Translations under genes and position numbers: made by a program
Origin: Jannaschia seosinensis
GTDB taxonomy: Bacteria > Pseudomonadota > Alphaproteobacteria > Rhodobacterales > Rhodobacteraceae
Length of the DNA: 64,000 bases
Direction of reading: 5' to 3'
Assembly: GCF_001408515.1 (NCBI RefSeq)
Contig: NZ_CYPR01000046.1
Span: 1-64,000 of the forward strand
The notes under the pieces: model-generated
Told to the model about the DNA's origin: nothing
The model's database searches: none
The model's input: only the letters and a program-made list of their open reading frames with translations
In this document: piece after piece, positions 1 to 64,000 of the stretch
Layout of the letters: each line of letters opens with the position of its first letter
Numbering within the stretch: the first letter of the stretch is position 1

Positions 1-136
1 TGGCCCCGCTCCGCAGATCACCATATCGGCCCGCGGCTTCTGGAAGTGCCGCACATCGAGGCCTTAAAGAAGTTCGCACTCGATCACACGTCAAAAGGGT
101 CAAAAGCTACTTGCATCACGGGCGGCAGCCAAAGAA

Positions 137-526
137 GCCGTCTGCCCGGCCCGCGCGACCGGCGCCGCGCTTGTCATGCCCTACGCCAACACAGGTGCGA
201 TGAGCGACCACCTCGCCGAGATCGCCCGGCACGTTTCGCCCGGCGCGCACGCCATCCTCGTCGTTGACGGCGCCGGCTGGCACAGCTCCAGGGAGCTCGT
301 CGTGCCGGCGAACATCACCCTACTGACGCTTCCGCCCTACAGCCCCGAGCTGAACCCGGTCGAAAACATCTGGCAATTTCTCCGCCAGAACCACCTCGCG
401 AACCGCGTCTTCGAGAGCTACGACGCCATCGTCGGCGCCTGCTGCGAGGCGTGGAACGCGCTCATCGCAATCCCGGAGCGGGTCGCCTCGATAACCTCCC
501 GAGATTGGGCGAAGGTCAGCGGATGA
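137..526 (+). pseudogene. IS630-family transposase remnant (5' truncated)
   Basis: The reading frame resembles the C-terminal half of an IS630/Tc1-type DDE transposase. It has the catalytic stretch ending in DGAGWH, then LPPYSPELNPVENIW, which supplies the last acidic residue of the DDE triad. Similarity begins near base 137 (AVCPARATGAALV). The frame is open only back to a TAA at 65-67, and no N-terminal helix-turn-helix region precedes it in the same frame. The first 130 bases encode nothing I recognise, so the element is truncated or frameshifted and should be inactive. No terminal inverted repeats are visible. The family call rests on motif recognition and is fairly safe. Confidence 0.75.
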
Positions 527-1482
527 TGCCGTCGGTATAACGCCTTGTTCTGTGGCCGGTGCGCCGCCCCGGAAATCCGTGCGCCCAAGATCGACCTGCG
601 GTCGGTTGAAGCATGTAACCCCGCTCGGACGGCTTCAAGCCTTCCAGCCCACGTCTACCCACGTCAGGCACCTGCTCGTTGCGCCGCAACGACTTACGCG
701 CCCCTCGGTTCCCTCGCCGTCGGCGCTGGATCCCTCGCGGCACTGCGGGTTTCCTGTCTCGCTAGAATAGAGTTCCCGGCAAGCCACCGCCGACGCTTCT
801 GCGCCGCAGATCAGGCACGTGGACAGCCTACGCACACCCTGCCTCCGGTTCTGGCTCCGGCCCCGGCAACGGCATGTCCATAGCGACAGATGGTTTCTCC
901 GCATGCTGCCGCGTGATGGCGTATCACGCTAGCATCGGAGTTTCGATGAAGCCGCCGGTCTTGCCGATCAAGCTCGCCGCACATGCAGTCACCGCAGCCC
1001 AACAGGCGTTGCGGCATGACCCTCCACTTGACTGGCCAAGCACCTTCTAGCCAGATCGCGTTCCGCCTTGATGCCTCATCGGCCACAGTCCCGTCGCCAG
1101 CTGAAAAAACCGAACTGCGGCGACGAAAGAGACCCGTCAGGCCTACTGCACAGCACGCTCTGCATGCACCTCGTCAACGATTGCGGGCGGCGGGTCGTGC
1201 CAAGGGTACTGTGCAAGGGCAGCCCGATTTGCCCTGCCGGCCGAGCAGCTTTCGGCACGCAGAAGATCGATGCCCACATCCCGCGCCACAAGACCCTGTT
1301 GTTCTTCAACCTACTCTGGTGCGGCTGCCCCAATTTCGCCTGCACCGGCTATTATGCGGCGCCGACACAGATTCATGACCTATCTGCCGCTCGCCAAACA
1401 ACCCGGCCGAGATGCTCGCTTGAACTACGAGAGCCCCAACGCTCAGCGAACCGAATCCGGAACCGGCTCGGCGGCCCTCGGC
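527..1482. other. Gene-poor stretch between IS remnant and rne terminator
   Basis: This stretch of almost 1 kb holds no gene I can recognise. The open frames that cross it lack family motifs, and some simply run on into antisense frames of rne. An imperfect hairpin lies at about 903-935, with inner arms GCGTGAT and ATCACGC. Its position next to a broken transposase suggests decayed DNA left by insertion and deletion events; that is inference. Confidence 0.5.
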
Positions 1483-1505
1483 AAAAGGGGGCCCGAAGGC
1501 CCCCT
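1483..1505 (-). terminator. Rho-independent terminator of rne
   Basis: On the minus strand a 7-bp perfect GC stem (GGGGGCC/GGCCCCC) with a TTCG tetraloop is followed at once by TTTT. It begins 6 bases after the rne stop codon. This is a textbook intrinsic terminator. Confidence 0.9.
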
Positions 1506-1510
1506 CGCGT

Positions 1511-4500
1511 TCAGCTTCCGAACGACCACCAGCCCTTGCGCTTTGGCCGGGCCGGCGCCTCGGACTGGATTTCCGCCGACGGCTCGTTGGCGGGCGCCGC
1601 AGGTTCGGGCGCGGGCTCCGGCTCGGACGCCTCGGGTTCGGGCGCCGGCTGCATCCGGGCCTCGGCCTCGGGTACGTCCTGCGCCGCATCGGCCGCTTCG
1701 GCGGCATCGGTCACCGCATCGGACGGCCCCGTCACCGGAGCAGGCGCCTTGGCGCGGGCCCGCCGCTTCTTCGGCGCCTCGGGCTCGGGGGCCTCTGCAG
1801 CCTCGGCAGGCGTCTCAGTCGAAGGCACCTCTGCAGGTGCTTCCGTCGCGGGCGCCTCGACTGGGGGCGTCTCGGCCGTCGCATCCTCCGTCGCCTTTGC
1901 CTTCGCACGGCTGCGCGAGCGCGTCCGCGACTTGGGCTTCGGCTCCTCAGTGTCCGTCTGCACGTCGGCGGTCTCGGCCGCCTTCGCCTCCGACGCATCG
2001 TCGGACCCGGCGGTCTCCGCCTGCGCGGGTTCCGGCTTGGCCTCGTCGCCGTCCTTCGCGGCCTGGTCTGACCCGTTCTCCTCGTCGCCGTTGCCCCCGC
2101 CCGACTTGCGGCGGCGCGAGCGGCGGCGGCGCTTCTTCTTCGGGCGCTCCTCCTCGTCATCCGGACCGCGATCGTCGGAGACATTCGCCTCCCCCTTCTC
2201 GTCGGCGCCGGTATCCGCTTCCGCTTCGGAACCAGCCTCGGTCTCGATCTCGGCCTCTTCCTCGTCCGGCTCGTCCTCCGGCTCTTCCGGGGTCCAGGAC
2301 GTGTCCATGCCGACGACATTGGTGGCCTTCGGGATCACTCGGGTGGCGGTCTTGAACTTCTCGATCGCAAAATCCGGCGCGACCATCTTCGGATCGGCCA
2401 ACACACGGATCGCCATGCCGTAGCGCGTCTCGATCGTGGCCAGATGCTCGCGCTTGTCGTTCATCAGGTAGTTGCCCACCTCGACGGGTACGGTCACCTT
2501 GACCTCGCGCGACCGCTTCCGCGTGCCCTCCTCCTCGAGCGCGCGCAAAATCTGCAACGCGACCGAGTCATCGGACCGGATCAGGCCCGTGCCGTGGCAA
2601 TGCGGGCATTCCTGCGTCGTCGCCTCGAGCATCCCCGGACGCAGCCGCTGACGCGACATCTCCAGAAGGCCGAAGCCAGAGATGCGACCGACTTGGATAC
2701 GGGCTCGGTCGTTCTTGAGCGCATCCTTCAGCCGCTTTTCGACGGCGGCATTGTTGCGACGCTCATCCATGTCGATGAAGTCGATGACGATCAGACCGGC
2801 AAGATCGCGCAGCTTGGCCTGACGCGCCACCTCGTCGGCGGCCTCCAGGTTGGTCTTGAGCGCCGTCTCCTCGATCGAGCCTTCCTTGGTGGCCTTGCCC
2901 GAGTTCACGTCGACCGCGACCAGCGCCTCGGTGATGCCGATAACAATGTATCCGCCGGACTTGAGCTGCACCGTCGGATTGAACATCGAGTCGAGATAGC
3001 TCTCGACGCCGTGCTTGGCGAAGAGCGGCTGACCGCCCCCGTCATGCAGCTTAACGTTCTTGGCGTGCGACGGCATGATCAGCTTCATGTAGTCCTTGGC
3101 CTGCCGGTAACCGGCCTCGCCGTCGACGATCACCTCGTCGATATCGCGGCTGTAATAGTCGCGGATCGAGCGGTGGATGAGGTTGCCCTCCTCGTAGATC
3201 GGCGCAGGCGCGATGGATTTCAGCGTCAGCTCGCGCACCTGCTCCCATTGGCGCTGCAGGTACTCGTAGTCGCGCTTGATCTCCGTCTTGGTGCGCTTCG
3301 CCCCGGCGGTGCGCACGATCAGGCCCGCGCCCTGCGGCACGTCGATCTCGGAGGCGATCTCCTTGAGCTTCTTGCGGTCGGCGGCGTTGGTGATCTTGCG
3401 GCTGATGCCGCCGCCCCGCGCCGTGTTGGGCATGAGCACGCAGTAGCGTCCCGCCAGCGACAGATACGTCGTCAGCGCGGCGCCCTTGTTGCCCCGCTCC
3501 TCCTTGACGACCTGGACCAGCATGATCTGCCGGACCTTCACCACCTCCTGGATCTTGTACTTGCGCGCCTTGGGCCGCGGCGGGCGCGGCGGGCGGATAT
3601 CCTCGGGGGAATCGTCGTCGGTCACGACCTCGACGTTCTCGTCCTTCTCGGCGGCCGGCGTGTCGGACGGGCTCTCGGGCTCGTCCTTCTTCTTGCGGCT
3701 GCGCGAGCGGGAGCGGGATTTCTTCGGCTTCCCCCCCTCGTCGGCGGTTTCGCCCTCGGGCTCGATCGCCTCCATGCCGGCGGGTTCGGGCTTGGCCTCT
3801 CCGGGTGCGTCGCCCTGAACGACCGCATCGTCCTCCAGACCGGTATCCTCGGCGATGGTGCGGACGGTGCCGTCGTCGTCATCGTCGTTCTCGGCCTTGG
3901 CCATGTCGGCGGCGGCCTCGGACAATTCTGCCGACTGGCCACTCACCACGTCCGGCGCATCCGTCCTGTCCTCGGCGATCACCTGCTTGGCGGGCGGCTT
4001 CGTATCGTCCTGCGTGTCGACCTGCGTTCCGGCGGCGTCATCCGGCGCGCCGTCCTGATCCATGTTGGCGTCATCGCCCGAACCGCCATTGGCGTCATCG
4101 CCCGTCTCGGCCTTCTTGCGCGACCGCGACCGCGACCGGCTGCGGGACCGGGATTTCTTCGGCGTCTCCGCCCCCTCCTCACCGTTGCTCTCGGCATCGT
4201 CGTCGGAGCCGGCATCGTCCGATGCCTTGGCGCCCGCGGCATCCTCTGCGGCGGCCTGCGCCTCGGCATATGCGCGCTCCTCGGCCATGATCGCATCGCG
4301 ATCGGCCTTGGGGATCTGGTAATAATCGGGGTGGATCTCGGAGAAAGCCAGGAAGCCGTGCCGGTTCCCGCCGTAATCCACGAACGCCGCCTGAAGCGAC
4401 GGCTCGACGCGCGTCACCTTGGCCAGGTAGATATTGCCCGCAAGCTGTCGCTTGTTCAGGCTCTCGAAGTCGAACTCCTCAACCTTGTTTCCGTCTGCCA

Positions 4501-4555
4501 CCACGACCCGGGTCTCTTCCGGGTGGGTGGCGTCGATCAGCATTTTCTTCGCCAT
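1511..4555 (-). CDS. rne: Ribonuclease E
   Basis: Endoribonuclease of the RNA degradosome, acting in mRNA decay and rRNA/tRNA processing. The protein has 1014 residues. An S1 domain starts near residue 35, but it is interrupted between about residues 90 and 335 by a long acidic insert carrying several Arg-Ser tracts (for example KKSRSRSRSR). The catalytic DNase I-like region includes VDVNSG near residue 545, and the zinc-link CPHCHGTG lies near 650. The last 270 residues alternate acidic and Arg/Lys/Pro-rich segments, as expected of a disordered scaffold. The start MAKKMLIDA is preceded by GGAAAG. An S1 insert is typical of Rhodobacterales RNase E, though this one is large. The gene is monocistronic, with its own terminator. 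Confidence 0.97.
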   Translation of the reverse strand: MAKKMLIDATHPEETRVVVADGNKVEEFDFESLNKRQLAGNIYLAKVTRVEPSLQAAFVDYGGNRHGFLAFSEIHPDYYQIPKADRDAIMAEERAYAEAQAAAEDAAGAKASDDAGSDDDAESNGEEGAETPKKSRSRSRSRSRSRKKAETGDDANGGSGDDANMDQDGAPDDAAGTQVDTQDDTKPPAKQVIAEDRTDAPDVVSGQSAELSEAAADMAKAENDDDDDGTVRTIAEDTGLEDDAVVQGDAPGEAKPEPAGMEAIEPEGETADEGGKPKKSRSRSRSRKKKDEPESPSDTPAAEKDENVEVVTDDDSPEDIRPPRPPRPKARKYKIQEVVKVRQIMLVQVVKEERGNKGAALTTYLSLAGRYCVLMPNTARGGGISRKITNAADRKKLKEIASEIDVPQGAGLIVRTAGAKRTKTEIKRDYEYLQRQWEQVRELTLKSIAPAPIYEEGNLIHRSIRDYYSRDIDEVIVDGEAGYRQAKDYMKLIMPSHAKNVKLHDGGGQPLFAKHGVESYLDSMFNPTVQLKSGGYIVIGITEALVAVDVNSGKATKEGSIEETALKTNLEAADEVARQAKLRDLAGLIVIDFIDMDERRNNAAVEKRLKDALKNDRARIQVGRISGFGLLEMSRQRLRPGMLEATTQECPHCHGTGLIRSDDSVALQILRALEEEGTRKRSREVKVTVPVEVGNYLMNDKREHLATIETRYGMAIRVLADPKMVAPDFAIEKFKTATRVIPKATNVVGMDTSWTPEEPEDEPDEEEAEIETEAGSEAEADTGADEKGEANVSDDRGPDDEEERPKKKRRRRSRRRKSGGGNGDEENGSDQAAKDGDEAKPEPAQAETAGSDDASEAKAAETADVQTDTEEPKPKSRTRSRSRAKAKATEDATAETPPVEAPATEAPAEVPSTETPAEAAEAPEPEAPKKRRARAKAPAPVTGPSDAVTDAAEAADAAQDVPEAEARMQPAPEPEASEPEPAPEPAAPANEPSAEIQSEAPARPKRKGWWSFGS

Positions 4556-5034
4556 ATGTCTTTCCGCGACGGCGCAGCCGCGCCCCTGGGGGTGCGCGCC
4601 GGGCCTGTCGTCTTGATGGGGCGTGATCCGCGGGAGGCAGCGCGACGGGGCGGCTTGGCCGCGATCCCGTTTCTTCTATCCATCCCTGCGGCATCGCGCG
4701 TCTCACTCCGGCCGGGATCGTCATGCGTCGCCCGGCCTGTTCATGGGCCGGAGAAAGTCCGGTCACCCGTCGCGGACGACCTGGGGTCGCCCGTCATGCT
4801 TCCCCCGATGCGTGGACCGATCTGCATGGTCCGGACGGCACGGGGAAGAATTCCCTACCGGTTCCACCGCCCGAGCGTCCGGGGGCAGGACCGTACGACC
4901 GTTGTGTTACAGAAATGTCGAGAAGGCAATGGCGGAAGCAGCACTCAAGGCCGCAGTGCGGCCGCATCTCGGCCCCGTGATTTGGGGTCGATCCACCCGC
5001 TCCCGACCGGATGTGTCCGTTAAGCGCCCAGCGC
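4556..5034 (-). promoter_or_regulatory. rne upstream region / probable long 5' leader
   Basis: These 479 bases between dctD and rne hold no convincing gene. They must carry the rne promoter. A GC-rich hairpin (CGCCCC against GGGG with a bulged T, about 4581-4598) sits just upstream of the GGAAAG ribosome site. Because RNase E of other bacteria controls its own mRNA through a long structured leader, this may be an equivalent autoregulatory leader. That is inference; no clear -35/-10 pair was found. Confidence 0.35.
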
Positions 5035-6369
5035 CTAGAGGTAGTTCCCCCGGCTGAGCCCGTATTTCGCCATTTTCTCGTTCAGCGTCCGGCGCGGCAG
5101 GCTCAACTCCTCCATCACGCCGGCGATGGAGCCGCGGTGGCGGCGCATCGTGTTGTCGATCAGCATCCGCTCGAACGCCTCGACATATTCCTTGAGCGGC
5201 TTGCCCTCGGTCGTCACCTGCACCGTCTCGCCCTGCTCCTGGGTGTCGGACATCAGAAGCGACGCGATCGACCCCGTGCCGCGCCGCTGCTGCAGCACGG
5301 CCCGTTCCGCCAGGTTGATGAGCTGGCGGACGTTGCCCGGCCACGGCGCCTGAAGAAGCTGCGCCGCCTCCTGCGCGGAAAGCTGCGGCGGCGCGGCGCC
5401 GTATTCCTCCCCGAAGGATTCGGCGAAATGGGTGAACAGCGTCAGCACGTCCTCCCCGCGGTTACGCAGCGCCGGCAGGACCAGCTTCATCGCCGCCAGC
5501 CGGAAGAACAGGTCCGAGCGCAGCGAATCCTCCAGCGACTTTTCCGGGTCGGACCCGTTGTGGATCGCCACGATCCGCGTCTCCGCGGGCGTGCCCTGTT
5601 CGTTGATGAAGGTCAGGAGCCGCGCCTGAAGCGCCAGCGGCAGCGCCTCGATATCCTCCAGCACGAGGGTTCCGCCCCGCGCCTCCTCCACCAGAGGCAG
5701 GCCCCCCTCCGTCACCGGCCCGAACAGCTTGGCGCCCAGCTCCTCCTCGCCCAGAGCCGCGCAGGAGGTCATCGCGAAGGTCTTGCCCTGACGCGGGCCG
5801 ACGGCATGCAGCGCATGCGCCACGAGCGTCTTGCCGGTGCCGGTCTCCCCGTCGATCAGGACATGCGTATCGGCCTGCCCCAGATCGAGGATGTCCTCAC
5901 GCAGCCGCTCCATCGCCGGTGAGGTTCCGATCAGCTTGCGCATCAGGACCGTGCCGTCCGACAATTCCCGGCGCAGCGCCCGGTTGTCGAGCGTCAACTT
6001 GCGCGCCTGCGCCGCGCGCTTCGCCAGATCGGTCAGACGATCCGGGTTGAAGGGCTTTTCCATGAAGTCGTAGGCGCCCAGCTGCATCGCCTCCACCGCC
6101 ATCGGCACGTCGCCATGGCCGGTGATCATGATGACCGGCAGCGACGAATCCTGGCTCATCAGCCGCTTGAGGAAGGCCATGCCGTCCATGCCGGGCATCC
6201 GGATGTCGCTGATGACGACGCCGTCGAATTCGGGCGTGATCTTCTTGAGCGCATCCTCGGCGGAGGCATAGGTCTGCGTCGCGAATCCCGACAGCGCCAG
6301 CCACTGGCTGATCGACTGGCGCATGTCCTGCTCGTCGTCGACGATGGCGATTTTCGTCTGTGCGGCCAT
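5035..6369 (-). CDS. dctD: DctD-type two-component response regulator lacking GAFTGA
   Basis: Response regulator of 444 residues, partner of the DctB kinase that ends 24 bases upstream. A receiver domain (about 1-120) has the phosphoacceptor Asp55 in VVISD-IRMPGMDG. The AAA+ domain has Walker A GETGTGKT (174-181) and WPGNVRQL. A Fis-type helix-turn-helix closes the protein. Two key features are abnormal. The loop after LFG (about 215-228) reads PVTEGGLPLV, so the GAFTGA motif that contacts sigma54 is absent. Walker B reads LVLEDI instead of the usual LDEI. It therefore probably does not open sigma54 promoters. NtrC of Rhodobacter capsulatus also lacks GAFTGA and works with housekeeping polymerase. 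The target is presumably C4-dicarboxylate transport, which is not encoded in this window. Confidence 0.88.
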   Translation of the reverse strand: MAAQTKIAIVDDEQDMRQSISQWLALSGFATQTYASAEDALKKITPEFDGVVISDIRMPGMDGMAFLKRLMSQDSSLPVIMITGHGDVPMAVEAMQLGAYDFMEKPFNPDRLTDLAKRAAQARKLTLDNRALRRELSDGTVLMRKLIGTSPAMERLREDILDLGQADTHVLIDGETGTGKTLVAHALHAVGPRQGKTFAMTSCAALGEEELGAKLFGPVTEGGLPLVEEARGGTLVLEDIEALPLALQARLLTFINEQGTPAETRIVAIHNGSDPEKSLEDSLRSDLFFRLAAMKLVLPALRNRGEDVLTLFTHFAESFGEEYGAAPPQLSAQEAAQLLQAPWPGNVRQLINLAERAVLQQRRGTGSIASLLMSDTQEQGETVQVTTEGKPLKEYVEAFERMLIDNTMRRHRGSIAGVMEELSLPRRTLNEKMAKYGLSRGNYL

Positions 6370-6393
6370 GACAGCCTCCCTGGATTTGCCGCA

Positions 6394-8241
6394 TCATTCC
6401 GCGGCATCAAGCGTCCTATTCAATGGCGGCAGGCGGACCTCGAACACGGCCCCGCCCTGATGCGCGTTTCGCGCGGTCAGCCGCCCACCGAGATCGTTAA
6501 CGATTCCCGAGGAAATGGCGAGGCCGAGCCCGACCCCCTCGCCCGGCTTCTTCGTGGTATAGAACGGCTCGAAGAGCTGCTCAGGCGCGTCGATCCCGTG
6601 GCCGGTGTCCCGCACGGCCAGCACGACCTCCTCGCCCGCCGTCAGCAGGATGTCGAGCTCGGGATCGTCCACGTCGCCCATCGCGTCCAGCGCGTTGCGC
6701 ACGAGGTTGATGACGACCTGCTCCAGCCGAAGCCTGTCGGCCAAGACCATGACCGGCTCTTCCGGCACGATCTGGCTCAGATGCACCCGCTCCTGGCGCA
6801 ATTGCGGCTCCATCAGCGTCAGCGCCGCCGAAAGCGCCTCGCGGACATCGACGGGCTGGAACGCGTCGCCCCCCTTGCGGGCATAGGATTTCAGCTGCCG
6901 GGTGATCGCGCCCATGCGGTCGATCAGGTCGTCGATTCGCTGGAACGACGACAGCGCCTCGTCGCTGCGCCGCCGCTGCAGCAGCAGTTTCGCCCCGGCG
7001 AGGTAGGTCTTCATCGCGGCGAGCGGCTGGTTCAGCTCGTGGCTCACCGCCGCCGACATCTCGCCCAGTGCGGCCAGCTTGGAGGATTGCGCGAGGCTCT
7101 GTTCGGTCTCCTGCAACTCCTCCTCGACCCGCTTGCGCTCGGCGATCTCGCGGCCCAACCGCTCGTTCAGGCGGCGCAACTGGTTCGATTCCCGCTGCGC
7201 CAACAGCGAACGCAGCGTGGTGCGGCGATTGAGCAGATAGAACCCCAGCGCCAGCAGCAGCGCGAACCCCATGATGATCAACGCGAGCACGCCGTTCACC
7301 CGCTCGCGCACCGAATCGTAGCTGGTGAAGCTGACCAGCCGCCAGCCGCGGAACGGCACCCGCGTCTCCAGCTGGATCACCGCGGCGCCCTGATAGAACC
7401 GCCCGTCCACATCGTCGATCCCGAACGCCCCGGCCGAGGCCAAAGCCCGCTGCAACGCCGACGGCACGGAGATCGAGTCCAGCGCCGCGTCCAGCGTCAG
7501 CCCACGCCAACGCGGCTCGGTCGAGAGAATGACGTTCCCGCCCGCATCCGTCACCGCCACGGCGGCCGTGGTCCCGCGCCAGCGGCTCTCGAACTGCGCC
7601 AGGTTCACCTGCACCTGCAGGACACCGAGCTGTCGCGGCCCGTCCTGCACGACGCGGCTGAAGCTGGCCTCGTAGGCGCCCGTCTCGTTGGGATAGATGG
7701 TGAAGACGGTGTCGGTCGTGTTCTGCGCCTCGGTGAAGAACGGCGCGTTGCGATGAACCTCGCCCAATTGCTCCCGGTCGGTGGCGGCCACGATTCGCCC
7801 GTCCATGTCCAGAAGCCGGATGGAGGCGGCGCCAATCTCGTCCACGTAGGAGATGAGCCGCTGGCTCGAGGTCGAGAAATCCCGCGCATTGAGCGCCTGG
7901 ATCAGCGTTGGATCGCGCGACAGCAGCAGCGGCACCACCGAATTGCGCTGCAACTCCGACAGGATCGCCCCAGCATAGAGCGACTGGCGCAGTTGCGCAC
8001 GGTCCCGCGTCGTCTCGACGAACCGGTCGGTCAGGAGGGCGTTGGCGATCCAGATCGCGATGAGGGCGGCGACAATGATCGCGACGATCACCACGCGCAC
8101 CGTCCATGACAGGCGCGGCAGCACCTCCTCCTCCGCGCCACCGCCGGGAGCGCCCGCCGAAGACGGGCGCATCATGTCCGCCGGGGCGTCCGGATCCGCC
8201 TCGGAAGGACGTCGCCAGGGAAGGAAGTCGCGAAAGGCCAT
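6394..8241 (-). CDS. dctB: DctB-type sensor histidine kinase
   Basis: Membrane kinase of 615 residues with the layout of C4-dicarboxylate sensors. A cytoplasmic N-terminus leads to a membrane helix at about 47-67, then a large periplasmic double-PAS-like sensor (about 70-330), a second membrane helix near 335-355 and a coiled-coil linker. The phosphoacceptor motif is SHELNQPLAAMK near residue 400, and the ATPase domain has N (NLVRNALDAM), G1 (DTGHGI) and G2 (GVGLGLAI) boxes. It lies directly upstream of dctD on the same strand and is likely co-transcribed. DctB homologues sense succinate, fumarate or malate; the ligand is inferred from the family. Confidence 0.9.
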   Translation of the reverse strand: MAFRDFLPWRRPSEADPDAPADMMRPSSAGAPGGGAEEEVLPRLSWTVRVVIVAIIVAALIAIWIANALLTDRFVETTRDRAQLRQSLYAGAILSELQRNSVVPLLLSRDPTLIQALNARDFSTSSQRLISYVDEIGAASIRLLDMDGRIVAATDREQLGEVHRNAPFFTEAQNTTDTVFTIYPNETGAYEASFSRVVQDGPRQLGVLQVQVNLAQFESRWRGTTAAVAVTDAGGNVILSTEPRWRGLTLDAALDSISVPSALQRALASAGAFGIDDVDGRFYQGAAVIQLETRVPFRGWRLVSFTSYDSVRERVNGVLALIIMGFALLLALGFYLLNRRTTLRSLLAQRESNQLRRLNERLGREIAERKRVEEELQETEQSLAQSSKLAALGEMSAAVSHELNQPLAAMKTYLAGAKLLLQRRRSDEALSSFQRIDDLIDRMGAITRQLKSYARKGGDAFQPVDVREALSAALTLMEPQLRQERVHLSQIVPEEPVMVLADRLRLEQVVINLVRNALDAMGDVDDPELDILLTAGEEVVLAVRDTGHGIDAPEQLFEPFYTTKKPGEGVGLGLAISSGIVNDLGGRLTARNAHQGGAVFEVRLPPLNRTLDAAE

Positions 8242-8320
8242 GTTCCCGTCTAGCCGCGCCCCACGCCCTGCTCAAGGCGTCGCGGCCCGTTCGGCAAGTC
8301 GGCGCTTTCCAATCCGCGTC

Positions 8321-8989
8321 TCAGGCCGCGACGAGCGCCTGCGCCAGCCCCTTGAACAGCGCGGCCCCGTCGGTGCCCCCCTGCATCGCGTCGCAGGCGC
8401 GCTCCGGATGCGGCATCATGCCCAGAACGCGGCGGTTTTCCGACAGGATGCCCGCAATGCCATCCGCCGCCCCATTGGGCGTGACAACATAGCGGAACGC
8501 GACGCGCCCCTCCCCCTCAAGGCGGCGGAGCGTCTCGGGATCGGCGGTGTAGTTGCCGTCGTGATGTGCGATCGGGATGTCGATGACCTGCCCCTGCTTG
8601 TAGGCGGCGGTGAAGGCGCTCTCGGTCTCCTCGACCCTCAGCGCGACCGTCCGGCAGATATATTTCAACCCGGCATTGCGCAGCAGCGCGCCCGGCAGCA
8701 TTCCCGTCTCGCACAGGATCTGGAATCCGTTGCAGGGCCCGAAGACATAGCCGCCCCGCACCGCATGATCCGCCAGCGCCCCCGCGATCGGAGAGCGCGC
8801 GGCGATCGCCCCGCAGCGCAGGTAGTCGCCATAGGAAAATCCGCCCGGCACGCCGACGACATCGATTCCGTCGGGCAGCGTCGTCTCCTTGTGCCAGACC
8901 ATCGTGACGTCGAAGCCCGCGCCGCGGAAGGCGACGGCCAGATCGCGGTCGCAATTGGATCCGGGGAAGACGAGGATTGCGGCTTTCAT
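8321..8989 (-). CDS. purQ: Phosphoribosylformylglycinamidine synthase subunit PurQ
   Basis: Glutaminase subunit (222 residues) of the PurLQS complex, which converts FGAR to FGAM in purine synthesis. Class I amidotransferase motifs are clear: FPGSNCDRD at the N-terminus, [10 protein letters not shown], the nucleophile Cys in GPCNGFQIL, and the His-Glu pair in MMPHPER. The start is preceded by GAAGGAC. It is the last gene of a minus-strand purine cluster, but an alcohol dehydrogenase gene separates it from purS. A perfect 16-base palindrome lies 38 bases before its start codon. Confidence 0.97.
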
Positions 8990-9026
8990 CGAAAAAAGTC
9001 CTTCATGATTTCAGCCCCTTGCAGCA

Positions 9027-9042
9027 ATTACCCATGGGTAAT
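9027..9042. repeat. Perfect 16-bp palindrome, copy 1 (intergenic)
   Basis: ATTACCCATGGGTAAT is fully self-complementary. It lies between the alcohol dehydrogenase stop and the purQ start. The same 16 bases, plus one identical flanking base on each side, recur at 58021-58038 inside cysG. I found no third copy by eye. It is AT-richer at its ends than the surrounding DNA, suggesting a protein-binding site. Confidence 0.7.
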
Positions 9043-9044
9043 CG

Positions 9045-10079
9045 TCAACCCGCGAAATCCGTGACCACCGCCACGCCCGGCGGCGTCGGCCCGTCAAAGG
9101 CCGCAAGTTCCGCCGACACGTCCTGCAACCGCACCTCCCGCGCGACAAGCGGGGACATATCGACCGCCCCCGACGTGATCAAGGCAAGCAGCGACGGATA
9201 GCGCCAAGATGGCATCCCGCGCGTGCCGTAGAGCGCGAGATTGCCCTGATAGACGGCGCTCATGTCCACCTCCATCCGGGCGGTGTGCCCGACGGGCATC
9301 CCGATCTGCACATGCCGTCCCCGCGGGCGCAGGCACCCCAGCGAGGCGTTGACCGTGGCCGGGATGCCGAGCGCCTCGACCGAGACATGGGCGCCCCCGC
9401 CAGTGATCTCGCGGATCTGGTAGGCCGTATCCTCGCCCGCCAGAACCGCCGCATCGATCCCGAGACCGAGCGCGTGGTCCAGCTTCTCGCGCACCACGTC
9501 GACCACCACGACCCGCGCCCCCAATGCCCGCCCCAGAAGCGCGGCCGACAAGCCGACGCCGCCGGTTCCATGCACCGCAAGCCACTCGCCCCCCGCAAGC
9601 GCGGCCCGACCCGTCAGCGCGTGCCAAGCGGTCGTGACGCGACAGCCGAGCCCCGCGGCAAGGGCCGGGGAGACCTGTTCGGGCAGGTGGGCGAGGTTGT
9701 GATCCCGCGGGACGGCCACGTATTGAGCGAACGCGCCCGGCTCGGCGAAACCCGGCAGCCGCTGGTCGAGGCAGGTCGTCTGATGCCCCGAGCGGCATTC
9801 CGGACAGGCACCACAAGACAGAATGAACGGCGCGATCACCCGATCGCCCACGCGGAACGTCGCGTCCGGCCCCGCCTCGACCACCTCGCCGCAATATTCA
9901 TGGCCGCCGATCTGGCCCGGCTTCACCCGCGGATGCTCTCCCACCCAGCCGTGCCAGTCCGACCGGCAGACCCCGCAGGCCGCGACGCGCAGAACGACGC
10001 CATCGGGCGGACATTCGGGTTCGGGCACGTCCTCGATGACGAGCGGCTGGCGGTATTCACGAAGTATGGCGGCGCGCAT
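9045..10079 (-). CDS. Zinc-dependent alcohol dehydrogenase
   Basis: Medium-chain dehydrogenase of 344 residues. The catalytic zinc region has CGVCRSDWHG and GHEYCGEV. The structural-zinc cysteines are CGACPECRSGHQTTC, and the Rossmann fold carries GTGGVGLSAALLG. The start MRAAILREY follows GGGAGAGACC, which fits better than the longer upstream frame. The substrate cannot be told from sequence. Its placement between purS and purQ is unusual: it has no obvious purine role, and gaps of 110 and 55 bases separate it from its neighbours. It may be an insertion that keeps the operon direction. Confidence 0.9.
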   Translation of the reverse strand: MRAAILREYRQPLVIEDVPEPECPPDGVVLRVAACGVCRSDWHGWVGEHPRVKPGQIGGHEYCGEVVEAGPDATFRVGDRVIAPFILSCGACPECRSGHQTTCLDQRLPGFAEPGAFAQYVAVPRDHNLAHLPEQVSPALAAGLGCRVTTAWHALTGRAALAGGEWLAVHGTGGVGLSAALLGRALGARVVVVDVVREKLDHALGLGIDAAVLAGEDTAYQIREITGGGAHVSVEALGIPATVNASLGCLRPRGRHVQIGMPVGHTARMEVDMSAVYQGNLALYGTRGMPSWRYPSLLALITSGAVDMSPLVAREVRLQDVSAELAAFDGPTPPGVAVVTDFAG

Positions 10080-10189
10080 GGTGGTCTCTCCCTCGCAGCG
10101 CAGGAAGGCCGAGCGCGGCGCATTTGGCAAGACGCGGCAACGGGCGTCGGGCGGCCATCGGGCACGAGGGACGAAGCCGCCGGCGCGCC

Positions 10190-10417
10190 TCACATCTCGA
10201 TGCGGTAGCTTTCGATCACCGTGTTCGCCAGAAGCCGCTCGCACATCGCCTTGACCTCGGCATCCGTCGTGCCCTCGGCGACATCCATCTCGATGAGCTT
10301 GCCCTGCCGGACGCTCTCGACCCCCGCGAACCCCATCGTGCCGAGAGCATGGCGCACCGCCTCGCCCTGCGGGTCCAGCACGCCATCCTTCAACATCACC
10401 TCGACCCGGACCTTCAT
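10190..10417 (-). CDS. purS: Phosphoribosylformylglycinamidine synthase subunit PurS
   Basis: Small (75-residue) third subunit of the FGAM synthase complex, which lets PurQ deliver ammonia to PurL. The sequence matches the family from end to end: MKVRVEVMLKDGVLDPQGEAV at the start and ANTVIESYRIEM at the end. The start is the internal ATG at 10417, preceded by GGGAGAG, not the upstream ATG in the same frame. purQ follows after the dehydrogenase gene and purL is at 17870 on the other strand. Confidence 0.95.
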   Translation of the reverse strand: MKVRVEVMLKDGVLDPQGEAVRHALGTMGFAGVESVRQGKLIEMDVAEGTTDAEVKAMCERLLANTVIESYRIEM

Positions 10418-10477
10418 CACACTCTCCCGCCAGCATTCCGCCGTGTCGCTACCGCCCGGCCGCGTGTGGTGCAAGCG

Positions 10478-10846
10478 TCAGACGGCTTCGCGCACCGCCG
10501 CGGACCAGCCGGTGGAGGTCCATCCCGCCCGCGCCGCCATGCGCGCGGCCGCGCTGTCGAGACGGTCGAAATCGGCCGCGTAGGGGCTGGCCTGGATCGT
10601 GAGGATCAGATCGCCCTCCGCCCGGGTCCGCGCGCCGCCGGGCAGGACGACGAAGCCCAGCTCCTCCAGATCGGAGCGCAACTGGTCGGGGCGCGCGGCA
10701 AAGAGGCGCCGGCGGCGGAAGCCGAAATCGACGCGGCGGGCGGAGACGCAATCGTCTCCCTGCCTGCGCAGGATCTGGCGCGACGCCTCGTTGGCGGCGA
10801 TGACGGCCGTATCGGCCGCGTGGGAAAGATCGGTCACATGCAGCAT
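10478..10846 (-). CDS. RraB-like protein (possible ribonuclease E activity regulator)
   Basis: A 122-residue protein whose C-terminal 80 residues follow the RraB pattern: an F-rich strand, LEELGFVV, a middle segment with ILTIQASPYAADFDRLD, and a closing ARAGWTSTGW. RraB proteins bind RNase E and damp its activity in enterobacteria. Whether this homologue does so is inference, and similarity is modest. It lies between purC and purS on the same strand. Its start codon sits immediately after a strong hairpin that contains the likely ribosome site (10848-10888), so translation may be controlled. Confidence 0.6.
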   Translation of the reverse strand: MLHVTDLSHAADTAVIAANEASRQILRRQGDDCVSARRVDFGFRRRRLFAARPDQLRSDLEELGFVVLPGGARTRAEGDLILTIQASPYAADFDRLDSAAARMAARAGWTSTGWSAAVREAV

Positions 10847-10847
10847 C

Positions 10848-10888
10848 GCACCACATCCTCATCTGTCTTCAGACAGCAGGATGGGTGC
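10848..10888 (-). promoter_or_regulatory. Hairpin over the RraB-like gene's ribosome site
   Basis: Arms GCACC, CATCCT and CTGTCT pair with AGACAG, AGGATG and GGTGC, giving 17 base pairs broken only by small bulges. On the minus strand the 3' arm contains GAGGATG, the only Shine-Dalgarno-like sequence before the ATG at 10846. It could be an intercistronic terminator for purC without a T tract, or a translational switch. Confidence 0.6.
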
Positions 10889-10938
10889 GCATGGCGACCG
10901 CAACGCGGCGCGAATGTGGAATTCCCGGGACGATCCCG

Positions 10939-11700
10939 TCAGTTTATCAGATGCGGCTTGGTCGCCGGCGCGGAATTCGCGGGCATGACGCCCAGACGCC
11001 GCGCGACCTCCGTATAGGCATCCGTGAGCGAGCCGAGATCCCGGCGGAACACGTCCTTGTCGAGCTTCTTGCCGGTCTCGATGTCCCACAGGCGGCAGGA
11101 ATCAGGGCTGATCTCGTCGGCGAGGATCAGACGCTGGAAATCACCGTCCCAGACGCGGCCGACCTCGATCTTGAAATCCACCAGCTTGATGCCGACGGCC
11201 AGCATGCAGCCCGACAGGAAGTCGTTCACCCGCAGGCTGAGCGCGACGATATCGTCGAGATCCTGCTGGCTGGCCCAGTTGAAGGCAATGATGTGCTCTT
11301 CGGTCACGAGCGGGTCGCCCAGCTTGTCGTCCTTGAGGCAGAACTCGATGATCGGGCGCGGCAGGGGCGTCCCCTCCTCGATGCCCAGCCGCTTGGACAT
11401 GGAGCCTGCGGCGACGTTACGCACCACGATCTCCAGCGGGATGATCTCGCAGGCGCGGATCAGCTGCTCGCGCATGTTGAGACGCTTGATGAAATGCGTC
11501 GGTACGCCGATCTGGCCGAGACCGACCATGAAGAATTCCGACAGGCGGTTGTTGAGCACGCCCTTGCCGTCGATCACCTCCCGCTTTTCGGCATTGAAGG
11601 CGGTGGCGTCGTCCTTGAAGTACTGAACCAGCGTGTCCGGCTCCGGACCCTCGTAGAGGATCTTGGCCTTGCCTTCGTAGACCTTCGTGCGACGGGCCAT
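10939..11700 (-). CDS. purC: Phosphoribosylaminoimidazole-succinocarboxamide synthase
   Basis: SAICAR synthetase of 253 residues, joining aspartate to CAIR in purine synthesis. The start [18 protein letters not shown], the ATP-site stretch [13 protein letters not shown] and the substrate region [13 protein letters not shown] are family-typical, as is [12 protein letters not shown]. The ATG at 11700 has GAGGAC upstream; the much longer open frame upstream overlaps the divergent zeta-subunit gene and is spurious. It is probably the first gene of the minus-strand purine cluster. Confidence 0.97.
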
Positions 11701-11856
11701 AATGTCCTCGGATGTTGGGGGCGGATCGTGTGTGACGCGGGACATATGCCCTTCGCCGATATCCCGCAAGCGCGCCGCGCACGTGCCTTCGCGCTTGCCT
11801 GACGGGTCGGAGCCGCACATATCAGGTATGAACGCAATCCGAACCGGGAGACGCCC

Positions 11857-12174
11857 ATGTCCAGCTTCGACGACCGCAAGAAGAGCTTCGAGAGCAAGTT
11901 CGCCCACGACGCCGAGCTTCAGTTCAAGGTGGAGGCGCGGCGCAACCGGCTGCTCGGCGAGTGGGCCGGCGACCTTCTGGGCAAGGAAGGCGACGACCGC
12001 GCCGCCTATGCCCGGGAGGTCGTGAAGTCCGATTTCCAGGAAGCGGGCGACGACGACGTGATGCGCAAGGTCGTGGGCGATCTGGGCGAAAAGGTCCCGG
12101 CGGCCGAGGTTCGCGCCAAGATGGATGCGCTGATGATCGAGGCCAAGGAACAGGTGATGAAGGAATCCCTGTAG
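11857..12174 (+). CDS. DUF1476 protein, F1-ATPase inhibitory zeta-type subunit
   Basis: A 105-residue, highly charged helical protein matching DUF1476 along its length ([18 protein letters not shown] at the N-terminus, [11 protein letters not shown] near the end). In Paracoccus denitrificans this family is the zeta subunit, which blocks ATP hydrolysis by the F1Fo-ATP synthase through its N-terminal segment. The family is confined to alphaproteobacteria. The gene is divergent from purC and single, with GGGAGA before the ATG and an intrinsic terminator after it. Confidence 0.92.
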
Positions 12175-12198
12175 TTTCGGCGGCTTCTGACGCACCGG

Positions 12199-12228
12199 AC
12201 GCCCCGCACATGCGGGGCGTTCATGTTT
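12199..12228 (+). terminator. Terminator after the zeta-type subunit gene
   Basis: A 10-bp perfect stem (ACGCCCCGCA/TGCGGGGCGT) with a two-base loop is followed by TCATGTTTCTT. It ends transcription before the methyltransferase gene at 12299. The T tract is imperfect but the stem is strong. Confidence 0.8.
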
Positions 12229-12298
12229 CTTATGATGATTATGAGTTTGCGCCCCGTGCCCGCCTGCGACAGACGGAAGCGGATGACTGGAGGGTTCC

Positions 12299-13315
12299 AT
12301 GCCTGATGCCTTGACCGCCCTGCTCGCCGAGCGCGACTGGATCCTTGCCGACGGGGCGACCGGAACGACGCTGTTCAACATGGGTCTGCAATCGGGCGAC
12401 GCACCCGAATTCTGGAACGAGACCGAGGTGGACAAGATCCGCGCGCTTCATTCCGGCGCGATGGATGCGGGATCGGACCTGTTCCTGACGAATACCTTCG
12501 GCGCCAACGCGGCGCGGCTGAAGCTGCACGATGCGCAGGACCGGGCCCGCGAACTCAGCCGCCGGGGCGCGGAGATCGGCCGGGAGATAGCGGACGCGGC
12601 GGGCCGGCCGGTGATCGTGGCCGGGTCGATGGGCCCGACCGGAGAGATCATGGCCCCGATGGGCCCCCTTACACACGAGGAAGCGGTCGCAATCTTTCAG
12701 GATCAAGCCGAGGGATTGCGCGAGGGCGGAGCCGACGTGCTCTGGGTCGAGACGATCTCCGCGCCCGAGGAGTTGCGCGCCGCCGCCGAGGCCGCGGCGC
12801 GCGCCGAAATGCCGTGGTGCGTGACGATGAGCTTCGACACCGCCGGCCGCACCATGATGGGCACGACCGCCGAGGCGATGACCCGGCTCGTGGAAAAACT
12901 GCCGAACCCGCCCGTGGCCTATGGCGCGAATTGCGGTGTCGGCGCGTCGGACCTTGTCCGCACGCTGATGGGGTTCGGCGAGGCGTCGCGCCCGCTGATC
13001 GCCAAGGGCAATGCGGGCATCCCGAAATACCAGGACGGGCACATCCACTACAACGGCACGCCGGAATTGATGGCGGAATACGCGGTGATGGCGCGGAACG
13101 CGGGGGCCACGATCATCGGCGGATGCTGCGGGACGACGCCGGAGCATCTGCGGGCCATGCGCGCGGCGCTGGAGAGTGCGGAGAAGGGGCCCGCGCCCGA
13201 TCTGGCCGAGGTTTCGGCGAAGCTTGGCGGGTTCTCTTCCGACAGCGACGGGCTGGACGGGCGGGCACCGACGCGCGACCGCTCCGCCAGCCGTCGGCGC
13301 CGGCCGCAGGCCTGA
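12299..13315 (+). CDS. Cobalamin-dependent homocysteine S-methyltransferase module (BHMT-like)
   Basis: A 338-residue homocysteine methyltransferase domain. The zinc-binding cysteines lie in GANCGVG (near residue 217) and GGCCGTTP (near 275). The N-terminus has [12 protein letters not shown]. It is often labelled betaine-homocysteine methyltransferase. Nearby are a stand-alone corrinoid protein (14610) and a DUF1638 protein (17152), and no full-length MetH is present. I therefore think it is the homocysteine module of a split methionine synthase, as proposed for Roseobacter-group bacteria. The pterin-binding module is not in the window. The last 40 residues are basic and poorly conserved. GGAGGG precedes the ATG. 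Confidence 0.88.
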
Positions 13316-13385
13316 TCCGGCGTCCGATCCCCGCAAGCAATTTCGCCGGAGGCGTCTGCCCATGTGCCCTGCGTCAACTCCCGCG

Positions 13386-14447
13386 TCAGAACAGCGACAT
13401 CTGCGATCCCGGCACGCGGAACAGGTCGGTTCGCAGCGGGGGCAGACGCTCGGCGAGGCCGGTCTCGCGGCAGGCCCGCGCGAACCGCGTCTGCAGCAGG
13501 TCGGCATGGACGCCGCGACCGCGCATCCGCTGACCGAAGCCGGCGTCGTAGAGCTTGCCACCATGGAACTCGCGCACGCGGTTCAGGACGCGGCGAGCCC
13601 GGTCGGGATAATGCGCGCGCAGCCACTCCTCGAACAGCGGCGCGACCTCCAGCGGCAGCCGCAGGGGGATCATGCTGGCCGCGACGGCACCCGCATCGGC
13701 GGCGGCGCGCAGAACGGCCTCGATCTCGTGATCCGTCAGGCCGGGGATGACGGGCGAGATCATGACGCGCACCTGCACGCCCGCCTCGGCCAGCCGCTCG
13801 ATCGCGCGCAGACGGCGCAGGGGCGACGGCACGCGCGGCTCCAGCCGCCGCGCAAGCTCCGCGTCGAGCGTCGTCACCGACAGTCCGACGCGGCACAGCC
13901 CCGGGCCCATTTCGGACAGGATGTCGATGTCCCGCTCGACCATCGCACCCTTGGTGGTGATGGCGACCGGATGCGCGTGATCGCGCAACACCTCGAGCAG
14001 TCCGCGCATGATGCGGCGGTCGCGCTCGATAGGTTGGTAGGGATCGGTGTTGGTGCCGATGGCGAGCATCTTGGGCACGTAATCCTTGGCCCGCAATTCG
14101 CGGCGCAGCGCCTCGGCCGCATTGGGCCGAGCGATCAGCTTCGTCTCGAAGTCCAGCCCCGGCGACATTCCAAGCCACGCATGCGTCGGCCGCGCATAGC
14201 AGTAGATGCAGCCGTGTTCGCACCCGCGATAGGGGTTCACCGACCGGTCGAAGCCCAGATCGGGCGAGCGGTTGGTGGAGATGACGCGCCCGATCATCTC
14301 GTCGCGCGTCTCGGTCCGCGCATGGTCGGGCATGGCCACCTCGCGCGCCACGGCCTCGTAGCGGCCCGCCGCATTCGACAGTGCGCCGCGGCCCGCGACC
14401 TCGCGCGAAAGCGGGCCATCCGCGTCGATTTGCCTCTCGTAGCCCAT
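13386..14447 (-). CDS. PA0069-family radical SAM protein (SplB/photolyase-like)
   Basis: A 353-residue radical SAM enzyme with the 4Fe-4S motif CEHGCIYC (Cys76, Cys80, Cys83) preceded by NPYRG. IGTNTDPYQPIER and the MISPVIPGLTD segment are typical of the PA0069 / COG1533 group related to spore photoproduct lyase. The exact reaction is unknown; DNA repair is the common suggestion. The ATG at 14447 has AGGAGAGC upstream, while the longer frame overlaps the divergent corrinoid gene. A LexA-type box lies inside its promoter (14483-14497), which supports a damage-response role. Confidence 0.88.
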   Translation of the reverse strand: MGYERQIDADGPLSREVAGRGALSNAAGRYEAVAREVAMPDHARTETRDEMIGRVISTNRSPDLGFDRSVNPYRGCEHGCIYCYARPTHAWLGMSPGLDFETKLIARPNAAEALRRELRAKDYVPKMLAIGTNTDPYQPIERDRRIMRGLLEVLRDHAHPVAITTKGAMVERDIDILSEMGPGLCRVGLSVTTLDAELARRLEPRVPSPLRRLRAIERLAEAGVQVRVMISPVIPGLTDHEIEAVLRAAADAGAVAASMIPLRLPLEVAPLFEEWLRAHYPDRARRVLNRVREFHGGKLYDAGFGQRMRGRGVHADLLQTRFARACRETGLAERLPPLRTDLFRVPGSQMSLF

Positions 14448-14476
14448 ATGCTCTCCTGTTCCGGAACGGGGCGCGA

Positions 14477-14506
14477 AAACTAGAACATAGGTAGAACACT
14501 TGTTAA
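14477..14506 (-). promoter_or_regulatory. Predicted promoter with LexA (SOS) box
   Basis: On the minus strand TTAACA (-35, 14501-14506) and TAGTTT (-10, 14477-14482) are 18 bases apart. The spacer holds GTTC-N7-GTTC (14483-14497), the LexA operator form of alphaproteobacteria, with a partly AT-rich centre. Bound LexA would cover the promoter of the radical SAM gene. Such a box is expected about twice per 64 kb by chance, so position and gene type carry the argument. Confidence 0.65.
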
Positions 14507-14609
14507 CCCGAAGCAAGCCGCGTCGCCCCAAGCGCCGCTGACGTCGTTTTCCGCGCCGACCGGAACCGACCGGCGGCTCTAACGATTCGAGAAGGAACTG
14601 GAGGTCCCA

Positions 14610-15311
14610 ATGTCCGACGACGAAGAAATCATCCTCTCCGAACTCAGCGACGACGAACTCGTCCAGCAGATGTTCGACGACCTCTATGACGGCCTGAAGG
14701 ACGAGATCGTGGAGGCGGTGAACATCCTGCTGGAGCGTGGATGGCAGCCCTACGACATCCTGACCAAGGCGCTCGTCGGCGGCATGACGATCGTCGGACA
14801 CGATTTCCGCGACGGGATCCTGTTCGTGCCCGAGGTGCTTCTGGCGGCCAACGCGATGAAGGGCGGCATGGCGATACTGAAGCCGCTTCTGGCGGAAACC
14901 GACGCGCCGCGCGTGGGCAAGATGGTGATCGGGACGGTCAAGGGCGACATCCACGACATCGGCAAGAACCTCGTCTCGATGATGATGGAGGGCGCAGGGT
15001 TCGAGGTCGTCGATCTCGGCATCAACAATGCCGTCGAGTCGTATCTGGAGGCGCTGCGGCGCGAGAAGGCGGACATCCTCGGCATGTCGGCCCTGCTGAC
15101 GACGACGATGCCCTACATGAAGACCGTCATCGACACGCTGACCGCCGAGGGCATCCGCGAGGACTACATCGTGCTGGTCGGGGGCGCGCCGCTGAACGAG
15201 GAGTTCGGGCGGGCCATCGGAGCGGATGCCTATTGCCGCGACGCCGCCGTCGCGGTCGAGACGGCGAAGGAATGGATGGCGCGCAAGCATAACCAGATGG
15301 CGGCCGGCTGA
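14610..15311 (+). CDS. Corrinoid (B12-binding) methyltransferase protein
   Basis: A 233-residue two-domain corrinoid protein. A helical cap domain (about 20-100) has the FVPEVLLAANAMKGG signature. A Rossmann-like B12 domain follows, whose DIHDIGKN (near residue 112) supplies the lower-ligand histidine, with SALLTTTM and GGAPLNEEFG. It carries methyl groups between a methyl donor and an acceptor protein. With the homocysteine module at 12299 it probably forms the cobalamin part of a split methionine synthase. It would need a separate reductive activator, and none is seen here. Ribosome site AACTGGAGG. Confidence 0.9.
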   Translation: MSDDEEIILSELSDDELVQQMFDDLYDGLKDEIVEAVNILLERGWQPYDILTKALVGGMTIVGHDFRDGILFVPEVLLAANAMKGGMAILKPLLAETDAPRVGKMVIGTVKGDIHDIGKNLVSMMMEGAGFEVVDLGINNAVESYLEALRREKADILGMSALLTTTMPYMKTVIDTLTAEGIREDYIVLVGGAPLNEEFGRAIGADAYCRDAAVAVETAKEWMARKHNQMAAG

Positions 15312-15443
15312 CGCGGTTTCCAATGGTCACTCCTGCCAATTCCGGTCGCCCTTCGGCGGCCGGATGGTCGAACGGCACGACCCATGGCAACCGGATGGCG
15401 ATGTCGGGCGTTGCACTCCCGAACATGTTCAAAGGAGAATGCC

Positions 15444-15956
15444 ATGCGTGCCGCCATCCTGCCCCTCGCCTTCGCCGCCCTCGCGACCCCTGCCCTGTCC
15501 GACAACCATGTCGGCGCGCGCGTGACCGGTGACATCCAGAACCGCGATGGCGAGATCATCGGCTCGATCTCCGCGTTCGAGACCGCCTCCGGCATCGTGC
15601 GCGTCAGCGTTCAGGCAACCGGCCTGACCCCCGGCCCCCACGCGATCCACTTCCACGAGACCGGCGAATGCGTGGGCGACTTCACGTCGGCCGGCGGCCA
15701 CATCGCAGGCGGAATGGAGCACGGGCTGGTCGAGGGTGGTCCGCATCCGGGCGACATGCCGAATGCGCTGGTCCAGGATGAACAGGTGCTCGCCGTCGAG
15801 GTGTTCAATTCCCGCATTTCCGTCGAGGAGCATCTCCGCGACTCGGACGGGGCGGCCTTCATCATCCACGAGGGGGCGGACGATTACACCAGCCAGCCCT
15901 CCGGCGACGCCGGCAGCCGGGTCGCCTGCGCGGTCCTGAACCTCGAGCCGATGTAA
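15444..15956 (+). CDS. sodC: Superoxide dismutase [Cu-Zn], periplasmic
   Basis: A 170-residue precursor. The first 19 residues (MRAAILPLAFAALATPALS) form a signal peptide. The copper histidines are in HFHETGEC, the bridging and zinc ligands in SAGGHIAGG and PHPGDMPN, and the last copper histidine in IHEGADDY. QPSGDAGSRVACAV ends the fold with the disulfide cysteine and active-site arginine. The start at 15444 follows AAAGGAG; the ORF extends further upstream without signal-peptide logic. It converts superoxide in the periplasm. Single gene, convergent with gntK. Confidence 0.92.
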   Translation: MRAAILPLAFAALATPALSDNHVGARVTGDIQNRDGEIIGSISAFETASGIVRVSVQATGLTPGPHAIHFHETGECVGDFTSAGGHIAGGMEHGLVEGGPHPGDMPNALVQDEQVLAVEVFNSRISVEEHLRDSDGAAFIIHEGADDYTSQPSGDAGSRVACAVLNLEPM

Positions 15957-16006
15957 GGGGCCGCCACGTCGGCAAGGTGGAAGCGGCGCGCCGAGATGCG
16001 CCGCGC

Positions 16007-16501
16007 CTAGACGTTGGCTGCGTGCAATCCGTCGAGAATGCACGCCGTCAGCTTGGCCGCAGGCAAGGTTATGTCTCCCTTCAGCACCACCTCCCCCGGC
16101 CCCGGTTCCTCCAGCGTCCGAAGTTGGCTGTCGAGGAGGGAGGCAGGCATGAAATGGCCCTTCCTTTGCCGCATGCGTTCGGCGATCACCTCCTTGGGTC
16201 CCGTAAGGTGGACGAAGGTCACCTCACCCGCCGCATCGCGGATCCGGTCGCGGTAGGACCGCTTCAGCGCGGAACAGGCGACCACGATTGTGTCATCCGC
16301 CTGCTTCAGGACCTCGCCGATCTGGTCGAGCCACGGCAGCCGGTCGGCATCGTTCAGCGGCTCGCCCCGCGCCATCTTGTCGACGTTGTGATTCGGATGG
16401 AGGTCATCGCCGTCCACGAAGCGCCCGTCGAGCGCATAGGCAAGACGCCGGCCGATCTCGGTCTTGCCGGTCGAGGTCACGCCCATCACGACGATCTTCA
16501 T
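16007..16501 (-). CDS. gntK: Gluconokinase
   Basis: Shikimate-kinase-fold enzyme of 164 residues that phosphorylates gluconate to 6-phosphogluconate. The P-loop is GVTSTGKT, with the gluconate-region motif FVDGDDLHP, WLDQIG, ACSALKRSYRD, and RMRQRKGHFMPASLLDSQ. The ATG at 16501 is preceded by GGGAGGA; the upstream extension in the same frame overlaps other genes and is not used. A GC hairpin (15983-16004) lies between the convergent ends of sodC and gntK. Confidence 0.95.
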   Translation of the reverse strand: MKIVVMGVTSTGKTEIGRRLAYALDGRFVDGDDLHPNHNVDKMARGEPLNDADRLPWLDQIGEVLKQADDTIVVACSALKRSYRDRIRDAAGEVTFVHLTGPKEVIAERMRQRKGHFMPASLLDSQLRTLEEPGPGEVVLKGDITLPAAKLTACILDGLHAANV

Positions 16502-16623
16502 GACACATCCTCCCGTCCTTGACGCTGCCGCAAGCCGCTCGTCCTGTCGAGCCATCGTTCGCGCTATCCATTGGCAAACAGCGTCGTTTTGCTCATATTG
16601 GATGCGAATAGCAGGAGAATTCC

Positions 16624-16836
16624 ATGCCCCTCGACCGCCTCGTCCTGATCCTCGTGATCGTCGTGCTCGCCGCCATGGCGACGGTCTGGCTGGGGGCTCT
16701 GGTCGCGGCCAGCGCTTCGTTTCCGTTCGGATTGGCGCTCCTCCTCCCGGCCTCCCTCCTCGCCTACGTGATCTGGCGCGTGGTCGCCGACCGGATTCGC
16801 AGCCGCGATGACGACCATTACGACAGGATGGAGTGA
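16624..16836 (+). CDS. Small two-helix membrane protein of unknown function
   Basis: A 70-residue protein. Residues 6-28 and 33-52 are hydrophobic helices, and a charged tail follows (RIRSRDDDHYDRME). AGGAGAATTCC precedes the ATG. It runs straight into the YbjQ-like gene (5 bases apart) and is likely co-translated with it and the DUF1638 gene. I do not recognise a family. Confidence 0.7.
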   Translation: MPLDRLVLILVIVVLAAMATVWLGALVAASASFPFGLALLLPASLLAYVIWRVVADRIRSRDDDHYDRME

Positions 16837-16840
16837 GCGC

Positions 16841-17155
16841 ATGATCATCGTGACCACCGATCAGGTGCCGGGCCGCGAGGTCGCCGAATGCTTCGGACTC
16901 GTGAAGGGATCGACGGTGCGGGCCAAGCATGTCGGCTCGGACATCGTCGCGTCTCTGCGAAACCTCGTGGGGGGAGAAGTGCGGGAATATGCCGCGCTTC
17001 TGGCCGGCGCGCGCGAGCAGGCGATCGACCGCATGGCCGAGGCCGCTCGCGAATGCGGCGCGGATGCCGTGCTCGCCGTGCGGTTGGAGACGTCGAACAT
17101 CGCGCATGCCGCCTCCGAGGTCGTGGCCTACGGCACCGCCGTCCGGTTGCGGTGA
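16841..17155 (+). CDS. YbjQ / UPF0145-like protein
   Basis: A 104-residue protein with the UPF0145 (YbjQ) pattern: MIIVTTDQVPGREV at the start, a middle LVGGEVREYAALLAGAREQA, and a closing ADAVLAVRLETSNI...VAYGTAV. Homologues form pentamers of unknown role and are sometimes called heavy-metal-binding. The internal ATG at 16841 is preferred because it gives the conserved N-terminus. Its stop overlaps the GTG of the next gene (GTGA). Confidence 0.85.
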   Translation: MIIVTTDQVPGREVAECFGLVKGSTVRAKHVGSDIVASLRNLVGGEVREYAALLAGAREQAIDRMAEAARECGADAVLAVRLETSNIAHAASEVVAYGTAVRLR

Positions 17156-17778
17156 CGCAGGTCGACGACCTTACGCTGACGCGGGAGGGGTTGGACGCCT
17201 CCGGCCGCGGTCGCGTGCTCGTCATCTCGTGCGGCGCGCTGGCCCACGAAATCCTGGCAATCCGGAGGGCGAACGGGTTCGATCACATCGATCTGCATTG
17301 CCTGCCTGCGATCCTGCACAATCATCCCGAGCGGATCGTACCCGCCGTGGCGGCGGCGCTCGATGCGCGTGCGGGGGGGTACGACCGCGCCTTCGTCGCC
17401 TATGCCGATTGCGGGACCGGCGGCGGACTTGCCGCCCTTTGCGCCGAACGCGAAATCGAGATGATCGCCGGGCCGCATTGCTACGCGTTCTTCGAAGGGG
17501 TGGAGGCATTTTCCGGTCGCGACGAGATCGACGCGTTCTATCTGACAGATTTCCTCGCCCGGCAGTTCGACGCGTTCGTGACGCGCCCGCTGGGCCTCGA
17601 CCGCCATCCGGAATTGCGGGACGCCTATTTCGGGCATTACCGGCGCCTCGTCTATCTGGCCCAGACGGACGATCCCGACCTGACCGCCCGGGCCGAGGCG
17701 GCCGCCGCCTCGCTCGGCCTCGAATTCGAGCGCCGGTTCACGGGGCTCGGCACATTTGCGGCGGCGCTTCCTGATTGA
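17152..17778 (+). CDS. DUF1638 domain protein
   Basis: A 208-residue protein matching DUF1638: VLVISCGALAHEI near the start, LHCLPAILHNHPE, and the cysteine-containing AYADCGTGGGL, then MIAGPHCYAFFEG. The GTG start at 17152 overlaps the TGA of the preceding gene, so the two are probably translationally coupled. Genes of this family tend to sit beside corrinoid and methyltetrahydrofolate genes in Rhodobacterales. A part in the split methionine synthase or its reactivation is plausible but unproven. Conserved Cys and His residues suggest metal binding. Confidence 0.85.
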   Translation: MTQVDDLTLTREGLDASGRGRVLVISCGALAHEILAIRRANGFDHIDLHCLPAILHNHPERIVPAVAAALDARAGGYDRAFVAYADCGTGGGLAALCAEREIEMIAGPHCYAFFEGVEAFSGRDEIDAFYLTDFLARQFDAFVTRPLGLDRHPELRDAYFGHYRRLVYLAQTDDPDLTARAEAAAASLGLEFERRFTGLGTFAAALPD

Positions 17779-17869
17779 TCCGATGTCCCGGACCGATCAC
17801 AGGGCAAAAGGAGGCGTGGAACTCTGCCGCAAGCTCGCCTAAACAAGCGGGCATCAAGCGGAGCCGGCC

Positions 17870-20044
<2,175 letters not shown>

Positions 20045-20109
20045 GACGGCTTGCCGCCCGACCCTGACATGCCTAGCTAAAGGTCAACATTGCAGGGAGC
20101 CGAGGCATC

Positions 20110-20352
20110 ATGGCCATGCAGGCGCACGAAATCGAAGCGTTGATCCGGGAGAGCTTTCCGGAGGCGCAGATCACGATCACCGATCTGGCGGGCGACGGGA
20201 ACCACTACGCCGCGGAAGTGGTGGACCCGTCCTTCGCGGGCCAGTCCCGCGTCGCGCAGCAGCGCGCCGTCTATGCCGCCCTTCGCGGCAGAATGGACGG
20301 CGAGAACGGCGAATTGCACGCCCTTGCGCTGACCACACGGGCACCGGGATGA
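20110..20352 (+). CDS. BolA family protein
   Basis: An 80-residue BolA-fold protein with the conserved GDGNHYAAEVVDPSFAGQSRVAQQRAVY stretch split between residues 29 and 56, including the helix-turn-helix-like loop. It has the short IbaG/BolA2 form. BolA proteins pair with CGFS monothiol glutaredoxins to hold or transfer 2Fe-2S clusters. The grxD gene lies 290 bases downstream in the same operon, which fits that partnership well. Its TGA overlaps the ATG of the next gene. Confidence 0.93.
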   Translation: MAMQAHEIEALIRESFPEAQITITDLAGDGNHYAAEVVDPSFAGQSRVAQQRAVYAALRGRMDGENGELHALALTTRAPG

Positions 20353-20648
20353 GTTACCTCGCCGCGCTGCTCGCGCTCGTGATTCTCGGGATCCTGATCG
20401 CCCGCGCGATCTGGATAATGCGTGCCGAGGCGCGCCAGGATAATGGCGGACGACCGCGCGGCGTGCGGCCGGGATCGGGATATACCGAGGTCCAGAGCGA
20501 ATACTTCTCCGGCTTGGGCGGCGGCAGTCAATCAGCGACCCGCGTCCCCCGGGATCCGCAGGAATATGCCCGTGCCTTCGTGCCCCGCAGGGCGGCACGG
20601 CGCGATCATCAAACAAATGGAATACAAAGGAGCGATGGCCATGGCTGA
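20349..20648 (+). CDS. Small single-helix membrane protein between bolA and grxD
   Basis: A 99-residue protein. Residues 3-24 form one hydrophobic helix, and the rest is polar, basic and glycine-rich. It starts in an ATGA overlap with bolA and its end overlaps the grxD start by 8 bases, so all three are translationally linked. No family recognised. Because it lies between two iron-sulfur partner genes it may belong with them, but nothing in the sequence shows this. Confidence 0.65.
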   Translation: MSYLAALLALVILGILIARAIWIMRAEARQDNGGRPRGVRPGSGYTEVQSEYFSGLGGGSQSATRVPRDPQEYARAFVPRRAARRDHQTNGIQRSDGHG

Positions 20649-21003
20649 CGCAAAGACGCAGATCGACGAAATCGTGAAGGGCGGCGACGTGGTCCTGTTC
20701 ATGAAGGGGACCAAGGCAATGCCGCAATGCGGCTTCTCCAGCCGCGTGGCGGGTGTCCTGAATTACATGGGCGTGGATTATCGGGACGTGAACGTTCTGG
20801 ACGATGCCGACATCCGCCAGGGGATCAAGGACTACTCCGACTGGCCGACCATCCCGCAGCTTTACATAAAAGGCGAGTTCGTCGGCGGCTGCGACATCAT
20901 CACGGAGATGACACTTTCGGGTGAGCTCGACACGATGTTCGAAAAGCAGGGCGTCGCCTTCGACAAGGAAGCGGCGGACAAGATCCGCGAAGCCAACGGC
21001 TGA
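20641..21003 (+). CDS. grxD: Monothiol glutaredoxin, Grx4 family
   Basis: A 120-residue CGFS-type glutaredoxin (Cys30 in PQCGFSSR), with the WPTIPQLYIKGEFVGGCDI glutathione site, ending in a short helical tail. It binds a bridging 2Fe-2S cluster with glutathione and passes it to targets, usually together with BolA, which is encoded just upstream. The ATG at 20641 is chosen because AAAGGAG lies at correct spacing; the ATG six bases earlier is too close. Confidence 0.95.
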   Translation: MADAKTQIDEIVKGGDVVLFMKGTKAMPQCGFSSRVAGVLNYMGVDYRDVNVLDDADIRQGIKDYSDWPTIPQLYIKGEFVGGCDIITEMTLSGELDTMFEKQGVAFDKEAADKIREANG

Positions 21004-21269
21004 TCTTACGGCTTGGCCGCTCCGTCTTTGTCGGCGGGGCGTGCCGGTCGGTTTTCCTGAAGACTTTCGCAATGTTGCGGCAGATCAGTTCATGACGATG
21101 AAGCTGAGTCATCGTGATTCTAAACATCAGGTCAGCGAGCGACGCGGTTAAGCCCATTGGGCCACTCATCCAGCTATATGCCGCTTTGCCGCCCTGAACA
21201 CTCAGAGAGTAACGAAGCCGACAACGCGATACGTTCCGGCCTCGCTCCCTGATGACCATCCCTCATGTC
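21004..21269. other. Intergenic stretch between convergent grxD and der
   Basis: These 266 bases are less GC-rich than the neighbouring genes. A minus-strand open frame crosses them and continues antisense into grxD, but it has no family motif I know. No clear terminator is seen. It may be a scar of lost DNA. Confidence 0.4.
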
Positions 21270-22721
21270 TCAATCGGGCCGGCGCCCCTCCACGTGCTTT
21301 CGCAGGCGCGAAGGCTGCGCGCGTTTGCGGCCCTTGTAGGGATTCGCGTCGCCCTGTCCGCGCAGATACAGTCGGATCGGCGTTCCCGGCATGTCGAAAT
21401 CGACCCGCAGCCCGTTGACGAGATAGCGTGAATAGCTGTCCGGCACCGCCTCGGGATGCGAGCACATGACCACGAACGCGGGGGGCCGGGTCTTGGCCTG
21501 CGTCATGTAGCGCATCTTGATGCGGCGGCCCTGCGGCGCGGGGGGCGGATGCTGCTCCAGCATCCCCGAAAGCCAACGGTTGAGCTGCGCCGTGGTCACG
21601 CGGCGGTTCCAGACCTCGTGCGCCTTCACGATCGCGGCGTGCAACCTGTCGAGGCCTCGCCCCGTCTTGGCCGAAACCGTCACGAGGGGCGCGCCGCGCA
21701 ATTGCGGCAGAAGCCGCTCGAAGCTCTCCTTGAGTATGGCAAGCTTCTCCTGCCGGTCCTCCTCAAGGTCCCACTTGTTCACCGCCACCACGACCGCCCG
21801 GCCCTCGCGCTCCGCAAGGTCGGCGATGCGGAGATCCTGCGTCTCGAACGGGATTTCCGCGTCGAGGAGGACGACGACCACCTCCGCGAATTTCACCGCG
21901 CGCAAGCCGTCGCTGACGGAAAGCTTCTCCAGCTTCTCCACGACCTTGGCGCGCTTGCGCATTCCGGCCGTGTCGAACAGCCGCGCCGGCGTTCCATCCC
22001 ATTCGAAATCGAGCGAGATAGAGTCGCGCGTGATCCCGGCCTCGGGCCCGGTCAGCAGGCGCTCGTCTCCGATGATGCGATTGATGAGGGTGGATTTCCC
22101 CGCATTCGGCCGCCCCACGACCGCGATCTTGAGGGGCCGCTTGGTCGTCGGCGCCCAATCCGCTTCCTCCTCGGCACCGTCCTCGCCGACGCTCACGTCG
22201 GTCTCGGCTTCCTCGGCGGCCTCGGTCTTGACGTCGATCAGGGGGCGGAGAACGGCAGCGAGGTCGGCCATGCCTTCCCCGTGCTCGGCGGAAAGACCGA
22301 TCGGATCGCCAAGGCCCAACCCGTAGGCTTCGAGAAGCCCCGCCTCCGCCTTGACCCCTTCGGCCTTGTTCGCGCCCAGCAGGACCGGGCGCCCCTTGCG
22401 GCGCAGAATGTCGGCGAAAACTTCGTCGGTCGGCGTAATGCCCGTGCGGGCGTCGATGAGGAACAGCGCCGCATCGGCCATGTCGACGGCACGTTCGGTC
22501 AGGCGACGCATCCGCCCCTGAAGCGAATCGTCCGTCGCCTCCTCCAGCCCCGCCGTGTCGATCACGGTAAATCGAAGGTCGCCCAATCGGGCCTGCCCCT
22601 CGCGCAGATCGCGCGTCACGCCCGGCTGGTCGTCGACCAGCGCCAAGCGCTTGCCGACGAGACGGTTGAACAGGGTGGACTTGCCTACGTTGGGCCGTCC
22701 GACGATTGCGAGGGTAAACAT
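21270..22721 (-). CDS. der: Ribosome biogenesis GTPase Der (EngA)
   Basis: A 483-residue tandem GTPase needed for 50S ribosome assembly. The first G domain has GRPNVGKST and DQPGVT, and the second has [19 protein letters not shown] and NKWDLEE. A KH-like C-terminal domain ends in a basic tail. An acidic linker of about 25 residues ([19 protein letters not shown]) joins the G domains. It is the last gene of the yfgM-bamB-der group, the same order as in many proteobacteria. Confidence 0.97.
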
Positions 22722-22764
22722 GGGCCGCTCCGGTGTCAGAAACGCGACCTAGCGCATCGGCCCG

Positions 22765-24096
22765 TCAACGGAAAGCGTGCAACTCTCCGTCGCGCCCCGT
22801 GACGTAGAGCGCGTCGCCGAAGGCGATCGGCCGCGAAGCCGCGCCGCCGGGAATTTCCGCCTGCGCGACCGCGACACCGGTCGTCGGGTCGAACCCCCGC
22901 AACACACCATCCGACGAGGCGACCCAAAGCCGCCCACCCGCCAGGACGGGTCCGTAATGGGCATGTATCCCTTCGCGCCGGGAGACGCGCGTGTTGCGGT
23001 AGAACGGCAAATCCTGACGCCAGATCACGTCGCCCGTCCGCGCGTCGATCCGCAGAAGCTGTGCCCTGTCGGAGACGGCGAAGACGGATCCGCCCGCCAC
23101 GACCATGGGTGACACGGCACCATCGTTCGTCGTCCAAAGCCGCTCCCCCGAGGCGGCGGCGACCGCGATTATCCTCCCGGCGGAAGTGCCGGCATAGACG
23201 ACGCCATCCGAGACGACCGGATCCCCGGTGATGTCGCCCACCTCGTTATAGGCCACGCCACGGCGCACGCCCGAAATCGAGGTGCCCCAGACACGCAGGC
23301 CGGATTCGCGCAGCGTCGCCACCAGATCGCCGGAACCGAAGGGAAAGATCACCGTGCGGGCGGTAACGGCCGGTGCCGGCGCGGTGGCCATGACCGTCGC
23401 GGCGGGAGCGGTCGCGACCTCCCATCGAATACGTCCGTCGGATGCGTCGAGGGCGAAGGCGCGGCCGTCGCGGCTGACCAGATATACGATCCCATCCGCC
23501 ACCTTGGGCGTGGTGATCGGTGCGTCGACGCGCTGGATCCAGAACGTGCGCCCCGTCGCCGCATCGAGCGCGTGCAACTCGCCGAAGCCGGTCGAAACGT
23601 AGACGACGCCGCCGACCGCCGCGAGACCGCCGCCCGACGCCTCGCCCGCGCGCTCCGATCCGGGGACCAGACTGCGCGACCAGAGCGTCGCGCCCGTCAC
23701 CGACGTCGCCGAGATGCTGGCCAAGGCATCGAGGGTGAAGATGCGGCTTCCGTCGGAGACGGGATCGGCGGTGATGCGCCGGCGCAAAGCGCTGCCGGCA
23801 CCGATATCGGCCGACCAGACGCGTGCGGGCGCCGGCGACAGGGTCGCGTGACCCGGATCGTTCGTCAGGTTGCCGACCCGCATGGTCCAGTCCGGCAGGC
23901 GCCGCGGCGGCGGAAGGGACAGGGCGGGGATGCCGGCGCGGCCCGCATTCTCTCCGGAGGCCGCATCGAGCACGCCGATGCCGCCGGCATTGCCCGCCCG
24001 CACGGGAATCCGTTCGCCCGACAGGATCACTTCGGGCTCGCTGCAACCGGCAAGGACAAGCGTTCCGGCGATCGCGATGCTGGCGATCAATCTCAT
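22765..24096 (-). CDS. bamB: Outer membrane assembly lipoprotein BamB-like (PQQ beta-propeller)
   Basis: A 443-residue lipoprotein with signal MRLIASIAIAGTLVLAGC and the acylated Cys at residue 18. After a spacer it has repeated propeller blades of the PQQ type (for example GELHALDAATGRTFW, GRAFALDASDGRIRW and GVLRGFDPTTGVAV). BamB helps the BAM complex insert outer membrane proteins. The start at 24096 gives a normal lipoprotein signal. An ATG at 24156 overlaps the yfgM stop (ATGA) and would add 20 residues, so coupling from that codon cannot be excluded. Confidence 0.88.
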   Translation of the reverse strand: MRLIASIAIAGTLVLAGCSEPEVILSGERIPVRAGNAGGIGVLDAASGENAGRAGIPALSLPPPRRLPDWTMRVGNLTNDPGHATLSPAPARVWSADIGAGSALRRRITADPVSDGSRIFTLDALASISATSVTGATLWSRSLVPGSERAGEASGGGLAAVGGVVYVSTGFGELHALDAATGRTFWIQRVDAPITTPKVADGIVYLVSRDGRAFALDASDGRIRWEVATAPAATVMATAPAPAVTARTVIFPFGSGDLVATLRESGLRVWGTSISGVRRGVAYNEVGDITGDPVVSDGVVYAGTSAGRIIAVAAASGERLWTTNDGAVSPMVVAGGSVFAVSDRAQLLRIDARTGDVIWRQDLPFYRNTRVSRREGIHAHYGPVLAGGRLWVASSDGVLRGFDPTTGVAVAQAEIPGGAASRPIAFGDALYVTGRDGELHAFR

Positions 24097-24152
24097 GAAA
24101 TCTGCCCCCGTCCGGCCCATTCGGGCTCCATCCTCTCGCGTCGGCATGGCGA

Positions 24153-24812
24153 TCAAGCCGGCGCGACTTCTTCCCCGAGGGCGACAATCAACTGCTGCGC
24201 ACGGCGACGCAAGGCCGGCGTCGTCTCCGCATCCTCCGTCAGCGCGCGCAGGAGCGTCAGCGCGGTGGCCCGGTCTCCGGCCGCGAGAGCGCGGAGCGCC
24301 TGCTGCTCCACCGCGAGGGTGCGGTAGGGCGCGCCGGGCGCGGCGAGTTCGTCGAGGATCGCGCCGTCGCGCGCCGCATCGCCGGTGCCCCCGGCCAGCA
24401 CCACCTTCATGAGCGCAAGATGCCGGTAATTCGCGTCGATGCCGGGCTGGTTGGCCAAGGCCAGCAGTTCCGCGCGCGCGGCTTCCGTATCGCCGTTGCC
24501 GGCATTCAGCGCCGCCGTCGCCTCAAGAAACGACAGTACGGCCGCCTGCGACGGCTCGGCCGGCGTGATCCCGGCCAGCGCATCGCGCCGCGCCGCCAGA
24601 TCGTCCGCGCTCAGCGCAGCCAGCACCGCATCGCCGAAGGCCTGCGCCCGCGCCGCCTCGCGCGAAGCCGACCATTCCGACCAGATCGCTCCGCCGACAA
24701 GCAGCAGCACCGCCAGAACCGGCACCCAGCCCCAACGGCGCATCAACCCATAGAGCCGATCGCGGCGGACCTCTTCGTTCACCTCTTCGATGAAACTCTC
24801 GCTGTTGGACAT
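24153..24812 (-). CDS. YfgM-like tetratricopeptide membrane protein
   Basis: A 219-residue protein with a short cytoplasmic start (MSNSESFIEEVNEEVRRDR), one membrane helix at about 29-46, and a long periplasmic alpha-helical region of TPR character. The layout and its position before bamB and der match YfgM, an ancillary subunit near the Sec translocon. The alanine-rich repeats make distant homology hard to judge. It is probably the first gene of this three-gene operon. Confidence 0.85.
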   Translation of the reverse strand: MSNSESFIEEVNEEVRRDRLYGLMRRWGWVPVLAVLLLVGGAIWSEWSASREAARAQAFGDAVLAALSADDLAARRDALAGITPAEPSQAAVLSFLEATAALNAGNGDTEAARAELLALANQPGIDANYRHLALMKVVLAGGTGDAARDGAILDELAAPGAPYRTLAVEQQALRALAAGDRATALTLLRALTEDAETTPALRRRAQQLIVALGEEVAPA

Positions 24813-24970
24813 TCCAGCTCCCTCCGGATCGGTCGCGGCTGGGTCTTAGCCCAGACCCCGACAGGGGCCAAGCCGCAAAGGCGGATCATCGACGGTTCGA
24901 CATGCGCGAGGGCTTGGCCGCGCGTTGAAAATTCGCCATCTGGCGTTTACCTCGACCGCGTACTGGGGAC

Positions 24971-24999
24971 TTGTTTTGCTGCTTTGCAGTGACTACAAA
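24971..24999 (+). promoter_or_regulatory. Predicted promoter of the RND efflux operon
   Basis: TTGTTT (24971-24976) and TACAAA (24994-24999) are separated by 17 bases, a plausible sigma70-type pair. The expected start of transcription, near 25006, falls inside the palindrome at 25001-25016. Confidence 0.45.
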
Positions 25000-25000
25000 G

Positions 25001-25016
25001 TGAACCACTCGGTTCA
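25001..25016. promoter_or_regulatory. Candidate TetR-type operator for the efflux genes
   Basis: TGAACC-ACTC-GGTTCA is a perfect inverted repeat with a four-base centre, close in form to AcrR/TetR-family operators. It overlaps the predicted transcription start and lies 57 bases before the adaptor gene's start codon. No TetR gene is encoded nearby, so the repressor would act from elsewhere. Confidence 0.65.
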
Positions 25017-25073
25017 GTTTTCGGTCCACTGGGTTGGGCCGCCTCCGCCGTGCCGCCCGAAAGGCCAGAGATC

Positions 25074-26393
25074 ATGCGCTTTTTCCCCGTTCTGACCGCG
25101 ATACTGGTTTGCGTCGCGCTGTTCTTCGTGGTGCTTCAGCGCGAAGTCCTGTTCGAGCGGGCCGCGATGCTGACGGGTGATATGGACGCGCCCGCCCTCG
25201 CCGCGGCCGCGGCCGAGGACGTTCCGGCCGATACGGGGCCGCGCGCGATCGCCACCACCCAGGCGGCCGACAAGGGCGCGGTTCACGTCGTCGCCTTGCG
25301 GTCGCAGGCCCAGGACGTACCCGACGCCATCATGGTGCGCGGTCAGACCGAGGCGGCGCGCGAGGTCACGTTGACCGCCGAAACCAGCGGCACCGTGATT
25401 TCCAAGCCGATTCGGCGGGGCGCGCTCGTCGAGGAGGGACAGGTTTTGTGCGAGCTCGATCCCGGCACGTCCTTCGCCGATCTGAGCGAGGCGGAGGCCC
25501 GTCTCGCGGAGGCCCGCGCGCGCGTTCCCGAAGCGCAGGCCCGCGTACCCGAGGCCGAGGCGCGGCTGGCGGAGGCGCAGGCGCTGCGCGACGAGGCCCG
25601 GATCAACCAGAACGCCGCCTCCCGCCTCTCGGAGGAGGGCTTCGCCTCGCAATCCCGTCTCGCCGGTACCGAAGCGGCACTCCGCGCGGCGGAGGCGTCG
25701 GTGACATCGGCGCAGGTCGGGCTGGAGACAACGCAGGCAGGCATCGAGTCGGCGCAGGCCGGGATCGAGGCCGCGGCGGCCGCCGTCGAACGTGCGCGCC
25801 TCATGATCAGAAAACTGACGATCAAGGCGCCGTTTTCCGGCCTGCTGGAGACGGACACGGCAGAAATTGGCCGGTTGCTTTCTCAGGGTCAGGGCGAATG
25901 CGCGACGATCGTGCAACTCGATCCGATCCGGCTCGTGGGATATCTGCCGGAAGCGCAGGTCGACGATGTCCGCGTCGGGGCCGCCGCGCGGGCGCAACTC
26001 GCGTCCGGTCGGGAAGTCGTGGGCGAAGTGACGTTCGTCAGCCGCGCCGCAGACGAGTTGACCCGGACCTTCCGCGTCGATGTGACCGTGCCGAACGCCG
26101 ATCTTTCGATCCGCGACGGCCAGACCGCCGAGATCATCATCGCGACCGAACCGACGGAGGCGCATCTGGTGCCGGCCTCGGCGCTGACGCTGGACGATGA
26201 CGGGCGGCTCGGCGTCCGCGTGGTCGACGACGGCATCGCCGGGTTCGCACCCGTCGAGCTGATCCGCGACACGGTGGATGGCGTCCTGCTGGGTGGACTG
26301 CCGGAGAATGTCGCGATCATCACAGTCGGGCAGGAATACGTCACCGCCGGCGTTCCGGTGCGCGTCACCTACCAGTCGGAGATCGGCCAATGA
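25074..26393 (+). CDS. Efflux RND transporter periplasmic adaptor (HlyD/MFP family)
   Basis: A 439-residue membrane fusion protein that bridges the inner-membrane pump and an outer-membrane channel. Residues 1-20 are a hydrophobic N-terminal anchor. The lipoyl half-motifs (GTVISKPIRRGALVEEGQVL and IKAPFSGLLE) flank a long helical hairpin with AEARARVPEAQARVPEAEARL-like repeats. A beta-barrel follows. The ATG at 25074 gives a proper anchor. Its stop overlaps the pump's ATG (ATGA). A TetR-like operator lies upstream. Confidence 0.92.
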   Translation: MRFFPVLTAILVCVALFFVVLQREVLFERAAMLTGDMDAPALAAAAAEDVPADTGPRAIATTQAADKGAVHVVALRSQAQDVPDAIMVRGQTEAAREVTLTAETSGTVISKPIRRGALVEEGQVLCELDPGTSFADLSEAEARLAEARARVPEAQARVPEAEARLAEAQALRDEARINQNAASRLSEEGFASQSRLAGTEAALRAAEASVTSAQVGLETTQAGIESAQAGIEAAAAAVERARLMIRKLTIKAPFSGLLETDTAEIGRLLSQGQGECATIVQLDPIRLVGYLPEAQVDDVRVGAAARAQLASGREVVGEVTFVSRAADELTRTFRVDVTVPNADLSIRDGQTAEIIIATEPTEAHLVPASALTLDDDGRLGVRVVDDGIAGFAPVELIRDTVDGVLLGGLPENVAIITVGQEYVTAGVPVRVTYQSEIGQ

Positions 26394-29300
26394 CCGGAAT
26401 CATCGACTGGGCCGCATCGCGGGCCCGGATGGTTCTGGCCTTCGTGGTCCTGTCCATCGTGGCGGGCACGGCGGCCTACATCTCGCTTCCCAAGGAGGGC
26501 GAGCCCGACATCGACATCCCGGGCATCTTCGTCTCGGTCCCCTTCCCCGGCATCTCCGCCTCCGATGCGGAAAAGCTGCTCGTCAAGCCGATGGAGACCC
26601 GCCTGAAGGAGCTCGACGGCCTCAAGGAGATGACGGCCACCGCGGCGGAAGGGTTCGCGGGCCTGTTCCTCGAATTCGAGTTCGGCTGGAACAAGTCCGC
26701 CACGATCGCCGACGTGCGCGACAAGATGAGCCAGGCCGAGGCCGAGTTTCCCGCCGGGGCGGAGCAATACCTGATCGAGGAAATCAACTTCTCCGAGTTC
26801 CCGATCCTCATCGTGTCGCTGTCGGGCACGGCGCCCGAGCGGACGCTCTTGCGGCTGGCCAGCGACCTGCAGGACCGCCTGGAGGCGATGCCGCCGATCC
26901 TCGAGGCCGGTCTCGCCGGTCACCGCGACGAGATGCTGGAGGTGCTGATCGACCCGCTCGCGCTCGAGGCCTACAACGTCACGGCCGGAGAGCTTTCGAA
27001 CGTCATCACCAACAACAACCTGCTCGTGGCGACCGGATCGGTCGAAACCGCGTCGGGCGCGTTTCCTGTCAAGATCCCGGCATCGTTCGACGGGCCGCAA
27101 GATGTCTATGAACTGCCGGTCAAGACCGACGGTGACCGGATCATCACGCTGGGCGACCTTGCGACGATCAACCTGACCTTCGAGGACCGCGAGGGCACGG
27201 CACGCTACAATGGCGAGACGACGGTCGCCCTACAGGTCATCAAGCGGAAGGGCTTCAACATCATCGAGACTGCGCAGGACGTGCGCGAGGAGGTCGCGGC
27301 CGAGGTCGCATCCTGGCCCGAGGAATTGCGCCAGGCGGTGAACGTGCAGGTCACGCTGGACCAGTCGCGGACCGTCCGCTCGATGGTCAGTCAGCTCGAG
27401 GGATCGGTCCTCACCGCCATCGCACTGGTGATGATCGTGGTTCTGGCCGCGCTTGGCACGCGCTCGGCCCTTCTGGTGGGTTTCGCCATCCCGACCTCGT
27501 TCCTGCTCAGCTTCGCGATCATGGCGGTCGTCGGGATCACCATCTCGAACATCGTGATGTTCGGGCTGATCCTTGCGGTCGGGATGCTGGTGGATGGCGC
27601 AATCGTCGTCGTCGAATATGCCGACAAGCGCATCCAGGAGGGCACGGGTCCGATGCGCGCCTATACCGAGGCTGCCAAGCGGATGTTCTGGCCGGTCATC
27701 TCGTCCACGGCGACGACGCTTTGCGCGTTTCTGCCGATGCTGTTCTGGCCCGGCGTCGCGGGGGAGTTCATGGGCAACCTGCCCGTGACGCTGATCTTCG
27801 TCCTGTCCGCCTCGCTGGTCGTGGCGCTGGTCTATCTGCCGGTGCTCGGCGGTGTGGCCGGCCGGATCAGCCGCCTGTTCGCGACCGGGTCCGGCTGGCT
27901 TCGCCGGCATTTCCCGTGGTGGGTGCGGGCCGCGTTCACCTTCGCATCGGCTTGGTTGATGATCGTGGCCATCCTTCAGACGCTCAACCCGCGCTATCTG
28001 CTGCCGGACGGGGCACCCGCAGCGCCGGTTTTCGGCCCGCTCCTCTTCGTGGCCGCCGCGGGGCTGCTTTCCACCACGCTCGGCTCGGTGACGTTCGCGC
28101 GGCGCGAACGCCGGGTCCGCTCGGGTTATCGGCGGTCGGCCTTCGGACGTCTGGTCAACCTGATCGTCGGCAACCCGGTCGGGCCGGTCGTGGCCGTGGT
28201 CGCCGTCGGCTTCGCGGTCGTCGCGACCTTCACGACCTTCGCGGCGCACAACAACGGTGTGGAATTCTTCGTCGAAAGCGAGCTTGAGCAGGCGAACATC
28301 TATGTCCGCGCGCGCGGCAATCTTTCGCTGCAGGAGAAGGATGCGCTCCTCGCCCGGGCGGAACGCATCGTGCTCGAGACGCCGGGCATCCAGTCGGCCT
28401 TCGCCTTCGCCGGCGATGGCGGCCTGAACACCAGCGGGCCGAGCGGCGGCGGCGCGCCCGGCGACACGATCGGGCAGGTCCAGATCGAGATGGTGCCTTG
28501 GGAGGAGCGGCCGACCGTCGCCGTGCCGTGGTTCGATATGTTCGGCATCACGGTGACCACGCAACGCGTCGATCCGGCCTTCGATGGTGACGAGATTGCC
28601 GAGAACGTCCTGGCCCGTCTGCGCGACCTGCCGGGGATCCAGGTCGATCTGTCGGCCCAGGATCGCGGCCCCACCTCGGGCAAGCCGGTCCATCTGCGCC
28701 TGCGCGGCGACGATTGGGAGGAGCTTCTGGCGGCGACGGCCAGGATGACCGATGTCTTCGAGGCCACGCCCGGTCTCATCGACGTGGAGAACAGCCTGCC
28801 CCTGCCCGGCATCGACTGGGAGATCGACGTCGATGTCGAGAAAGCCGGACGTTTCGGCGCCGACGTCGCGACGGTCGGCGCGATGGTGCAGCTCGTCACG
28901 CGCGGCATCCTGCTCGACACGATGCGCGTGCCCAGCTCCGACGACGAGATCGACATCCGTGTGCGCCTGCCGGAGGAAGACCGCGTTCTGTCGACTCTCG
29001 ATTCGCTAAAGGTGCGGACTATCGACGGCCTGATCCCGCTGGCGAACTTCATCACGCGCAAGCCTGTCCCGCAACTCGCGCAGATCGACCGCATCGACGG
29101 GGAGCGGTTCTTCGATATCAAGGCCGACGTGGCCGGCGATCTCGTCAAGCTGACCGATGCCGATGGGGCGGTGCAGGGGCTCGTGCCGGCGGCCGAGGCG
29201 GAGGGGTCGGACGACACCGCCATCCCCGTCACCGCGAACGAGCGGATCGCCGTGCTGACCGAAGTGATCGAGGCGGGCGATTACCTGCCCGAGTCCGTGG

Positions 29301-30097
29301 GCTGGGAATGGACCGGCGATCAGGAGGAGCAGGCCGAGAGCCAGGCCTTCCTGCAGACCGCATTCATGGGGGCGCTCATGCTGATGTTTATCATCCTGCT
29401 GGCGCAGTTCAATTCGGTGTACAACTCGATCCTGGTCCTTCTCGCCGTGGTTCTGTCGACGACAGGCGTTCTGATCGGAATGCTGGTCATGGATCAGGCC
29501 TTCTCAATCATCATGACAGGAACCGGCATCGTCGCGCTCGCAGGAATCGTGGTGAACAACAACATCGTGCTGATCGACACCTATCAAGAATACAGCCAAT
29601 ACATGCCGCAGCTGGAGGCGATCACCCGCACCGCCGAGGACCGCATCCGACCCGTTCTGCTGACGACTTTGACGACGATGGCGGGCCTCGCGCCGATGAT
29701 GTTCGGCCTGTCGCTCGACTTTATCGGCGGGGGATATTCGATCGGATCGCCGACGGCCCTGTGGTGGACGCAGCTCGCGACCGCCGTGGTCTGGGGGCTG
29801 GGCGTGGCCACGGTACTGACCTTGATCTTCACACCCGCGATGCTGGCTGGGCGGGTCTGGGTCGCGGCCTACGTCCAGGCGCTCGGTCGTCTGCTCGGCC
29901 GCCTCGGCATGGGGCGTAGCAGCCGCTACGCCGAGGACTGGGCCCTGCGGCGCCAGGTGCGCCAAGTGCGCAACCCCCTCCTGCTGTGGACGGAGGAGGA
30001 GATGTCGGGGGTCGGTCCCGCTCGGCCAAATGGCGCCGAGGCCGAAGACGCTCTCGCGAACGAGCCCTTCCGTCCGCCCCTGCGGGCGGCGGAGTAA
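26390..30097 (+). CDS. RND-family efflux pump inner-membrane subunit
   Basis: A 1235-residue proton-driven exporter. Typical parts are the N-terminal helix with EPDIDIPGIFVSVPFPG after it, the TM4 proton-relay motif GMLVDGAIVVVEYAD (the first Asp kept, the second replaced by Gly), and TM10 GIVVNNNIVLIDTYQEY. It is about 190 residues longer than AcrB. An extra stretch after TM6 (near residues 500-580) holds two more hydrophobic segments, and the C-terminus has a cytoplasmic tail. Substrates are unknown. Co-transcribed with the adaptor; no outer-membrane channel gene is present. Confidence 0.93.
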   Translation: MTGIIDWAASRARMVLAFVVLSIVAGTAAYISLPKEGEPDIDIPGIFVSVPFPGISASDAEKLLVKPMETRLKELDGLKEMTATAAEGFAGLFLEFEFGWNKSATIADVRDKMSQAEAEFPAGAEQYLIEEINFSEFPILIVSLSGTAPERTLLRLASDLQDRLEAMPPILEAGLAGHRDEMLEVLIDPLALEAYNVTAGELSNVITNNNLLVATGSVETASGAFPVKIPASFDGPQDVYELPVKTDGDRIITLGDLATINLTFEDREGTARYNGETTVALQVIKRKGFNIIETAQDVREEVAAEVASWPEELRQAVNVQVTLDQSRTVRSMVSQLEGSVLTAIALVMIVVLAALGTRSALLVGFAIPTSFLLSFAIMAVVGITISNIVMFGLILAVGMLVDGAIVVVEYADKRIQEGTGPMRAYTEAAKRMFWPVISSTATTLCAFLPMLFWPGVAGEFMGNLPVTLIFVLSASLVVALVYLPVLGGVAGRISRLFATGSGWLRRHFPWWVRAAFTFASAWLMIVAILQTLNPRYLLPDGAPAAPVFGPLLFVAAAGLLSTTLGSVTFARRERRVRSGYRRSAFGRLVNLIVGNPVGPVVAVVAVGFAVVATFTTFAAHNNGVEFFVESELEQANIYVRARGNLSLQEKDALLARAERIVLETPGIQSAFAFAGDGGLNTSGPSGGGAPGDTIGQVQIEMVPWEERPTVAVPWFDMFGITVTTQRVDPAFDGDEIAENVLARLRDLPGIQVDLSAQDRGPTSGKPVHLRLRGDDWEELLAATARMTDVFEATPGLIDVENSLPLPGIDWEIDVDVEKAGRFGADVATVGAMVQLVTRGILLDTMRVPSSDDEIDIRVRLPEEDRVLSTLDSLKVRTIDGLIPLANFITRKPVPQLAQIDRIDGERFFDIKADVAGDLVKLTDADGAVQGLVPAAEAEGSDDTAIPVTANERIAVLTEVIEAGDYLPESVGWEWTGDQEEQAESQAFLQTAFMGALMLMFIILLAQFNSVYNSILVLLAVVLSTTGVLIGMLVMDQAFSIIMTGTGIVALAGIVVNNNIVLIDTYQEYSQYMPQLEAITRTAEDRIRPVLLTTLTTMAGLAPMMFGLSLDFIGGGYSIGSPTALWWTQLATAVVWGLGVATVLTLIFTPAMLAGRVWVAAYVQALGRLLGRLGMGRSSRYAEDWALRRQVRQVRNPLLLWTEEEMSGVGPARPNGAEAEDALANEPFRPPLRAAE

Positions 30098-30417
30098 TCA
30101 GCCAGACGCCTACGTTCATTCCGGCGCCGCTGATCCGACGATCTTGGATGCGCAGAAAGCAGGCATTTCGCAACAATTCCGGTGGTCACTCCGGAATGTT
30201 GCAACCGCAGCATTGATCGCGGTGCATTGCAGATACAGAACAAGCTTATCGAAGCGGCACGGTTATCCTCCTCCCGGCCCGCCGCTTCGCAGAACCGGAT
30301 CGGCCTCGCTCTTCTCCTCCCTCGGAGCGAGGCCGTATTTCCACCTCAATTCAGTCAAGAATCGTTCATGATTTCCTGCGATAGGAAGGCATCTTCATCC
30401 GCTTCCGGACCGTTCCG
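30098..30417. other. Non-coding stretch after the efflux operon
   Basis: About 320 bases with no recognisable gene. Two longer open frames on the plus strand have no motifs. The composition is more mixed than the coding DNA around it. No terminator with a clear T tract was seen behind the pump gene. Confidence 0.4.
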
Positions 30418-30519
30418 ATGATCCAGCCATCCCAGCCTCAGCAACCCGCCACCCCAGCCCCCGCACCGATCCAGCGAAAGCCCCGACCGGTACGTTTCAT
30501 CGACTGGGCGTCGATCTAA
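30418..30519 (+). CDS. Possible 33-residue small protein
   Basis: An ATG-to-TAA frame encoding a proline/glutamine-rich start and a basic-aromatic end, RKPRPVRFIDWASI. The ending looks non-random and is followed 10 bases later by a strong hairpin (30530-30563). An in-frame TAG at 30382-30384 rules out a longer version. No good ribosome site is visible, which weakens the case. Function unknown. Confidence 0.35.
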   Translation: MIQPSQPQQPATPAPAPIQRKPRPVRFIDWASI

Positions 30520-30529
30520 GGCTGCCGGC

Positions 30530-30563
30530 CACCCCGACCTCGACGCCATGCGCGGTCGGGGTG
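30530..30563. terminator. Strong hairpin after the small ORF
   Basis: CACCCCGACC and GGTCGGGGTG form a 10-bp perfect stem around a 14-base loop. There is no T tract on either side, so termination is uncertain. Near-repeats GACCGGTACGTTT and GACCGGATACGTTT flank it on both sides (about 30484 and 30574). Confidence 0.45.
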
Positions 30564-30609
30564 TCCCCATACTGACCGGATACGTTTGGCGAAACTGCGC
30601 GCCACGCGC

Positions 30610-31239
30610 TTATTTTGTGCCGAACATCCGGTCGCCGGCATCCCCGAGGCCGGGCACGATATAGCCGTTCTCGTTGAGACGCTCGTCGAGGGCGGCGGTC
30701 ACGATGGGCACATCGGGATGCGCCTCCTTCATCCGCGCTACCCCCTCTGGCGCGGCGAGCAGGCAGAGAAAGCGGATGTTCGTCGCGCCCTTGGCCTTGA
30801 GCAAATCGACCGCCGCCGCGGACGAATTGCCGGTGGCGAGCATGGGATCGACCGCGATCACCAGCCGGTCCTCAAGCTGCTCCGGCGCCTTGAAGTAGTA
30901 CTGCACAGGTTGCAGCGTTTCCTCGTCGCGGTAGAGGCCGACAAAACCCACGCGCGCCGAGGGGACCAGTTCGAGGATACCGTCCAGCAGCCCGTTCCCC
31001 GCACGCAGGATCGAGACCAGCGCCATCTTGCGTCCCGCCAGTGTCGGCGCGTCCATCGGCTGGACCGGTGTGTCGATCCGCTTGGTCGTCATCGGAAGCT
31101 CGCGCGTGACCTCGTAGGCCAGAAGCTGACTGATCTCGCGCAGAAGCTGGCGGAACACGGCCGTCGAAGTGTCGCGGTCGCGCATCAGCGTCAGCTTGTG
31201 CTGCACCAGCGGGTGCGTGACGATGGTCAGGTGGTCCAT
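30610..31239 (-). CDS. upp: Uracil phosphoribosyltransferase
   Basis: A 209-residue enzyme that makes UMP from uracil and PRPP. The PRPP loop is [15 protein letters not shown], the start is [20 protein letters not shown], and the uracil-binding end is [15 protein letters not shown]. Its ATG directly follows the stop of add, so it is the last gene of the nucleoside salvage operon. There it recovers uracil released from pyrimidine nucleosides. Confidence 0.97.
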
Positions 31240-32211
31240 TCAGGCCTCATCAAGTCGGTCGAGAAGCATCCTGCGCGTTGCGGCGTCGCAGAAGGCCGCC
31301 TCCGCAGCGTTGCGGTTGATCTCACGGAAGGTGGCATCGTCCCAGGCGAAGGCACGGGCGAGGGCAGCATATTCGGCATCCATGTCTGTATGGAAGAAGG
31401 GCGGATCGTCCGTCGAGACCGTCACCTTCACGCCCCGTTCGCGCAGGGTCTCGATCGGGTGGGACGCGATGTCGGCATAGACCCCGAGCGCCACGTTCGA
31501 GCCGGGATTGACCTCGAGCACGATCCCCTCCTCCGCCAGCCGCCGAACCAGCGCGGGATCCTCGATCGCCCGCACACCGTGGCCGATTCTCGTCACGCGC
31601 AGGTCGTCGAGCACGGCGCGCACGCTTTCCGGCCCGCCGAATTCACCCGCATGCGCCGTCAAACCGAGCCCGGCCTCGTGCGCCATGTCGAAGGCAGGGG
31701 CGAAGTCCCGCGGATGAAGCAGCCCCTCGTTCCCCGCCAGACCGAACCCGGTGACGAAATCCCCCGCGGTCTCGACGGCGCAACGGGCGGTCTCCAGCGC
31801 CTTCTCCGGCCCGAAATGGCGGATCGCGGTGACGACGCCGCGCATCTCGATCCCGGGCACCTGTGCCGCCCCGGCTTCGATCGCGGCGAGGTAATCCCGC
31901 CACGCGCCCACATCCCGCCCGCCGCAGAAGTCGGGGCTGAGGAAGGCTTCGGTATAGATCACGCCGTGGGCCGCCGATTGCTCCAGCACCGCACGGGTTA
32001 GCCGCTCGTAATCCTCCGGCTCGCGCAGCACCTGCGTCGCGACCTCGTAGGCGGCCAGAAAGCCCGGAAAATCCTCATACGCATAGGCCCCGGCGGCATC
32101 GAACAGGCCGACCTGATCGACACCCTTTTCGGCTGCCATCTTGCGGATCAGGGCGGATGGCGCACCGCCCTCCAGATGCAGGTGCAACTCGATCTTGGGC
32201 GACCAGGTCAC
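31240..32211 (-). CDS. add: Adenosine deaminase
   Basis: A 323-residue TIM-barrel deaminase turning adenosine into inosine. The zinc and catalytic motifs are present: HLHLEGG near the start, TAHAGEFGGPESV with the catalytic Glu, TRIGHG and STDDPPFF. The start is a GTG at 32211 whose last two bases begin the TGA of deoB (GTGA overlap), giving VTWSPKIELHLHL. Longer ATG-started frames run into deoB and are rejected. Confidence 0.95.
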   Translation of the reverse strand: MTWSPKIELHLHLEGGAPSALIRKMAAEKGVDQVGLFDAAGAYAYEDFPGFLAAYEVATQVLREPEDYERLTRAVLEQSAAHGVIYTEAFLSPDFCGGRDVGAWRDYLAAIEAGAAQVPGIEMRGVVTAIRHFGPEKALETARCAVETAGDFVTGFGLAGNEGLLHPRDFAPAFDMAHEAGLGLTAHAGEFGGPESVRAVLDDLRVTRIGHGVRAIEDPALVRRLAEEGIVLEVNPGSNVALGVYADIASHPIETLRERGVKVTVSTDDPPFFHTDMDAEYAALARAFAWDDATFREINRNAAEAAFCDAATRRMLLDRLDEA

Positions 32212-33406
32212 AGGAAGCTCCGCCCCGGCCCGACCGGCGCCAGCCCCAGATATGCGCAGACCGACGCGCCGACATCCGCGAAGGCCAGCAGCCCCGCTTC
32301 GCCCGCCATTCCGGCGCAGAGCACCGGCACCCGTTCCCGCGTGTGGTCGGACCCCCGCCATGTCGGATCGTTTCCGTGATCGGCGGTGAAGATCATCAGA
32401 TCGCCGGGCCGCATCACCTCGAGGATTGGCGGCAGCGCGGCGTCGAACCATTCCAGGTGCCGCGCATAGCCCGACACGTCGCGGCGGTGACCGTGAATGC
32501 TGTCGAACTCCACGAAATTGGCAAAGGTGAGCGAGCCGTCGGGCATGTCGCGCACCGCGTCGGCCAGATGCCGCATCAGCATGTCGTCCGGCCCCTTCGC
32601 CGACGTATCGATCCCCTTCATCGAGAAGATGTCCCCGATCTTGCCGATCCCGTGCACCTTGCGCCCCGCCTCCTGCGCCGCATCCAGCATCGTCGGCGCG
32701 GGGGGCGTGATCGCGAAATCGCGGCGGTTCGACGTGCGGGTCCAGTTCCCGTCCGAGCCCACGAAGGGGCGCGCAATGACGCGGCCCACCTTCATCGCAT
32801 GCAACGTCGGCGCGACCGCCTCGCAAAGCGCAAGCAGACGGTCGAGCCCGAAGCGCTCTTCATGCGCGGCGATCTGGAATACGCTGTCGACGGAGGTGTA
32901 GCAGATCGGCCAACCGGTCCGCAGATGCGCCTCCGCCTCCTCCTCGATGATGAGCGTGCCCGACGCGTGCCGGTTCCCCAAGATGCCCTCCGTGCCCGCG
33001 GCGGCGCAGACTTTGGCCACCAGATCGGGCGAAAAGCAGGGCTCCGTCTTCGGGAAGTAGTGCCATTCCCAAGGCACCGGCAGGCCCGCCAGCTCCCAAT
33101 GGCCCGAAGGCGTATCCTTGCCGAGGCTGATCTCCGTCGCGGCGCCCCAGAGCCCCTTCGGCGTCGCGTCGAGCCCCGGTGTCGCCGCGCCCGACGCCAA
33201 CCGGATCGCCGCACCCAGCCCCAGCGCGTCGAGATGCGGCAGGCGAAGCGACCCCGACCGCCCCTCCTCCGCAAGGCCCGCGGCGCAGGCCTGCGCGATA
33301 TGTCCGAGCGTGTTGGCTCCGGCATCGCCGAACGCCTCGGCATCCGGCGCGCCACCGCATCCGACGGAGTCGAGAACGACGACGAAGGTGCGGCGCGGCG
33401 TGGTAT

Positions 33407-33410
<4 letters not shown>
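32208..33410 (-). CDS. deoB: Phosphopentomutase
   Basis: A 400-residue alkaline-phosphatase-superfamily mutase that interconverts (deoxy)ribose 1- and 5-phosphates. The metal ligands are in VVLDSVGCGGAPD at the N-terminus, the phosphothreonine region is GKDTPSGHWE, and ADHGNDPTWRGSDHTRE lies near the C-terminus. It links the phosphorylases of this operon to the pentose-phosphate pool. The ATG overlaps the stop of deoA. Confidence 0.97.
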
Positions 33411-34719
<1,309 letters not shown>

Positions 34720-34723
<4 letters not shown>

Positions 34724-35109
34724 GCCATATGCCCCGCATCGAACGCACCCGGCAGCAGGGCGGCGATCGTCGTGCGCATCTCCTCCCCCGAGGCGGTCGC
34801 GATCGTCACCGGCACATCGCCCGCACCGAACTCCGCCAGCTTCTGACGGCAACCACCGCAGGGCGGAACGGGGCTGGGCGATCCAGCCACGACATAGACC
34901 TCGGCCAGCCGTGTCTCACCCGCGGCAATCATGGCGGCGATGGCGCCCGCCTCGGCACAGGTGCCCTCGGGATAGGCGGCGTTCTCGACATTGCAGCCGC
35001 GATGGATCGCGCCCGAAGCCGTGCGGATTGCGGCTCCCACCAAAAAGCCGGAATAAGGCGCATAGGCGTTTTCGCGCACAGCAAGCGCGGCATCACGCAG
35101 ATCGCTCAT
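34720..35109 (-). CDS. cdd: Cytidine deaminase
   Basis: A 129-residue zinc enzyme that deaminates cytidine and deoxycytidine. The signature is CAEAGAI with the catalytic Glu, plus PCGGCRQKL supplying the other two zinc cysteines. YAPYSGFLVGAAI is the conserved N-terminal motif. The ATG at 35109 has GGAGG upstream, and the operon promoter should lie just before it. It is the first gene of the nucleoside salvage operon. Confidence 0.96.
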
Positions 35110-35254
35110 CGAAGCCTCCGGTCCTGGGTGCAAGGATCCGCTCCTGATTGGCGTCCGCCGCTCTCGGATGCAACCCCTGCCCCGGCGGCCGACACGCCCG
35201 CCGAACAACGATACGACAACCGAGCGAACGACCTACCGGACACGAAGCCGCCTC

Positions 35255-35821
35255 TCACGAACTGACGCACGTGGCCCGCGCCCGCCCTCTTCTGGCCAGA
35301 AATACCTCGAAAAGCGCGAGGCGACTGGAAATCGGCACCACGTTCGCCTCGCAGGCTTTTGGCACGATTGCGGCCCGGCAATCGAATTCCGGCCGCCCGG
35401 TCATGTGTCCGGCGTTTGCAAAGGTGGGGGAGCCGTCGCAGATCAAGTCGCGTACACGATCTGGATGCACATGGTTGATGACGACGGGCGTCACATCGCA
35501 CGGCGCGTGCCCCGCCGCATTGATCGCGCGACTCATGCCCGCCGCATCGAGCCCCGTGTCGAACAGGACCAGCTCATCCTCAATGGCGACCAGCGCGGGC
35601 GGGAAGACGAACTGCGCGACGCAGGTCGGAAGGAACGCCTCTTGGCTAGCTTGCGCAAAGGTCTGGGAGTCCATGCCCCCCATGTCGCCCAGTGCGACAC
35701 CCCGAGCAGTCGGCCGGCCCGGTTCATCCGCATGTGCAGCGGCGCGCGCAACGGACAGTTCCGAGGACAGGAAACGCCGCGGAGATACGCGTGTCGCAAT
35801 AGATGACGTCTCCCAAGGCAA
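35255..35821 (-). pseudogene. Decayed MBL-fold metallo-hydrolase
   Basis: The middle of this 188-codon frame matches metallo-beta-lactamase-fold hydrolases: EDELVLFDTGLD, then VVINHVHPDR where active members read T-H-x-H-x-D-H, then DGSPTFANAGHM. The metal motif has lost its last His, and no later His/Asp ligands or C-terminal half follow. The first 45 residues look unrelated. A product may still be made, but it cannot bind the usual two metals. Most likely it is a remnant with internal deletions. Confidence 0.55.
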
Positions 35822-35937
35822 CTTCCATAAAATACGCCTACGAACCTAGCGCAGACCCCGCGACCAACGAGAACCAGGTCCCAAGCCTTGCCTCGCCCCG
35901 GTCCCGGTGGCACATCGCCCGGCAAAGGAGCTTTCCG

Positions 35938-37272
35938 ATGCCCGACACCAAGACCGTCACTCGCTTCGCCCCCTCGCCCACGGGGCACATCCATGTGGGG
36001 AACCTGCGAACGGCGCTGATGAACTGGATCATCGCGCGCAAGGCGGGCGGCACGTTCATCCTGCGGCTCGACGATACCGACCCGGACCGGTCCCGCGATG
36101 AATATGCCGATGCGATCCGCGAGGATCTCGAATGGCTTGGCCTGACTTGGGACCGTGAGGAACGGCAATCCCTGCGCCTCGACCGCTATGCGGCGGCGGC
36201 GGACAAGATGCGCGCGGATGGCCGTCTCTACGAAGCGTTCGAGACGCCGACGGAGCTGGACCTCAAGCGCAAGAAGCAGCTTAACATGGGCCGCCCGCCC
36301 GTCTACGACCGCGCCGCACTGGAACTGTCGGATGCCGACCGCGACCGTCTGCGCGCCGAGCGGGGCGGCCACTGGCGCTTCAAGCTAGATCAGGAGCGGA
36401 TCGAGTGGAATGACGGCATCCTCGGCGAGCTGTCGATCGATGCGGCCTCGGTTTCCGATCCGGTGCTGATCCGGGGCGACGGCCAGGTGCTCTACACGCT
36501 CGCCTCGGTTGTGGACGACACCGAGATGGGCGTGACGGATGTGGTGCGTGGCTCCGATCACGTCACCAACACCGCCACGCAGATCCAGATCATCGACGCG
36601 CTCGGCGGAACGCCACCGGCCTTCGCGCACCATTCCCTCCTGACCGGTCCGCAGGGCGAGAGCCTGTCGAAGCGGCTGGGCACCCTGTCCCTGCGCGACC
36701 TGCGCGCCTCGGGGATCGAACCGATGGCGCTCCTGTCGCTGATGGCGCGCCTCGGCTCCAGCCAGCCGGTGGAGCTGCGCAGCTCGCTCGACGAGATCGT
36801 CGAAGGTTTCGACCTGTCGCAATTCGGTTCGGCCCCGACCAAGTTCGACGTGGCCGACCTGCGGCCGATGACGGCGAACCACCTGCAATCCCTGCCGCTT
36901 TCGGCTGTCGAAGACGACCTCGCCGCGATCGGCGTGCCCGAGACGGAGCGGGCGCGTGTCTGGAACGTCGTGCGCGACAATATCGGCAGCCGCGCCGAAA
37001 TCGCGGATTGGTGGCGCCTGATGACCGAAGGTGCCGAGCCGGAGATCGGCGAGGAGGACCGGGCCTTCGTGGAGGATGCGCTGACGCGCCTTCCGGACAT
37101 GCCCTGGACCGCGGAGAGCTGGTCCACCTGGACCTCGGCGGTCAAGGAGGCGTCGGGCCGCAAGGGCAAGGCGCTGTTCAAACCGCTGCGCGCCGCGCTG
37201 ACGGGCCGCGACGCGGGCCCCGATATGGGCGACCTGATGCCGCTGATGCGCGCCCGGCCTCGGTTGCGCTGA
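35938..37272 (+). CDS. gltX: Glutamyl-tRNA synthetase (short type)
   Basis: A 444-residue class I synthetase. It has the HIGH-equivalent GHIHVGNLR at residues 15-23, LRLDDTDPDRSRDEY, and the KMSKS-equivalent SLSKRLG near residue 243. Alphaproteobacteria often carry two GltX proteins, and this length suits the shorter type, which may also charge tRNA-Gln. The ATG at 35938 is preceded by AAAGGAG; an upstream in-frame ATG at 35803 lies over the decayed hydrolase and lacks one. Confidence 0.95.
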   Translation: MPDTKTVTRFAPSPTGHIHVGNLRTALMNWIIARKAGGTFILRLDDTDPDRSRDEYADAIREDLEWLGLTWDREERQSLRLDRYAAAADKMRADGRLYEAFETPTELDLKRKKQLNMGRPPVYDRAALELSDADRDRLRAERGGHWRFKLDQERIEWNDGILGELSIDAASVSDPVLIRGDGQVLYTLASVVDDTEMGVTDVVRGSDHVTNTATQIQIIDALGGTPPAFAHHSLLTGPQGESLSKRLGTLSLRDLRASGIEPMALLSLMARLGSSQPVELRSSLDEIVEGFDLSQFGSAPTKFDVADLRPMTANHLQSLPLSAVEDDLAAIGVPETERARVWNVVRDNIGSRAEIADWWRLMTEGAEPEIGEEDRAFVEDALTRLPDMPWTAESWSTWTSAVKEASGRKGKALFKPLRAALTGRDAGPDMGDLMPLMRARPRLR

Positions 37273-37404
37273 CGCCCCCCCGCGGACCGGACGACGGATG
37301 CCGCGCACTTCGCGCCGGGTCACGCCCGCGTGACGCCAGGGTTCGGCACCTTGTCCCGACCGCCCCGCCGGGCCCATCTTGGCTGCAACAGACAGGATGA
37401 TCCG

Positions 37405-38634
37405 ATGCCCACCGAACGCTTCACCTTCCGCGGCCATGACGGCCATGACCTCGCCGCCCGGCTGGACCTGCCCGATGGGCCGCATGTGGCGACTGCGCTG
37501 TTTGCGCATTGCTTTACCTGCGGCAAGGATATCGCCGCCGCCCGCCGCATCGCCGCACGGCTGGCGGGAATGGGCTTTGCCGTCCTGCGCTTCGATTTCA
37601 CCGGGCTGGGCCATTCCGGCGGGGAGTTCGAGAACACGTCCTTCTCGTCCAACGTCGCCGACATCGTCCACGCCGCGGATGCGTTGAAGGCGCGCGGGCT
37701 GCCGGTCGATCTGCTTGTCGGCCATTCGCTCGGGGGCGCAGCCGTTCTGCGCGCGGCGCACGAGGTTCCGACGGCGCGGGCCGTGGCCACCATCGCCGCA
37801 CCCTTCGATCCGGAGCATGTGACCCACAACTTCGAAGGCGCCCTTGACGACATCGCACGCAACGGCGTTGCGGAAGTGACGCTCGCCGGTCGCAAGATCC
37901 GGATCGGTCAGGGCTTCGTCGAGGACGTCTCCGACACAGGGATGCGCGACGCGATCGCCTCGCTGAAACCCGCCCTCCTGGTCCTTCACGCCCCGCGCGA
38001 CGCGCTGGTGAGCATCGACAACGCCACACGGATTTTCCTCGCCGCGATGCATCCCAAGAGCTTCGTGACTCTCGACGATGCCGACCACCTCGTCAGCCGG
38101 GCCGCCGACGCGGAATACGTCGCCGAGGTCATCGCGGCCTGGGTGGGGCGCTACATCGACCTGCCCCGTCCCGCGCCGCCCGTGGGCGCCCCGGAAGGCG
38201 TGACCCGCGTGACCGAAGCGGATCCGGCGGGGTTCGCGCAGGATGTGATCTCCGGGGGCGGCAAGCATCATCTGGTCGCGGACGAGCCGGAATCCTATGG
38301 CGGAACCGATCGCGGCCCGTCCCCCTATCAGCTTATGGCCGCAGCGCTCGGTGCATGCACGTCGATGACGTTGCGGATGTATGCGCGGCGCAAGGGCTGG
38401 CCTCTTTCGGGCATCTTCGTCGATGTCACGCATGACCGCATGCATGCGCAGGACGCCCCGTCGCCGGGGACGGAGCGGATCGACCGCTTCCGCCGGGAGA
38501 TCACGCTGGACGGCCCGCTGGACGATGCGCAGCGCGACCGGCTGCGGGAGATCGCCGACCGCTGTCCCGTCCACCGGACGCTGGAAACCGGCGCGCAGGT
38601 AGAGACGGTGCTGCGCCAGCCTGCCTCCGCCTAA
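37405..38634 (+). CDS. Alpha/beta hydrolase fused to OsmC-type peroxidase domain
   Basis: A 409-residue two-domain protein. Residues 1-250 are an alpha/beta hydrolase with the nucleophile elbow GHSLGGAA (Ser near 110) and a catalytic His in DADHLV. Residues 270-409 are an OsmC/Ohr-like domain, with GPSPYQLMAAALGACTSMTL holding one reactive Cys and RCPVHRTLE the second. OsmC domains reduce organic hydroperoxides; the fusion suggests the hydrolase prepares or releases lipid substrates, but this is inference. The fusion is recurrent in proteobacteria. It ends convergent with the next gene, overlapping by 4 bases. Confidence 0.92.
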   Translation: MPTERFTFRGHDGHDLAARLDLPDGPHVATALFAHCFTCGKDIAAARRIAARLAGMGFAVLRFDFTGLGHSGGEFENTSFSSNVADIVHAADALKARGLPVDLLVGHSLGGAAVLRAAHEVPTARAVATIAAPFDPEHVTHNFEGALDDIARNGVAEVTLAGRKIRIGQGFVEDVSDTGMRDAIASLKPALLVLHAPRDALVSIDNATRIFLAAMHPKSFVTLDDADHLVSRAADAEYVAEVIAAWVGRYIDLPRPAPPVGAPEGVTRVTEADPAGFAQDVISGGGKHHLVADEPESYGGTDRGPSPYQLMAAALGACTSMTLRMYARRKGWPLSGIFVDVTHDRMHAQDAPSPGTERIDRFRREITLDGPLDDAQRDRLREIADRCPVHRTLETGAQVETVLRQPASA

Positions 38635-40076
38635 TTCGCTTCGTCGAGGAAGGCGCGCAGCGTCTCCAGCCGTTCGAGACATTTCTGTGCCGCTTCGACG
38701 ATTGCCTCGTCCGGCGCATCGGGCGGCATTACGTTGACACGCCGGGCCGCCTCCTGCGTCGGCAGGGCACCGATCGCGGCGGCCAGCGACAATAGAACGT
38801 GGGCCTCGTTCCGGATCGCCGCCGGTTCCGCCTTGGCGACAGCGGCCTGCATCCGCTGCGTCACGTCGGCCAGATCGCTGCGGATACCGGAAAGAAGGTC
38901 CGCCCCCGTCTCCGGCCCGGCTGTCGCCATCAGATCGGACAGGGTGACCGCCGACAAGGCCGGCGCCGCCTCGGGGCGCCAAGCCTCGGAATCCGGCGCG
39001 GCGTCGAGGTAATGCCGCACCGCCTTGCCGAACTCGTTCGCGTTTCCGATCGGCTTGGTCAGGATGCCCTCGGCTCCGGCCTCCGTGATCTCGTCGCGGC
39101 AATCGCGCAGCGCATGCGCGGTCAGCGCCACCAGCGCGGTCGGCGGCGCCACGCCGCGCGCCTGACGCAGCCGCTCCGCCCGAAGCACCTCAAGCCCGCC
39201 GAGCGTCGGCATCTCCACGTCGATCAGCGCAAGATCGAACCGCTCCCGCGCGAGCCAGTTCAACGCCTCGATCCCGTCGCGCGCCATCCTGCATTCGGCC
39301 CCGAAGCCTCGGAGGATCGCCTCGATCAGGGTCCGCACGGTATCGGAATCCTCGGCCACGAGGATGCGGCTGCCGGTCAGGCTCGGCACCTCGCGCAGTG
39401 CGGCCTCCCCGTCCCAAACCGAACGCGGCACGGTCAGGGTGACCCGCGCGCCCTGCCCCCCCTCCGTCTCCCGAAGGTTCTCCACGAGGAGAGCCGCCCC
39501 CATGGCGCGCGCATGAGCAGCGGCGATATGCAGGCCCAGACCGTCGGCCCCGCCCTCGCCCCGCCCGGCAAACAGGTCGCGCGTCTGCGCCAGCAATTCG
39601 GGCGGAAACCCGCCCCCGTCATCGGTGACGCAGAAGGCCAGCGTTCCGTCGCCGTGAACTTCTGCTGCGAGAACGACCGACGATCCGCCGGAATGACAGA
39701 CCGCGTTGCTCATCAGGTTGGCAAGGATACGGCGCAGTTGCAGCAGGTCGAGCCGGGCCGTCCGCGGCAGGTCGGACGGGCAATGCAGGTCCACCCCGAT
39801 GCCCGCATCCGCCGCCGCACCGCGCCAGCGCCGCGCCTCGTCCTGAAGGAATACGCGCAGGTCCAGCGCTTCGTCCGGCCGCTCCGGGGCCCGCGCCGTG
39901 TCCTGAAGCAGCTCGCCGATCAGTTCGATGAGCAAATCCGAAGCCGCCATCGCCCGATCGAGCTGCATCCGCGCGCGGCCGGGCAGGTCTTCGCGTCCGA
40001 TCAGGCGCAACCCTCCCGACACATCCGAAAGCGCGGACCGGATGTCATGCGCGAGGTGCCGATGCCCGTCGTTCAA
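38631..40076 (-). CDS. Soluble hybrid histidine kinase with receiver and Hpt-like domain
   Basis: A 481-residue protein without membrane helices or a sensor domain. It begins directly with the phosphoacceptor helix (His10 in LAHDIRSAL). The ATPase domain has the N box NLMSNAVCHS, DDGGGFPPE and GLGLHIAAAH. A receiver domain follows, with the phosphoacceptor Asp near 287 in LIDVEMPTLGG. The C-terminal helices hold an Hpt-like His near 425 (EAHVLLSLAAAIG), without the usual K-G after it. All four parts of a phosphorelay are in one chain. It overlaps the end of prpE by 4 bases, so its signal may relate to propionate or acyl-CoA status. That link is inference. Confidence 0.88.
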   Translation of the reverse strand: MNDGHRHLAHDIRSALSDVSGGLRLIGREDLPGRARMQLDRAMAASDLLIELIGELLQDTARAPERPDEALDLRVFLQDEARRWRGAAADAGIGVDLHCPSDLPRTARLDLLQLRRILANLMSNAVCHSGGSSVVLAAEVHGDGTLAFCVTDDGGGFPPELLAQTRDLFAGRGEGGADGLGLHIAAAHARAMGAALLVENLRETEGGQGARVTLTVPRSVWDGEAALREVPSLTGSRILVAEDSDTVRTLIEAILRGFGAECRMARDGIEALNWLARERFDLALIDVEMPTLGGLEVLRAERLRQARGVAPPTALVALTAHALRDCRDEITEAGAEGILTKPIGNANEFGKAVRHYLDAAPDSEAWRPEAAPALSAVTLSDLMATAGPETGADLLSGIRSDLADVTQRMQAAVAKAEPAAIRNEAHVLLSLAAAIGALPTQEAARRVNVMPPDAPDEAIVEAAQKCLERLETLRAFLDEAN

Positions 40077-41959
40077 CGCGGATAGCCGAGCCGGCCGAGC
40101 GCCACCCCGATCTCGTCGAGGACGACCGGGTCATCGATCGTGGCCGGCATCTTCCACGTCTCGCCATCCGCGATCTTGGCCATCGTGGCGCGCAGGATCT
40201 TACCCGACCGGGTCTTGGGAAGGCGGTCGACGACCATCGCCGCCTTGAACGCCGCGACCGGCCCGATCTGGTCGCGCACGAGGGCCACGCATTCCGCGAC
40301 CACCTCCGCCTCGGGTCGGTCGACACCCTTGGTCAGGCACAGGAACCCCATCGGCACCTGCCCCTTCAACGGATCGGCCGCGCCGATGACCGCGCATTCC
40401 GCCACGTCGGGATGGGTCGCCAGAACCTCCTCCATCGCGCCGGTCGACAGGCGGTGACCGGCGACGTTGATGACATCGTCCGTCCGCGCCATGATCCAGA
40501 GGTAGCCGTCCTCGTCCAGCATCCCCGCATCGCCCGTCGCGTAATAGCCCGGAAACGCATCGAGGTAGCTTGTCCGGAACCGCTCCGGCGCATTCCACAG
40601 CGTCGGGAACGTGCCCGGCGGCAGCGGCAGCTTCACCACGATCGCGCCCAGCGTCCCGGGCGGCAGTTCCTGTCCCCCCTCGTCGAGCACCCGCACGTTC
40701 CAGCCGGGCATCGGCACCGAAGGCGATCCGATCTTGATCGGCAGCCGCTCCAGCGAGACGGGGTTGGCGGCAATCGGGAAACCGGTCTCGGTCTGCCACC
40801 AATGGTCGATCACCGGCTTGCCCGTCACCTTTCCGATCCACTCCACCGTGTCCGGATCGGCCCGTTCCCCGGCGAGGAAGATGTTGCGCAGCTTCGACAG
40901 GTCGTGGCCCGCCATCTGCTTCGCCTCCGGATCCTCGCGCCGCACCGCCCGGAATGCCGTGGGCGCGGTGAAGAAGCTGACGACGTCGTGATCGGCGATC
41001 ACCCGCCAGAAGGTGGACGCATCGGGCGTGCCGACAGGCTTGCCCTCGAATACGACGCTGGTGCAGCCGTGGATGAGCGGCGCGTAACAGATGTAGCTGT
41101 GGCCCACGACCCAGCCCACGTCCGACGCGGCCCAGAAAACCTCGCCCGGCTTGGCATCGTAGATGTTGGCCATCGTCCAGTCGAGCGCCACGAGATGCCC
41201 CGCCGTCGGCCGCACGACGCCCTTGGGCGCGCCGGTCGTGCCGGATGTATAGAGGATATAGGCCGGGTGATCGCCCCGCACCGGGATGCAATCCACCGGC
41301 TCCGCCGCCGCGACGGCCTCGTGCCAATCGACATCGCGCGGGCCCATCTCGGCGCGCGCCTGCTCGCGCTGCAGGATCAGACAGAAATCGGGCGCGTGTT
41401 CCGCCTGCGCCAGCGCATCGTCGAGCAGCGGCTTGTAGGCCACCACCCGCGACGGCTCGATCCCGCAGGAACCGGCCAGCACCGCCTTCGGACGCGCGTC
41501 GTCGATCCGCACGGCCAGCTCATGCGCCGCGAAACCGCCGAACACGACCGAATGGATGGCCCCGATCCGCGCACAGGCCAGCATCGCCTCGACCGCCTCG
41601 GGTACCATCGGCATGTAGATGATCACCCGGTCGCCCACGCCCACGCCCCGCGCCGCCATCGCGCCGGCCAACCTCGCCACACGGTCCTGAAGCTCCGCAT
41701 AGGTGATCCGCGTGACCGACCCGGTGACCGGGCTGTCATGGATCAGCGCCAGCCGCTCTCCGTGGCCGGCGGCGACATGACGGTCCACCGCGTTCCAGCA
41801 CCCGTTGACCTGCGCGTCGCAGAACCATTCCTGCACCGGCCCGCCCTGGTCGCAGAGCGCCTGCGTCGGCGCGACCTCCCAATCGATCGCCTGCGCCTGC
41901 TCCATCCAGAACCCTTCCGGATCCCGCGCCGCGCGCTCCCATTCTTCCTTCCAGCCCAT
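40073..41959 (-). CDS. prpE: Propionyl-CoA synthetase (acyl-CoA synthetase)
   Basis: A 628-residue AMP-forming acyl-CoA synthetase. The ATP loop is YTSGTTGAPKGVV, the adenylate site is WWQTETGFPI, GDAGMLDEDGY closes the main domain, and the catalytic Lys is in PKTRSGKILRATM, a known target of lysine acylation. Length and motifs fit PrpE, which activates propionate; acetate and other short acids are alternatives. It is read before the hybrid kinase gene, in one transcript. Confidence 0.9.
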   Translation of the reverse strand: MGWKEEWERAARDPEGFWMEQAQAIDWEVAPTQALCDQGGPVQEWFCDAQVNGCWNAVDRHVAAGHGERLALIHDSPVTGSVTRITYAELQDRVARLAGAMAARGVGVGDRVIIYMPMVPEAVEAMLACARIGAIHSVVFGGFAAHELAVRIDDARPKAVLAGSCGIEPSRVVAYKPLLDDALAQAEHAPDFCLILQREQARAEMGPRDVDWHEAVAAAEPVDCIPVRGDHPAYILYTSGTTGAPKGVVRPTAGHLVALDWTMANIYDAKPGEVFWAASDVGWVVGHSYICYAPLIHGCTSVVFEGKPVGTPDASTFWRVIADHDVVSFFTAPTAFRAVRREDPEAKQMAGHDLSKLRNIFLAGERADPDTVEWIGKVTGKPVIDHWWQTETGFPIAANPVSLERLPIKIGSPSVPMPGWNVRVLDEGGQELPPGTLGAIVVKLPLPPGTFPTLWNAPERFRTSYLDAFPGYYATGDAGMLDEDGYLWIMARTDDVINVAGHRLSTGAMEEVLATHPDVAECAVIGAADPLKGQVPMGFLCLTKGVDRPEAEVVAECVALVRDQIGPVAAFKAAMVVDRLPKTRSGKILRATMAKIADGETWKMPATIDDPVVLDEIGVALGRLGYPR

Positions 41960-42110
41960 GACGCCTCCCCCGCATCGCTTGCCGAAGCTTAGGGAGCGCG
42001 GCTCCGCGCGGCAAGCCGGACGGTCGATCGTCGTCGCCCGCAGATAACGGTCGCTTTACCTTCGCCGGTCCCGCGGGCATCCTGCGCCCGGAAACGACCC
42101 GTGAGCATGC

Positions 42111-42542
42111 ATGATGGACCTTCGCCAGCTTGACGAGACGACCTACGCCGCGCCGCAACTTGACCCCGAGGATATGGCCGCGCTTGCCGCGGACGGGGTG
42201 ACCACGCTGATCTGCAACCGCCCGGATGCGGAGGTACCGCCGTCGCAACGCGCGGCGGCGATGCAGCAGGCGGCCGAAGCAGCCGGGATCGCCTTTGTCT
42301 TCAATCCAGTCACGATGCCCGCTCTGACGATGGAGGCGGTGGAGGAGCAGGCCGAGGCCATCGACAACGCAGACGGCAAGGTCGTGGCCTATTGCGCCTC
42401 GGGCACGCGGTCCACGGTGCTCTGGGCGCTGGCCTCTGCGGGACAGATCCCGACCGACGACATCCTCGCGGCGACGGCACGGGCGGGCTACCCGCTCGAC
42501 AAGCTGCGCCCGCAGATCGAAGCGCTGGAGGCGGCGCGATGA
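42111..42542 (+). CDS. TIGR01244/DUF442 phosphatase-like protein
   Basis: A 143-residue protein of the dual-specificity-phosphatase fold, group TIGR01244 (Blh N-domain-like). The P-loop is YCASGTRST with Cys95 and Arg100, and CNRPDAE is the other conserved motif. Homologues are linked to sulfur or sulfide metabolism in several bacteria, but the substrate is unknown. The stop overlaps the start of the nitrile-hydratase-type gene (ATGA), so the products are probably made in step. Confidence 0.85.
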   Translation: MMDLRQLDETTYAAPQLDPEDMAALAADGVTTLICNRPDAEVPPSQRAAAMQQAAEAAGIAFVFNPVTMPALTMEAVEEQAEAIDNADGKVVAYCASGTRSTVLWALASAGQIPTDDILAATARAGYPLDKLRPQIEALEAAR

Positions 42543-42877
42543 GCGACAGCCCGGGCAACCGCTGGCACGACATGGGCGGGGATGTCGCCGGCCCGGTGCC
42601 CGGCGACGACCACGACTTCGCCCTTTGGGAAAAGCGGGTTGATGCGCTGGTCATCCTCGCCGGCCTCAAGGGCGTCTTCACCGTCGACGGCCTGCGCCGC
42701 GTGCTTGAGGATATGGGCGAGGAGGCGTTCGAAACCTTGACCTATTACGAACGATGGGTCGCCGCGCTGAACCAGAACATGCTGGAGACCGGGATTTACT
42801 CCGTCGCCGAGCTCGGCGAGCGGATGGAGGCAGTTCGCGCCCGTGGCACCACCTATGCCGAGGCGGCGGATGGATAA
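42539..42877 (+). CDS. Nitrile hydratase / thiocyanate hydrolase subunit (beta N-terminal half)
   Basis: A 112-residue protein equal to the N-terminal half of nitrile hydratase beta subunits. It has HDMGGDVAGPV at the start, WEKRVDALVILAG, and a helical part with TYYERWVAALNQNMLETG. In thiocyanate hydrolase and some three-subunit nitrile hydratases the beta chain is split just here. The HDMGG start argues against an accessory-protein identity, although P14K-type activators share the helical part. The ATG overlaps the preceding stop, and its own stop overlaps the next gene by 8 bases. Confidence 0.82.
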   Translation: MSDSPGNRWHDMGGDVAGPVPGDDHDFALWEKRVDALVILAGLKGVFTVDGLRRVLEDMGEEAFETLTYYERWVAALNQNMLETGIYSVAELGERMEAVRARGTTYAEAADG

Positions 42878-43145
42878 CCTCGCCCCCGGCACCTCGGTCC
42901 GCGTCCGCGCCATGCGCCCGCCGGGTCACGTGCGCACGCCGGGCTACCTGCGCGGCCGGATCGGCATCGTGGAGCGCGCCCTCGGCCCGTTCCCCAACCC
43001 CGAACAACTCGCCTACGGGCATGCCGCCGCCCGTCTGCCCCTCTACCGCGTCCGCTTTCGCATGGGCGATCTGTGGCCGTCCACTGAGACGCCGGACGAC
43101 ACGCTCGACGCCGAGATCTACGCTCATTGGCTGGAGCCGCTTTGA
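42870..43145 (+). CDS. Nitrile hydratase / thiocyanate hydrolase subunit (beta C-terminal half)
   Basis: A 91-residue SH3-like barrel equal to the C-terminal half of nitrile hydratase beta chains: VRVRAMRPPGHVRTPGYLRG, then PLYRVRFRMGDLW and YAHWLEPL at the end. It completes the beta chain with the gene before it and contacts the metal subunit encoded next. The ATG at 42870 is chosen because it begins MDNLAPGTSVRV directly. Its TGA shares one base with the following ATG. Confidence 0.85.
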   Translation: MDNLAPGTSVRVRAMRPPGHVRTPGYLRGRIGIVERALGPFPNPEQLAYGHAAARLPLYRVRFRMGDLWPSTETPDDTLDAEIYAHWLEPL

Positions 43146-43780
43146 TGCCGCACGACCACCACGACCACCTCAGCCCGTCGGGCCACCCTTACCGGCCCGA
43201 TCAGGATACCGGCCTCACCGATTGGCAGGTCATGGAGATCGCGATCCGCGAATTGATGATCGAGAAGGAGATCGTCACCGCCGCCGAGGTCCAGAACCAG
43301 ATCGACGCCATGGATGCCCGCTCCCCCGCGCAAGGCGCCGCGCTCGTCGCTCGGGCCTGGACCGATCCCGCCTTCCGCGACCGCCTGCTAACTGATGGGT
43401 CGGCGGCCTGCGCGGAGATGGGGTTCGATGTCGGGCCGATGCGCCTGATCGCGGTCGAGAACACCGACAGCATCCACAACGTCGTCGTCTGCACGCTCTG
43501 CTCCTGCTACCCGCGCAACCTGCTGGGCCTGCCGCCCGACTGGTACAAGTCGCGCGCCTATCGCAGCCGCACCGTCCGCGAGCCGCGGCGTGTCCTGTCG
43601 GAATTCGGCCTCGACCTGCCCGCCGACGTGACCGTGCGCGTGCACGACTCGACCGCCGACATGCGCTATATCGTGGTGCCCGCACGCCCCGAGGGGACGT
43701 CCGGCATGGACGAGGCGGCGCTTGCGGCGCTGGTCACGCGCGACAGCATGATCGGCGTGGGGATTGCGAAAGCGGGCTGA
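43145..43780 (+). CDS. Nitrile hydratase / thiocyanate hydrolase metal-binding subunit
   Basis: A 211-residue alpha-type subunit holding the metal. The site is Cys116-Thr-Leu-Cys119-Ser-Cys121; Thr at the second place marks the cobalt form. The residues that clamp the oxidised cysteines follow: WYKSRAYRSR and VREPRRVL. The N-terminus is His-rich (HDHHDH). It would hydrate nitriles to amides or hydrolyse thiocyanate; sequence does not settle which. Order (beta-N, beta-C, alpha) is that of thiocyanate hydrolase genes. No cobalt activator gene is in the window. Confidence 0.9.
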   Translation: MPHDHHDHLSPSGHPYRPDQDTGLTDWQVMEIAIRELMIEKEIVTAAEVQNQIDAMDARSPAQGAALVARAWTDPAFRDRLLTDGSAACAEMGFDVGPMRLIAVENTDSIHNVVVCTLCSCYPRNLLGLPPDWYKSRAYRSRTVREPRRVLSEFGLDLPADVTVRVHDSTADMRYIVVPARPEGTSGMDEAALAALVTRDSMIGVGIAKAG

Positions 43781-43801
43781 GAGCCGCGCCGTCCCGCCCC
43801 C

Positions 43802-44785
43802 TCAGCGCCCCCGGATTCGCGGGTCCAAAGCATCGCGCAGGCCGTCACCCACATAGTTGATCGACAGGACCACGAGGCTGATCGCGAGGCCCGGCCAGAA
43901 GGCGCGTCCGGGATAGAGCTCCAGATAGGACACCCCGTCGTTCAAAAGCCGGCCCCATGTTGGAAAGTCGGGCGGAAACCCGAGGCCGAGGAAGGACAGC
44001 GCCGATTCCGTGATAATTGCCGTGGCGATGCCCAGCGTCGCGGAAACCATGATCGGCGAGAGGATGTTCGGCAGGACATGGCGCGTCACGATCCGGCGCG
44101 ACGGCGTCCCGGTGGCGCGCGCGGCCAGCACGAACTCCCGCTCTTTCAACGCAAGCACGTCGCCCCGCACGATCCGCGCGGTCTGCATCCACGACGTGAT
44201 CCCGATGGCGGAGACGATGAGGATGAATATCCCGGTCTCGATCCCGAAAGCGGCCGTCAGAGGCTCCCGGAACAAGAGCACCATGACCAGAAGGAGCGGC
44301 AGCAGCGGCAGCGCGAGGAACAGGTCCGTGAACCGCATCAGCGGCCCGTCGAGCCGCCGGAAATACCCCGCCATCACGCCGATCAGCGTCCCTAGCACGA
44401 GGCTCAGCGCCATCGCCGTCAGCCCCACGGCCAGAGAGATCCGTCCGCCCTGCATCACCCGTGCGAAGATGTCCCGGCCGAGTTGATCGGTGCCCAGCGG
44501 ATGCACGAGGCTGATGCCCTGATTGCGCGAACGGATATCCGTCTCGGTCGGGTCGAGCGGCCAGATCATCGGGCCGATCACGACCATCAGCACGATGGCA
44601 AGGAACACCGCCGCCCCCGCCAGCGCGCCCTTGTGGCTGCTGAATTGGTCCCAGACGTCCCACCACTGGCTGCGCGCGCGGGTCATCAGGATCGGCTCTG
44701 CCCCGGCGACGGGGGCGGATGCGGCGACCGTACCGAATTCGGAGCCGATGGCGGTGCCCGGCGCGCGGGCGTCGTGTTCAGTCAT
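43802..44785 (-). CDS. Peptide-type ABC transporter permease (DppC-like)
   Basis: A 327-residue inner-membrane permease. An extended cytoplasmic N-terminus leads to a membrane helix at about 55-78 (LAGAAVFLAIVLMVVIGP), HPLGTDQLGRDIFARV, and five more helices with the EAA loop (EFVLAARATGTPSRRIVTRH). It pairs with the DppB-like protein encoded just before it, overlapping by 8 bases. It is the last gene of the dpp-like operon. Confidence 0.93.
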   Translation of the reverse strand: MTEHDARAPGTAIGSEFGTVAASAPVAGAEPILMTRARSQWWDVWDQFSSHKGALAGAAVFLAIVLMVVIGPMIWPLDPTETDIRSRNQGISLVHPLGTDQLGRDIFARVMQGGRISLAVGLTAMALSLVLGTLIGVMAGYFRRLDGPLMRFTDLFLALPLLPLLLVMVLLFREPLTAAFGIETGIFILIVSAIGITSWMQTARIVRGDVLALKEREFVLAARATGTPSRRIVTRHVLPNILSPIMVSATLGIATAIITESALSFLGLGFPPDFPTWGRLLNDGVSYLELYPGRAFWPGLAISLVVLSINYVGDGLRDALDPRIRGR

Positions 44786-45785
44786 AGCGAATCCTCGGGT
44801 CGAGCATCCCGTAAAGGACGTCGGCGATCAGGTTGAACAGCACGATCAGCACCGCGAAGATGAAGGTCAGCGTCTGCACCATCGGCAGGTCGTTGGCCTG
44901 GATCGCGGTGATCAGGAGTTGCCCGATCCCGTTCACCTTGAACACCTGCTCGGTGATGATCGCACCGCCGAAGATCGACGGCACGCCGAGCGCGATGACC
45001 GTGACCACCGGGATCATCGAGTTGCGCAGCACGTGGACCAGCACGACCGTATTTTCGCGGAGGCCCTTGGCGCGGGCGGTGCGGACATAGTCCTGGTTGA
45101 GGTTGTCGAGCATCGAGGCCCGCATGAAGCGCGACAGCTGCGACGTGATCTGCAGCGCGAGGACCATCACCGGCAGGAACATCTGCCGGACCTGCATCCC
45201 GAACGCCTCCCAGGAATTCACCTCCAGCGTCGTGTCGTAGATCGACGGGAACCACCGCAGCTGCACCGCGAAGATGAGGATCACGAGAACCCCCGAGAAG
45301 AAGGGCGGGACCGAAAAGCCCACCATCGTCACGAACGTCCCCGCCTGATCGAAGATCGAATACTGGCGATAGGCCGAATAGATGCCCACCGGGATCGCGA
45401 TCAGGATGGCGACGACATAGGCCGTGCCAACCACCCAGAGTGTCTGGGGAATGCGCTCCGCGATGGCGATGAAGACCGGCGCGCGGTTCTGCCAGGAGAT
45501 GATCCGCAGCTTGCCCTCGGCGAAGCCGGTCCCGAACAGCGCGTCGAAGACGTTGAGCGGCTCGATCCAGAAGAACTGGATGATCCACTTCCAGAAGCGG
45601 ATATGCATCGGCTCGCCCAGGCCCAGAGCGACACGCATCTGCTCCTTCACCTCGGAGGGCACGGTCAGCGGCACGTTCGCCATGGGGTCGCCGGGCGCCA
45701 GCTCCAGCAGAAGGAAGATCACCAGCGCGATGAACAGAAGCGTCGGGATCGCGAAGAGCAATCGCCGGATCGTGAAGGTCAGCAT
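44778..45785 (-). CDS. Peptide-type ABC transporter permease (DppB-like)
   Basis: A 335-residue permease with an N-terminal membrane helix (RLLFAIPTLLFIALVIFLLL), a long periplasmic insert, and the C-terminal transport core carrying the EAA loop DYVRTARAKGLRENTVV. It forms the channel with the next gene product. The gene lies behind a 142-base gap from the binding-protein gene; that gap contains a strong nested dyad, so its transcript level may be lower. Confidence 0.93.
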   Translation of the reverse strand: MLTFTIRRLLFAIPTLLFIALVIFLLLELAPGDPMANVPLTVPSEVKEQMRVALGLGEPMHIRFWKWIIQFFWIEPLNVFDALFGTGFAEGKLRIISWQNRAPVFIAIAERIPQTLWVVGTAYVVAILIAIPVGIYSAYRQYSIFDQAGTFVTMVGFSVPPFFSGVLVILIFAVQLRWFPSIYDTTLEVNSWEAFGMQVRQMFLPVMVLALQITSQLSRFMRASMLDNLNQDYVRTARAKGLRENTVVLVHVLRNSMIPVVTVIALGVPSIFGGAIITEQVFKVNGIGQLLITAIQANDLPMVQTLTFIFAVLIVLFNLIADVLYGMLDPRIRYD

Positions 45786-45821
45786 GGGCCATCCTGTTGC
45801 GGGGGTGGCGTGGCAGGTCGT

Positions 45822-45875
45822 GGTGGGTTTCCACCGGTCCCGCCGACCATCGGTCGGGGCGAGTGGAAACCCACC
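45822..45875. repeat. Nested dyad between binding-protein and permease genes
   Basis: GGTGGGTTTCCAC (45822-45834) and GTGGAAACCCACC (45863-45875) are a perfect 13-bp inverted repeat. Between them, CCGACC and GGTCGG form an inner 6-bp hairpin around three bases. The structure can form in RNA on either strand. There is no T tract. Placed after the binding-protein gene, it likely protects that mRNA or attenuates the downstream permease genes, as REP-like elements do in malE-malF. Confidence 0.75.
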
Positions 45876-45927
45876 GCGGGGGCGCGGCGGGATCGGGGAC
45901 GGCGCGGACGCCGCCCCCGGCTTCGGA

Positions 45928-47640
45928 TCATTCGCTGATGCGGTACCAGTCGGCGGCGTTCCACAACTCGCTGTCCCAGACGTTCAGCTTGACGCCGCCC
46001 AGGTCGTTGGCGTGCGCCGACAGACGGCCGCGGTGAACCAGCGGGATCATCCCGCCGTTCTGGACGTACATGTCGTTGAGCGCCTTGGCGATCGACTGGC
46101 GGGCCAGCGGATCTGCGGTTTCCGCCAGCTCGTTCCAGAGCGCGTCATACTCCTCCATGCAGAAGCGGGAGATGTTCTCGCCCTGCCACTGGGTCTCGGG
46201 CCGCGGAGCCTTGTCGCACAGGCCGTTGGCCAGATAGGCCTGCGGATCGGTGCCGTTGAAGGTGTTGGCGTACATCTCGACATCGGCATAGAACTTCTGG
46301 AACGTGTCGGGCGACCCCGCATCGCCGCCGAAGAAGACCGACGAGTTGACGTTGCGAAGCTCGACCGCGAAGCCGATCTCCTCCCACCATTCCTTGATCA
46401 GCGCCTGGAAGTCCTGACGCACGGCGTTGGTCGAGCTCTGGTAGAGGATGCGCAGTTCCACGCCGTCCTTCTCGCGCACGCCGTCGCCGTCGGTATCGAC
46501 CCAGCCGGCCTGCTCCAGCATCTGCTTGGCGCCTTCGAGGTCCTGCTCGTCGCAGGTCATTGAGGTGGAGGAATAAATCTCCGGGGCGGGCACCCAGTTG
46601 CAGGTCACGCGGCCTGCCTGCCCATAGCCGATCTCGACCAGAAGCGGCCGGTCGATCGCCATCGACATCGCGTTATAGACCGCCGGCTCACCGAGGAACG
46701 GATGCGGACGGATGACCGAACGCTCCTCCGGAGGCAGGGACGGATCGGGGTTGGTGTTGTTGAGCATGATACGCTCGAGCAGCGGGCCGAAACCCGCGAC
46801 GGCCTGACCCTGCCCGCCCGCTTCCATCCGCGCGATCACGTCGGGGGCAAGCTGCAGGTTCCAGGCGTAATCGAACTCGCCCGTCTGCATCACCGCGCGA
46901 CCGGCCGCATCGGCATCGCCGCCGCCCTTGAAGTTCACGCTGGCGAAGGCCGGCTTGCCTTCCTCACGAAAGTTGGGGTTGGCCGAGAGCGAGATCACGT
47001 CGTTCGTGCGGAACTCGTCCACGACGAAGGGGCCGGTGCCGATCGGGTTGAAGTTCTCCTCGGTGCAGGACGACGCGGCCGCGCCGACGCAATTCTCGAA
47101 CTGGGCCTTCTGCAGGATCGGGCTCTCTCCGCCGGTGAAGGCGGTATAGGGATAGGGCTTCGGCTCGGCGAAGTTGACGACGACGGTATGTTCGTCCGGG
47201 GTCTCGACGCTTTCGATGCCTTCAAACTTTGTGATCTGCGCACAGCCGCCTTCGGGGTGGGTGCAGTATTCGTAGGTGAACTTGACGTCTTCGGCCGTGA
47301 AGGGCGTGCCGTCCGACCACACGACGTCATCGCGCAGCTTCCACGTGATCTGCTTGAGATCCTCGGAGACGCCGCCATTCTCGACGGTGGGAACCTCCGT
47401 GGCCAGCCAGGGCTGGATCGCACCGGTTTCGTCGAAACGGGCCAGCGGCTCGACGATCAGGCTCGCCGCCTCGACATCCTTGGTGCCGCCCGACAGGAAC
47501 GGGTTCAGGGTCGAGGGCGCCTGCCAGTAGATGATGTTGACCTCGCCGTCGCGGCCGCGCTCGCCCATATGGGCTTCGGCCAGCGCCGTGGCCGGCACCA
47601 GGGCCGCCGCGGACGCCATCAGGGCGTGTGAGAGTTTCAT
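45928..47640 (-). CDS. Peptide/nickel-type ABC transporter substrate-binding protein
   Basis: A 570-residue periplasmic binding protein of family 5 (DppA/OppA type). Residues 1-22 are a signal peptide ([21 protein letters not shown]). Early lobe motifs are [15 protein letters not shown] and [17 protein letters not shown], and [18 protein letters not shown] is the family signature. It delivers peptides or similar solutes to the permeases. GGAGGAACCCG precedes the ATG. The operon order is unusual in that both ATPase genes come first. Confidence 0.93.
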
Positions 47641-48701
47641 CGGGTTCCTCCGTGTTGAGTGCGTGTCGCTTCGGGCGCGGTTGGCTCCGCGCTCTCGCTG
47701 TGTTCGGGGCCATATCGGGGGTCGTTCAGGTGGCACGCCGCGAAATGGCCCGGCCGTACCTCGCGGAAGGCCGGGTCGATCCGGTGGCAGACCTCCATCA
47801 CCTTCGGGCAGCGGGTGCAGAAGTTGCAGCCCGCCGGCGGGTTTGCGGGGCTCGGCACGTCCCCCTTGAGCACGATGCGCTCGCGCTTGCGTCCCGCCAT
47901 GGCCGGGTCCGGCTCCGGCACCGCCGAAAGCAGCGCCTCCGTGTAAGGATGCAGCGGCTCGTCATACAGCGCATCCCGCGGCGCCAGCTCGACCACCTTG
48001 CCCAGATACATCACGGCCACCCGGTCGGCGATATGGCGCACCATCGACAGGTCATGGCTGATGAACAGGTAGGTCAGCCCCAGCTCGTCCTGCAGCTCCT
48101 CCAGAAGGTTCACCACCTGCGCCTGGATCGACACGTCGAGCGCGGCGATCGGCTCGTCGCAGACGATGAACTTGGGCTTGAGCGCCAGCGCGCGGGCAAT
48201 GCCGATCCGCTGCCGCTGCCCGCCGGAGAATTCGTGCGGATAGCGGTTCAGGAACGCGCGGTTGAGCCCGACCTGATCCATCAGCTCCTCGACACGCGCG
48301 CGCTTCTTCTTGCGCGGCCAGTCGGTATGCTCGTCCAGCGGCTCGCCGATGATGGCGCCGACGGTCATGCGGGGGTTCAGACAGGCCTGCGGATCCTGGA
48401 ACACCATCTGCATCGTTGTCCGCATCCGGCGCAGACTGCCTTGGCTTTCGGTCCCGATGGCGCGTCCGTCCACCACGACCTCGCCCGACGTCAGGTCGTA
48501 GAGCCGCAGCACCGCCCGCCCGCAGGTGGACTTGCCGCAGCCCGACTCTCCCACGAGACCCAGCGTCTCGCCCTCGTAGATATCAAAGGTCACCCCATCG
48601 ACGGCCTTCACCGCGCCCGTCTGACGCCGGAGCAGGCCGGAATGGATCGGGAAGTGCATCTTCAGGTCGCGCACCTCGACCAGCGGACGCTGCGCGTTCA
48701 T
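47637..48701 (-). CDS. Peptide-type ABC transporter ATPase (DppF-like)
   Basis: A 354-residue ATPase. Walker A is GESGCGKST, the Q loop is [14 protein letters not shown], the signature is [15 protein letters not shown] and Walker B is [12 protein letters not shown]. The C-terminal oligopeptide-transporter extension has [14 protein letters not shown], which may bind an iron-sulfur cluster as in other DppF/OppF proteins. Its ATG overlaps the stop of the DppD-like gene (ATGA), and its stop overlaps the binding-protein ATG by 4 bases. Confidence 0.95.
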
Positions 48702-49708
48702 GCCACCGCCTCCTTGGCCGTATGGGCAAGCGGATGGAAGCAGGCGACGTCGTGGTTCGGCGCCACCACCTCGCGCAGCGGGTTCTCCGCATGGCACCGG
48801 TCGAAGGCCAGCGGACAGCGGTCGCGGAACGGACAGGCCGACGGCGCCGCGCCCAGCATCGGCGGCTGCCCCTCGATCACCTGAAGCTTGTCGGCCCGCG
48901 CCCCCGTCACCGTCGGAATCGTCCGGAGCAGCGCGCGGGTGTAAGGGTGACGCGGATCGTTGAAGAGCGGATGGACCGGCGCATGCTCCACCACCTGCCC
49001 GCCATACATCACCATGACGCGGTCGGCGATGCCGGCGACGACGCCCAGATCGTGCGTGATCCAGACGATCGCCATGCCGAGACGGGCACGCAGATCCTCC
49101 ACGATCTCGAGGATCTGGGCCTGGATCGTGACGTCGAGCGCCGTCGTCGGCTCGTCCGCGATCAGCACCTTCGGGTCGCAGGCCAGCGCGATGGCAATCA
49201 TCACCCGCTGCCGCATGCCGCCCGAAAACTGGTGCGGATAATCCGACAGCCGCCCGCGCGCGCCGGGTATCCCCACCAGCTCCAGCAGCTCGACCGCCCG
49301 TTCGCGCGCCTGACGCTTGTTGAGCCCCATGTGACGGCGGATCGGCTCGATGATCTGGAAACCGACGGTGAAGACCGGGTTGAGCGACGTCATCGGGTCC
49401 TGAAAGATGAACCCGACCTCGCCGCCGCGCACGTCGCGCAGCCGCGCCGGGCTGACCTTGAGCAGATCCTCCCCGTCGAGAAGCACCTCGCCCCCGCGCA
49501 CCTCGGCGGGCGGCATCGGCAACAGACCGACCAGCGACATCATGGTCACGGACTTGCCGGACCCGCTCTCTCCCACGACGCCGAGCAACTCCCCCGGCTT
49601 CACATCGAAGCTCACCGAGTTGACGGCATGCACCTCGCCGCCGCGCGTCTGAAATACGGTGCGAAGGTCGCGGACCTCCAGCACCGGTCTGGCGTCGCCT
49701 GCCGGCAT
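48698..49708 (-). CDS. Peptide-type ABC transporter ATPase (DppD-like)
   Basis: A 336-residue ATPase and first gene of the transporter operon. Walker A is GESGSGKSV, the signature is [15 protein letters not shown], and Walker B is [12 protein letters not shown]. The C-terminal part has [14 protein letters not shown], a cysteine-rich motif shared with OppD/DppD proteins. The operon is divergent from the deacetylase gene at 49895 across a 186-base promoter region. Confidence 0.95.
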
Positions 49709-49894
49709 TCGCCACCCCCGTCGTTTCCCCGCCGGGTCGTTCGTGCCCGGTTCGCGCCTACGCTAGCAGATGATCCTCCTCCCGCAAGAGTTGTGCCTCT
49801 TTCGCGGGCAAATCTTGACGAGCGCCTCTTTTCCGGGCGCCCAGCTTGACCTTCGCCCTCCGGCGCAGCACCCATGAGACGAAGGAGCACCGCG

Positions 49895-51061
49895 ATGCCA
49901 AAGCCAATGACCCTCACCGCCCGCGAGATTCTGGACCGGCTCGTGGCCTTTCCGACCGTCAGCCGGGATTCCAATCTCGATCTTATCGACTGGGTCGAGG
50001 AATACCTCGCCTCGCATGGCGTCGCCGCGCGGCGGGTCTACGACGCGACCGGAAGGAAGGCCGCGCTCTATGCCAATGCCGGGCCCGAGGTCGAAGGCGG
50101 CGTGGTCCTGTCGGGTCATACCGATGTCGTGCCCGTGGATGGCCAGAACTGGAGCTTCGACCCCTTCGCCGTGACCGAGGCGAACGGCCGCCTCTACGGC
50201 CGCGGCACCTGCGACATGAAGGGGTTCGATGCCATCGCGCTCGCCATGGTGCCGCACGCGCTCGCCATCGGCGTGACCCGCCCGCTGCAGATCGCGCTCA
50301 GCTACGACGAGGAGGTCGGCTGCATCGGCGCGCCGCCGATGATCGACGACATGCTCAGGCACCTGCCCCGCGCCGCCGCCGCCATCATCGGTGAGCCTTC
50401 GATGCTGCGCCCCGTCACCGGGCACAACGCCTCGACCATCACCGATATCCACGTCCACGGCTACGAGGTCCATTCCTCCAAGCTCCCCGAGGGGGTCAGC
50501 GCGATCCACGAGGCGGGGCGCGTCCTGCAATGGGTCAACGACCACAACGCCGAATGCCGGGCCGCGACGCCGGACCCAATCTCGGCCACCTTCGACCCGC
50601 CGCATGCCACGACCCATGTCGGCACGATCCAGGGCGGCACGGCGCATAACATCACGGCCAAGGACTGCACCTTCAAGCTGGGCTTTCGCGTGCCCGCGGG
50701 CGACGACGTGGCCCGCCACGAGGCGGCGCTCGACGCGTTCCTGACGCAGCTCGACGGCCAGCTGCGCGCCCGCCATCCCGAGGCCGGCGTCACCTGGTCG
50801 CGCAATCTCGGTGTGCCCGGCCTGCGCCCGGAGACCGACGGCGTGGCCGAGGCGCTGATCCGGCAGTTGACGGGCGACAACGGCACCCATGTCGTCACCT
50901 ACGGCACCGAGGCCGGCCAGTTCCAGGACCGCGGCTATTCCGCCGTCGTCTGCGGCCCCGGCGACATCGCGCAGGCCCACCAGCCCGACGAGTGGATCGC
51001 CACGGAGCAGTTCCAGCGCGGCGAGGCCCTGATGCGGCGGGTCGTCGAAACGCTGGTCTGA
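49895..51061 (+). CDS. argE: Acetylornithine deacetylase-like M20 peptidase
   Basis: A 388-residue zinc hydrolase of the M20/ArgE group. The first metal motif is SGHTDVVPVDGQNW, then GRGTCDMKGFDA, the catalytic Glu pair in SYDEEVGCIG, and a dimerisation domain with HNASTITDIHVHG. It would release ornithine from N-acetylornithine. Because Rhodobacterales usually make ornithine by the ArgJ cycle and this gene is divergent from a peptide transporter, it may instead deacylate imported N-acyl amino acids or dipeptides. The ATG at 49895 follows GAAGGAG. Confidence 0.85.
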   Translation: MPKPMTLTAREILDRLVAFPTVSRDSNLDLIDWVEEYLASHGVAARRVYDATGRKAALYANAGPEVEGGVVLSGHTDVVPVDGQNWSFDPFAVTEANGRLYGRGTCDMKGFDAIALAMVPHALAIGVTRPLQIALSYDEEVGCIGAPPMIDDMLRHLPRAAAAIIGEPSMLRPVTGHNASTITDIHVHGYEVHSSKLPEGVSAIHEAGRVLQWVNDHNAECRAATPDPISATFDPPHATTHVGTIQGGTAHNITAKDCTFKLGFRVPAGDDVARHEAALDAFLTQLDGQLRARHPEAGVTWSRNLGVPGLRPETDGVAEALIRQLTGDNGTHVVTYGTEAGQFQDRGYSAVVCGPGDIAQAHQPDEWIATEQFQRGEALMRRVVETLV

Positions 51062-51065
51062 CGGG

Positions 51066-51941
51066 GTGGAGGGCGACGGCGCCGAGGAGATCTCGGCCGA
51101 CCCCGACCTGATCATCGGCAAGCTCGACGCTTGGGTCGAAGGCTTCGTGCGGCTGCTGCCCAATTTCGCCGTCGCGCTCGGGCTGCTGGCGGTCTTCGTG
51201 ATCCTCGGCATGGCCGCCGCGTGGACAATCCGGCACACCGCCTGGGGGCCGGAGCGCGACGATCTCGGCCGCGTCACCGGCAGCCTCGCCAAATGGTCGA
51301 TCTGGATCGCCGGCGCGATGCTGGCGCTCACCGTCGTGGCGCCGTCGATCGAGCCGATCGACCTGATCGCGGGGCTGGGCATCGGGTCGGTCGCCATCGG
51401 CTTCGCCTTCAAGGACATCCTGCAGAACATGCTGGCGGGCATCCTCATCCTGATCCGGCAGCCGTTCCGGGTGGGCGACCAGATCGTCAACGGCGACTAC
51501 GAGGGCACGGTCGAGCATATTGAGACCCGCGCCACCAAGATCCGAACCTATGACGGCCGCCGCGTCGTGATCCCGAACGCGGAGGTCTATACCTCGGCGG
51601 TCATCGTCAACACCGCCTTCGACAAACGCCGCTCGCAGCAGGACTTTCCAGTCCGCCTCGCCGACGACTGGCCGCGTGCCGTCGAGATCGCCCGGCACGC
51701 CGCGCGCCGGGTGGAGGGTGTGGCCGCCGATCCCGCCCCCGACGCGCAGGGGCAGGATGTGGGCGACCTCGCCAAGCTGGTCCGCGTGCGCTGGTGGACC
51801 GACCCCGACGAGGCCACCGTGATCCGCGTCGCGTCCGACGTGCGGCTTGCGGTGGATGGTGCCTTGCGCGCCGCCGGGTTCGAGGCGCCGCTGCGCACCG
51901 ATCTGCACCTGGACGGCAGGGTGGCGCGGGACGAGGACTGA
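51066..51941 (+). CDS. MscS-family mechanosensitive channel
   Basis: A 291-residue small-conductance channel. Membrane helices lie at about 32-54 and 75-95, and the pore helix TM3 holds GLGIGSVAIGFAFKDILQNMLAG, which here is shown in two parts (GLGIGSVAIGFAFKD, ILQNMLAG). The beta-domain follows with RQPFRVGDQI and GRRVVIPNAEVY. It releases solutes during hypo-osmotic shock. The GTG start lies 4 bases after the preceding stop, so the genes are probably co-translated. Confidence 0.9.
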   Translation: MEGDGAEEISADPDLIIGKLDAWVEGFVRLLPNFAVALGLLAVFVILGMAAAWTIRHTAWGPERDDLGRVTGSLAKWSIWIAGAMLALTVVAPSIEPIDLIAGLGIGSVAIGFAFKDILQNMLAGILILIRQPFRVGDQIVNGDYEGTVEHIETRATKIRTYDGRRVVIPNAEVYTSAVIVNTAFDKRRSQQDFPVRLADDWPRAVEIARHAARRVEGVAADPAPDAQGQDVGDLAKLVRVRWWTDPDEATVIRVASDVRLAVDGALRAAGFEAPLRTDLHLDGRVARDED

Positions 51942-52004
51942 CCCCTTGCGGCCCCGGCCCGGAGGGTGTGTTCTCCGCGCGCACCGTCAACCGGAGGAAC
52001 CAGG

Positions 52005-53165
52005 ATGCCCGTCAAGAACCGCTTTGCCGAATTGCTGCCCGAAATCACCGAATGGCGGCGCGACCTGCACGAAAACCCCGAGATCCTGTTCGACACGCAC
52101 CGCACCTCCGGGCTCGTGGCCGAAAAGCTGCGCGCCTTCGGCTGCGACGAGGTGGTCGAGGGGATCGGCCGCACCGGCGTCGTCGGCGTGATCCGGGGCA
52201 AGACGGATTCGGGCAAGGTCATCGGCCTGCGCGCCGACATGGACGCGCTGCCGATCCACGAGCAGACCGGCCGGCCCTGGGCCAGCAAGACCGACGGCGC
52301 GATGCATGCCTGCGGCCATGACGGCCACACGTCCATGCTGCTCGGCGCGGGCAAGTACCTCGCCGAGACGCGCAATTTCGACGGCACCGTCGTGCTGATC
52401 TTCCAGCCCGCCGAAGAAGGCGGCGGCGGCGGCAAGGAGATGTGCGACGACGGCATGATGGACCGCTGGAACATCCAGGAGGTCTACGGAATGCACAACT
52501 GGCCCGGCCGCCCGGTCGGCAGCTTCGCAATCCGCCCCGGCGCGTTCTTCGCCGCGACCGACGTGTTCAGCATCGAACTCGAGGGCAAGGGCGGCCACGC
52601 CGCCAAGCCGCACGAGGTCGTCGATACCGGGCTGATGGCCGCCCACCTGATCACCGCGCTGCAAAGCATCGTCTCGCGCAACGCCGATCCGGTCGATCAG
52701 ATCGTGGTCTCCGTCACCTCGATGGAATCGTCGTCCAAGGCGTTCAACGTCATCCCCCAGCGGGTGCAGCTCAAGGGAACCGTCCGCACCATGTCGCCCG
52801 AGATGCGCGACCTCGCCGAAAAGCGCATCGGCGAGATCTCCGCGGGCATCGCCGCGACCTTCGGCGGCACGGCGCAGGTGGATTACCAGCGCAACTATCC
52901 GGTCATGGTCAACCACGAGGAGCAGACCGAGTTCGCCGCCGAGGTGGCCCGCGCCGTATCGGGCATCTGCGACGAGGCCCCCCTCGTGATGGGCGGCGAG
53001 GATTTCGCCTTCATGCTGGAGGAACGCCCCGGCGCCTACATCCTCGTGGGCAACGGCGACACCGCGCCCGTCCATCACCCCGAGTACGATTTCACCGACG
53101 AGGCGATCCCCGCCGGCTGCTCCTGGTGGGCGGAAATCGTGGAGCGGCGGCTGCCTGCGGCCTGA
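52005..53165 (+). CDS. M20-family amidohydrolase (hippurate hydrolase-like)
   Basis: A 386-residue metal-dependent amidohydrolase. Key motifs are LRADMDALPIHE, MHACGHDGHTSM with metal ligands, FQPAEEGGGGGKEM with the catalytic Glu, and MGGEDFAFML near the end. It removes acyl groups from N-acyl amino acids or splits small amides. It is third in a row with the ArgE-like gene and MscS, and opposite the peptide transporter, which suggests use of imported conjugates. GGAGGAACC precedes the ATG. Confidence 0.9.
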   Translation: MPVKNRFAELLPEITEWRRDLHENPEILFDTHRTSGLVAEKLRAFGCDEVVEGIGRTGVVGVIRGKTDSGKVIGLRADMDALPIHEQTGRPWASKTDGAMHACGHDGHTSMLLGAGKYLAETRNFDGTVVLIFQPAEEGGGGGKEMCDDGMMDRWNIQEVYGMHNWPGRPVGSFAIRPGAFFAATDVFSIELEGKGGHAAKPHEVVDTGLMAAHLITALQSIVSRNADPVDQIVVSVTSMESSSKAFNVIPQRVQLKGTVRTMSPEMRDLAEKRIGEISAGIAATFGGTAQVDYQRNYPVMVNHEEQTEFAAEVARAVSGICDEAPLVMGGEDFAFMLEERPGAYILVGNGDTAPVHHPEYDFTDEAIPAGCSWWAEIVERRLPAA

Positions 53166-53195
53166 ACGGGGCCGCGGGCCGGGGCGCGTGCGATA

Positions 53196-54773
53196 CTACG
53201 CGTCCCGCAAGGCCCGCCGCATGACCTTGCCCGTCGCCGTCATCGGCAGGGCCTCGACGAAGCGGACCGCGCGCGGCGCCATATGCGGCGACAGACGCGT
53301 GCGGACCCAGTCGATCAACTCCGCTTCCATCTCCGCCGACCCCGCCTCCGCCTCCGCCACGACGAAGGCCGTTACCGCCGTGCCGCGCACGGGATCGGGC
53401 AGACCGACCACCGCGCAATTCACCACCCCCGGATGGGCGTTGAGGCACGTCTCCACCTCCACCGGCCCGATTCGGTAGCCGGCGGAGTTGATGACGTCGT
53501 CATCCCGCGCCACGTAGACGATCACCGCCCCCTCGCGCCGCCCCAGATCGCCCGTCCGCAACCAGCCGTCGCGCCACTTCTGCGCCGTTTCCTCCGGCTT
53601 GTTCCAGTATCGCAGGAATGCCGCCGGAGAGCCGCGCGCGCAGATCTCCCCGACCTCCCCGTCGGCCACCGCGCGGCCCGTCTCGTCCAGAACCTCGACA
53701 TCCACACCCGGCACCGCCCGGCCCAGCGTCCCTTCCCCGCCCGACTGCGTCCCGGCACATCGCGCCATCACGAGGTTGCACTCGGTCTGGCCGTAGATCT
53801 CGTTGATCGGAACGCCGAGGGTGTCGCGCCCCCAGCCGATCAGATCGGCACCCAGCGCCTCGCCGCCCGATATGACCGCCCGCAGCGCAAGGCCCGGCGG
53901 CGGCGCGCTTCGCCGCAACATCCGCAGCGCGGTCGGCGGCAGGAACGCGACACTCACCCGCTCCTCCGCCATCAGCCGCCACGCCATCTCCGGCTCGAAC
54001 TTGGCCAGCCGCTTCGCCACGAGGGGGACCCCGAACCACAGGCAGGGCATCGCGAGGTCCATCAGACCCCCGATCCACGCCCAGTCCGCCGGCGTCCACC
54101 CGACGTCGCCCGAAACCGGGAAGCCGGCGAACGCCGTCTCAAGACAGGGCAGATGTCCCATCAGGAACCGGTGGGCATGCAGCACACCCTTCGGCTCTCC
54201 GGTCGTGCCGGAGGTGTAGATCATCATCGCCGGATCCTCGGGACCCACCGCGACCCGTTCGACCGGCGCGCCCGGCACCCACGCATCCACATCGAGCCGG
54301 AGGGTGAGGTCCGGAAGGTCGAGGCCCTCAAGCTTCGCCAACCCGCCCGCATCCCCGATCACCGCCCGCGCCGCCGAATCGCGCAGCCGGTAATCCAGCG
54401 CCTCCGGACCGAACAGCGTGAAGAGCGGCAGCGACACGGCCCCGAGCTTCATCGCCGCGAAATGCGCGACCATGACCTCCGCCCGCTGCGGCAGCAGGAT
54501 CGCCACCCGGTCGCCCCGCCCGACCCCGGCGCGCGCCAGATCGCCCGCCATCGCGTCGGATGCGGCCTTCAACTCGCCATAGGTCCAGACCCGGCGCCCT
54601 TCCGACAGATCGACGATCGCGGTCCGGTCCGGCTCCGCCTCGGCCCAGCTGTCGCAACATCCCGCCGCAATGTCGAACCCGGCCGGGATGTCCCACGCGA
54701 AGGACGCGCGCATCGCATCCCACGCATCGAGGCGCGCAATCGTGCGCCGCGCCGCCGCGTCCGCCGCGATCAC
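53196..54773 (-). CDS. AMP-dependent acyl-CoA synthetase (medium-chain type)
   Basis: A 525-residue adenylate-forming enzyme. The ATP loop is IYTSGTTGEPKGVLHAH, the adenylate motif is INEIYGQTECNLV, the hinge region is WLRTGDLGRRE, and the catalytic Lys is in PMTATGKVMRR, slightly off consensus. It resembles medium-chain (ACSM-like) synthetases; the substrate is uncertain. The start is a GTG at 54773 overlapping the lipoprotein stop (GTGA). The longer frame upstream overlaps the lipoprotein gene. Confidence 0.88.
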   Translation of the reverse strand: MIAADAAARRTIARLDAWDAMRASFAWDIPAGFDIAAGCCDSWAEAEPDRTAIVDLSEGRRVWTYGELKAASDAMAGDLARAGVGRGDRVAILLPQRAEVMVAHFAAMKLGAVSLPLFTLFGPEALDYRLRDSAARAVIGDAGGLAKLEGLDLPDLTLRLDVDAWVPGAPVERVAVGPEDPAMMIYTSGTTGEPKGVLHAHRFLMGHLPCLETAFAGFPVSGDVGWTPADWAWIGGLMDLAMPCLWFGVPLVAKRLAKFEPEMAWRLMAEERVSVAFLPPTALRMLRRSAPPPGLALRAVISGGEALGADLIGWGRDTLGVPINEIYGQTECNLVMARCAGTQSGGEGTLGRAVPGVDVEVLDETGRAVADGEVGEICARGSPAAFLRYWNKPEETAQKWRDGWLRTGDLGRREGAVIVYVARDDDVINSAGYRIGPVEVETCLNAHPGVVNCAVVGLPDPVRGTAVTAFVVAEAEAGSAEMEAELIDWVRTRLSPHMAPRAVRFVEALPMTATGKVMRRALRDA

Positions 54774-55252
54774 CCTGCCCGCGCCAGCGTCACCGGATGC
54801 AGCCCCGCCAGCGGCAGGCCCAGCGCCTGCGCCGCCGAGAGCGAAATCTGCGCGCCCCCCGTCCCGCCCAGCGGGCGCAGCGTCACGGCAATGGCCTCGC
54901 CCGAACCGGTGCGGACCGTGCCGGGCATCTCGGACGACACGAGGTCCGTCTTGACCCAGAGGCCCGGATCGGTCGGATTGCCCAGCGATACCGTCGCCAC
55001 GCCCAGCTCCCCGCCCGCAGGCGCGGTCGCCGCCGCCGCGCGGGCCGCCGACTTCTGCGCCTCGCTCACCGTGTCGAGCGCGGCGGCCTGCGTGGCCGGG
55101 CCCGTCAGAACCGGCCGTGGCGCCGGCGCGGGGGCGGCCTGCGCCGGCCTCTGAACCGGACGGCGGACATCGTCGCGACCCGAGGTCGGCAGATCGGAAC
55201 AACCCGCCAGCAGGACGGCCAGTCCCGTGACGATGATGACGTGGCGCGGCAT
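54770..55252 (-). CDS. Lipoprotein of unknown function
   Basis: A 160-residue lipoprotein with signal MPRHVIIVTGLAVLLAGC, Cys18 as acylation site and Asp at +2. A proline/alanine linker follows, then a small folded domain with GLWVKTDLVSSEMPG and QISLSAAQALGLPL that resembles hypothetical Rhodobacterales proteins. AAGGGG precedes the ATG at 55252. It is translationally coupled to the acyl-CoA synthetase and divergent from moaA. Function unknown. Confidence 0.8.
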   Translation of the reverse strand: MPRHVIIVTGLAVLLAGCSDLPTSGRDDVRRPVQRPAQAAPAPAPRPVLTGPATQAAALDTVSEAQKSAARAAAATAPAGGELGVATVSLGNPTDPGLWVKTDLVSSEMPGTVRTGSGEAIAVTLRPLGGTGGAQISLSAAQALGLPLAGLHPVTLARAG

Positions 55253-55349
55253 GATGATCCCCTTCACTGCGATGCGGCTCAGCTTAACGCACCATCTGCG
55301 GCTGTCAGCCCCACTTGTAGCGCACCGCCCCGACGCATAGCGTAAGGTC

Positions 55350-56372
55350 ATGAAAAGTTTTGCCCCGCTCATCGACCCGTTCGCGCGTGCGATCGACTAT
55401 CTGCGCGTCTCGGTCACCGATCGCTGCGACTTCCGCTGCACGTATTGCATGGCGGAACACATGACCTTCCTGCCCAAGAAAGAGCTTCTGACGCTTGAGG
55501 AGCTGGACCGCCTCTGCACCGCCTTCGTGCGGATGGGGGTGCGAAAGCTGCGCATCACCGGCGGAGAACCGCTGGTCCGCAAGGGCATCATGACCTTCTT
55601 CGAAAGCATGTCGCGCCATTTGGACCGCGCCCCCGGCGAACGCGGCCTGGACGAGCTGACGCTGACCACCAACGGCAGCCAGCTCGAACGCTTCGCCCGG
55701 CCGCTCCACGATGCGGGCGTGCGGCGGATCAACGTCTCGCTCGACACGCTGGACGCCGACAAGTTCCGGGCGATCACCCGCTGGGGCAGCCTCGACAAGG
55801 TGATGCGCGGGATCGACGCCGCCCGTAACGCGGGGCTGCGGATCAAGATCAACACCGTCGCGCTCAGGGGCTTCAATGAGGCCGAACTCTTCGACCTTGC
55901 GGAGTGGTGCGCGCGCGAGGACATGGACCTCACCTTCATCGAGGTCATGCCGATGGGCGACATGGGAGAGGTCCAGCGCCTCGATCAATATTGGCCGCTC
56001 AAGGACCTGCGCGCCCGGTTGGCGGAGCGCTACACCCTCACCGAACTGGCGCATCGCACCGGCGGGCCCGCCCGTTACGTGCGGCTGGAGGAGACGGGCC
56101 AGCAGATCGGCTTCATCACCCCGCTGACGCATAATTTCTGCGAAAGCTGCAACCGCGTCCGCGTCACCTGCACGGGCGAACTCTACATGTGCCTCGGGCA
56201 GGAGGACATGGCCGACCTGCGCGCGCCGCTGCGCGCCTCGGAGGCGGATGCGAGCCTGGAGGAGGCGATCCGCGCCGCGATCGCGCGCAAGCCCAAGGGC
56301 CACGATTTCGACTATTCGCGCCAGACGATCGGCGGACAGGTCACCCGCCACATGTCCCATACCGGCGGGTAA
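55350..56372 (+). CDS. moaA: GTP 3',8-cyclase (molybdenum cofactor synthesis)
   Basis: A 340-residue radical SAM enzyme for the first step of molybdopterin synthesis. The N-terminal cluster has Cys26, Cys30 and Cys33 (CDFRCTYC) and the C-terminal cluster has [13 protein letters not shown]. The last two residues are Gly-Gly, needed for activity. GGEPLVRKG and the GTP-site residues are present. No Moco riboswitch is visible in the short 97-base gap before it. Confidence 0.97.
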
Positions 56373-56446
56373 CGCGGCGCCCGCATGACCGGCTTCGCCC
56401 CCCCCGGGCGCCGCCCCCGGCCCACCCCGATGAAGGAACGGCAACA

Positions 56447-56905
56447 GTGAAACTCATCCTCCTGCGCCACGCGAAATCGGATTGGACGGATCCCGATCAG
56501 GACGACCACGAGCGTCCGCTCAACGAACGCGGCCGACATGCGGCCACCGCGCTCGGGGATTGGCTGCGCTCGCGCGGCTACCTGCCAACCCACGTGCTGT
56601 GCTCCGACGCGACCCGCACGCGGCAGACGCTGGAGGGGCTCGCGCTGCCCGAGACACCGACGGAATACCGCGCCGATCTCTACCTCTCGGGGGCCGGCAC
56701 GATCCTCGATCTCGCAAAGGATTCGGACGCGGAATGCCTGCTCATCGTCGCGCACAGCCCCGGCATCGGACAGGCGGCGGGGATGGCTTGCGTGACGCCG
56801 CCGAACGATCCAGACTTCGGCCGCTATCCGACCGGGGCCTGCACCGTGATCGACAACGGCATCCCCGGCCGCTGTCTGGATTTCACGACGCCGCGCGCGC
56901 TCTGA
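56447..56905 (+). CDS. Histidine phosphatase family protein (SixA-like)
   Basis: A 152-residue phosphohistidine phosphatase-fold protein. The catalytic RHA motif is in LILLRHAKSDW, with ERPLNERGR, CSDATRTRQT and the second His in IVAHSPGI. SixA removes phosphate from histidine phosphotransfer proteins. The substrate here is unknown. A GTG start with GAAGGAACG at good distance replaces the longer frame that overlaps moaA. Confidence 0.88.
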   Translation: MKLILLRHAKSDWTDPDQDDHERPLNERGRHAATALGDWLRSRGYLPTHVLCSDATRTRQTLEGLALPETPTEYRADLYLSGAGTILDLAKDSDAECLLIVAHSPGIGQAAGMACVTPPNDPDFGRYPTGACTVIDNGIPGRCLDFTTPRAL

Positions 56906-56920
56906 TCCCCGCCCGGCCGC

Positions 56921-57382
56921 TCAGATCGGCAGGGCGAGGCTCGACTTGATCTCCTCCATCGACAGGAGCGCGGTGACGTTGAACACCCGCACCTCCGAAA
57001 TCAGCGCCTGATAGAACTCGTCATAGGCCCGCGCATTGGCCACCCGCACCTTCAGGATATAGTCGATCTCCCCCGCCAGCCGGTGCGCCTCCTGAACCTC
57101 CGGCCGGGCCTTCAGGGCGGCGAGGAAGCGGGCCTGCCACTCCGTCTCATGTTCGCTGGTGCGGATCAGGACGAAAAAACACGCCTCCAGCCCCAGCGCA
57201 TCCGGATCGACCACAACCTGCGGCGGCCCCATCACCCCCGCTTCGCGCATCTTGCGGACGCGATTCCACACGGGCGTCTTGGACGACCCCACCTTTCGCG
57301 CGATCTCGTCCAGCGATTGCCCCGCATCCGATTGCAGGGCGCGGAGGATTTTCCGGTCGAGATCGTCAAGACGGGCGGCCAT
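56921..57382 (-). CDS. Lrp/AsnC family transcriptional regulator
   Basis: A 153-residue regulator with an N-terminal helix-turn-helix (SLDEIARKVGSSKTPVWNRV) and a RAM ligand-binding domain (about 70-150, with VQEAHRLAGEIDYILKV). The ATG at 57382 has AGGAGAAAG upstream. It is divergent from the sulfite assimilation operon, and three dyads lie between the two (57403-57488). It probably controls that operon in response to a sulfur amino acid or precursor; this is inference from position. Confidence 0.93.
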   Translation of the reverse strand: MAARLDDLDRKILRALQSDAGQSLDEIARKVGSSKTPVWNRVRKMREAGVMGPPQVVVDPDALGLEACFFVLIRTSEHETEWQARFLAALKARPEVQEAHRLAGEIDYILKVRVANARAYDEFYQALISEVRVFNVTALLSMEEIKSSLALPI

Positions 57383-57402
57383 TCGGCTTTCTCCTGTGGC
57401 TT

Positions 57403-57488
57403 GGAACAATGTCCCGCCACGCAGGCTCACGGGACAGGAATGTTCCTGTTATCGCCGCCCCCCTGCCAAAGATCCAGAACGATGTTCT
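57403..57488. promoter_or_regulatory. Three dyads between the Lrp regulator and the sulfite operon
   Basis: GGAACAATGTCCC (57403-57415), ACAGGAATGTTCCTGT (57434-57449, perfect with a 2-base centre) and AGAACGATGTTCT (57476-57488, perfect 5-bp arms) share an ATGTTC-like core. They are spaced about three and four DNA turns apart, fitting cooperative Lrp-type binding. The third lies 34 bases before the cysG start. Confidence 0.65.
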
Positions 57489-57521
57489 ATATCAGGGGAC
57501 AGATTACCGGAGCGCGCCGCC

Positions 57522-58904
57522 ATGAATCACTTTCCCGTCTTCCTCACCCTCGATGGTCGCCGCGTTCTCGTGGCGGGCGGTGGCGACGCGGCGGTGGCCA
57601 AACTGCGGCTGCTGCTCAAGACGACTGCGCATATCACCGTCGTCGCCGAAACCTTCGCCCCCGAGATCGAGGATTGGGCCACCCAAGGCCGCCTGAAGCT
57701 TCTGCGCCGCGCGCAGGAGCCGGGCGACGCGCTGTGCTGCGTCATCGCCTACGGCGCGCATGAGGATGCCGCGTTGGATGCCCGCGCGCTCCGGCTCGCC
57801 ACCGCCGACGGGGCACTGGTCAACATCGTCGACAACCTCGCCGACAGCCAGTTCATCACCCCGGCCATCGTGGATCGGGACCCCGTCGTCGTCGCCATCG
57901 GCACCGAGGGTACGGCCCCCGTCCTCGCCCGCCGGATCAAGGCCGACCTCGAGGCGCGCCTGCCCAAGGATCTCGGGATGCTCGCGCGGGTTGCCAAGGG
58001 ATTCCGGGGACTTGCGATGAAATTACCCATGGGTAATCCGCGCCGCCGCTTCTGGGGGGACTACTACGAGAGCGTCGGCCCCCGCGCCGCGGCGACGGGC
58101 GAAGACGCCGCCCGCACCGCGCTCGGCAACCTGCTGGAGACCCATCTGGCCGCCGAGGCCCGCCCCGGCCATGTCGACCTCGTCGGCGCGGGCCCCGGCG
58201 ATCCGGAGCTTCTGACGCTCAAGGCCCGCCGCGCGCTCGACGCCGCCGATGTGGTGATCCACGACCGCCTCGTCGCGCCCGAAATCCTCGAACTCGCCCG
58301 CCGCGAGGCGATTCTGGTCGATGCCGGCAAGGAAGGCTTCGGCCCCTCCATGACGCAGGACGACATCAACGCGCTGATGGTGCGGCACGCGCAGGATGGC
58401 CACCACGTCGTCCGGCTCAAGGGCGGCGACCCGGCCGTGTTCGGACGCCTCGACGAAGAGATCGCCGCGCTCGACGCCGCCGAAATCGCCTGGACGATCG
58501 TGCCGGGCATCACCGCCGCCTCCGCCGCCGTCGCCTCCATCGGCCAGAGCCTGACGCAGCGCGGCCGCAATGCCGCCATCCGCCTGCTGACGGGGCACGA
58601 CATGAAGGGTTTCGCCGATCACGACTGGGCCGCGCTCGCCGCGCCCGGTCAGGTCGCCGCGATCTACATGGGCAAGCGCGCCGCACGCTGGATGCAGGGC
58701 CGACTGATGATGCACGGCGCGTCGCGCGCCACGCCCGTCACCGTGGTCGAGAACGCCTCCCGCCCCGATCAGCGCGTGCACGCCGCCACGCTCGCCACCC
58801 TGCCCGACATCGTGGCGGACGCGACCGGCCCGGCCGTCCTGCTCTATGGCCTCGCCCCCCGCGCCGCGATGGCGGCCATCCGCAACGAGGAGATCGCGCT
58901 GTGA
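57522..58904 (+). CDS. cysG: Siroheme synthase (CysG)
   Basis: A 460-residue fused enzyme. The N-terminal half is the NAD-dependent precorrin-2 dehydrogenase/ferrochelatase (VLVAGGGDAAVAKLRLLL). The C-terminal half, from about residue 215, is uroporphyrinogen-III methyltransferase (LVGAGPGDPELLTLKA, RLKGGDPAVFGR, PGITAASAA). It makes siroheme for the reductase encoded downstream. Near residue 170 the codons are AAA-TTA-CCC-ATG-GGT-AAT, reproducing the palindrome found before purQ. First gene of the operon; its stop overlaps the next start. Confidence 0.95.
   Translation: MNHFPVFLTLDGRRVLVAGGGDAAVAKLRLLLKTTAHITVVAETFAPEIEDWATQGRLKLLRRAQEPGDALCCVIAYGAHEDAALDARALRLATADGALVNIVDNLADSQFITPAIVDRDPVVVAIGTEGTAPVLARRIKADLEARLPKDLGMLARVAKGFRGLAMKLPMGNPRRRFWGDYYESVGPRAAATGEDAARTALGNLLETHLAAEARPGHVDLVGAGPGDPELLTLKARRALDAADVVIHDRLVAPEILELARREAILVDAGKEGFGPSMTQDDINALMVRHAQDGHHVVRLKGGDPAVFGRLDEEIAALDAAEIAWTIVPGITAASAAVASIGQSLTQRGRNAAIRLLTGHDMKGFADHDWAALAAPGQVAAIYMGKRAARWMQGRLMMHGASRATPVTVVENASRPDQRVHAATLATLPDIVADATGPAVLLYGLAPRAAMAAIRNEEIAL
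58022..58037. repeat. Perfect 16-bp palindrome, copy 2 (inside cysG)
   Basis: ATTACCCATGGGTAAT, identical to the copy at 9027-9042, with one extra identical base on both sides. It encodes Leu-Pro-Met-Gly-Asn in cysG using TTA, GGT and AAT, codons that are scarce in this GC-rich DNA. Confidence 0.7.
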
Positions 58905-59212
58905 GCCGCAACCGTCCCTTCACCCCCAAGGTCGTCACCGCCAACCTGCTGCGCGAGGGGGACGTGGTCTACCTGACCGCCGCCGGCGACTGGTCCCCCG
59001 ACCATTCCGCGGCCGAGCTTCTGACCGAGGCCGAGCACGCGAACGACCGTCTGGCCCTCGCCGAGGCGCAACCGCTCCGCGTCGTCGGCGCCTATCTCGC
59101 CGATGCCCGGCCCGGCCCCGACGGCCGCCCCGAGCCGGTTCACTTCCGCGAGGGGTTCCGCGCCACCGGCCCCTCGAACTACGCCCACGGCAAAGCCCAC
59201 GAGGTCCAGTGA
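58901..59212 (+). CDS. DUF2849 protein of the sulfite assimilation operon
   Basis: A 103-residue protein matching DUF2849. It opens with RPFTPKVVTANLLREGDVVYL and ends with FREGFRATGPSNYAHGKAHE. The family is found almost only beside sulfite reductase genes in alphaproteobacteria and has no assigned function. A GTG start overlaps the cysG stop (GTGA), and its TGA overlaps the cysI ATG (TGATG), so all three are coupled. Confidence 0.9.
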   Translation: MSRNRPFTPKVVTANLLREGDVVYLTAAGDWSPDHSAAELLTEAEHANDRLALAEAQPLRVVGAYLADARPGPDGRPEPVHFREGFRATGPSNYAHGKAHEVQ

Positions 59213-60861
59213 TGTACCGTTACGACGATTTCGACCGCGCCTTCCTCGCCGAGCGCAACGCCCAATTCCGCGCCCAGGTCGCGCGCCGTCTCGACGGTTC
59301 GCTCACCGAGGATGAGTTCAAGCCGCTGCGCCTGATGAACGGCGTCTATCTGCAACTGCACGCCTACATGCTGCGTGTGGCGATCCCCTACGGCACGCTG
59401 TCGTCCGACCAGATGCGTGTGCTGGCCGATCTCGCGCAGCGGTGGGACAAGGGCTATGGCCATTTCACCACGCGCCAGAACATCCAGTACAACTGGCCGA
59501 AGCTCGTGGACATTCCCGACATGCTCGACCGTCTCTCGGATGTGGGCCTGCACGCGATCCAGACCTCCGGCAACACGATCCGCAACGTGACCGCCGACCA
59601 TTTCGCCGGGGCCGCCGCAGACGAGGTGGCCGATCCGCGCCCCTATGCCGAATTGCTGCGGCAGTGGTCCACCGATCATCCCGAGTTCCAGTTCCTGCCG
59701 CGCAAGTTCAAGATCGCGGTCACGGGCGCACCGAACGACCGCGCCGTCACCCGTGCGCACGATATCGGTCTGGTCCTCAAGGAGCGTGACGGACAGCTCG
59801 GCTTCGAGGTCCTCGTGGGCGGCGGTCTCGGCCGGACGCCGATGATCGGCAAGACCGTGCGGGACTTCCTGCCCGAGGCGGATCTCCTGCCCTATTGCGA
59901 GGCGATCGTCAGCGTCTACAACCGGTTGGGCCGGCGCGACAACAAGTTCAAGGCGCGCATCAAGATCACCGTCCACGAAACGGGGCTCGACGAAATCCGC
60001 CGTCAGGTGGAGGAACGCTTCGCCGAACTGCGCCCCCTCTTCGACGGCACGGCGCTTCAGGTTCTCGACGACCTCAAGGCCCAGTTCGCGCCGCCCGCCT
60101 TCGCCGACAGCACCGACGCGCCGGTCGTGGACCCCCTCCTGCGCTCCTGGGTCGACACCAATACCGCGGGGCACAAGCGCGCCGACCATGCCATCGTCAC
60201 CGTCTCGCTCAAAGCCCACGGCGCGACGCCCGGCGACGCGACCGCCGAGCAGATGCGCCTCATGGCCGATTTGGCAGAGGCCCATGCCTATGGAGAGTTG
60301 CGCATCAGCCATGAGCAGAACGTGATCCTGCCCCACGTGCCGCGCGCCGCCCTTCCCGCCCTGCATGCTAGATTGCGCGAGGCGGGCCTCGGCACCGCGA
60401 ATGTCGGGCTGGCGAGCGATATCATCGCCTGCCCCGGCATGGATTACTGCGCCCTCGCCACCGCGCGCTCGATCCCCGTCGCCCAGCAGATCGCGGAGCG
60501 CATCGACGCCCTCAAGATCGAGCACGAGGTGGGGCACCTGAAGATCAAGATCTCGGGCTGCATCAACGCCTGCGGCCATCACCATGTCGGCCATATCGGG
60601 ATCCTCGGGCTCGACCGGGCGGGGGTGGAGAATTACCAGATCACGCTGGGCGGCGACGGCTCCGAGCGCGCCGCGATCGGTGAGCGGGCCGGTCCCGGCT
60701 TTGCCTACGACGCGATCGTACCCGCGATCGAGCGCCTGATCCTCGCCTATCTCGATCTGCGCGAGGGGCCCGACGACACGTTCCTCGACGCGTATCGCCG
60801 CCTCGGTCCCGCGCCGTTCAAGGCCGCGCTCTATCCCGAGGAGGCTCAGGATGCCGCTTGA
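59212..60861 (+). CDS. cysI: Sulfite reductase hemoprotein (nitrite/sulfite reductase)
   Basis: A 549-residue siroheme-4Fe-4S reductase that turns sulfite into sulfide. The cluster cysteines are in CPGMDYCALA (near residue 406) and CINACGHHH (near 449). Duplicated ferredoxin-like domains are visible: TTRQNIQYNW in the first half and SHEQNVILPHV in the second. The TGATG start is used. The operon lacks a flavoprotein subunit; electrons probably come from ferredoxin through the reductase encoded at 62097. Confidence 0.95.
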   Translation: MYRYDDFDRAFLAERNAQFRAQVARRLDGSLTEDEFKPLRLMNGVYLQLHAYMLRVAIPYGTLSSDQMRVLADLAQRWDKGYGHFTTRQNIQYNWPKLVDIPDMLDRLSDVGLHAIQTSGNTIRNVTADHFAGAAADEVADPRPYAELLRQWSTDHPEFQFLPRKFKIAVTGAPNDRAVTRAHDIGLVLKERDGQLGFEVLVGGGLGRTPMIGKTVRDFLPEADLLPYCEAIVSVYNRLGRRDNKFKARIKITVHETGLDEIRRQVEERFAELRPLFDGTALQVLDDLKAQFAPPAFADSTDAPVVDPLLRSWVDTNTAGHKRADHAIVTVSLKAHGATPGDATAEQMRLMADLAEAHAYGELRISHEQNVILPHVPRAALPALHARLREAGLGTANVGLASDIIACPGMDYCALATARSIPVAQQIAERIDALKIEHEVGHLKIKISGCINACGHHHVGHIGILGLDRAGVENYQITLGGDGSERAAIGERAGPGFAYDAIVPAIERLILAYLDLREGPDDTFLDAYRRLGPAPFKAALYPEEAQDAA

Positions 60862-61591
60862 TGCCGAGATCCGCCTGCGCGAACGTGCCGACCGCCTGAA
60901 CGAAAGCTACCGCCACCATTCCGCGGTGGCCGTCATGTCGCGCGCGCTCGGGGATCCGGATGTGGGGCCGATCGCGCTGGTCTCCTCCTTCGGGGCCGAA
61001 TCGATCGTGCTCCTTCACATGCTGTCGGTCATGGACCGCCACGCGCCGGTCCTGTTCCTGGAGACGGGAATGCTGTTCCCCGAGACGCTGACCTATCAGC
61101 GCGAGGTGGCCGAGCGGCTGAACCTGACGGATATGCGCGTGATCCGGCCCGACAGCGCGGACCTGTTCAAGGCCGATCCCGAGGGCGACCTGAACGGCCG
61201 CGACCCCGACGCCTGTTGCGCGCTGCGCAAGACCCGGCCGCTCGAACTGGCGCTGCGGGGCTTCGACGGCTGGATCACGGGGCGCAAGCGGTTCCAGGGC
61301 GGCACCCGCGCGGCGCTGGACTTCTTCGAGGCGGAGGGCGGTCTGCTCAAGGTCAACCCCCTCGCCCACTGGGAGCCCGCGGACGTGGCCGATTACATGA
61401 CGAACAACCGCCTCCCCCGGCACCCGCTCGTGGCGATGGGCTACCCCTCCATCGGCTGCGCACCCTGCACATCCCGGGTGGCGCCGGGCGAGGATCCGCG
61501 TTCGGGCCGCTGGCGCGGGCGGGCAAAGACCGAATGCGGCATCCATTTCGTCAACGGGCGCCCCGTGCCCGCCGCCACCGTCGCCGGTTGA
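60851..61591 (+). CDS. cysH: Phosphoadenylyl/adenylyl-sulfate reductase
   Basis: A 246-residue thioredoxin-type reductase. It has the two cysteine pairs of the iron-sulfur form (DACCALRK near 120 and GCAPCTS near 203) and the catalytic ECGIH near the C-terminus. The four cysteines indicate preference for APS over PAPS. SSFGAESIVLLHM is the nucleotide site. It overlaps cysI by 11 bases. It makes sulfite for CysI. Confidence 0.95.
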   Translation: MPLDAEIRLRERADRLNESYRHHSAVAVMSRALGDPDVGPIALVSSFGAESIVLLHMLSVMDRHAPVLFLETGMLFPETLTYQREVAERLNLTDMRVIRPDSADLFKADPEGDLNGRDPDACCALRKTRPLELALRGFDGWITGRKRFQGGTRAALDFFEAEGGLLKVNPLAHWEPADVADYMTNNRLPRHPLVAMGYPSIGCAPCTSRVAPGEDPRSGRWRGRAKTECGIHFVNGRPVPAATVAG

Positions 61592-61616
61592 ACGGCACCC
61601 GCTCAGGAGGATTTCC

Positions 61617-62045
61617 ATGCCTATCGTGACAGATAAGGGCTTCGCGCCCGACGACCTGAACGCCGCCTTCGTGCCTGCCGACGACCTGCCTGCGGACGGG
61701 TTTTCCGCCGTGGACGTCGCGCCGGACACCGATCTCGTCCCCCTCCTCATCCGCCTCGACGAGGTGGCGGCGATCCGCGTGGCCTTCCCGTCCTTCGCCG
61801 ACGGGCGCGGATTCACCATCGCGCGGCAATTGCGACGGGCGGGCTTTACCGGCCGTCTGCGCGCGGCGGGGCATGTGATCGCCGACCAATACGCGATGGC
61901 CCGGCGGTCGGGTTTCGACGAGGTGGAGATCGACGACGACCTCGCCACCCGTCAGCCCGAGGCGCAGTGGCTGGCGCGCGCCAACTGGCGCGGCCACGAC
62001 TACCAGTCCCGTCTGGGCCGCCGGCGCGATGCCGTGACCGCCTAG
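61617..62045 (+). CDS. DUF934 protein of the sulfite assimilation operon
   Basis: A 142-residue protein of the DUF934 family, with ADGRGFTIARQLRRAGFTG, VIADQYAMARRSGFDEVE and a C-terminal YQSRLGRRRD. The family occurs beside cysH and cysI in many proteobacteria; an accessory role in assimilatory sulfate reduction is assumed. AGGAGG precedes the ATG at good distance. It is probably the last gene of the operon. Confidence 0.92.
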   Translation: MPIVTDKGFAPDDLNAAFVPADDLPADGFSAVDVAPDTDLVPLLIRLDEVAAIRVAFPSFADGRGFTIARQLRRAGFTGRLRAAGHVIADQYAMARRSGFDEVEIDDDLATRQPEAQWLARANWRGHDYQSRLGRRRDAVTA

Positions 62046-62096
62046 CAACCCGAACGTTTCCGACATAGAGGTGCGGCCCACACGCCGCAAAAGCCG

Positions 62097-62918
62097 ATGA
62101 ACGACATGACCCCGACCCAAGCCGTGCCCGTCCTGCCCGACGCCCAGACCGTCACCGAGGTGACGCATTGGACGGATTACCTGTTCTCCTTCCGCGTAAC
62201 CCGCCCGGCCTCCTTGCGCTTCCGCTCGGGGGAGTTCGTGATGATCGGTCTGATGGGGGATCCGGACCCGAAGACGGGCAAGGCCAAGCCGATCCTGCGC
62301 GCCTATTCCATCGCCTCGCCGGCCTGGGACGACGAGTTGGAATTCTACTCGATCAAGGTGCAGGACGGCCCGCTGACCTCCCGGCTTCAGCACATCAAGC
62401 CGGGCGATCAGATCATCCTGCGGCCCAAGCCCGTGGGCACCTTGGTCCATGATGCGCTCCTGCCCGGCAAGCGGCTCTGGCTCTTCTCCACCGGCACCGG
62501 GATCGCGCCCTTCGCCTCGCTCCTGCGGGAGCCGGAGACGTGGGAGGCCTATGACGAGGTGATCCTCACCCATACCTGCCGCGAGGTGGCGGAGCTGGAA
62601 TATGGCCGCCGCCTGATCGAGGGGCTGCGCGAGGACGAGTTGATCGGAGAACTGATCGGCGACAAGCTGCGCTACTACCCGACCACGACCCGCGAGGAGA
62701 GCCCGAAGACCGGCCGCATCACCGACCTGCTGCGGCGGGGCGAGGTTCAGGCCGATCTGGGCATCGACACGATCGGACCCGAGACGGACCGCGCGATGGT
62801 CTGCGGCTCGCTCGGCTTCAATCTCGAGATCAAGGAAATCCTCGAAGGGTACGGGCTGGAGGAAGGCGCCAATTCCGAGCCCAAGCACTACGTCGTGGAG
62901 AAGGCCTTCGTGGGCTGA
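62097..62918 (+). CDS. fpr: Ferredoxin--NADP+ reductase
   Basis: A 273-residue flavoprotein. The FAD site is LRAYSIAS, the NADP pyrophosphate motif is STGTGIAPFASLL, and the C-terminus ends in YVVEKAFVG, as in bacterial FPRs with a C-terminal extension. It moves electrons between NADPH and ferredoxin, and so can feed sulfite reduction and iron-sulfur proteins. It begins 51 bases after the DUF934 gene and may have its own promoter. Confidence 0.95.
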   Translation: MNDMTPTQAVPVLPDAQTVTEVTHWTDYLFSFRVTRPASLRFRSGEFVMIGLMGDPDPKTGKAKPILRAYSIASPAWDDELEFYSIKVQDGPLTSRLQHIKPGDQIILRPKPVGTLVHDALLPGKRLWLFSTGTGIAPFASLLREPETWEAYDEVILTHTCREVAELEYGRRLIEGLREDELIGELIGDKLRYYPTTTREESPKTGRITDLLRRGEVQADLGIDTIGPETDRAMVCGSLGFNLEIKEILEGYGLEEGANSEPKHYVVEKAFVG

Positions 62919-62926
62919 GGGGCATG

Positions 62927-62951
62927 TGAAGACGATCGCGGATCGTCTTCA
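62927..62951. terminator. Palindromic hairpin after fpr
   Basis: TGAAGACGATC and GATCGTCTTCA form an 11-bp perfect stem with a GCG loop, 9 bases after the fpr stop. There is no T tract, so it may act as an mRNA-stabilising end or a weak terminator. Confidence 0.55.
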
Positions 62952-63017
62952 TCCCTGACCGGGCGGAGGCGGTTTATCCGGCCCCGCAAACCCCGGCTCG
63001 CACCCGCGGCAACCTGC

Positions 63018-63052
63018 AAAAGAAAAGGCCGCGCGGATCGCCCCGCGCGGCC
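63018..63052 (-). terminator. Terminator of the acidic membrane protein gene
   Basis: On the minus strand GGCCGCGCG pairs with CGCGCGGCC over an 8-base loop, followed by TTTTCTTTT. It is 24 bases after the stop codon. Strong intrinsic terminator. Confidence 0.88.
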
Positions 63053-63075
63053 TTCCTCGTTTCATGAGCCGGCGA

Positions 63076-63957
63076 TCATTCGATGCCGAGGCTCTCCCGC
63101 ACGCGAACGACGACCGCGTCGACCATGTCGGGGTTTTGGCGGGCTTGCTCCACGGCGGTGAGCAACTCCAGACGGGTCGTCTCGTCGAGATCCGATTCCT
63201 CGATCGCAATGATCACCTCATCGGCATTGAAGTTCTCCGGCGTCAGCAGTTCCGCGAGATCCCCGTCACCGAGCATGGAATCCGTCTCGTCGCCGCCGGT
63301 GATGTTCAGCTCGTCGGCCGAAACGGTCTCGGTCTCCAGCGCGACGGTGCCCTCGTCATCGGTCGCGGCCTCGACTTCGGCACCCATCTCTGCGGCCTCT
63401 TCGGTCATCTCGACCTCGACGGCCTCGGCAGCCTCGTCGACGGTGGCGAGCGCTTCGTCGGTCTCCTCGGCGATCTCGTCTCCAGCCGCATCTAGGGCTT
63501 CACCGGTTTCTTCGGCAGCATCGTCGAAGATCGCGGTGGTGTCGGACTCAATATTCTCAAGCGCCTGATCGGTTTCCGCGGCACCTTCCTCGATGAGGTT
63601 CACGCCGTCTTCTGCGGTCTCCCCGGCCTCATCGAAGATCTCGGAGGCTTCGGTTTCCACGTTTTCCAGCGTCTCCATCGTGACGTCCTCACCCTCGTCG
63701 ACGAGCGCGGGCGCATCCTCGGTGATCTCGACGTCGCCGATGACGGGCTCTTCGAGTTCCACCGGGGCTTCGACTTCTTCGACCGGCTCGGGCACGATGG
63801 CCTCCTCGACGATCACTTCGTCCTCTTCGACGGGTGCGGTCACACCGTCGACGCCGTCGACACCCGCGACTTCGGGCTCGGAAAGGTTGTCGATGACGAT
63901 CCAGGCAATGATGGCGACGACCAGAACGGCAAGGCCGACGATAATGTTACGTGACAT
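63076..63957 (-). CDS. Membrane-anchored highly acidic protein of unknown function
   Basis: A 293-residue protein. Residues 4-22 form a single N-terminal membrane helix (IIVGLAVLVVAIIAWIVI). Most of the rest is Glu/Asp/Ala/Val/Thr-rich with very few basic residues until the last 30. Loosely repeated helical units appear between about 95 and 195 (for example NVETEASEIFDEAGE and NIESDTTAIFDDAAE). The C-terminus has a compact helical domain (DEVIIAIEESDLDETTRLE). It would extend into the periplasm. AGGAGAAATTC precedes the ATG. I do not recognise a family. Confidence 0.8.
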   Translation of the reverse strand: MSRNIIVGLAVLVVAIIAWIVIDNLSEPEVAGVDGVDGVTAPVEEDEVIVEEAIVPEPVEEVEAPVELEEPVIGDVEITEDAPALVDEGEDVTMETLENVETEASEIFDEAGETAEDGVNLIEEGAAETDQALENIESDTTAIFDDAAEETGEALDAAGDEIAEETDEALATVDEAAEAVEVEMTEEAAEMGAEVEAATDDEGTVALETETVSADELNITGGDETDSMLGDGDLAELLTPENFNADEVIIAIEESDLDETTRLELLTAVEQARQNPDMVDAVVVRVRESLGIE

Positions 63958-64000
63958 GAATTTCTCCTACGTGTGGTGTGCTGCGGGGCGCAACTTGAGA

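Follow-up and report, generated by a model that had tools for sequence, protein, structure and literature searches.

A palindrome array paired with IHF-consensus matches suggests parS-like sites for an orphan plasmid-type ParB in Jannaschia seosinensis

The question raised by this locus is why the same palindrome should stand both before purQ and inside cysG. Within the window, by which we mean the whole 64-kb stretch of DNA that was analysed, the exact 18-mer AATTACCCATGGGTAATC occupies positions 9026-9043 and 58021-58038, just as the original prediction had it, and its 16-bp palindromic core ATTACCCATGGGTAAT lies at 9027-9042 and 58022-58037, with no strand assigned to either copy. A search of the 64-kb window revealed no third place within three mismatches of the core, and two matches to it arose in 0 of 100 shuffles. 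The first core, a putative orphan-ParB site, is located between purQ (8321..8989, minus strand), whose start is approximately 38 bp away on the side of the flanking tail described below, and a Zn-dependent alcohol-dehydrogenase-like gene, whose stop codon is 2 bp from the core and whose true start lies inside the ORF at 9045..10436 (minus strand). The second core is part of the cysG reading frame, where it is translated within ..K L P M G N P..; the start of cysG is taken to be MNHFPVF (57522..58904, plus strand) within the ORF 57159-58904. All three genes were named by eye.

The earlier reading of a two-copy repeat beyond chance was right, but understated. In the genome as a whole (3,830,145 b in 253 contigs), ATTACCCATGGGTAAT occurs in 35 exact copies, as compared to the approximately 0.0003 expected by arithmetic from base composition. 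There are also three copies with one mismatch, in each case in the central four bases, one copy with two mismatches, and none with exactly three, while a reversed control pattern yielded 0 exact copies and two within three mismatches across the same genome.

Furthermore, the 18-base repeat is part of a longer unit consisting of the core palindrome and an IHF site. When the copies are oriented by their flanks, most of them share a one-sided tail, which reads toward the core as an A/T-run, approximately 9-10 bases, WWTCAR-N4-TTG, 5 bases, and the core itself. This tail corresponds to the IHF consensus WATCARNNNNTTR plus its upstream A-tract; the consensus, the A-tract, and a bend of almost 160 degrees are described for IHF in the available portions of PMC9820253. 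At the first window copy, the match TTTCAGCCCCTTG (9009..9021, plus strand) agrees with 8/9 positions of the consensus and ends 5 nt from the core, with its A-tract at 8992..8997 (plus strand). At the cysG copy, a weak match TTCCGGGGACTTG (58002..58014, plus strand; 6/9) ends 7 nt from the core. Overall, matches of at least 7/9 are found 5 nt from the core in 30 of the 35 copies and 7 nt from it in two more (32/35), the remaining three, the cysG copy included, reaching only 6/9. By the same rule (5-7 nt, either side), such matches occur at 0.7% of 19,851 random positions of the same genome and at 4.2% of 594 AT-rich positions. The three one-mismatch cores have IHF matches 6-7 nt away that score 8, 9 and 9 of 9, and the two-mismatch core has a match of 4/9; given the strong matches beside the one-mismatch copies, the genome therefore likely contains approximately 38 real units. 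Using a tail profile from which the cysG copy (L011) and L003 were left out, the best coreless tail in 379 kb of the genome's own sequence scored 18.5, a value exceeded by 27 of the 35 real tails when left out of the profile. As regards possible ParB boxes on both sides of the IHF bend, GGG[GT] is present on the far side of the IHF match in 14 of the 35 copies, as a raw count. In a PF00216 search of the source assembly, an IhfA-like (C160) and an HU-like (C142) protein were identified and IhfB was not found; because the assembly is 98.7% complete, the latter may be an assembly gap. As judged by eye, the tail is a poor fit to a promoter (sigma-70, sigma-54, or UP element) and likewise to an intrinsic terminator.

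The array of palindromes and IHF matches was not found in any relative examined. Exact ATTACCCATGGGTAAT is present in 0 of 59 relatives, comprising 19 from the genus, 16 from elsewhere in the family and 24 from elsewhere in the class. With the central bases left free, the pattern is still absent from all 19 congeners and is found in 1 of 393 other family genomes (one copy, G360), as compared to 37 copies in the source genome. The original prediction had looked to a genome-wide excess for support and had counted absence from close relatives at both loci against itself. The excess is evident, and the site, being private to the species, is absent from the congeners, but this absence does not refute the idea of a site. 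An array confined to one assembly of 253 contigs could also be viewed as an assembly or library artefact. We find this scarcely credible, since many of the sites lie in conserved gene order, some are in frame inside genes, and neither the flanking IHF matches nor the one-mismatch variants fit a linker.

When examining where the copies lie, it is evident that most are intergenic. By crude, GC3-based gene calls, approximately 32 of the 35 exact copies are outside genes and many directly follow a stop codon. The three exact copies that are read through in frame all encode L-P-M-G-N; they belong to cysG, to a carboxylase-like gene (L012), and to the final codons of the L088 ORF; the one-mismatch copy L184 lies within a long predicted ORF. 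The same calls, which count the copies inside genes and miscall L010 as start/start, classify the flanking gene boundaries as end/end for 12 copies, end/start for 21, and start/start for 2. At least nine cores start 3-8 bp past the stop codon of a long ORF according to a script, and by reading, those of L003, L009 and L010 are 2-6 bp past one. The neighbouring genes that were read are mutually unrelated and mostly housekeeping by eye, with no transposase-linked pattern among them, the exception being L005, which lies beside a transposase-like ORF.

To view the array at the level of the chromosome, 33 of the 35 copies were placed on the closed chromosome of the relative G014. L004 and L005 had no match, the placement of L006 and L087 relies on short, weak matches, and the cysG copy was placed separately from the 34-piece query. 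On this borrowed map, which assumes the origin to be at the chromosomal parB match of G014 and on which gene order is only partly kept, the spread is nearly even (Rayleigh P 0.79), with neither ter- nor ori-bias. From origin to terminus, successive sixths contain 5, 8, 5, 4, 5 and 6 of the 33 placed sites, so there is no terminus depletion. On the same map, the site spacing has a CV of 0.74 (one-sided P 0.046), and 24 sites are oriented with the replication fork versus 9 against it (P 0.014). With 35-38 copies evenly distributed round the chromosome, the proposal of a chromosome-wide segregation or nucleoid-type site resembling those of Noc or ParB is favoured.

A likely binder of the cores, judging from its sequence and position, is P0001, a ParB-family protein of 249 aa encoded outside the window at C18:60034-60783. 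A core-plus-IHF site (C18:60789) starts 5 bp past its stop codon, and its ATG is preceded by a good ribosome-binding sequence. P0001 scores 91 bits with TIGR00180 parB_part (cut-off 58.45) and 52.8 with Pfam SoPB_HTH (cut-off 27); its ParB_N score of 20.6 is below the Pfam cut-off of 26.3, and its score of 52 with the NCBIfam Noc model is far below the cut-off of 315. Its sequence matches in the PDB are to ParB, Spo0J and Noc chains. The alignment with its relatives indicates that P0001 is without their approximately 45-47 N-terminal residues. It begins MIHDYDPDTIRIPDTHDRD, which is acidic, and inspection by eye gives no sign of a membrane helix. In canonical ParB, the N-terminal end bears the ParA-binding motif, as described in the available portions of PMC12704722. 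No ParA is encoded beside P0001, the neighbours being a moeA-like gene and, by eye, irr-fabA-fabB. The closest ParA-like proteins are encoded beside the chromosomal ParB match and on a 5.4-kb contig that has its own ParB-like ORF. In all four relatives for which both flanks were covered (G012, G007, G014 and G002), the moeA-irr gap contains a dehydrogenase-like gene rather than parB, as judged by eye; G006 (L231) was left out of this comparison, its sequence being short of moeA. At E <= 1e-38, a match to P0001 is found in 1 of 393 other family genomes (G345, 46% identical), and a tblastn search of plasmid records returned 266 with a match, all of less than 60% identity and none spanning more than 80% of the length.

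Full-length homologs of P0001 do occur in eight congeners, where they are 39-46% identical and are preceded in all eight cases by a ParA-like gene, by eye, two of these being confirmed by Pfam. In seven of the eight, a palindrome of the ATTGCCAATTGGCAAT type (free centre, at most one mismatch) follows the homologous match by 12-43 nt; in the six cases read, it is found at the parB stop codon or immediately beyond it. A second copy is located approximately 3.8 kb away in six of these seven congeners and approximately 38 kb away in G013; in all three cases read, this copy is 3-29 bp past a Rep_3 gene. Presumably, these parA-parB cassettes sit on plasmids, since a Rep gene is present. G008 has the homolog and no ATTGCCA-type palindrome. 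Compared with the ATT-A-CC-C of the source genome, each congener half-site (ATT-G-CC-A) has two different bases, and the proteins also differ in their HTH region. Copies resembling ATTGCCA..TGGCAAT also exist without a close parB homolog in G014 (4) and G006 (1). Of 17 ATTGCCA-type loci, two (one of them at the parB of G003) have a 7/9 IHF match 5-7 nt away, and none has a better one. Because it is rare at these loci, IHF pairing is mainly a feature of the source genome and may serve something else. The original guess of a segregation or nucleoid-type site, similar in form to Noc or ParB sites, is thus supported: the best candidate binder is an orphan ParB, and most of its plasmid-type relatives are accompanied by a 16-bp palindrome in the equivalent position.

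A different kind of binder might be suggested by the occurrences of the 16-mer in other genomes and viruses. In 257 Gb of GTDB contigs, with the source genome excluded, 42 stretches contain it, at no more than two per genome, which is approximately the chance level (about 60 would be expected for random sequence by arithmetic); 24 viral stretches contain it as well. Nine outside loci had their genes read by eye, of which four encode TetR-like and thiolase-like proteins, one a thiolase-like protein, and two a phage-repressor-like protein, with nothing telling at the other two. The core in the source genome could accordingly be an operator for some other regulator, for instance one of the TetR family (as in Bradyrhizobium) or one resembling SlmA; IHF would then be a helper and the site adjacent to P0001 a coincidence. 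This seems improbable to us, as those other genomes have one or two copies each, and 63 of the 67 copies in other genomes and viruses are without an IHF match, four having one of 7/9 at 5-7 nt and none better. In addition, just 2 of the 35 source-genome sites are start/start by the crude calls, one of them miscalled, as opposed to the nine or more that closely follow a stop codon, and both the ParB-adjacent site and the palindromes of plasmid-type ParBs would have to be attributed to chance. No TetR-like gene was recognised by eye beside the 35 sites.

Several independent lines of sequence evidence thus link the array to an orphan plasmid-type ParB and to IHF. Our preferred reading, to which we assign a probability of roughly three in four, is that the palindrome serves as a parS-like site of P0001, a captured plasmid-type ParB without ParA, and that the working unit is the palindrome plus an IHF site whose distance from it is nearly constant. 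We infer from these data the binding of P0001 to the core, the binding and bending by IHF, and the cellular role of the system, which might proceed as follows. The lineage would have captured a plasmid-type ParB into its chromosome without ParA. Dimers of P0001 would bind the 16-bp core, and IHF would bend the flank beside the bound ParB dimer by approximately 160 degrees, as it does at the parS of phage P1, such that the core and its bent flank would form a strong ParB loading point. With approximately 38 of these, or approximately one per 100 kb, ParB could load and possibly spread at many places, and P0001 would act as a nucleoid organiser or a division- or segregation-linked factor rather than as a partition protein.

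With respect to this last step, roles as an organiser, an anchor or a regulator are all possible for P0001. We lean slightly toward the view that a plasmid centromere-binding protein has turned into an IHF-coupled, chromosome-wide nucleoid system, i.e. a lineage-specific analogue of Noc, whose approximately 38 parS-like sites evolved in place, including in the terminus half and in coding sequence. It is doubtful, albeit conceivable, that P0001 binds the same sites as a gene regulator or silencer, similar to VirB or KorB, and not as a chromosome organiser. According to the available portions of PMC10770331, orphan ParB relatives such as VirB do regulate genes, and the 21 end/start and 2 start/start sites of the crude calls could suit such a function, whereas the 12 sites between two gene ends and the unrelated, mostly housekeeping neighbours (by eye) do not.

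The origin of the sites can be approached by comparison with relatives. For cysG, eight usable loci (those in the right orientation) of 18 relative loci were compared, plus G014. The relatives are of equal length and already have the L-P-M-G codons, and the exact core is 5-6 substitutions from their sequence, including a TTA codon, which is expected to be rare at 68% GC. With no length change relative to these relatives, the cysG copy arose by substitution in place, not by insertion. The intergenic copies are less uniform. Orthologous gaps are shorter by 54-70 bp, the most populated range, in 9 of 51 comparisons with G012 and G014. Together with 35 identical cores and only four near copies, this could indicate that the 56-bp unit is a small mobile or copied repeat of the MITE, RIB or REP kind, dispersed by insertion with IHF taking part in its movement. 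We consider this reading very improbable, and the insertion of a fixed 56-bp element was dropped as a candidate, since the remaining 42 comparisons vary widely (-1200 to +541) and the cysG difference is 0 bp; in addition, the carboxylase-like copy differs by +12 to +15, and the neighbours read have no transposase-linked pattern apart from L005. Zero differences at L090 and L091 say little, their anchors being 6-10 nt from the core. Furthermore, the unconserved tail positions carry almost no information, and being nearly random, they argue that the units are not recent copies. RIB/RIP (REP plus IHF) repeats of enterobacteria are intergenic, often at gene ends, and likewise have a palindrome beside an IHF site. 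In the source genome, by contrast, the palindrome is not a REP hairpin: its 16 bases are invariant, and it has a ParB as candidate binder.

At the orthologous loci of G012 and G014, no shared species-specific palindrome was found. The tail profile gave 2 and 6 matches scoring above 12 in the G012 and G014 loci, respectively, as an overall tally for these loci. In the source genome, there are almost no weaker or half-formed core variants, which is unusual for binding sites born by mutation. On balance, the sequences favour selection in place over recent copying, with partial copying being possible.

The proposed system has obvious parallels among characterised ones. According to the available portions of PMC4331003 and PMC8429893, Noc is a paralogue of Spo0J/ParB that tethers DNA to the membrane by an N-terminal helix, and its binding sites (NBS) are palindromic 16-bp sites, approximately 70 round the chromosome and absent from the terminus. 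Like Noc of Bacillus subtilis, P0001 would be a ParB-family protein without ParA that is paired with many scattered 16-bp palindromes. Unlike Noc, P0001 resembles plasmid-type ParB, nearly all source-genome sites have an IHF match, and 6 of the 33 placed sites are in the terminus-most sixth of the G014 map. Because there is no terminus depletion and no helix evident by eye, we do not call P0001 a Noc. A second parallel is phage P1, in which parS is located just 3' of parB. As in P1, the source genome has a type Ia-like ParB, an IHF consensus at fixed spacing from a putative ParB box, and a site 3' of parB; IHF bends the P1 centromere DNA by approximately 180 degrees, according to the available portions of PMC5016525. 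However, in P1 parS the IHF site is flanked on both sides by A and B boxes, and P1 has a ParA, whereas the source genome has approximately 38 chromosomal sites with a one-sided palindrome and no ParA. The cassettes of the congeners share the type of ParB (39-46% identical) and, in 7/8, the palindrome just past parB, but differ in having two sites, a ParA, rare IHF matches, and approximately 45-47 additional N-terminal residues. Orphan ParBs have also been surveyed as proteins that have the ParB fold, are encoded apart from any parAB operon and often lack the ParA-binding motif, and the available portions of that survey describe no chromosome-wide set of IHF-paired sites (PMC12704722). The strings ATTACCCATGGGTAAT and ATTGCCAATTGGCAAT are absent from open-licence PMC papers, and among the matches listed there for parS with IHF, orphan ParB, or Noc sites, nothing similar was found.

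If the preferred reading is true, it would catch, in one lineage, a plasmid segregation protein in the course of becoming a chromosome-wide factor, a transition that has only been reconstructed for Noc. It would provide a candidate nucleoid factor in alphaproteobacteria as well as a system for asking by what route a genome can acquire approximately 38 strong sites within a single genus, and whether bending by IHF can stand in for the clustering of parS sites where ParB is loaded.

A number of individual loci also merit description. At L002 (1491-1526), the palindrome reaches beyond the core (ggatccgcca-core-tggcggatcc) and is longer than at most sites. The 5,436-b contig L237 (G000:C25) has a Rep-like ORF, a ParA-like ORF of 464-465 aa and, separately, a ParB-like ORF. 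Similar sequences stand in opposite orientation close to its two ends, and the contig is a plasmid or plasmid-derived piece. In G007, three exact ATTGCCA..TGGCAAT copies (C12:87523, C14:91389 and C20:418091; L213, L221) are off the contig of the parAB cassette and possibly reflect an early stage of site spread. G014 has an exact plasmid-type palindrome at C1:3092153 (L210) on a closed chromosome without a close relative of P0001, which is perhaps a relic. Outside the genus, the 16-mer adjoins TetR-like and acetyl-CoA acetyltransferase-like genes at L016, L026, L039 and L055, and a thiolase-like gene only at L035. The flanks of the TetR-like/acetyltransferase-like loci are similar across many Bradyrhizobium, where the 16-mer is likely a TetR operator. 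In Salinicola/Halomonas (L040 and L046) it is near a cI-like repressor gene, and further TTACCC/GGGTAA half-sites surround it in L042 and in the viral contig L066; at these four loci it is likely a phage operator.
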